Assembly (NCBI GenBank): GCA_023150835.1
Contig: JAKLKB010000087.1
Location: forward strand, 1 to 28,635
DNA: 28,635 nt
Reading direction: 5' to 3'
Origin: Myxococcota bacterium
GTDB taxonomy: Bacteria > Myxococcota_C > UBA6777
Part shown: positions 1-28,635 of the stretch, in pieces
Position numbering within the stretch: the stretch's first letter is position 1
Layout of the letters: every line of letters starts with the position of its first letter
Translations under genes and position numbers: made by a program
Notes under the pieces: generated by a model
What the model saw: only the letters and a program-made list of their open reading frames with translations
Told to the model about the DNA's origin: nothing
Databases searched by the model: none

Positions 1-201
1 TCCCCCGTGAACAGGGGAGGGAGTGAAAGTCGGAGTCAGCGAGGTTTTGGGTTTCCATGCCGCACGCTGTTTGCACGAGAGATCGTCTTTGCCTGCTCCA
101 ACTTCCCCCCGTTCACGGGGGGAATGAGGGGGGGCCGACAAAAGAAACGGAGATCATCCTCGACCCTCCGGTGTTTCCACCTTAACAAGGCGCGTATGGG
201 G
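1..201 (+). repeat. Dispersed repeat family A, copy 1
   Basis: This stretch matches 9259-9459 at the same length (201 bp) with scattered substitutions. It starts with TCCCCCGTGAACAGGGGAGG and ends at AAGGCGCGTATGGGG. It carries an internal inverted repeat, CCCCCGTGAAC near the start and GTTCACGGGGG at 111-121, so it could fold into a long-looped hairpin. It touches the window edge, so the true left end may lie outside. No ORF inside looks real. At its right end it runs into a fragment of hairpin family C (about 201-255). Confidence 0.85.
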
Positions 202-278
202 TCTGCCCCTACATCCTTACGATCCACAACGGGCGGATCTCGTATTGCCCACATCGAAGCGACTCACAAAGAAAAGAA

Positions 279-1010
279 TTAAGGGCTTTTTTGGAAGGTG
301 ATCTTCCACATGCCTCGGACGTCACCGATGCGAAAGCCCGTGGCGCGATCTTGGGGGTAATACTTTTTGAGCAGAGCCAGCGTTTCGGGTTCGATATCTT
401 TTGTTGGGGAGCCGTGGCACTTGAGACAAGTCGGCATGGCGACAAGGATCGGGAGGTAGACTGTTTTGGTTTTTTTGTCTTCGGAGGGCAGGAGAGTGTG
501 GAGCGTTGGGGAATCCATGGCGATCTTTTGTTTGAGTTGGCGGATGAGTTTCATTTCATCCGAAGATGCGAGGTTTGCGGGGTTTCGATTGCGGTGTGAG
601 ATGCGTTGGACGGTGGCGTTGTGGGACTTGCCAAACTGACGTTCGATGTGTCCTGCGGTTTTTTGGCAGGTTTGGATCGCTTTTTCGATCGATCCCCCGG
701 CCATTTCTTGACGGAGAGTGCGCATCATGACGGTTGCGGTGCGTGTCGAGAGCCAGTTGGCCATATCGAGGACACTTCCGTCGCGTTCAAAATTAAAGAC
801 GGGTGGTAGGGCGTAACTGTCTTCTGGATTGCGCGGTTGTGGCGCGGGTTTTGGAGCTTCGACGCGTCGTGGTGGTTGGGGTGGGGGGGATATCTTGCGA
901 CGTTGGGGGGGAGGGGGGTCTGCTTTTTTGCAGCCAAAGAAGGCGGCGCTTGTGGTAAAGATCAGCAGAGAAAGCAGCGTATGGGCTCCAAAAAGGTATC
1001 GTGATCTCAC
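279..1010 (-). CDS. DUF3365 (Tll0287-like) haem-binding lipoprotein
   Basis: Predicted lipoprotein of 243 residues with one c-type haem motif. The GTG start at 1010 has AAGGAG eight bases upstream and gives a short signal peptide ending in a Cys at residue 27 (AFFGC). A Pro-rich linker (about 31-60) follows, then a DUF3365 domain: the helical part contains SHRNRNPANLAS (about 138-149, family signature RNPxN), then CLKCH at 195-199 for covalent haem attachment, and ends GDVRGMWKITF. DUF3365 proteins are periplasmic sensor-like or redox modules, often fused to histidine kinases; this one stands alone, so a role in haem-based sensing or electron transfer is inference. The open frame extends upstream across the divergent mobA-like gene, but the GTG with its ribosome site argues against using that extension. 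Confidence 0.88.
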   Translation of the reverse strand: MRSRYLFGAHTLLSLLIFTTSAAFFGCKKADPPPPQRRKISPPPQPPRRVEAPKPAPQPRNPEDSYALPPVFNFERDGSVLDMANWLSTRTATVMMRTLRQEMAGGSIEKAIQTCQKTAGHIERQFGKSHNATVQRISHRNRNPANLASSDEMKLIRQLKQKIAMDSPTLHTLLPSEDKKTKTVYLPILVAMPTCLKCHGSPTKDIEPETLALLKKYYPQDRATGFRIGDVRGMWKITFQKSP

Positions 1011-1094
1011 GGTGTGTTCTCCTTGTCTGCGTGTGAGACAGGTGTTTGGAAAAAGCGAGGAGACTCTATCGCGAACGAGGCGATCCTTCAAGGC

Positions 1095-1214
1095 GCAGAA
1101 GCAAGAAACATGGAGGAGCAGAGGAGATCGGAAGGTGGTCGTCCTTCGGGGAGGGCAAGCATTGAAACGAAGCAGAGCCAAGAAATATGGAGGAGCGGAT
1201 GATCTCGGAAGGCG
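1095..1214 (+). repeat. Imperfect 43 bp direct repeat over the mobA start region
   Basis: The segments 1095-1137 and 1172-1214 are imperfect copies 77 bp apart. Both contain ATGGAGGAGC, preceded by CAAGAAA and followed by TCGGAAGG. The second copy holds the actual ribosome site and ATG of the mobA-like gene. The first copy offers a decoy Shine-Dalgarno and ATG. It looks like a local duplication of the translation start region. Confidence 0.7.
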
Positions 1215-1804
1215 CGGGGTGTGTGTCGGTGTACTTGTTGGCGGGGGGGAAAAGCACGCGTTTTGGATCGGATAAGGCGAGAGCATCGGTGGGAGGGGAA
1301 CCGTTGTTGTTGCGGGTTTTGCGCAGTTTGGGGGCGTTTCCTGCGGATGTTCGTGTGGTCGCGAGAGAAGCGGGGGCGTATGATGATCTGGGCGTGGAAA
1401 CCATCGCAGATATCCATGCAGATCGCGGTCCATTGGGCGGATTGCATTGTGCGTTGTGCGATCTTCGCGCACAACGGGGGGAATGGTTGTTGTTGATGCC
1501 ATGTGATCTGTTGGGTCTTGAACAGGAGTGGTTGTGGGCGTTATGGAAAGCGCGACAGGAAGGGGATCGTGCGGTGGCTTTTTTGGGGGAGCGTTGGGAG
1601 CCGTTGTGTGCGTTGTATCATGTTTCTGCGCTTCCGATGGTGGAGCGTCAGATCGAGCGTGGGGATGGGGCTTTGTGGCGATTGTTGGACATCTTGGAGG
1701 CGCGATCTGTCGAGTGTCCGCAAGGATGGGCAGAACAAGTGATACAGGCCAACACACCGCAGGCGTTGGCAAGGTACGCAAAAGGCTCGATACAAGGGCC
1801 TTGA
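1199..1804 (+). CDS. mobA: Molybdenum cofactor guanylyltransferase-like (MobA) NTP transferase
   Basis: Member of the MobA-like NTP transferase fold, which in MobA adds GMP from GTP to molybdopterin to make the guanine dinucleotide cofactor in the cytoplasm. The N-terminal nucleotide loop LAGGKSTRFGSDKA (about 14-27) matches the family LAGGxSxRMGxDKA, though with Phe where Met is usual. DRGPLGG (about 75-81) and the metal-binding MPCDL motif are also present. The length of about 201 residues is normal. An upstream ATG at 1187 is possible, but GGAGGAG at 1189-1195 sits right before the ATG at 1199, so I prefer the latter. No other molybdenum genes are nearby, so the exact substrate (GTP or CTP) is inferred from overall similarity. 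The codons are rich in TTG, GTG and GCG. Confidence 0.88.
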   Translation: MISEGAGCVSVYLLAGGKSTRFGSDKARASVGGEPLLLRVLRSLGAFPADVRVVAREAGAYDDLGVETIADIHADRGPLGGLHCALCDLRAQRGEWLLLMPCDLLGLEQEWLWALWKARQEGDRAVAFLGERWEPLCALYHVSALPMVERQIERGDGALWRLLDILEARSVECPQGWAEQVIQANTPQALARYAKGSIQGP

Positions 1805-1835
1805 CTCGGCTGATCCATCGGATGGGATTTGTTTT

Positions 1836-2234
1836 TTAACAGGAGGGGTTTTTTTTATCTTTGCGCGGGTGAGGGAAGGTGTCTTGATCGTCTTTGTTTT
1901 CTCGGGGATGGAGGCACTCGAAGTCTTTTTCGACGAGGATAAAAACACGATCGGGGTCTGTTTTTGAATTGGGGGGTGTGGAGAAGCCGATCTCGTCGCT
2001 GTGGATCCATCGTTCCGCGATGGGTTTGGGGACGTGTATGGTCACGGTGTGGTCGAGGTAATCGACAAAGACCTCGTTGGCTTGGTCGTTTTGGGCGATA
2101 CAATAAGACAGCTTTTGCGTGTTGTGGGGGCCAAAGAAGATATGGGTTTCGACCCGTCCTTGTTGATCGAACTGATGGACTTCGGCTTGGGTGAGTCGAA
2201 AGCGGATGCTTTGGTCAAGGATGCGCATTTTCAA
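1836..2234 (-). CDS. Small DUF7009-like conserved protein
   Basis: A 132-residue cytoplasmic protein with no signal peptide or membrane segment. The start MKMRILDQSIRFRLTQAEV, the central GRVETHIFFG and VTIHVPKPIAERWIHSD followed by EIGF match my memory of a small uncharacterised family (DUF7009), whose members begin MKIRI and carry ITVxVPxxxAxxW. The likely start is TTG at 2234 because it restores the family N-terminus and has GGAG nine bases upstream; an ATG at 2228 is the alternative. The C-terminal 25 residues are charged and rich in Lys, Asp and Pro. It lies 147 bp downstream of the MotA/TolQ/ExbB gene on the same strand, so co-transcription is possible. Function unknown. Confidence 0.75.
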   Translation of the reverse strand: MKMRILDQSIRFRLTQAEVHQFDQQGRVETHIFFGPHNTQKLSYCIAQNDQANEVFVDYLDHTVTIHVPKPIAERWIHSDEIGFSTPPNSKTDPDRVFILVEKDFECLHPRENKDDQDTFPHPRKDKKNPSC

Positions 2235-2381
2235 AGAGGATGTCTCCTGACAGGATGGGCGTTGGTTGGGGGGAGTGTTTGGGGGCGAAGCGGTGTGGAG
2301 GTTTGGCCGTTGAGAAGCTTGGGCGTAAAGGATACCGTGTTCGCGCCCAACGGAGTCGAGGCGGTGTTGCGGTTCGGTTTT

Positions 2382-3050
2382 TTAGACTGCGGGAGATTCG
2401 GGTTCTTGGGTGCCGGATTGGGCTTTGAGGCGGTTGGTGAGCATGTTTTCGAGGCGGAGAGAGTGTTCCTCGATATCGTTGACGATTTTTTGGGTGAGGT
2501 ACGAAAGAAACGCATGGAAGGAAAGAGCAGGGATGGCGACAACAAGTCCGAAGGCGGTGGTGTTCAACGCGACGGAGATGTATTCAGCGAGTTTTTTGGC
2601 TTTTTCTTCGGGGGCGGCGCTTTCGAGAGCTTGGAACGCAAAGATCAAACCAAAGATCGTCCCGAGAAGTCCGAGCATGGTGGCGACGTTGGCGACAGCG
2701 GTAAGGTTGTTGGTGCGTTTTTGGACTTTGGGGAGGATCTCAAGCGAGGCTTCTTCGATGGCGCTGGCGATCGCTTCGGGGCCTTTGTTGGCGCGGGCGA
2801 GGCCGGCTTTGATCACGCGGGGGAGTGCTGCAGCGGGGGCGGCGTTACAGAGTTTGATGGCGCGGTCGATGTTGTTGGCCATAACGAGCTTTTGGATTTG
2901 AGCCATAAAGGCTTTTCCGTTGATGTTGTATTTGAAGAAGAGAAACACAAAGCGCTCGATGATCAGGCCAAAACCCACAACTGAACAAAGCGCGATCGGG
3001 TGCATCCAAGCGCCACCCTTGATATAGAAGTCAGCGATGAGTCCCATCAT
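2382..3050 (-). CDS. MotA/TolQ/ExbB proton channel family protein
   Basis: A 222-residue inner-membrane protein of the family that uses proton flow to drive TonB, Tol or flagellar machinery. Three membrane segments are visible at about 16-38, 119-141 and 158-182, with a cytoplasmic loop of about 80 residues between the first two. The signatures are ATMLGLLGTIFGLIFAF (about 123-139) and ALNTTAFGLVVAIPA (about 161-175), typical of ExbB and TolQ. The start chosen is the first of two adjacent ATGs, with AGGAG eleven bases upstream. The ExbD/TolR partner that usually follows is absent on either side, so the subtype cannot be assigned. The TolA-like repeat protein nearby is a conceivable but unproven relation. 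Confidence 0.92.
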   Translation of the reverse strand: MMGLIADFYIKGGAWMHPIALCSVVGFGLIIERFVFLFFKYNINGKAFMAQIQKLVMANNIDRAIKLCNAAPAAALPRVIKAGLARANKGPEAIASAIEEASLEILPKVQKRTNNLTAVANVATMLGLLGTIFGLIFAFQALESAAPEEKAKKLAEYISVALNTTAFGLVVAIPALSFHAFLSYLTQKIVNDIEEHSLRLENMLTNRLKAQSGTQEPESPAV

Positions 3051-3645
3051 GATCTTTTTTTCTCCTGTTTGTTTGTTTCCATGTCCGTCCTTCTGTTGTG
3101 TTGGACGTGAGAACAAGGCGGTATACCCGGTCGTGTTGATTTAGGAAAGCCCTTTGTTGAGGGGGCTGATGTGTTGTTTTGGCGATCCACAGGCTTTTCT
3201 CGTAGGCAGCGCGTTGTGGCGAGGCGTGGTTGGTTTGGCAAGCAGCCTGTCCACAGCGTTGGCGATACTACACAACATCTACAGTCCTGTCAAAGAGAAA
3301 AGGGCAAAAGCGAAACAAGCGAACAGACCGCCCGTTTCGTCGATCTTGTGGAGGTTGTGTGAATGAACATCCTCATCTACGCTCCGACGGATCGGGTGTG
3401 ACTGGTTTGAAGGGAACGTCGTGTATCGGAGTCTTGTTTATCCAAAAAGATCGGCGAGAGCGATCGTTGCGTCGTGTTTGGGCGTGATCGTTGTGCCTAT
3501 CTGGGCGCGAGAGGGGAGACAACGCGAGCGAGGAAAGGTTCCGATTTGCTTTGTGTGGGGCTGGAATGTATCTTGCCTTTGTGCTGCCGAAAGCAAGGAG
3601 GCTGGAGGTTGAGCCAAACTTATCCAAGACACGAAGGAGGAAGCG
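3051..3645. other. Intergenic region, no gene recognised
   Basis: This is a 595 bp gap between divergent genes (ExbB-like on minus, lipoprotein on plus). It contains only short ORFs without ribosome sites or recognisable motifs, and none of the repeat families A, B or C. It must hold the promoters of both neighbours, but I cannot pick out convincing -35/-10 boxes. The last bases before 3646 carry AAGGAGGAAGCG, a strong ribosome site for the lipoprotein. Confidence 0.6.
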
Positions 3646-4041
3646 ATGCGCGTTTCATGGAAAAAAGCAGCGAAGATTTATTGGTGGATGGGCTTGATGG
3701 GGTGGATGATCTTGTTGCCGGCATGTAGCGTCATCGGCGGGGGCGGGGGCGGCAACGAGAACGAGCGAAAATTTGCGGAACAAGTGACCTATCGCGTCGC
3801 ATCTTCGGGCAAGACCATCACTTTTGATCCGACAGGAAACTACCAGTACTATTTCAGTTTGGACAATTTTACAAACAAACAACCGACCGTCAGCAGCACA
3901 TATACCATCCTCAGCAAAGAGATCGTCTTCAAAAAAGACGATGGGACGGAGTACAGCGCACGCGGCTTGTTGGCTGCGGGTGACGCAAGCTTCACGTGGG
4001 CAGAACACCCCGACGAAACCTTCGCCAAATTGGCCAATTAA
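3646..4041 (+). CDS. Small predicted lipoprotein
   Basis: A 131-residue protein with a positively charged N-terminus (MRVSWKKAAK), a hydrophobic stretch rich in Trp and Met, and a lipobox LLPAC with Cys at residue 27, followed by a Gly-rich linker. The mature part (about 37-131) is soluble and looks beta-rich: TYRVASSGKTITFDPTGNY, later TYTILSKEIVFKKDDGTEY, which reads like a small lipocalin-like or beta-sheet domain that reports a value against a threshold, but I recognise no named family. AAGGAGG five bases before the ATG supports the start. It probably sits on the outer membrane, facing the periplasm. Confidence 0.85.
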   Translation: MRVSWKKAAKIYWWMGLMGWMILLPACSVIGGGGGGNENERKFAEQVTYRVASSGKTITFDPTGNYQYYFSLDNFTNKQPTVSSTYTILSKEIVFKKDDGTEYSARGLLAAGDASFTWAEHPDETFAKLAN

Positions 4042-4117
4042 AGCAGGTTTGGGGTGGGTCGAAGGTTGTGGGGAGAGTTTTGTTGTTTGTGTGTGGGGGA
4101 TGTTTCGTTGCGTCGGT

Positions 4118-5305
4118 CTAGTGGGCTACATGGAGTAGAGAGGTTCCGCCTTGAACGAAGGTGGGGTGGGTTTGGGGCCGTTGGCTGGTGGCTGGGGTGG
4201 CCTCTGCGGCAGGCGTGGGTCGTTTGATAATAAAGAGGACGCCGCCTGTAATGGCTGCTGCGGCGGCGATGCCGATGAAAACGTTGGCCATGATCGCGCT
4301 GGTTCGGCCAGAATCTTCGATCGGTTGGATGTCTTTTTTGTAGTTGATGGGGGTGGTTTGGCTTGCTTGGAGTTTTTGGCTGACATCGCTTTGTTTGTTG
4401 GAAGCATCTACCCCAAAACCGATCACGCCCGCAACGGACACAACGGCGACTCCCACCGCGATCCATGCCCAAAAGCGGGGGTCTTGAACGAGAGGCACCT
4501 TGGGTTCTTTTTGGGTTGCGGCTTTGGCAAGCGCTAATTTCTTTTTCTTTTCGGCCTCGGCGTCAGCGGCTTTTTTCGCAGCTTCGGCGTCGGCAGCTTT
4601 TTTCGCAGCCTCAGCGTCGGCAGCTTTTTTCGCAGCTTCCGCAGCAGCGGCTTTTTTAGCGGCTTCGGCGTCAGCGGCTTTTTTCGCAGCTTCGGCTTCG
4701 GCAGCTTTTTTCGCAGCCTCAGCGTCAGCGGTCTTTTTGATGGCGTCTGTATCGGCAGCGGCTTTTTTAGCGGCTTCGGCGTCAGCGGCTTTTTTCGCAG
4801 CTTCGGCGTCAGCAGCTTTTTTCGCAGTATCATCGGCCTTTGCGACAGTTGGAGCAGGAGCATCGCCAAACAGCTTGTTTGCGAGTTCGGTGTGTGCCGA
4901 TTTGGCTTGATTTTTCTTAAAGAGATGGACGACTTCTTTGACGTTCTTGCCGGTTTGGGAGTCGATCTGTCGGAAGAGAGCGCGAACACGCGATCCAGCG
5001 GGGAAGATGCGGATATGGAAGAGCCAGCGGGCTTGGCGCATGGTGCCGATCTTGTTCATGCAATCGGGGGTGTCGCCGATACATCCAAGCGTTAATCGCG
5101 CCATCGAGATATCCATCGGATTCTGCGGCAACAACTTGAATTGTTTTCGCTTCCCGATGGCCTTTCGCATATTTTTGGTCAACGTCTTTGCGATGTTGGT
5201 GGGGGCTCCTTCTGCGCCGAGAAAATCGGCTGTTTCTTGGGCTTGGGCTGGAGCCGCCCACAACAACACACATCCCAACACAACACACCATAACCATCGA
5301 TTCAT
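4118..5305 (-). CDS. Exported TolA-like Ala/Lys-repeat protein with two membrane segments
   Basis: A 395-residue protein. A signal peptide (1-22, cleavage near AQA/QE) leads into a small domain (about 25-147) with a Cys pair at 75 and 82 (LGCIGDTPDCMNKIG). This resembles periplasmic proteins of delta-group bacteria that define their own weakly conserved domain. Residues 162-255 are about ten copies of a nine-residue KKAADAEAA unit, expected to form a long charged alpha-helix like TolA domain II. Two hydrophobic segments follow (about 279-300 and 336-360), then a Pro/Thr-rich tail. The helix could span the periplasm, but the order helix-then-membrane is reversed relative to TolA, and I claim only architectural likeness. 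It is a single-gene unit facing the esterase gene across a divergent region. Confidence 0.85.
   Translation of the reverse strand: MNRWLWCVVLGCVLLWAAPAQAQETADFLGAEGAPTNIAKTLTKNMRKAIGKRKQFKLLPQNPMDISMARLTLGCIGDTPDCMNKIGTMRQARWLFHIRIFPAGSRVRALFRQIDSQTGKNVKEVVHLFKKNQAKSAHTELANKLFGDAPAPTVAKADDTAKKAADAEAAKKAADAEAAKKAAADTDAIKKTADAEAAKKAAEAEAAKKAADAEAAKKAAAAEAAKKAADAEAAKKAADAEAAKKAADAEAEKKKKLALAKAATQKEPKVPLVQDPRFWAWIAVGVAVVSVAGVIGFGVDASNKQSDVSQKLQASQTTPINYKKDIQPIEDSGRTSAIMANVFIGIAAAAAITGGVLFIIKRPTPAAEATPATSQRPQTHPTFVQGGTSLLHVAH
4541..4822 (-). repeat. 27 bp in-gene minisatellite encoding KKAADAEAA
   Basis: About ten tandem 27 bp units lie inside the TolA-like gene. Most translate to KKAADAEAA; one unit has a one-residue insertion (KKAAADTDAI), and others vary at the Asp/Glu/Ala position. 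High DNA similarity between units makes the copy number likely to vary by slippage without breaking the frame. Confidence 0.9.
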
Positions 5306-5586
5306 GCCTCTCCATCCTCCGTTCTAAACGATGCCAACAGACGTTCCTGTTACCAATGAGATGCAAGACTGTATCTCTTGCAGGGCAACCTGACTTTGTG
5401 GTTTTGGAGAGTAGCCGTATGCGGGTTGTGTGTCAACTTCCGATGATGCAACGAAAAAGAGGTTTGGTTGTTTTGGGGGCTTGTTCGATCCATCAGCGAA
5501 AAACAGGAGTGGACATTTGAGCGGGGGCTTCGTATGCTTTGGCGATGGCGCATAGAGCGACCTTTTGGACGAGAGAAGGCGGTTGG

Positions 5587-6795
5587 ATGGCAAGCGTAGT
5601 ACGAGACGAGAGGTGCGGGGTGTCTGCTTTGGATCTGCGAAAAGCTCCAAGGCATCGCTTCTTTGGGATGTGTATCGCATCCTTGTTTGTGGCTGTCGCT
5701 GCGTTGGGGCAAGTCGCTTGTCAAGGAAGTGTCGTGGTCGATGAAAAGACGCTGGCGGAAACCACGCAGGGAGGCGAGTCGGCTCTTGTGGAGCAAGGGG
5801 CCACTGAGCCCTCCCAAGACACGGCACACGATGCAAGCGAATCTCCTTCCGACGAAAAAACGCAAGAGTCGCTTGCTTCCGAAGAGATCACGCCTACTGA
5901 GTACCTCGAACCGTCTCCAGAGCAGACCACCGAGCGCAAGGCGGACTGTGTAGGAAAGCCATCGCCGCCGACAGATCGCCTCTGGCGTGTCTCTCATGAT
6001 GGAGTGGAACGTTCTTTTCGGGTTTTTGTACCGCCTTCGTACGCATCGAATCAAGCGATGCCGATCGTGCTGAATTTTCACGGCGTCGCAAACGACGCAT
6101 GGACGCAGGTGTTGTTGTCAGGGATGGAAAGTAAAGCCGAAGAAGCCGGATTTATCGCGGTCCATCCCGAAGGACGGGCCTTGCCGTCGACGAGTTGGAA
6201 TGCAGGGACGTGTTGCCAACCTGCCGCATCATGGGGCGTGGATGACGTTGGCTTTGTGCGTGCCTTGTTGGATCGGTTGGAAGAGCAGTTGTGCGTGGAT
6301 CGCCGTCGGATCTACGCCACAGGGATCTCCAACGGTGGGATGTTGGCATATCGGCTGGCTTGCGAAGTCTCCGATCGCATCGCTGCGATCGCGCCCGTCG
6401 CTGCTTCGATGGTGTATCTTCCCTGCAAGCCTCCCCGCCCTTTCCCTGTGATGATCTTTCACGGAACGCTCGATAGCATCGTGCCTTATGCGGGTAATCC
6501 TCTTCTTGGCTACCCATCACTCAGCGCAAACGTCGAGCATTGGGTCGCCCACAATGGCTGCAGTGATCAGAAGGTCCGCCGTTTTTCCCAAGGGGACGCC
6601 TCTTGCGATGCTTATCCGACTTGTCGAGACGACGCCCAAGTCGAATCTTGCACGATCCTCGGTGGTGGGCATACTTGGCCGGGTGGTTTGCCTGTTCCGC
6701 AACTTGGATACACCAGCCTTTCCCTTCGAGCCACCGACGCGATGTGGGATTTCTTCTCCAAACATCCCATGCCTTCGCGCTCTCCTACTCCTTAG
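5587..6795 (+). CDS. PHB-depolymerase/LpqC-family esterase lipoprotein
   Basis: A secreted alpha/beta-hydrolase of the poly(3-hydroxybutyrate) depolymerase / feruloyl esterase family (LpqC-like). From the ATG at 5587 (AGAAGG seven bases upstream) the protein has 402 residues: a long N-region, a hydrophobic segment and a Cys at 45 (GQVAC), then a Glu/Ser/Thr-rich linker (about 50-118). The catalytic domain (about 130-390) shows FHG (oxyanion region, 164-166), the nucleophile Ser248 in GISNGG, Asp296 in HGTLD, His362 in GGGHTWPG, and the conserved WNAGTCC. It should cut ester bonds in polyesters or plant-type esters at the cell surface; the substrate is not readable. An upstream ATG at 5539 would add 16 residues. 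Only 41 bp separate it from xseA, so the two may share a transcript. Confidence 0.9.
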   Translation: MASVVRDERCGVSALDLRKAPRHRFFGMCIASLFVAVAALGQVACQGSVVVDEKTLAETTQGGESALVEQGATEPSQDTAHDASESPSDEKTQESLASEEITPTEYLEPSPEQTTERKADCVGKPSPPTDRLWRVSHDGVERSFRVFVPPSYASNQAMPIVLNFHGVANDAWTQVLLSGMESKAEEAGFIAVHPEGRALPSTSWNAGTCCQPAASWGVDDVGFVRALLDRLEEQLCVDRRRIYATGISNGGMLAYRLACEVSDRIAAIAPVAASMVYLPCKPPRPFPVMIFHGTLDSIVPYAGNPLLGYPSLSANVEHWVAHNGCSDQKVRRFSQGDASCDAYPTCRDDAQVESCTILGGGHTWPGGLPVPQLGYTSLSLRATDAMWDFFSKHPMPSRSPTP

Positions 6796-6836
6796 TTTGT
6801 CAACAATCCACTTTTCTCCAAACAAGGCAAAGATGT

Positions 6837-8426
6837 ATGACGCGTTATCCTTCTTTTGCGACCTTCGAGGAGCTGGAGTCTTTCTTCGGGGAAGAGGCCG
6901 CACAGGTCGCAGAACCCGCACAATCGGAGCCTCCGAAGGCTTATGTGTACAGCGTGAGCGAGATCGTCGAAGCGTTAAACACGATCTTCCGCCATCGGAT
7001 CGGTGTTGTGTTTGTGCGCGGCGAGATCTCGGGCCTGAGCCGTTCATCACCACGCGGAGGAAACGGCCATCGCTATTTTCGCATCAAGGAAGGGACACGG
7101 GCTGTTCTGGATGCTGCGTTGTTCGCTCCTGCGGCTGCGCGTCTGCCGTTTGTGCTTGAGGAAGGCATGGAGGTGCAGTGTCAGGGAAGACTCGCTGTGT
7201 ACGGCCAACAAGGGCGATTGCAGCTTGTGGTCGATCGGATGGAGCGCGTTGGCGTCGGGGCTTTGATGATCGCTTTTCAGCGACTCAAGGAGCTTTTGGA
7301 CGCCGAAGGGCTGTTTGATCCCTACCGAAAAAAACCTATCCCCACATATCCTCGTTGTATCGGCCTTGTGACATCACCTGTGGGAGCCGCGCTGCGCGAT
7401 CTCTTACAGGTCTTTCGGCGGCGCTCTCCTTCGGTGTCTTTGTTGCTTGCACCTTGCCAAGTCCAAGGTCGCGGTGCTGCCGCAGAGATCGTCCGCGCCA
7501 TCCAAGCCCTCAACGAACAAACAGACGTCGATTTGATCATCTTGGGGCGAGGCGGAGGATCGATCGAGGACTTGTGGGCCTTCAACGAAGAGGCCGTTGC
7601 TCGGGCGATCTCTGCCTCTCGTCTGCCGATCTTGACAGGTATCGGCCACGAGACCGATTACACCATCGCTGACTTTGTCGCGGACAAACGCGCTCCGACA
7701 CCCTCCGCTGCCGCAGAGATGGCGACCCCTGCCGATCAAGCTCTGCTCGATGTCTTAGAAGAACGCAGGTATCGTATGCTCCAAGCGATATCTGCACAGA
7801 TCGGACGCGCTCGTCTTCGATTGGAACGGCTGGCCCGCCGTTTGCCGTCTCCCGAACAACAAGCGCATCGTCTTCATCTCCGCTTTGCCGATGCACAGCA
7901 ACGCATCGAGCGCGCTCTGTTGGTTCAGATCGCCCACTACAAGCGGCGATTGGCGGCTTTGCGCACACGCCTTGAAGCCCAAGATCCCGGACTTGCGCTG
8001 CAACAACAACAACAAACCCTTCGACTTTTCGAGCAACGCCTTCGCCACGCGATGCAGCGCGCTCTTGATCAACAGCGTCATCGCCTCGGTTTGTTTGCGC
8101 AACGTCTGCACGATCTCTCGCCGCTTCAGATCTTGGAACGCGGTTATGCCCTTGTTTCCGACGCGCAAGGACACCTCGTGCGCTACGCTCACGACCTACA
8201 AGAAGGTCAGCAGATCACGATCCGCCTACAACAAGGCCAAGCTATCGCACAAATCGTCTCCATCCTACCCGAACCACCGCCTTCTCCTCTTTCGACTTCC
8301 TCGGATACGTCGCCCTCGGCGCCTCCTATGACACATACTGCGGTTGTTCCGCGAAAACGCCATGCCCGCCCCAACACTTCCTCGCAACTGCCGCTTCCGA
8401 TCTTTTCCCCCAAAAAAGGCCAGTGA
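6837..8426 (+). CDS. xseA: Exodeoxyribonuclease VII large subunit
   Basis: XseA is the catalytic subunit of exonuclease VII, which degrades single-stranded DNA from both ends together with several copies of the small subunit XseB. An OB-fold lies at about 37-130 (VYSVSEIVEALN, FVRGEISG, HRYFRIKE). The catalytic region carries GLVTSPVGAALRDLLQVFRR, LGRGGGSIEDLWAFN (about 236-250) and GIGHETDYTIADFVAD (about 268-283), all diagnostic. A long Gln/Arg-rich coiled coil (about 300-450) and the end motif LERGYALV follow. At 529 residues it is longer than typical (about 450) because of an acidic N-terminal extension of about 35 residues and a Ser/Pro-rich tail. ATG 6837 was chosen because upstream frame sequence overlaps the esterase. 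No xseB is adjacent. Confidence 0.95.
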   Translation: MTRYPSFATFEELESFFGEEAAQVAEPAQSEPPKAYVYSVSEIVEALNTIFRHRIGVVFVRGEISGLSRSSPRGGNGHRYFRIKEGTRAVLDAALFAPAAARLPFVLEEGMEVQCQGRLAVYGQQGRLQLVVDRMERVGVGALMIAFQRLKELLDAEGLFDPYRKKPIPTYPRCIGLVTSPVGAALRDLLQVFRRRSPSVSLLLAPCQVQGRGAAAEIVRAIQALNEQTDVDLIILGRGGGSIEDLWAFNEEAVARAISASRLPILTGIGHETDYTIADFVADKRAPTPSAAAEMATPADQALLDVLEERRYRMLQAISAQIGRARLRLERLARRLPSPEQQAHRLHLRFADAQQRIERALLVQIAHYKRRLAALRTRLEAQDPGLALQQQQQTLRLFEQRLRHAMQRALDQQRHRLGLFAQRLHDLSPLQILERGYALVSDAQGHLVRYAHDLQEGQQITIRLQQGQAIAQIVSILPEPPPSPLSTSSDTSPSAPPMTHTAVVPRKRHARPNTSSQLPLPIFSPKKGQ

Positions 8427-8431
8427 AGGCT

Positions 8432-9160
8432 CTACAACCACCCACGATCCGCAAACGATACATAGCTTTGATCCCCAAGCACCAAGTGATCGAGTAGGCG
8501 GATGCCGATCAGGTGCGCGACTTGTTGTAAACGCTCCGTAAGCGCCCGATCTTCGGGGGAGGGCTCGGGTTGGCCGCTTGGATGGTTGTGCAACAAGATC
8601 ATCCCCACCGCTTTTTCCCGCAACGCCGGTGCAAAGACTTCGACAGGCGTCACAGGACACCGATTGATCGAACCCGCGCTGACCTGCACTTCCCGCAACA
8701 ATCGGTTGCTTTGATCCAACAGCAGCGCCCAAAAGGTCTCTTGCTCTTGCCCCGCCATGCGCGGCCCATAAGCCCGCCAGATCTGGCGCGAACACACAAA
8801 CGCTTCGCCCCGTGACAAGGGCTGTTGCGCTAACCTTCGCCCCAACTCCAACGCTGCTTTGATCGCCGCCGCTTTTTCCGACGAGATCGCCGCATGGCTC
8901 GCGATCTCTTGCACTCCCGCACGCTCCAACTCCCGCAGATCTTGAAATCCTTCCCAACAGCGGCGCGCTTGTTCCCAAACATTCCCTTGCTGGCGACCCG
9001 ATGTCCGCAACAACAGCGCCAACAACTCCACCTCGTGAAGTTCTCGATGCCCTCGGAACATCAACCGCTGCAACGGCACAGGCCCCTTCGTTTGTGAAAA
9101 TAGAACGCTCTCCTTCTCCGCAGCTTCCGTATGTTCTCGCGTCGGTGGCGCAGCACTCAT
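8432..9160 (-). CDS. radC: RadC family JAB/MPN-domain protein
   Basis: A 242-residue RadC/YicR-type protein. The N-terminal part resembles a helix-hairpin-helix region (RELHEVELLALLLRTSG, about 39-55; AISSEKAAAIKAALELGRR, about 91-109). The C-terminal JAB1/MPN domain (about 120-242) carries the zinc-binding metalloprotease motif: His191, His193, Ser201 and Asp204 in LLHNHPSGQPEPSPED. The family was once linked to DNA repair, but its real function is unsettled. ATG at 9160 has GGAG eight bases upstream. It is convergent with xseA; the two stop codons are only 5 bp apart, so antisense overlap of transcripts is likely. Confidence 0.94.
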   Translation of the reverse strand: MSAAPPTREHTEAAEKESVLFSQTKGPVPLQRLMFRGHRELHEVELLALLLRTSGRQQGNVWEQARRCWEGFQDLRELERAGVQEIASHAAISSEKAAAIKAALELGRRLAQQPLSRGEAFVCSRQIWRAYGPRMAGQEQETFWALLLDQSNRLLREVQVSAGSINRCPVTPVEVFAPALREKAVGMILLHNHPSGQPEPSPEDRALTERLQQVAHLIGIRLLDHLVLGDQSYVSFADRGWL

Positions 9161-9258
9161 TTGATCAACTCCTTTTTTTGTTGGTGGTTTGTGGGTGGTT
9201 TGTGGGGCGCTGCCCCATAGGCGTTAGGTTAAGCGGAGGAAAGCCCCCCACCCCGCCC

Positions 9259-9459
9259 TCCCCCGTGAACAGGGGAGGGAGCGAAAGTCGGAAGCCTCGG
9301 GGATTTTGTTTTTTCATGACGCACGCTGTATGCACGACGCGCAGACGCTGCCCGTTCCAACTTCCCCCCGTTCACGGGGGGATTGAGGGGGGGCGGCAAA
9401 AGAAACGGCGATCAGGCTAGACTATCCGGTGTTTCCACCTTAACAAGGCGCGTATGGGG
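9259..9459 (+). repeat. Dispersed repeat family A, copy 2
   Basis: Second copy of the 201 bp repeat at 1-201, same orientation and same length. The internal inverted repeat is kept: CCCCCGTGAAC at the left end and GTTCACGGGGG at 9370-9380. It is joined directly to a family B copy at its right end, whereas copy 1 is followed by a family C fragment. That junction pattern suggests elements inserting into, or recombining with, each other. Confidence 0.85.
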
Positions 9460-9577
9460 CGCTGCCCCACGCCCCGCCATAGACTGTCGCCCCTTGACCC
9501 CGTATCGGCGGGGCGAACAGAGGTTTTTCAAACCAACAACAGCACCGCTTGAGATGCCGCGAACACGGGGGTTTTTG
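9454..9577 (+). repeat. Dispersed repeat family B, copy 1
   Basis: Consensus core: a GGGGCGCTGCCCC-like palindrome, then GACTGTCGCCCCTTGACCCC, GTATCGGCGGGGCGA, a TTTTTCAAA block, CGCTTGAGA and finally CCGCGAACACGGGG with a T-run. Other copies are at 14011-14134 (+), 14184-14263 (+, partial), 15160-15280 (-) and 18020-18140 (-). Confidence 0.85.
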
Positions 9578-9848
9578 TACCGAGTGCCTTGGTTTGTTTT
9601 GGGCCTCTTCTCCAAATGCTGTGCCGACTTCGGTTGGGCTTGTTTTTGGAACGTCGAATATCCCCGTCGATCCGAATCAATTGCATCACTCTTGTTGAGA
9701 TATCCGCATCGTTCGGTGGTTGCAGGCCGCGTCCAGCCTGTTTGTCAAAGAGAGCGATGGAGGTTGAAGCGACGGGTGGGTCTGTTTTTTCGGATGGCTT
9801 GCGGGTGTGGGGGCTTGTGTGTGTACGCGGTTTGGTTTGGGGGGGCTG

Positions 9849-9890
9849 CTTTTGCCATCTTGCATCCATCTTTTGCCATCTTGCATCCAT
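9849..9890 (+). repeat. Two tandem 21 bp units
   Basis: The 21 bp unit CTTTTGCCATCTTGCATCCA(T) occurs twice in direct succession without mismatches. It lies in the non-coding gap before the dehydrogenase gene. Confidence 0.85.
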
Positions 9891-10042
9891 CGTGAAGGTG
9901 TGGAATACCCACACTCTTTCGTGCGTGGCATCGCGTTTGGCACGGTTTGAAGAGATCCACAGATGGCTATTTTTTCTGCTCAAGACATCGGAATATCGGC
10001 GATCTGGGGTTAGCACGTTAAAGACAAGAAGGAGAATGTATC

Positions 10043-11365
10043 GTGGTCCGTATCCTGATGGAGCCTTTTCGCAAAGCTTTGATCGTCGAATCTCCGCATC
10101 TCTCGCTGGATGAACACCTTCGCGAGATCGGGATCACTCCTGTTCGAGAAGATCATATCCCCGATGAACAGGCGTTGATCGATGCGATGCACCGGTCGGG
10201 CGCGCAGATCCTGTTTAAGCGCAGCCGTGTTCCTGTGACACGCGCTGTGATCGAGGCCTGCCCTGAGCTTCATGCGATCCAGCTTTGCTGTATCGGCGAC
10301 GATTCCATCGACAAAGTCGCTGCCGCAGAACACGGCATCTTGGTTTTTAACGACCCGATCTCCAACGGACGCTCGGTGGTTGAACTTGCTGTGGCTCATC
10401 TGATCGCCTTGTCTCGCCGGCTCTATGAAACCAACCAAGAGATCCATGCGCATCAGTGGTCGAAAACGGATCGCGGTCGCTACGAGATACACGGAAAGCG
10501 CGTCGGGATCGTCGGTTTGGGAAACATTGGACGCCAAGTCGCTCGCGCTCTCCAAGCCTTGGGCATGGGCGTAAACTTCTTTGACAATCGCCCCGTTGCC
10601 CAAGAGATCGGTCAAGAGATGGATTGGGTGATGATGCCTTCTCTTGAAGAACTGTTCGCGCAGTCCGATATGGTGACGGTCCACGTCTCCGCCTACGATT
10701 ATCTCGGAAACGACAACCAAAATGTCCTCGATCCCTATCTCTCGCTGCTTGCGTCAAAATGCGATCGGACTTCTCCCAAGATCTTCTTGAATCTTGCGCG
10801 TGGCAACTTGCATAGCGCAGAGGCCCTTCTGTCGGCTGTTTCGAGCGGCGCGATTCGTTATGCTGCGGTCGATGTCTTCCCCGAAGAACCCACCCCGGGC
10901 GCGGGCGTTTGGCGCAATCCGTACGCAGACGAACCCCGTATCATCTGCACGCCTCACATCGGCGGAGCCACAATGGAAGCACAACCCCGTATCGCCCGCC
11001 ATGTCAGCCAAACCGTCGAAGAATTCTCACTCTATGGCTCGCTGCGCGACTGCGTCTATGCTCCGCGCTTTTCGCTCTCGATCGCCGATCAAGTCCGTGG
11101 CAAGACCATCTTGGCGGTCGTTCACTCGACCGCTCGTGGAACCAAAAAAGCCATCGACGACGCCATCTACGAAGCCGAAGTCGACAACCTCGGCTCCTCT
11201 CACCGCGACTTTGATATCGGCGTGGCCTACGATATCTCGTACCTCAACCGCCCCCTACGCCGCGAAGAATTGATGAACCTCGTCGAACGCGCTGAACAGC
11301 TTTCCAAAACCCACAACGCTATCCGCGCCGTCCGCCAGATCGAAGTCCCCAAAAAAGGCTGGTAA
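10043..11365 (+). CDS. serA: D-3-phosphoglycerate dehydrogenase-like 2-hydroxyacid dehydrogenase
   Basis: A 440-residue NAD-dependent D-isomer 2-hydroxyacid dehydrogenase, most like 3-phosphoglycerate dehydrogenase, the first committed step of serine synthesis. The substrate domain has QLCCIGDDSID and NDPISNGRSVVELAVAHLI; the Rossmann domain has VGIVGLGNIGRQVARALQ (about 154-171). The catalytic Arg253 (NLARGNL), Glu281/282 (FPEEP) and His305 (TPHIGGAT) are all present. Residues about 345-436 form a C-terminal domain that reads like an ACT regulatory domain, as in E. coli SerA, where serine inhibits. The GTG start at 10043 has AAGGAG eight bases upstream. It stands alone, without serB or serC, so the serine role is inferred from sequence. 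Confidence 0.88.
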   Translation: MVRILMEPFRKALIVESPHLSLDEHLREIGITPVREDHIPDEQALIDAMHRSGAQILFKRSRVPVTRAVIEACPELHAIQLCCIGDDSIDKVAAAEHGILVFNDPISNGRSVVELAVAHLIALSRRLYETNQEIHAHQWSKTDRGRYEIHGKRVGIVGLGNIGRQVARALQALGMGVNFFDNRPVAQEIGQEMDWVMMPSLEELFAQSDMVTVHVSAYDYLGNDNQNVLDPYLSLLASKCDRTSPKIFLNLARGNLHSAEALLSAVSSGAIRYAAVDVFPEEPTPGAGVWRNPYADEPRIICTPHIGGATMEAQPRIARHVSQTVEEFSLYGSLRDCVYAPRFSLSIADQVRGKTILAVVHSTARGTKKAIDDAIYEAEVDNLGSSHRDFDIGVAYDISYLNRPLRREELMNLVERAEQLSKTHNAIRAVRQIEVPKKGW

Positions 11366-11397
11366 GACGAAATCCGCTCCTTAATTGCGTAAAGGTT

Positions 11398-11436
11398 GAG
11401 GGGCAGCAAGGCGTGGCTGCCCAACCATCGGGCAAT
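11398..11436 (+). repeat. Hairpin repeat family C, single degenerate copy
   Basis: GGGCAGC, an eight-base loop, then GCTGCCC, followed by AACCATCGGGC, the same layout as the units of the array that begins 40 bp downstream. The loop differs from the array units, so this is an older or independent copy. It lies just past the serA stop and may act as part of the transcript end. Confidence 0.7.
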
Positions 11437-11477
11437 GACAGCGAATCGCACCAACTCTTGCGATACCAGACGCCCGT

Positions 11478-11767
11478 TGCGTAATCGTCAAAATGTAGGG
11501 GCAGCCCCCTGTTGCTGCCCAACCGTCGGGCAATTTGCGTAATCGTCAAAATGTAGGGGCAGCCCCCTGTTGCTGCCCAACCATCGGGCAATTTGCGTAA
11601 TCGTCAAAATGTAGGGGCAGCCCCCTGTTGCTGCCCAACCATCGGGCAATTTGCGTAATCGTCAAAACGTAGGGGCAGCCCCCTGTTGCTGCCCAACCAT
11701 CGGGCAATTTGCGTAATCGTCAAAACGTAGGGGCAGCCCCCTGTGGCTGCCCAACCATCGGGCGTCT
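11478..11767 (+). repeat. Five tandem 58 bp units built on hairpin family C
   Basis: Units start at 11478, 11536, 11594, 11652 and 11710. Each reads TGCGTAATCGTCAAAA, then GTAGGGGCAGCCCCCTG, then TGCTGCCCAACCATCGGGCA. Each unit can fold two hairpins, GGGCAGC/GCTGCCC and GCCC/GGGC. Units differ by single bases only, so expansion is recent. The array fills the gap between convergent genes (serA and the receiver protein), a place where structured RNA ends could terminate both transcripts. There are no unique spacers, so it is not CRISPR. Confidence 0.93.
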
Positions 11768-11807
11768 GGGTGCTCTCTTTTGCTGTGTACATCACTCGGA
11801 GTTCGTA

Positions 11808-13937
11808 TTAACCCAAACGGGCGCTGTGTTCGAGCAGTTCTTGGGTTTCTTGGAAAAGCTCGGCTGCGTTTTTGTGCTTGGCATCAAGGCTGACATAGAC
11901 GCGATCAAGTGATATCTTGAAGCTCTGTCCGTGCTTTCCAATAAATTGGATCTGCGAAAAGTCTTGTTCGATGCGTTGGAGTGTTGCGGAGATCAGAGCA
12001 GGGGGGAGGGTGGGGATCAACACAGCCAGCGTGCATGTGTCCAGACGCGCAGCGATCGAAAAGGGCGGTGCGTGGTGCGTGAGCGAGTGCGCCAAGTGGA
12101 CGAGGACTTGGGCGCGCAAGACATAGCCGTGTTGTTCTGCGAGGGCTTCCCATCCGACGGGCCGAAGCAAACAAAGATGCAGCGGATTTTGCTTGATCTT
12201 GCTTTCTGTCACCCGCCGCTCAAGGCGATCCAAAAACAGACCCCGAGACCAGAGGTGGGTGAGGACATCTCGATAGCGGGTGCGGCTGATCTGACGGGCT
12301 GCTTGGAGGTGCATCTGCACTTGGGCGGTGATCTCTTCGTGCGGCTGTTGTTGTGTAATCACGGCATAGATGCCCGTTTGAAAAGCAGAGATCCGCAACG
12401 CTGGAGCGAGCGACGGAGCCAACAAAAGCACAGGCAGATCGCCCCATCGCGGGTTGATCCGCAAGACGCGGCACAGATCGAGGCCGCTAAATCCGCGTAA
12501 AGAGAAACCGACCATTAGCAGATCAGGTTCTTGAGCTTCGAGCGCTTCGAGCAGTTCAAGCGGAGAGAGCAGATGTTCGACCGAAAAGCCGCTTTCTTCG
12601 AGTGCTTGGGACACGAGTTCGGAAAATCCCGTCTCATCGTGTACCACAAGAATTCGCGCACTGTACGCGGCTTGGTGGCCTGTCATCCGACGTAGCGCAT
12701 CGAGCCATGCGTGTTCTTGAAGCGGCTTGATCAGCAGTTGGGAGGGGGTGATCTGAGCCGCCATCATTCGGTGATGGATCTCGGCTTGATCGGTGACGAA
12801 CATCACAGGGATACGATCCATCTCAGGCCGCTGACGGAGCTTTTGCACCCAACTGACGCCGTTTTGGATCGCCGCCGTTTGTTGGCGCATCGATAAGGGC
12901 GCATCTTGAGCATTCTTGGAGGCTGGGGTGCTGACATCCACATAAAAAGCATCGAAAGCGTAGCGCGTAAGCAGCCGCTCGATCGTTTCCCAGCTTTCGC
13001 CTGCGTGCAGTTTGATCCGATGGCGGTTCGCCCAAAAGGCCATCTCTCCGACATCTTCGAGGCGTTTTCCGATCAACAGCAGATTGAAGTACTCGCCCTG
13101 TGACTCATCGCCTCCGACGGTCTGTTCTTCGGCGGGCTGTTGAGCTTGGACAAGACACCACTCCAGACGATCTTGAAGGTAGGTCCAAGGGTTTTGGGAG
13201 ATCACTTCGGGAGATGAAGCGAGAAATTCTTTGGGATTGAGCAACAGATACAAGCCGCGTTCGATCTGTCCGAGCACTTCGCTGATCGCGTGCAGCTGCA
13301 ACATCCCTGCGCGGCTATGGAGTTGTTGGATATCTCGGTGGGTTTGAAAAAGGATCGCCAGTTGGTTTGTATCCCGATACACCCGCGAGACTTGTTCGAG
13401 GGCTTGGTAAAGTTTGTCTTCGAGTTCGGGGAAAAACGCAGCGCGGGCTTTTTCGAGCTGAGAGGCGGCTTCGGATGTAGCGTGTGGAAGGGCTTGTTGG
13501 AAGGTGGGGATCGCATCAAGCGTTGGATGGACGCTGATCTCTCCATCGGTGCGCTCGTTACTCCCGAGCGGAGCGAGGTATTCGACGTACATCAAGAGTT
13601 CGTCGATGTTGATTGGTTTGCTGAGGATCTTGTAGACACCGAGTTCTCTGGTCAACATCGCAAGCAAGGTTTGATTGCGTGTGAGGACAGACAACGCGGA
13701 CACAAACAGGATCGGGCTTTGATATCCGCGCCGTCGGATCTCTCGGATCAGATCAGGGCCGATCATCTCGGGTAGCTGGCCTTCTATCAACAGCAGATCG
13801 ATCCGCTGTCGAGCGAGCAGGGCAAGGGCTTTGGAAGGCGTGGAGGCTGTGTACGTCGAATATCCTCGCTGTTGCAGGGTTTCTGTAATCAAATCGCAAA
13901 AGCCCTGATCCACATCGACCACAAGAACTGAGCGCAT
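11808..13937 (-). CDS. Multi-receiver HPt-like protein with degenerate GGDEF domain
   Basis: A 709-residue cytoplasmic signalling protein. Receiver 1 (1-122) keeps VVDVD and Lys107, but the phospho-acceptor position is Glu52 (LLLIEGQLP). A helical region (about 155-235) contains LHSRAGML (His207), resembling a histidine phosphotransfer motif. Receiver-like domain 2 (about 284-418) has an Asp at 334 (FYVDVSTP). Receiver 3 (427-545) starts VVHDE but has Gly at the acceptor position (LLMVGFSL). The end (552-705) has the GGDEF-domain opening DVLTHLWSRGLFLDRL, yet the active-site loop reads RLDTCTL (631-637) instead of RxGGDEF, so it should not make cyclic-di-GMP. The ATG at 13937 has AAGGA upstream. 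Role: probably a protein-interaction or non-catalytic signalling hub. Inference. Confidence 0.87.
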   Translation of the reverse strand: MRSVLVVDVDQGFCDLITETLQQRGYSTYTASTPSKALALLARQRIDLLLIEGQLPEMIGPDLIREIRRRGYQSPILFVSALSVLTRNQTLLAMLTRELGVYKILSKPINIDELLMYVEYLAPLGSNERTDGEISVHPTLDAIPTFQQALPHATSEAASQLEKARAAFFPELEDKLYQALEQVSRVYRDTNQLAILFQTHRDIQQLHSRAGMLQLHAISEVLGQIERGLYLLLNPKEFLASSPEVISQNPWTYLQDRLEWCLVQAQQPAEEQTVGGDESQGEYFNLLLIGKRLEDVGEMAFWANRHRIKLHAGESWETIERLLTRYAFDAFYVDVSTPASKNAQDAPLSMRQQTAAIQNGVSWVQKLRQRPEMDRIPVMFVTDQAEIHHRMMAAQITPSQLLIKPLQEHAWLDALRRMTGHQAAYSARILVVHDETGFSELVSQALEESGFSVEHLLSPLELLEALEAQEPDLLMVGFSLRGFSGLDLCRVLRINPRWGDLPVLLLAPSLAPALRISAFQTGIYAVITQQQPHEEITAQVQMHLQAARQISRTRYRDVLTHLWSRGLFLDRLERRVTESKIKQNPLHLCLLRPVGWEALAEQHGYVLRAQVLVHLAHSLTHHAPPFSIAARLDTCTLAVLIPTLPPALISATLQRIEQDFSQIQFIGKHGQSFKISLDRVYVSLDAKHKNAAELFQETQELLEHSARLG

Positions 13938-14010
13938 GAAAAGATCCTTGTTGGGCAAAAAGAATGAACCAACCCAGTTAGAATAGGACTTACGCAGTTG
14001 GGCTTATTTT

Positions 14011-14134
14011 GTGGGGTTTCACCCCACGCCCCACAAGGGACTGTCGCCCCTTGACCCCGTATTGGCGAGACGATCACTGCTTTTTCAAATCAGCGACGCT
14101 CTCGCTTGAAACACCGCGAACACGGCTTTTTTTG
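14011..14134 (+). repeat. Dispersed repeat family B, copy 2
   Basis: Starts GTGGGGTTTCACCCCACGCC and contains GACTGTCGCCCCTTGACCCC exactly as in copy 1, then TTTTTCAAAT, CGCTTGAAAC and CCGCGAACACGG with a T-run. The left palindrome arm has changed from GGGGCGCTGCCCC to GTGGGGTTTCACCCCAC but still pairs. Confidence 0.85.
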
Positions 14135-14183
14135 GGCAACTGCGTGACTTCTACCCAGTATTCGCGGGGAGAAAAGCGATTCC

Positions 14184-14263
14184 CCTGTCTCGGCGAAGCG
14201 AACAGCGGTTTTTCACACCATAGACCGCGCCGCTTGAGATATCGTGAGATCTGCTTTTTTGGC
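14184..14263 (+). repeat. Dispersed repeat family B, partial copy
   Basis: Right half of the family B consensus only: CGGCGAAGCGAACAGCGGTT, TTTTTCACACC, CCGCTTGAGATATCG and a final CTGCTTTTTTGGC. It lacks the GTCGCCCCTTGACCCC core and sits in tandem behind copy 2. Confidence 0.65.
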
Positions 14264-14368
14264 AAGACGCTCTGGCCTCGTACAGAAGAGACCGCCCAAC
14301 CATCCGCGACATTCAGATGTGCTTTCCTCCAAAGCGATGCGAAGCTTTGGGCTAGAAAAAATTCGCGG

Positions 14369-14482
14369 CCTTGTGGTATGTTGTCGCGCTGTAAGAGCGA
14401 TGTCATCTCGACTTGGGGGGCGATTTGAACCGATTGATCGGGAGCCTTGTGGTATGTTGTCGCGCTGTAAGAGCGATGTCAT
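14369..14482 (+). repeat. Pair of identical 38 bp direct repeats
   Basis: The segments 14369-14406 and 14445-14482 are identical over 38 bp, 76 bp apart; they begin CCTTGTGGTATGTTGTCGCG and end AGAGCGATGTCAT. On the minus strand each copy opens with ATG and reads MTSLLQRDNIPQG before the two diverge, but no ribosome site or continuing conserved protein is visible. Confidence 0.85.
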
Positions 14483-14605
14483 GGGAGCGAGTTTTGCCGC
14501 CCTCGTCTCTTCTGCTGCGCAAGATCGTCGGGCAGCCACAGGGCTAACACTCGGACACTTCGTCTATTCTCATAGAGCCACCGAATGTTTGTCATCAAAT
14601 CAGGG

Positions 14606-14802
14606 ACAAGCTCAAGTCAAGTGGGGACAAGCTCAAGTCAAGCGGGGACAAGCTCAAGTCAAGCGGGGACAAGCTCAAGTCAAGTGGGGACAAGCTCAAG
14701 TCAAGTGGGGACAAGCTCAAGTCAAGTGGGGACAAGCTCAAGTCAAGTGGGGACAAGCTCAAGTCAAGTGGGGACAAGCTCAAGTCAAGTGGGGACAAGC
14801 TC
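14606..14802 (+). repeat. Nine-unit 21 bp minisatellite
   Basis: Units of 21 bp starting ACAAGCTCAAGTCAAGTGGG begin at 14606 and repeat every 21 bp to 14794, with a partial tenth. Two units (the second and third) differ by one base (CAAGCG instead of CAAGTG). Because 21 is a multiple of three, all frames stay open, which explains the apparent ORFs such as PLDLSLS repeats on minus. No coding signal is visible. Confidence 0.95.
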
Positions 14803-14909
14803 TGCGCATCGAAAAAGGCAGAAAGCAAGCAAACTCGTACGTCCGCGAGGCACCAAAGACGTGTTGAGGGTTATACGAGATCCGCGTAATGTATGATCGC
14901 ATGATGTAG

Positions 14910-14929
14910 GGGCGGTTCGCGAACCGCCC
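14910..14929 (+). repeat. Perfect 20 bp palindrome, variant of hairpin family C
   Basis: GGGCGGTTCGCGAACCGCCC is its own reverse complement. It sits after GATGTAG, exactly where family C elements elsewhere carry the GGGCAGC...GCTGCCC stem, and is followed by GATTCTTGGGCAGC as in the neighbouring units. Confidence 0.9.
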
Positions 14930-14954
14930 GATTCTTGGGCAGCGAACCGCCCGA

Positions 14955-15123
14955 TTCTTGGGCAGCCACAGGGGGCTGCCCCTACACTTTCCAACAGGTT
15001 AGCATGGTCGCCCCTTGCAACTATTCTTGGGCAGCCACAGGGGGCTGCCCCTACACTTTCCAACAGGTTAGCATGGTCGCCCCTTGCAACTATTCTTGGG
15101 CAGCCACAGGGGGCTGCCCCTAC
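14955..15123 (-). repeat. 69 bp tandem array of hairpin family C, two and a half units
   Basis: Units start at 14955, 15024 and 15093. Each has TTCTTGGGCAGCCACAGGGG, then GCTGCCCCTACAC, then a non-hairpin spacer (TTTCCAACAGGTTAGCATGG and following) that is nearly the same in both complete units. Orientation is opposite to the 58 bp array at 11478. The spacer differs entirely from the spacer of that array. Confidence 0.9.
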
Positions 15124-15159
15124 ACCTTTACGCACGCAACGGGCGGATCTCGTTATGGC

Positions 15160-15280
15160 AAAAAAATCCGTGTTCGCGCCATGTCAAGCGGCTGTGCTGT
15201 TCGTTTGAAACGCCGTCGCTCACCCCGCCAACAGGGGGTCAAGGGGCGACAGTCCCTTGCGGGGTATGGGGCAGCGCCCC
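15160..15280 (-). repeat. Dispersed repeat family B, copy 3 (inverted)
   Basis: Read on the minus strand: GGGGCGCTGCCCC, GGGACTGTCGCCCCTTGACC, TTTCAAACG and GCGCGAACACGGA with a T-run. It ends about 60 bp before the GH31 stop codon, and its inverted orientation relative to copies 1 and 2 could create long-range pairing with them. Confidence 0.85.
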
Positions 15281-15341
15281 AGAAAACAGAAAGTGCGGTG
15301 TAGGGGGGGCTAACAAAACAGAAAGCACGACGTGTTGAGGG

Positions 15342-17966
15342 TTAATCGTTGCGTTGGTTGGCTTCGATGGAGAGGTTGTGGGAGCCAGCGGGGGTGTGGA
15401 TGGAGAGCAGGCGGCGGGTGGTGTCCCAGAAGTAGCATCCGTCGGTGCATTGGAGGAGGGCGGTTTCGTCGGGGGCGCTGGAGAGGTCTTTTTGGTTGAG
15501 GGTGATGCGTTTGGGGGTTTCGAGGCGGAGAAAGACGAGGACGGAGCCTTGGGTGAATTCTTTACCTTGTTGGAGGGAGAACTGGAGGATGGGGGCGTCT
15601 TTGAGGGAGGCTTGTGTGCCATCGAAGAGAGTGAAAGAGGCGTCTGCACCCGGGGCGATGTGAAGAGTGAGCTTGTTGAGGTTGGGTTGGGCGGAGACGA
15701 TATCAGAGGAAGAAGTGGGGGAGAGAGTGTCGATATCGGGCCGTAGCAAGGGGACAATGGAGCCTGCGCGTTGGAGCAATGGGAGCCGATCAAGCGGGGC
15801 ATTGTAGGTGATATCGCCTGCATTGTAGCGGGTTTGATCCCACCAATCGAACCAGACGGTGCCTTTGGGGATTCGGATGCTGCGAGAAGTTTTTCCATCG
15901 ACGATCGGAGCAACGAGCAGGGCGTCACCGAGCAAAAAGAGGTCGTCGGGATGGTGGTCTTCGTCAGGATAGGCGGCTCCAAAAGGGCGGGTGGGACCGC
16001 GTTGATGTTGGTTTGCGGCGACGGCGTAAGTGTAGAGATAAGGGAATAGGCGTGTATGGAGTCGGATGTAAGTGCGGAAGTTATCGAGGACTTGTTGATC
16101 GAATTGGGAGTTTCCGTAGCGGGTGAAGTCCCAAGGATTGACGTTGGGGTCGGGTCCACCGATCTGCATGATGGTTCCGAGGGCGGTCATCTGGCCCCAT
16201 CGGATAAAGTCTTCTTTGGTGGGGCGAGGTGAGCGATAGCCGCCTGTATCGGCCCCATACAAGGGGAATCCGCTCATGCTTAGCGTGAGTCCTGCGATCA
16301 AGGCGGCAGGAAGGCCCCCGACGTAAAGAGCGCTGGTGCCTTTGGGATCGCGGTGTTTTTGCAGCCCTGTGTTCAAGTCGCCCGGCCAGACGATCTGTGT
16401 GTAGCGTTGGCTGCCAAGCGATCCGCCTCGGCAGATCAAAAATCCGCCGTCCGTTCCGAGTGTTTCGGCGTAGGTTTGGTGATAATAGCGGGCGTATTTG
16501 TGGTGCATACTGCGCTCATCTTCGCCATTGTGGAAGCCGTAGCGCAGGCGGGCATCGTAGAGTCCGACTTGGATATCTTCGCCGTAGTCGAGTTTGAAGC
16601 CTTCGATGCCGAGAGCGCGGATCTTTTTGATCTGGTCTTGCCAGAAGCTTTTGACGGTGGGGTTGGTCAAGTCGAGGGGATCGCTCCATTTGTTGAGTTT
16701 TTGGAAGCCCATCTTGACGAAGTAGCCGTTGTTTGTGGCGAAGGAGTGGAGGTCGGCGGTGGGTTCGAGATAGGGTGTGGACCAGACACCGACGCGAAAG
16801 CCGTTGGCATGGAGTTGTTTGATCATGCCCGTTGCATCGGGGAAGCGCTTGGGATCAAAGCCGAAGTTGTTGACAGCGGTGTCGTAGGGGCGATCGATCC
16901 AGAGGGCGGATATGGCGAGATCGTGTTTTCGGATCTGCGTGGCATCGTCGAGGACTTCGGCTTGGTCTTTGTTTTCATCGCGCCAAAGCAGGGTGCCAAA
17001 AGCCCACCGTGCGGGGAGGGCGGGCGCCCCTGTGATCCGCGTATAAAGCCCGGGTACATCGAGGGGATGAGCTGCGCTCAACAAATAAAACGTCAGATCG
17101 TTGTCGGTGTGAAAGGTGGTGGTGAGGGAGTCTTTTTCACGGGCGGCCATATCGAAGGTCCCGGGGAAGAAGGACTCGACCAAAAGCCCCCATGCGCGGG
17201 TGCTTGTGAAGAAGGGTATCGGGATATGCGCTTCGTTGTAGCCGCTTTCCATCTTGAGGTCGACTTCGATCTGCATGGCGCGGAGTTTTCCGCGATGGGC
17301 GACGCTATCAAAGTATTCGCCAAGCCCGTAATAATTTTCTTTGTCGGCAGCGGGAAGTCGCAGACGTATCCAAACCGTTCGTGGTTGGGCGGTTTCAGGC
17401 TTGAGATGAAGTTTCCAGATCCCGTCTTCTTGGCTGCGGATGGTGAGCGTGGCGGTGATCGCGTTGGGATAGCGAAGCGTAAACGTCGCGCTGTCGCTGG
17501 TTTGCTGTTGGAGAGTCGCGCTTTCGGGTGAGAGCCAGCGCAAGCCGCTTGGTTGGATGGCTTTTTGTCCGTCATGTTCGTAAAGCCACCAAGGATCGTG
17601 GTTATAGTCGGGTTTGTAGGCATCCACGACGCCAAGCTGTAAGCCCGCCATCGGAAGGGTCATCTGCTCGGTGGTTTGGTGCATTAAGCGAATCGCCCAA
17701 GGAGAGCCGATCAAAAGGCTACTGCGCCCACGTTGAAGCGTCACCTCTTGGGCGGTCTGATCGCGGTCTTCTTCGCGAGCAGACTCTCCGCCATCGGTGT
17801 TTGTGGTCTTTGGATCACAGCCGATGGCCGCAAGCCAAAAGAACAAAACACACAAGCTACCGATCCAAAAAGCCGCTTGGAGCTTGGGTTGAAGAAGTGA
17901 AGGTGCTCTTGTTCGGGTGGCCCGTTGGTTGGGAAGATGGGTGCGATCTGTGCAGGTGGAAAACAT
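15342..17966 (-). CDS. GH31-family glycoside hydrolase, predicted lipoprotein
   Basis: An 874-residue family 31 glycosidase. The ATG at 17966 has AAGGG six bases upstream. A charged N-region and hydrophobic segment end at Cys50 (AAIGC), followed by a Asp/Glu/Thr-rich linker, so it is probably lipid-anchored. The N-terminal beta-sandwich (about 80-310) contains NYYGLGEYFD, and the TIM barrel starts near ALWIDRPYD (about 354-362). The nucleophile is probably Asp460 in GFKLDYGED, and the acid/base Asp530 in VWPGDLNTG; both are present. Later PLYGADTGGY and RLFPYLYTYA match the family, and beta-sandwich domains finish the protein. GH31 enzymes cleave alpha-linked glucose, xylose, galactose or sulfoquinovose; the substrate cannot be read here. 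An ATG at 18041 would give 25 more residues with no ribosome site. Confidence 0.92.
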   Translation of the reverse strand: MFSTCTDRTHLPNQRATRTRAPSLLQPKLQAAFWIGSLCVLFFWLAAIGCDPKTTNTDGGESAREEDRDQTAQEVTLQRGRSSLLIGSPWAIRLMHQTTEQMTLPMAGLQLGVVDAYKPDYNHDPWWLYEHDGQKAIQPSGLRWLSPESATLQQQTSDSATFTLRYPNAITATLTIRSQEDGIWKLHLKPETAQPRTVWIRLRLPAADKENYYGLGEYFDSVAHRGKLRAMQIEVDLKMESGYNEAHIPIPFFTSTRAWGLLVESFFPGTFDMAAREKDSLTTTFHTDNDLTFYLLSAAHPLDVPGLYTRITGAPALPARWAFGTLLWRDENKDQAEVLDDATQIRKHDLAISALWIDRPYDTAVNNFGFDPKRFPDATGMIKQLHANGFRVGVWSTPYLEPTADLHSFATNNGYFVKMGFQKLNKWSDPLDLTNPTVKSFWQDQIKKIRALGIEGFKLDYGEDIQVGLYDARLRYGFHNGEDERSMHHKYARYYHQTYAETLGTDGGFLICRGGSLGSQRYTQIVWPGDLNTGLQKHRDPKGTSALYVGGLPAALIAGLTLSMSGFPLYGADTGGYRSPRPTKEDFIRWGQMTALGTIMQIGGPDPNVNPWDFTRYGNSQFDQQVLDNFRTYIRLHTRLFPYLYTYAVAANQHQRGPTRPFGAAYPDEDHHPDDLFLLGDALLVAPIVDGKTSRSIRIPKGTVWFDWWDQTRYNAGDITYNAPLDRLPLLQRAGSIVPLLRPDIDTLSPTSSSDIVSAQPNLNKLTLHIAPGADASFTLFDGTQASLKDAPILQFSLQQGKEFTQGSVLVFLRLETPKRITLNQKDLSSAPDETALLQCTDGCYFWDTTRRLLSIHTPAGSHNLSIEANQRND

Positions 17967-18019
17967 CGAAAGCCCTTTTTGCATAAGTGTCTGTGAAGGA
18001 CAGGAGTGACGTAGCCGGT

Positions 18020-18140
18020 AAAACCCCCGTGTTCGCACCACTCCAAGCGGCAGAGTCGTTTATTTGAAGATCCTGTGATCTCTCCGCCGATACGGGGTCA
18101 AGGGGCGAAAGTCTATGGCGGGGCGCGGTACCTCGCCCCA
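18020..18140 (-). repeat. Dispersed repeat family B, copy 4 (inverted)
   Basis: On minus it reads GGGGCGAGGTACCGCGCCCC, GACTTTCGCCCCTTGACCCC, GTATCGGCGGAGAGA, a TTCAAATAA block and TGCGAACACGGGGG with a T-run. It occupies most of the 221 bp between the flavoprotein stop and the GH31 start, so it may separate their transcripts. Confidence 0.85.
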
Positions 18141-18187
18141 CAAAACCCCAAACCCAAAAAGCGAGATACCTGTCCTCGAAGGGGAGA

Positions 18188-19657
18188 TCAAAGGACGGCC
18201 CCGGAGGAGAGGTGTGCGGCAAAGACTTCGCGGGCGTATTCTTCGTTTTCTTGGTAGGGGTGGGCGTGCCCAGCGATCAGATCGGCGGCTCCGCGAAGGC
18301 TTTCGGAGAAAGAGGGGTGGGCTTGTGTGGTGTGGAGAAGGCAAGTGTAAGGGAGTTGATATTGGATCATGACGGAGACTTCGCCGATCACAGCATCCAC
18401 ACCGTCGCCGATCCCGCGTACACCGAGGACACGGTCGTCACCTTCAGGGCCGACGATCAGTTTGACAAAGCCTCGGTGGGAGGACATGGCGTGAGCACGG
18501 TGGTTGCGGGTGTGGCTCCACTTTCCGATGCGGATCGCGCCGTATTTTTTGCGGGCCTCGAGTTCGGATAATCCGGCTCCTGCGATCATGGGGAGTGTGA
18601 AGACCAAAAAAGGGACATATTCGAGTTTGAGGGGTTGGGGTTCGCCGCAGATGGCTTGGATGGCGGTGCGGCCTTCGGCTTCGGCTACATGGACGAGGCT
18701 CAAGTCGTGTTCTGTATCGCGCAATCCAAGGTCGCCGACAGCGTAGATATGGGGGATGTTGGTTTGCATGATATCGGAAACCAAGATGGAACCTTGTGCA
18801 TTGGTGCGAACACCGATGCGATCGAGGTTTAGCCCTTCGATGTTGGGCGTGCGACCGATGGCAAGGAGGGCGGTTTCGGTGATGATCTTTCGGCCATCTT
18901 CGAGGAGGGTGTGGACTTTTTCTTGTTCGAGGAAGATCTGCTTGCAGCGGATCGAGGGGATGATCTCGACCCCCGTTTCGCGCAGTCCGTGTTGCAAGAG
19001 TGCGCTGATATCCTCGTCGTCGTGCGAAAAGATCCGCTCGCGTGTATCAAGCAACGTCACTTTGGTTCCAAGAGCCGCAAAGATCGAAGCAAACTCACAC
19101 CCGATCACGCCTGCCCCCAAAACCAACATCGAGGCCGCAGGGGCGCTGGTATCGACGATCTCGTCGCTGGTCAGGATCTTTTGAGGGACGGGTCGAAGGC
19201 CGGGCAACAAGCGCGGTCGAGTGCCTGTGGCGATGATGACGTGTTCGGCCACAAGACGAGCGATCTCTTGATCGTGTTGCATCACGGCGATGGTATGCGG
19301 ATCAACAAAGGTTCCAAAGCCTTCAAACAACGTGACACCCATATCGATCAGTTGTTGGCGATGGACGTGGCGCAATCCTTGTGCGCCTTCTTGGTTGGCT
19401 CGGTAGATCGCGTCAAAATCGATCTGGTATCCGCCTTGTGCAAGCGACCAACGGTGGTGGACGGCGTGATGCGCACGAGCGATCTCGTACAAACTTTTGG
19501 ACTTGAAAGCCCCTTCAAGGCCGTACCCCATGAGATGGCCGTAGTTGATCAGCCCCACGCGCAACCCCCGTAACGTCGCGGCTTTCGCGGCTGCGATCCC
19601 CCCCGGACCTGCGCCGATGATCACCAAATCAAACGATTGTATGTGTGTTTTTTCCAT
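18188..19657 (-). CDS. Cysteine-less Lpd/SthA-like flavoprotein (NAD(P) transhydrogenase-like)
   Basis: A 489-residue member of the pyridine nucleotide-disulfide oxidoreductase family. The FAD motif VIIGAGPGGIAAAKAA (about 12-27), second dinucleotide motif VLGAGVIGCEFASIF (about 179-193) and IYAVGDLG (about 304-311) are all intact. The redox-disulfide site seen in dihydrolipoamide dehydrogenase (GGTCxxxxC) is replaced by GHLMGYGLEGAFKSK (40-54), with no Cys. The C-terminal His447/Glu452 pair of Lpd (HPSFSE) is kept. Soluble transhydrogenase SthA also lacks the disulfide, and LLDTRERIF after the second motif resembles SthA (LINTRDRLL), so hydride exchange between NADH and NADP is the best guess. 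The Asp there suggests NAD(H) binding. ATG 19657 with AGGGG upstream. Confidence 0.9.
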   Translation of the reverse strand: MEKTHIQSFDLVIIGAGPGGIAAAKAATLRGLRVGLINYGHLMGYGLEGAFKSKSLYEIARAHHAVHHRWSLAQGGYQIDFDAIYRANQEGAQGLRHVHRQQLIDMGVTLFEGFGTFVDPHTIAVMQHDQEIARLVAEHVIIATGTRPRLLPGLRPVPQKILTSDEIVDTSAPAASMLVLGAGVIGCEFASIFAALGTKVTLLDTRERIFSHDDEDISALLQHGLRETGVEIIPSIRCKQIFLEQEKVHTLLEDGRKIITETALLAIGRTPNIEGLNLDRIGVRTNAQGSILVSDIMQTNIPHIYAVGDLGLRDTEHDLSLVHVAEAEGRTAIQAICGEPQPLKLEYVPFLVFTLPMIAGAGLSELEARKKYGAIRIGKWSHTRNHRAHAMSSHRGFVKLIVGPEGDDRVLGVRGIGDGVDAVIGEVSVMIQYQLPYTCLLHTTQAHPSFSESLRGAADLIAGHAHPYQENEEYAREVFAAHLSSGAVL

Positions 19658-19796
19658 CGGGAACCCCTATGCTTCTGTTCGGAAGAGCCACCTGAATTGG
19701 GATGCTTGTTGTGATGAGAAAAGCTTGCTCTGTGTAGCACGTCCTTTGGTTTGGTGGAACATACTTACGCGGAATCCGCCTATGATGTGATCGAAG

Positions 19797-19838
19797 GATG
19801 TAGGGGCAGCCCCCTGTGGCTGCCCAACCACAGGGCGT
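19797..19838 (+). repeat. Hairpin repeat family C, single copy
   Basis: GTAGGGGCAGCCCCCTGTGG, CTGCCCAACCACAGGGCG: stem GGGCAGC/GCTGCCC as in the arrays. It lies upstream of the flavoprotein gene (outside its coding part) and near the left inverted repeat at 19892. Confidence 0.85.
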
Positions 19839-19891
19839 TTACAACGGATCGCATCGAACCTTTTGTGTATACTTCTCACGGATATCGTATG

Positions 19892-20695
19892 AGAGGGTGT
19901 CTAACATAGCGAGATCTTTTGGACTGGTACACAGAAACATCGAAGGATTAGCGCTCTTCTTACCCCTCACCCCCCCAGCCCCCCTCTCCCCGCTTGCTGC
20001 GCTGCGGAGGCGAGGGGGGAGAAAAGCGGAACATCCGAAAGGATGGTGAAGGATTGCAAACGTTGCCTTGCATCGAAGACGGGTGGAACGAAAGAATAGA
20101 AGAGAAAGAAAAGCAGACAATGCATAAAAAGACGGATAATCCGCATGATTTGTCTTATTCTTTCCCCCTCTCTACGCAGCGATTCTTAGAGCGACCGCGT
20201 GTTATGGGGGGTGACGCGAAGCGTCGGGGGGTGAGGTCACGCGAATACAACCACCTTCCCCCCAAAACAAACCTATTTCCAGACTCGCTACATGACAAGC
20301 CAATGACGATCGAGCCAAACATCGGAAAGAACGAAGTGTTTTGGAGGCTCAAACATGACAAGACCAACGCCATGAGAGAGGTATCAAAAGGCAACACTTC
20401 TCAGCGAGGGCAGGCACACATGGTTGCCCCTACGTGTCGGAGATCACACGGTGTTTTGTAGGGGCAGGCCCCCGTGCCTGCCCTCGATCTGTTGCGTCGC
20501 TGACCTCATACGATTCTTGGCCCTCCACACCTGTCTGCCCCTACATTTTTACGATCACACTACGGGCAGATTTCGTATGATGGGGTTCCACCCCATACGA
20601 TTCTTGGGCAGCCACAGGGGGCTGCCCCTACATTTTTACGATCACACATTACGCGGAGATATCGCGTTCAGATATCGCTGTGTTAGACACCCTCT
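19892..20695. mobile_element. 804 bp stretch bounded by 26 bp inverted repeats, transposase not recognised
   Basis: The left end (19892-19917) and the right end (20670-20695) are inverted copies with 24 of 26 positions identical; both begin AGAGGGTGTCTAACA when read inward. The arrangement looks like terminal inverted repeats of an insertion sequence or a MITE. The interior contains a C-rich block (CCCCTCACCCCCCCAGCCCC, about 19964), a GGGGGGTGACGCGAAGCG palindrome near 20205 and several family C hairpins (20403-20640). The longest ORFs inside (for example one opening MHKKTDNPHD at 20120) show no transposase motif. No clear target duplication flanks it. It could be a decayed, non-autonomous element that trapped repeats. 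Confidence 0.55.
20403..20640 (+). repeat. Cluster of family C hairpins with changing arms
   Basis: At 20403-20435 and 20458-20486 the stem sequence is GGGCAGGC...GCCTGCCC instead of GGGCAGC...GCTGCCC; 20521-20556 is a degraded copy, and 20604-20640 returns to the standard CAGCC arms (GGGCAGCCACAGGGGGCTGC). Each is followed by CCCCTACA and ACGATCACAC or a close variant. Confidence 0.8.
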
Positions 20696-20976
20696 GATGC
20701 GGCGATCCCAAGAAAAGTCCACGGAAAACGGAAGAATTTGGATCTTGTTGTGGATGGGGTGGGGGGACACCTTGCGTACAACGAAGGATTCGATGAGGAT
20801 ACATGGGCTGAAGAAAAGAAAATATGCACGCGGCCCAAGCAAGCAAGATGCGTCGCAAGGATGCCGCCATGTCACCGTAGCCTGCGAGGATCGCGGGCCG
20901 CAGCTTGAAAGCCAGAGCGAGACGGACAGGTTTTGAGCGATCCAAGACACCAACCGTTCGAGGATGGGAGAGTTCG

Positions 20977-23900
20977 ATGACGAAACAGAGCGAGAACGTG
21001 ATCTCTGGTGGAATAAACGAAAAAGCCCACATCGAAAACGAACGGTGGGAGTTGTTGCGGCAGGGGAAGATCTCGCTGTTTGCGGAGACGATGGCTTGGG
21101 TGGAGGCTTGGCGCACAAGCGAAGCGTCCGAAGACCGATTGCGCGAGCGTTTGGAGGCTTGGCTGGCATCTTGTTTTCGTGAAGGTTTGCTCCTAGACGA
21201 AGCTCAACAATTTGAACTGCAAGCAAGTTTGTTGCGGATGTTGGCTCCAAAACCTGTCTCGGATGCTTTGATAAGCCACCTTGATACGGCTGCATCGGTC
21301 TCGAAAACATCGGAGGTTGGGGCATCTGCATCGGTCTCGCAGACATCGGAGGTTGGGGCATCTTCCTCGATGGCGCAGATGTCGGATGTTGGGGCATCTG
21401 CATCGGTCTCGCAGACATCGGATGTTGGGGCATCTTCCTCGATGGCGCAGACATCGGAGATTGGGGCGTCGGCGTCTGCGCAAGATGGGGATGTTGTGGT
21501 GTTTCCGATGGTGCCTTATGAGGAAGAGGTGTCTGCGCCTGCTGCGACGGAGATTCGGGCATCGGTGGCGTCGTTGGCATCGGAAGCCGTGTCAGGTTTC
21601 AAAGAGGATGTGGCGAAGCTACCTGTCTTTGCAAAGCAGGTGGCCTCGGAAGGCTCGGTCGCATCAGAGGGTTTAGCGGTATCGAGTGCAGAGACAGCGG
21701 ATGTTGCGAAGGTTCCTGCGTCGCAAGATGTATCACAAGCCGCATCGAGAGAGCCTGCGGTGGGGTTGCCGACGGGTGGGCCGATTGCGTCGTCGTTGTA
21801 CGCGCCGCCTCAAGGTCGGATGCCTGTGGGTGAGTCCTCGAAGCAGGGCAGTAAAAAGGCAAAAGGGGCGAAGACCTCGGAGAGTCGAGGGGGGCGATCT
21901 GGGCTGGGGGCGTCAGAGGAAGGCGAGAAAGGGGCGTCGTTGTCGGATGTATTGCCTGAAGGGGCGAGCGATGCGTCAGATTTAACGGAACTGCCGGATC
22001 TTTCATGGCAGGAGAGGCGCAGTCGAGAAGATCGAGCGGTGATGGAGGCATCGAGTTGGGCGCGAGTGTTGCAGCCGTTTTTGGCGCAGAACTGGTTGTA
22101 TTTTTTGGGGACGTTTCTGGTGTTGGCGAGCGGGTTTTATTTGCTTTCGTTGGCATGGGAGGGGATGAGTACGTTAGGACGGCAGGCGGTGATTTGGGGG
22201 AGTTTGGCGACAGGTTCGTTGGCTTTTTCGGGGCTGGGTGTGTTGTTGAAGCAGCGGGCTGAATTGCAGGTGGCGGGGCGGAGTTTTGGAGCGGTGAGTT
22301 TGGGGTTGTTGGGGATCGCGGGGATGGCGGTGGGTCCGTTGTGGTCATCGAGTCTGCCTGTGGCGATCGGTGTCATGGGCGGTACGCTGGGTGTGTTGGT
22401 GTGGGGGTTGGGTTGGTTGCGTGCGATGGATGCGGGACCGACGATCAAGTTGTCGACGATCTCTTCGGGGGTGTTGTTAGGAGGGGTGATCTTTGTGCCG
22501 TGGTTTGGGCGGTTGGGGCATATCTGGGGTGTGGTGGGTGTGTTGTCGTTGGGGACGTTGTTTTTTTGGGGTGTGGTGCGGGTGTGGGGAGCGTTGCGTT
22601 TTGGGGTGTTGAATTGGGGAGAGGTGTGGTGTTTTTGGCGGGAGCAAGGGGGATTTGATCGTGTACGAGCAGCAGAAGGGCAAGAGCAGCCGTTGACGGC
22701 GCAAGAGATGTTGTTTTTCTTTTTGCCGCAGGCGTATTTGTGGTTGTTGTTGGTGGGTTGGTCGGGATGGTCGTTGGGGGGGGAGTTGTGGTTGGCGTTG
22801 CCGTATATGGCACCGTTGTGTGGGGTGGTGGGTTTTGCGATGGTGGAGATAGGGGAGTGGGTGAGGTTGATCGAGAGGGGAGAGAAGAAAGCGAGATCGA
22901 AGTTGCAGCAGAAGGCGTTGCGCGTGGAAGATGCGGGGGACGAAGGGTTTTTTGTGTGGTTTTGGTTGGGTGCGTTGGTGGTTGCGGTAGGGGTGGTGCA
23001 AGCGTGGGGGACGCCGATATCGTTGGTATGGGGTGCGTGGTTGTTGGGGGTGTTGTTTGCGCGGGGTTCGGATGTGCGGGCGCGTTGGAGCTTGGAGGCG
23101 CTGAGTGCGCTGAGTGGTGTGGTGGGATATGTGGCACTGTTGGGGGTGTTGTTTGCGTCGTCGGAGCTTTCGGAGCGATGGATGCGGGAGGTGTGGTGGT
23201 TGCCGATGCAGGCGTGGTGGATATTGCCTGCGGGAGTGTGTTTGGTGGTGGTGGGACGGAGGGTGCGAGAACAGCGAGAGATGCGGGGTCAGGTGTGGCC
23301 GTTGTTGGGGGCGTTGTTGGCGGTGTATGGGGTGGGTGTGTTGTTGGTGAACGACGTGTTGAGAGGGCAGGGGCAAGTCTCGTTGGGGATGTTGTTGGCG
23401 ATGCCTTTGTATGCGTTGGGATTTTTGTATGTGGGTGAGTTGCGAGAGAAAAAGTCGTGGAGCCGGTTGGGGTTGGTGTTATGGGTGTATGGGAGTGCGG
23501 TGATCGGGGGTCGTGTTTTTTCGTGGGGTGTTTTTTCGGGAGGGACGGAAGATCGGGCGTCGTGGTCGTTGTTGGTATTTGTGGCGACGGCGGCGTTGTT
23601 GTGGGGGGTGAGTCGTGTGTTCGAGAGACGTGCGTTGTTGCCGCACAGTCGATTTGTGTTGGATGAGGCGTTGTTGTGGCTGCCGTTGGTGTTGTTGTTT
23701 TTTTGGGCGCAGCAGCCCGATGCGATGGGGTTGTCGAACCCGTGGGGATGGCACCCACGAACAGCGTTTGTGTGGGGTGCGGTGGGGTTGTGGTTGTACG
23801 GGGCGTTTTTTTTCTGGTGGTCGTATGCGAGCCATTCGGCGGGGATGGCGCGTTGGACGTTGGTGTGGTGGGGATTGGCGAGCGTGTTGTTGTCGGTGTC

Positions 23901-26900
23901 GGTGCGCCGCTGGCTTGGTTTGCCGTTAGGCCAAGGGGGCGGCGCGTTGGTGGTGATGTGTGTGAGTTTTGTGTTGTTTGAGTTGGGGATGCGCTGGCGG
24001 GGAGGATCGAGAGCGAAGGGAAAGTGGTTGCGGCTGCCTTGGGTGGTTGGAGGAGACGGTGCGTTGTTTGCGGGGGGAGTAGGGATCACAGAAGGAGCGC
24101 AGGGAGGCGGGCAAAGGGGAGAGTTGAAGCATGGGGTTGCGGAGATCGCGGAGGATGGGGGTGTGTGGAGCAGGCCGTTGTTGGAGGCGGCGTATGTGGC
24201 TTGGTTGGTGGGTTTGTTGATGTTGTTTCGGGTGGTGGGTCGTGGGATAGAGGGGCGGGGGTTGGCGTTGGCGGTGTTGTGTTTGGGGGTGGTATTTGCG
24301 TGGCAGGTGGCGTGGCGTCATCAGTCCGAAGCGATGGGGCTTGTGGGGTTTGTGTTGAGTGGTGCGGCGTGGAGTGTGGCGTGGTTGTGGCCGCATCTGT
24401 TGGGTGCGCAGATGGAGCAGCCGCGTGTGTGGTGGGGCGTGTTGGGGATCGCGGGAGGTTTTTGGGCGGCGTGGTCGGTGGTGTTGTGGGGGGTGTATGG
24501 TTGGAAGGGGAGGATCGATGAAAGAGGCGATTGGAAGGGGGTTTTGCAGATTGCTATCGAGATCTTGCCGTTGTTTGGGATGATCTGGATGGTGGGGTTG
24601 GGGTATTTGACGGTGCGGGCGATCAAGGAGAGCGGGGGAGTGTCGGTGGGATGGTTGTTTGCGGGATGGGGTGGGAGTGCGTTGTTGTGGTATGGGATGG
24701 CGTGGGTGATGCGGCGTTGGTTGTGGGTGTGGTTGGGTGCGTCGTCGCTGTTGGTGTGTTGGGTGTTGCCGTGGTGGAATGGGCTGTCGTGGCCGGGATT
24801 GTTGGTGTGTGCGATGGGGGGAGTGTTGGTGTTGTTTGCGTTGGGTTCATGGGGAGGATGGAAGCGCAAAACAGCGGATATTGGGGTGCTGTTGGAGTCG
24901 GGGCAGGCTTGGTTGAAGGTACGTTCGGCGGGGGCGGAGTTGTGGGGAGAGGGTCTTCGTGTGTACGGGCTGGCGTGGTGTTTGTTGTCTTTGCCGGGGC
25001 TGTGGTGGTTTTGGCGTGAAGGCTGGATGGCGGGAGGACTGGCGGGTTTGGGTTTGGGGATGTCGATCTTGCCGATGTTTTGGGAAGGTTGGCAAGGGTC
25101 AGGATCGTCTTTGAATCCCCTCAGTTACGGGTGGTTTGGTTTGTCGTTGTTTGCGGCGGGGGTGGGTTGTACGGTGGGATTGTTTGGGGCGTTGCCGGGA
25201 TCGTGGCAGCCTGTGGGAGTGTGGTTGTGGCTGTCGTCGTTTGGTGTGGTGAGTAGCTGGGTGGCGTTGTTTGTGATGTTGTGCGTGGGGTTGCGAGATC
25301 GGCGGTCGTTGCGGCTGGATTGGGTGTCTCGTCGTTGGGGGATGTGTTCTCAGGGGCAGCCGGAAGAAGGGGTGGGATGGGGTTGGTTGCATCTGGGTCA
25401 GGTGAGTGAGTGGATGTTTGTGGGGGCGGCGAGTGTGGGGGCGGTGTGTTTTGGGATGGCGTGGTGGGGAGATCGCGCAGCATCGGTGTGGTTGTTGTGG
25501 AGTGTGTTGCCGTGGGTGGCCTCGGTCTGGTTGCGGCCACGAGAGGTGACGGCGACGGTGGTGGGTGGGATGATGTTGTGGGGTTGGTGGTGGGGAGCGG
25601 CGACGGGATGGGCTGTGTGGGCGGTGGTGTGGAGTACGTTGTTGCCGTTGTGGTTGGTGGGTTCTTCGTATTGGCGAGAAAAGCCGTTGTCGCAACTCAA
25701 TGAATCGGTCGGATGGACGGGGATCTTGGGTGGAATGTCGTTTGGTGTGGGGGTGGTGTCTGTGTTGGCGGGGATCTGGCCGTCTTTGGGGTCGGCGTGG
25801 TTGGGGTGTGTGGGTAGTCTTGGGGTGGCGACGTTGTATCAGGTGGGGATGTGGATCGCACGGTGGCAAGGGGGCCGATTGGAGCCGTTGTTTGAGATGG
25901 TTGCGTGGGGACGAGCCTCTGAAGACGAAGGCCACGCGGGGCGTTGGGGTACGGCGTGGCAAAGTCTGCGAGATCTGTACAAGACGGCGATGGTGGTGGG
26001 GAGTGGTTTTGCGTTGTGGTGGTTGTGGTTGAGTTGGCCGAACGGTGGGGTGGTGTTGGCGTTGTTTTTAGTGCCAGCGTTGTTGGATGTGGGCCAATCC
26101 TTCCAGCGATTTTCTTGGACGTGGATGATGATGGCGTTGTCGCTGTGGGGGCTGCATTTTGTGCCGTACTGGATGCAAAAAGAAAGCTGGTCGGTGTGGT
26201 TGTGGTCGGTGTGGGCGCTGGGCGCGTTGTGGTTGGCGGCGGAGTCGACGGCGGCGGCGCTGTGGCATGGTCTGCGTGAACGTGGGTCGCTGCGGATGGT
26301 GTGGGCGCTTTGGCATATTCGGGGGCTGAGTGCCTCGATGTCGCTGTTTTTTGCGGGGTGTGGGATCTTGTTGTATGCGGCGCTGTTGGCGGGGTTTGTG
26401 TTGGAGCCGATCGGTTATCCGCTGGAAGTCTCGGTGTATTGGTTAAAAGATGCGCGGGCGTTGCCTTGGTGGATCTGGTTGTTGGTTCCTGTGTTGTATG
26501 CGGTGATGGTGTTTCAACTGCGGCGGCGCAGTGCGTTGTTTTGGGCGGAGGGAGCGATCTTTTTGTCGCCGTTGGTGATGGGGGCGGTGTTGGGAGGGCG
26601 TTCTTGGAGGGCGTTGGCGGTGGAGTGTGCGGTGGGGGTGTGGTTGTTGATCTTGGGTGGGTTGTTGTGGTGGGTGCGTGCGCAAGGTGCGCGGATGCGT
26701 GAGCAGGCGTGGGGGGACGGGCAGAATAACGCGAATTCCTCGGAGCGTGCAGATGTTTTGGAGGAGGCGGCGGAGGCTTGGACACCGACGTCGATCTATC
26801 GGTTGTATTACAAAGAGGGCGCGGAGCCTGCTTGGTTGAGAGAGCTGACGGCGTTTGCGTCGGGGTTGGAGGGGGCTTCTGCGCGGATGTTGGAGCAAAG

Positions 26901-28446
26901 GCTGTGGGTGTTTTTGTGGGAGCTTCCGTTGCTGGGAGCGTTGTGGTTGGGGGCGCGGAATGGGATTGCGCGATTGGGCGGATTGATGGGGGCTTTGGGG
27001 TTGGGAGTGATGTTTGCGTTTGTGCCGGCCTCGATCTCTGTGGGGGGAGGGGGTTTTTGGGGCGTTTGTTTGTTGTGTGTGGGGTCGGCGGTGTTTGTGC
27101 GAGTGCGCCCGTGGCGGTCGTTGTGGGCGCTTGGTGCGGCGGTGTTTGGGTTGATGGTGTTTGGTGGGCTGTGGGATGGGTTGTTTGGTGCGGGACCGTT
27201 GGCGATGGGTGGGATTCTTGGGATGGGTCTGGTGTGTTGTGTGTTGGCGGCGTGGTGGCTGCGTGCATCGCAGTTGTATTGGTCGGTGGATAGGGACGGA
27301 TGGCGATATGGTTCGCGTGTCGAGAGCTTTTTACGGATCGCGGTGCGGGGTAGGATGTGGCACCCGGGCAGGGGGCCGCAGGCGTGGGATGGTGCGGAAG
27401 GTGCGGAGCGATGGGAGGATCGCAACCTGCCGTTGGTGCAAAAGGGGTATCGTGCGTTGGGATTCAACTCTTTTGTGCTGTTGTGGTTGGCGTGGGGGAT
27501 GTTTTGGATCGCGTCTGCGCGTTTGGGTTCGGGTTCGCCGTTGCTGCTGCATGGGATGGCGGTGTTGTTGTTGTTGATGCAGTCGTGGCTGTGGGTGGGA
27601 TGGGCGTTGGAGCGTGATCGCGATTGGATGGCGTATGTGGGGTTTGCGTCATTTTTGGGGGTGTATGGGTATCTGCGCAGCGTGATGGAGATCGGCGAGC
27701 GGGGGTTGGATGCGTGGGTGTTTTTGGTGGTGGGGTTTGTGCTGTTGGGATTCCGTGAGCTATGGCAGCGGATGGGGGGGCGTTTGTTGCAGCGCGTTGC
27801 GCAGCGGATCTCGTATGTGTTGCCGTTGTTGGCGTTGTTGGCGGGGGTGTGGGGAGGAAAGACTCCACCGATCGCAAGCTGGCTGATCGCGGGTGTGTTT
27901 TATGGGATCTTGGCGCATCAGTATGGGCTGCGTTGGCTCGCGGTCCCTGCGTTGGGCTTTTTGAACGTGGGCATCTTCTTGTTTTTAGGCCAACAAGCGG
28001 TGTCTGCGGCGCAGTGGTACATCTTGCCGTTGGGCTTGTCGATGTTTGCGATCTCAGGGATCTTTGCGATGGATTTGGGCCACAAAGGGCGCAACTTCTT
28101 TCGCGTGGTCGGTGCGTTGGCGATCTATCTGACTTCGATGGTGCAGGTGTTGTCGTTTCGCAGCATTACGGACGTGCTGTTGTTGGCGGGGCTTGCGATC
28201 GTGGGCATGATCGCGGGGATCGCTTTGCAGATACGGTCCTTTTTGGTCCTTGGGCTGGGCTTTTTGGTGGCGGATATCGTGATCAACCTGTTTCGCATTG
28301 GAATCCAAGACCGAGTGATCGGGATGATCTTTTTGTTCTTAACAGGGATCTTGTTGCTTGCCGCAGCGGTGTTTTTTAACCTCAAGCGCGAAGCGATCTT
28401 GGCGCGCATTCGCGATTGGCAAGATCAGATGGCTTCTTGGGATTGA
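20977..28446 (+). CDS. Giant polytopic membrane protein (DUF2339/SCO7613-like), about 2489 residues
   Basis: The ATG at 20977 has GGGAG six bases upstream; a longer reading from TTG 20905 lacks support. Residues 1-370 are a soluble, presumably cytoplasmic region: a helical start, five 12-residue repeats (106-165) and Ser/Ala/Glu-rich disorder. From about 370 (FLAQNWLYFLGTFLVLASGF) to the end almost everything is hydrophobic and rich in Trp, Gly, Leu and Val. By spacing I estimate about 60 membrane helices, with charged linkers, for example near 26660-26900 and 27290-27460. The first helices and the final helical block resemble large bacterial membrane proteins such as DUF2339, DUF2157 or SCO7613-C-terminal families, which have no established function. 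The C-terminus is a short charged tail (LKREAILARIRDWQDQMASW). Leu is written mostly as TTG and Val as GTG. Function unknown; transport or envelope organisation would be guesses. Confidence 0.93.
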   Translation: MTKQSENVISGGINEKAHIENERWELLRQGKISLFAETMAWVEAWRTSEASEDRLRERLEAWLASCFREGLLLDEAQQFELQASLLRMLAPKPVSDALISHLDTAASVSKTSEVGASASVSQTSEVGASSSMAQMSDVGASASVSQTSDVGASSSMAQTSEIGASASAQDGDVVVFPMVPYEEEVSAPAATEIRASVASLASEAVSGFKEDVAKLPVFAKQVASEGSVASEGLAVSSAETADVAKVPASQDVSQAASREPAVGLPTGGPIASSLYAPPQGRMPVGESSKQGSKKAKGAKTSESRGGRSGLGASEEGEKGASLSDVLPEGASDASDLTELPDLSWQERRSREDRAVMEASSWARVLQPFLAQNWLYFLGTFLVLASGFYLLSLAWEGMSTLGRQAVIWGSLATGSLAFSGLGVLLKQRAELQVAGRSFGAVSLGLLGIAGMAVGPLWSSSLPVAIGVMGGTLGVLVWGLGWLRAMDAGPTIKLSTISSGVLLGGVIFVPWFGRLGHIWGVVGVLSLGTLFFWGVVRVWGALRFGVLNWGEVWCFWREQGGFDRVRAAEGQEQPLTAQEMLFFFLPQAYLWLLLVGWSGWSLGGELWLALPYMAPLCGVVGFAMVEIGEWVRLIERGEKKARSKLQQKALRVEDAGDEGFFVWFWLGALVVAVGVVQAWGTPISLVWGAWLLGVLFARGSDVRARWSLEALSALSGVVGYVALLGVLFASSELSERWMREVWWLPMQAWWILPAGVCLVVVGRRVREQREMRGQVWPLLGALLAVYGVGVLLVNDVLRGQGQVSLGMLLAMPLYALGFLYVGELREKKSWSRLGLVLWVYGSAVIGGRVFSWGVFSGGTEDRASWSLLVFVATAALLWGVSRVFERRALLPHSRFVLDEALLWLPLVLLFFWAQQPDAMGLSNPWGWHPRTAFVWGAVGLWLYGAFFFWWSYASHSAGMARWTLVWWGLASVLLSVSVRRWLGLPLGQGGGALVVMCVSFVLFELGMRWRGGSRAKGKWLRLPWVVGGDGALFAGGVGITEGAQGGGQRGELKHGVAEIAEDGGVWSRPLLEAAYVAWLVGLLMLFRVVGRGIEGRGLALAVLCLGVVFAWQVAWRHQSEAMGLVGFVLSGAAWSVAWLWPHLLGAQMEQPRVWWGVLGIAGGFWAAWSVVLWGVYGWKGRIDERGDWKGVLQIAIEILPLFGMIWMVGLGYLTVRAIKESGGVSVGWLFAGWGGSALLWYGMAWVMRRWLWVWLGASSLLVCWVLPWWNGLSWPGLLVCAMGGVLVLFALGSWGGWKRKTADIGVLLESGQAWLKVRSAGAELWGEGLRVYGLAWCLLSLPGLWWFWREGWMAGGLAGLGLGMSILPMFWEGWQGSGSSLNPLSYGWFGLSLFAAGVGCTVGLFGALPGSWQPVGVWLWLSSFGVVSSWVALFVMLCVGLRDRRSLRLDWVSRRWGMCSQGQPEEGVGWGWLHLGQVSEWMFVGAASVGAVCFGMAWWGDRAASVWLLWSVLPWVASVWLRPREVTATVVGGMMLWGWWWGAATGWAVWAVVWSTLLPLWLVGSSYWREKPLSQLNESVGWTGILGGMSFGVGVVSVLAGIWPSLGSAWLGCVGSLGVATLYQVGMWIARWQGGRLEPLFEMVAWGRASEDEGHAGRWGTAWQSLRDLYKTAMVVGSGFALWWLWLSWPNGGVVLALFLVPALLDVGQSFQRFSWTWMMMALSLWGLHFVPYWMQKESWSVWLWSVWALGALWLAAESTAAALWHGLRERGSLRMVWALWHIRGLSASMSLFFAGCGILLYAALLAGFVLEPIGYPLEVSVYWLKDARALPWWIWLLVPVLYAVMVFQLRRRSALFWAEGAIFLSPLVMGAVLGGRSWRALAVECAVGVWLLILGGLLWWVRAQGARMREQAWGDGQNNANSSERADVLEEAAEAWTPTSIYRLYYKEGAEPAWLRELTAFASGLEGASARMLEQRLWVFLWELPLLGALWLGARNGIARLGGLMGALGLGVMFAFVPASISVGGGGFWGVCLLCVGSAVFVRVRPWRSLWALGAAVFGLMVFGGLWDGLFGAGPLAMGGILGMGLVCCVLAAWWLRASQLYWSVDRDGWRYGSRVESFLRIAVRGRMWHPGRGPQAWDGAEGAERWEDRNLPLVQKGYRALGFNSFVLLWLAWGMFWIASARLGSGSPLLLHGMAVLLLLMQSWLWVGWALERDRDWMAYVGFASFLGVYGYLRSVMEIGERGLDAWVFLVVGFVLLGFRELWQRMGGRLLQRVAQRISYVLPLLALLAGVWGGKTPPIASWLIAGVFYGILAHQYGLRWLAVPALGFLNVGIFLFLGQQAVSAAQWYILPLGLSMFAISGIFAMDLGHKGRNFFRVVGALAIYLTSMVQVLSFRSITDVLLLAGLAIVGMIAGIALQIRSFLVLGLGFLVADIVINLFRIGIQDRVIGMIFLFLTGILLLAAAVFFNLKREAILARIRDWQDQMASWD
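21292..21471 (+). repeat. Five 36 bp in-gene repeats with 72 bp higher-order period
   Basis: Units begin at 21292, 21328, 21364, 21400 and 21436 and encode 12-residue copies of ASVSQTSEVGAS. Types alternate: ASVSQTS units and SSMAQTS units follow each other, so the real duplication step was probably 72 bp. They lie in the disordered N-terminal part of the giant membrane protein. Confidence 0.92.
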
Positions 28447-28635
28447 TACGATACAAGCGATCAACAGCTTTTTTTGAAAAAGAAGGCGATGTACAAAGTG
28501 ATCGACGGCTTTTTTTGAAAAAGAAGGCGATGTACAAAGTGATCGACGGCTTTTTTTGAAAAAGAAGGCGATGTACAAAGTGATCGACGGCTTTTTTTGA
28601 AAAAGAAGGCGATGTACAAAGTGATCGACGGCTTT
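28447..28635 (+). repeat. 41 bp tandem array running off the window
   Basis: Units starting GATGTACAAAGTGATCGACG begin at 28488, 28529, 28570 and 28611 (cut by the window end), with a diverged first unit from 28447. Each contains CTTTTTTTGAAAAAG, a short AT-rich inverted repeat with a T-run. It starts right after the giant gene's stop, so the units may act as stacked weak terminators. A 41 bp step is not a multiple of three, so it is non-coding. Confidence 0.92.

What the first reader, a model, noticed from the sequence alone, without database searches (positions are those of the whole stretch)
20977..28446. A 2489-residue membrane protein with dozens of helices and no assigned function
Bacterial polytopic proteins of this size are rare. 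The soluble N-terminus with length-variable repeats plus about 60 predicted helices suggests fusion or repeated duplication of a DUF2339/SCO7613-type unit. It is the best candidate here for an undescribed cellular machine.
Basis: partly seen in the sequence, partly recalled or inferred. Interest (0 to 1): 0.75.

Follow-up and report, generated by a model that had tools for sequence, protein, structure and literature searches.

The report
Giant membrane protein, SCO7613/Arc3A superfamily
This gene encodes a real 2,489-residue bacterial membrane protein that is predicted to cross the membrane about 62 times; it is a giant version of a widespread but little-studied family, distantly related to a protein that protects bacteria from lipid-degrading toxins, so its likely job is protecting or maintaining membrane lipids.

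Summary
The 2489-aa ORF is real and intact: a 2740-aa homologue in an independent assembly aligns over its whole length. A topology model gives about 62 TM helices as 31 hairpins, both ends cytoplasmic, almost no periplasmic loops. Relatives of 809-2788 aa occur in several phyla: 90 of 195 genomes of one large phylum (often two paralogues) and 43 of 194 of another. The subfamilies keep the same bookends, a DUF2157-like first TM block and the C-terminal domain; the middle varies freely. Profile-profile comparison matches DUF2339 well at the first block and more weakly at the C-terminus. The DUF2339 protein Arc3A prevents lysophospholipid build-up after phospholipase attack (PMC8926400). Best explanation: a stand-alone inner-membrane lipid-protection protein. 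Family placement is strong; function is inferred. 'Fusion of DUF2339 units' is not supported; internal duplication is weakly supported only in one distant subfamily. No conserved neighbours, no solved homologue, and structure predictions failed (pLDDT 47).

The parts
20977..28446 (+). CDS, 2489 aa giant polytopic inner-membrane protein, predicted N-in/C-in with about 62 TM helices (31 hairpins)
21127..21261 (+). N-terminal cytoplasmic helical motif (residues 51-95, W62, G70-L71), conserved across the family; in many relatives it follows a zinc ribbon, which this protein lacks
21290..21467 (+). 36-bp (12-aa) tandem repeats in the disordered cytoplasmic linker, unit like SVSQTSEVGASA
22060..22536 (+). 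first TM block (residues 362-520), DUF2157-like bookend; W373, G378 and W394 conserved; profile-profile match to the start of the DUF2339 TM region
22537..27513 (+). variable middle, about 1660 residues of TM hairpins with K/R-rich cytoplasmic loops; not alignable between distant subfamilies
27514..28443 (+). conserved C-terminal TM domain (residues 2180-2489); SCO7613_CTERM match at 27880-28419; columns of P2283, R2376, G2414, R2420, G2426, G2457 and W2488 at least 90% conserved

Best explanation
Shown: the gene encodes a giant relative of the SCO7613-type proteins, in a superfamily that also holds DUF2157-like proteins and, by profile-profile comparison, DUF2339 (Arc3A). Two conserved bookends, a DUF2157-like first TM block with a cytoplasmic N-terminal helical motif and a C-terminal domain with an R-x-R-type cytoplasmic loop, enclose a freely variable stack of TM hairpins. 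Inferred: the protein sits in the inner membrane with nearly nothing in the periplasm and works on the lipid bilayer itself. Like Arc3A it removes, sequesters or prevents the build-up of lysophospholipids or other damaged lipids, and so guards the membrane against phospholipases met in predation, competition or lipid turnover. The hairpin stack would be the lipid-contacting body; the conserved ends would be assembly or gating parts. It acts alone, without an operon partner.
For: SCO7613_CTERM match: E=1.9e-10 for the window, 36 of 53 family members match, best 1.3e-69. DUF2157 matches 26 of 52 first blocks. DUF2339 versus the first TM block: E=6.4e-6 with all members together, and 1.5e-4, 1.5e-7 and 1.6e-5 with three full-length subfamilies separately, always at the start of the DUF2339 TM region; best reversed controls 7e-3 to 0.3. 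DUF2339 C-terminus versus the C-terminal domain: 7.8e-4 against 0.027-0.033 reversed. A family C-terminal profile also found a DUF2339 protein in a genome scan at 1.4e-5, at its C-terminus. Bookends between the window pair and a relative subfamily: 7.7e-6, 5e-13 and 3e-24, in order, nothing between. Topology: 31 short outside loops (mean 5.6 aa) and 31 inside loops with 4.0 K/R each. No conserved neighbours. [quoted passage not shown] confirmed with other lipase effectors (PMC12663445).
Against: The link to DUF2339 is remote: Pfam DUF2339 itself does not match this protein, and the C-terminal part of the match is weak (E=7.8e-4). Arc3A's mechanism is unknown, so function is transferred across a long distance. 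No aas, arc3B or lipase gene lies next to it. The one SCO7613 knock-out lowered polyhydroxyalkanoate content and was not tested for lysolipids (PMC8313934). Another genome of the same phylum carries both this gene and a separate true DUF2339 protein, so the two need not do the same job.
Confidence: 0.4

Rival explanations
1. A membrane-state sensor or scaffold: the TM stack senses bilayer tension or composition and the cytoplasmic N-terminus (zinc ribbon in many relatives, long linker here) passes the signal or recruits soluble partners.
For: [quoted passage not shown] 26 of 52 family members match DUF2157 and one matches LiaF-TM; paired CxxC motifs in about 22 of 31 relatives outside the G051-type set.
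Against: No response regulator, PspA or other signalling gene recurs beside it; the window protein has no CxxC motif; a sensor does not explain some 30 variable hairpins.
Confidence: 0.25
2. A transporter or channel for a small molecule or a precursor, for example glycerol, as suggested for SCO7613.
For: SCO7613 deletion lowers polyhydroxyalkanoate and its authors ask whether it transports glycerol (PMC8313934). It is polytopic.
Against: No match to any solved transporter by sequence or profile; the middle is free to vary in length and sequence, unlike a transport core.
Confidence: 0.13
3. Artefact: two or more genes fused by assembly or sequencing error.
For: The contig ends in a tandem repeat just after the stop codon, so the assembly is fragile there.
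Against: A full-length collinear 2740-aa homologue in another genome and open frames of 1200-2800 aa in dozens of relatives.
Confidence: 0.01

Closest known systems
SCO7613 C-terminal domain-containing membrane proteins (NCBIfam NF047321)
   Same: C-terminal 180 residues, at the same end of the protein; 36 of 53 family members match; an 809-aa relative matches at 1.7e-69
   Different: About three times as long as that 809-aa member; scores 40.7-43.1 bits against a cut-off of 45
DUF2339 / Arc3A (Pfam PF10101; Pseudomonas antagonism-resistance cluster 3)
   Same: Large polytopic proteins with large but varying numbers of TM segments, no enzyme signature; homologous first TM block and probably homologous C-terminal hairpins by profile-profile comparison
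   Different: Pfam DUF2339 does not match it; no arc3B or aas partner; 62 versus 35 predicted TM; SCO7613-type C-terminus
DUF2157 (Pfam PF09925), LiaF-TM
   Same: First TM block of half the relatives matches DUF2157
   Different: The window protein itself does not match; DUF2157 covers only one block of it

Membership tests
SCO7613_CTERM (NF047321) | profile match at the C-terminus | tested here: met
   E=1.9e-10, residues 2302-2481, model 5-183 of 188
SCO7613_CTERM (NF047321) | curated naming cut-off of 45 bits | tested here: not met
   40.7 and 43.1 bits; relative P0003 passes with 49 bits. So it is a divergent relative, not a formal member
DUF2339 (PF10101) | Pfam match above the gathering score | tested here: not met
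   no match in the protein or in the own genome
DUF2339 (PF10101) | common descent of the terminal TM segments | tested here: met
   first block: hhalign 1.5e-7 to 1.5e-4 by subfamily, controls 7e-3 or worse; C-terminus weaker, 7.8e-4 against 0.027
Arc3A pathway | operon with arc3B, or aas nearby | tested here: not met
   window neighbours are ordinary enzymes; no conserved neighbour across the relative loci
Arc3A pathway | prevents lysophospholipid accumulation | not testable with these tools
   needs lipid analysis of mutants
DUF2157 (PF09925) | Pfam match of the first TM block | tested here: not met
   window block 0 families; 26 of 52 family members match, best 8.4e-7
Tandem fusion of one TM unit | off-diagonal self-similarity above reversed control | tested here: inconclusive
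   not seen for the window pair; seen in the 21-sequence G051-phylum profile, 7.4e-7 against 8e-3

The most novel reading that the evidence does not exclude
DUF2157-like, SCO7613 and DUF2339/Arc3A proteins form one superfamily of membrane-hairpin stacks whose length is free to grow between fixed bookends, and the giant forms, often present as two paralogues in large-genome Myxococcota-type bacteria, are a general lipid-damage protection machine with a mechanism not yet described.
Probability: 0.3. Interest if true: 0.75.

Novelty: new variant of a known kind. Interest (0 to 1): 0.5.

Why it matters
Arc3A shows that a polytopic protein of this superfamily protects cells from phospholipase toxins by an unknown mechanism. 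Linking it to the SCO7613-type giants extends that open question to several phyla and supplies conserved residues (R2376, R2420, W2488) that can be mutated to test it. It also shows how bacterial membrane proteins can grow to more than 60 predicted TM helices: fixed ends, variable middle.

Tried and rejected
Pfam, PADLOC and PDB sequence searches of the full protein: nothing significant; the weak NCBIfam LpxD-type hits fall in the N-terminal repeat and are low-complexity matches. PDB profile searches with the C-terminal and first-block alignments: nothing. Internal repeats in the window protein: none above the reversed control except the N-terminal linker. In subfamily myxoB an offset match (1.1e-5) was hardly better than its control (4e-5) and is not counted. 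The genome-collection homology scan named only two loci. Synteny with the sister species could not be tested: the neighbouring gene has no clear orthologue there. No plasmid copy. Within the window's phylum, three of five genomes lack a match, but two of those are under 90% complete. One line of hhalign output (window pair against the G051-phylum profile, top row) has a nonsensical alignment length and was not used.

Full report
Observation. The frame at 20977-28446 is a single uninterrupted coding sequence of 2489 residues with coding-type third-position GC throughout the membrane part. The best homologue, in a genome of the same family (a Deltaproteobacteria/Myxococcota metagenome assembly), is an open frame of 2740 residues that aligns end to end. 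The protein is therefore not a fusion artefact. Hydrophobicity alone gives 65 TM segments, of which the first, in the disordered N-terminus, is probably false. A dynamic-programming model that charges K and R outside gives 62 helices with both ends inside (score 860, against 746 for N-out). Its inside loops average 21.8 residues and 4.0 K/R; its outside loops average 5.6 residues and 0.9 K/R. In 49 of the 53 relatives it also gives an even number of helices. In outline the protein has a 370-residue cytoplasmic tail, then about 31 hairpins, then a short cytoplasmic tail, with very little in the periplasm.

What it is. Pfam finds nothing in the full protein. When the last 310 residues are scanned alone, NCBIfam SCO7613_CTERM matches residues 2302-2481 at E=1.9e-10, 40.7 bits against a curated 45 (43.1 bits). 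Of 53 family members 36 match, one at 1.3e-69. A profile of the C-terminal domain finds members in 12 of 386 widely spread genomes, in 90 of 195 genomes of the phylum of G032, where many genomes of one family (f29) carry two copies of about 1700 and 1800-2300 aa, in 43 of 194 of the phylum of G051 at mostly 1200-1660 aa, and as a 2788-aa frame in G774. From genome sizes I take f29 to be Myxococcaceae and the G051 phylum to be Cyanobacteria; that is inference from memory, not a tool result. The window's own phylum holds five genomes, two with the gene.

Anatomy. A 54-sequence alignment shows three conserved zones. (1) A cytoplasmic helical motif at residues 51-95; in about 22 of the 31 relatives outside the G051-type set, paired CxxC motifs, a zinc-ribbon signature, are present at the N-terminus (Pfam double zinc ribbon, below cut-off, in P0003). 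The window protein lacks these cysteines. (2) The first TM block, residues about 362-480, with W373, G378 and W394 conserved; 26 of 52 family members match Pfam DUF2157 there, the window does not. (3) The C-terminal domain, residues about 2250-2489, with the columns of P2283, R2376, G2414, R2420, G2426, G2457 and W2488 conserved in at least 90%. Between the window pair and a relative subfamily profile-profile comparison finds exactly these three zones, in order (E=7.7e-6, 5e-13, 3e-24), and nothing significant in the 1600 residues between. So the giant size comes from a middle that is free to vary between fixed bookends. Proteins over 2000 aa appear in several separate branches of a C-terminal tree (quick method, weak deep support).

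Duplication. For the window pair no internal repeat beats a reversed control except the N-terminal linker, a 36-bp tandem array. The deepest profile (21 sequences of the G051 phylum) has a long off-diagonal match of 674 columns at an offset of about 170-200 (E=7.4e-7; best reversed control 8e-3). This points to old internal duplication in that subfamily; it is not shown for the window protein.

Link to DUF2339 and Arc3A. DUF2339 proteins were collected from 17 loci. Their first TM segment is the best match of the family's first TM block (6.4e-6; reversed 0.28) and, independently, of three full-length subfamilies (1.5e-4, 1.5e-7, 1.6e-5; reversed 7e-3 or worse), each time in the same place. Their C-terminus is the best match of the C-terminal domain, more weakly (7.8e-4; reversed 0.027-0.033). 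A family C-terminal profile had already found one DUF2339 protein at 1.4e-5 in a genome scan. I regard homology at the first block as well supported and at the C-terminus as probable. Arc3A, a DUF2339 protein with 35 predicted TM segments, stops lysophosphatidylethanolamine and monolysocardiolipin from accumulating when cells are attacked by the phospholipase Tle3; divergent homologues complement it; it does not itself regenerate PE from LPE (PMC8926400). A second group confirmed protection against other lipase effectors (PMC12663445). The only experiment found on a SCO7613-type protein is the deletion of SCO7613, which lowered polyhydroxyalkanoate content; the authors themselves doubt a synthase role (PMC8313934).

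Surroundings. The window's other recognised genes are ordinary: exonuclease VII large subunit, RadC, a 2-hydroxyacid dehydrogenase, a three-receiver/GGDEF protein, a GH31 glycosidase and a flavoprotein disulfide reductase. Among the relative loci no neighbour recurs beyond close kin. The gene is probably a stand-alone unit.

Mechanism. Shown: real gene, family, anatomy, predicted topology. Inferred: action on the lipid bilayer, by remote homology to Arc3A and because almost the whole protein is predicted to lie in the membrane. Unknown: whether it moves, binds or hides lipids. The sensor reading (DUF2157 as LiaF-type sensory domain, PMC11237479) and a transporter reading remain possible.

Verdict. 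It is a giant variant of a known but functionally dark superfamily, with one experimentally studied, remote relative that makes its function testable.

Noticed in passing
window 28455-28635: The contig ends inside a 41-bp tandem repeat (4.4 copies, 97% matches) that begins a few bases after the stop codon; probably the reason for the contig break.
   Followed up: no
window 11477-11763, 14603-14802 and 14919-15125: Highly regular tandem arrays (58 bp x 4.9, 21 bp x 9.5, 69 bp x 2.5). The 58-bp and 69-bp units share a GGGCAGCC...GGCTGCCC palindrome-like core, as in a dispersed repeat element.
   Followed up: no
window 4557-4827: 27-bp tandem repeat, 9.9 copies, inside a 394-residue low-complexity ORF (4118-5302, minus strand).
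   Followed up: no
window 11808-13955: Protein with three response-regulator receiver stretches and a C-terminal GGDEF domain.
   Followed up: no
L181 (G003:C71:54000-60000), also L179 and L180: Genomes G002, G003 and G004 of the same family carry separate true DUF2339 proteins of about 1270-1400 aa; G000 and its sister G001 have none at E<=0.001.
   Followed up: partly
window 279-1778: Tll0287-like domain at the C-terminus of a 499-residue protein, with an unexplained N-terminal part.
   Followed up: no
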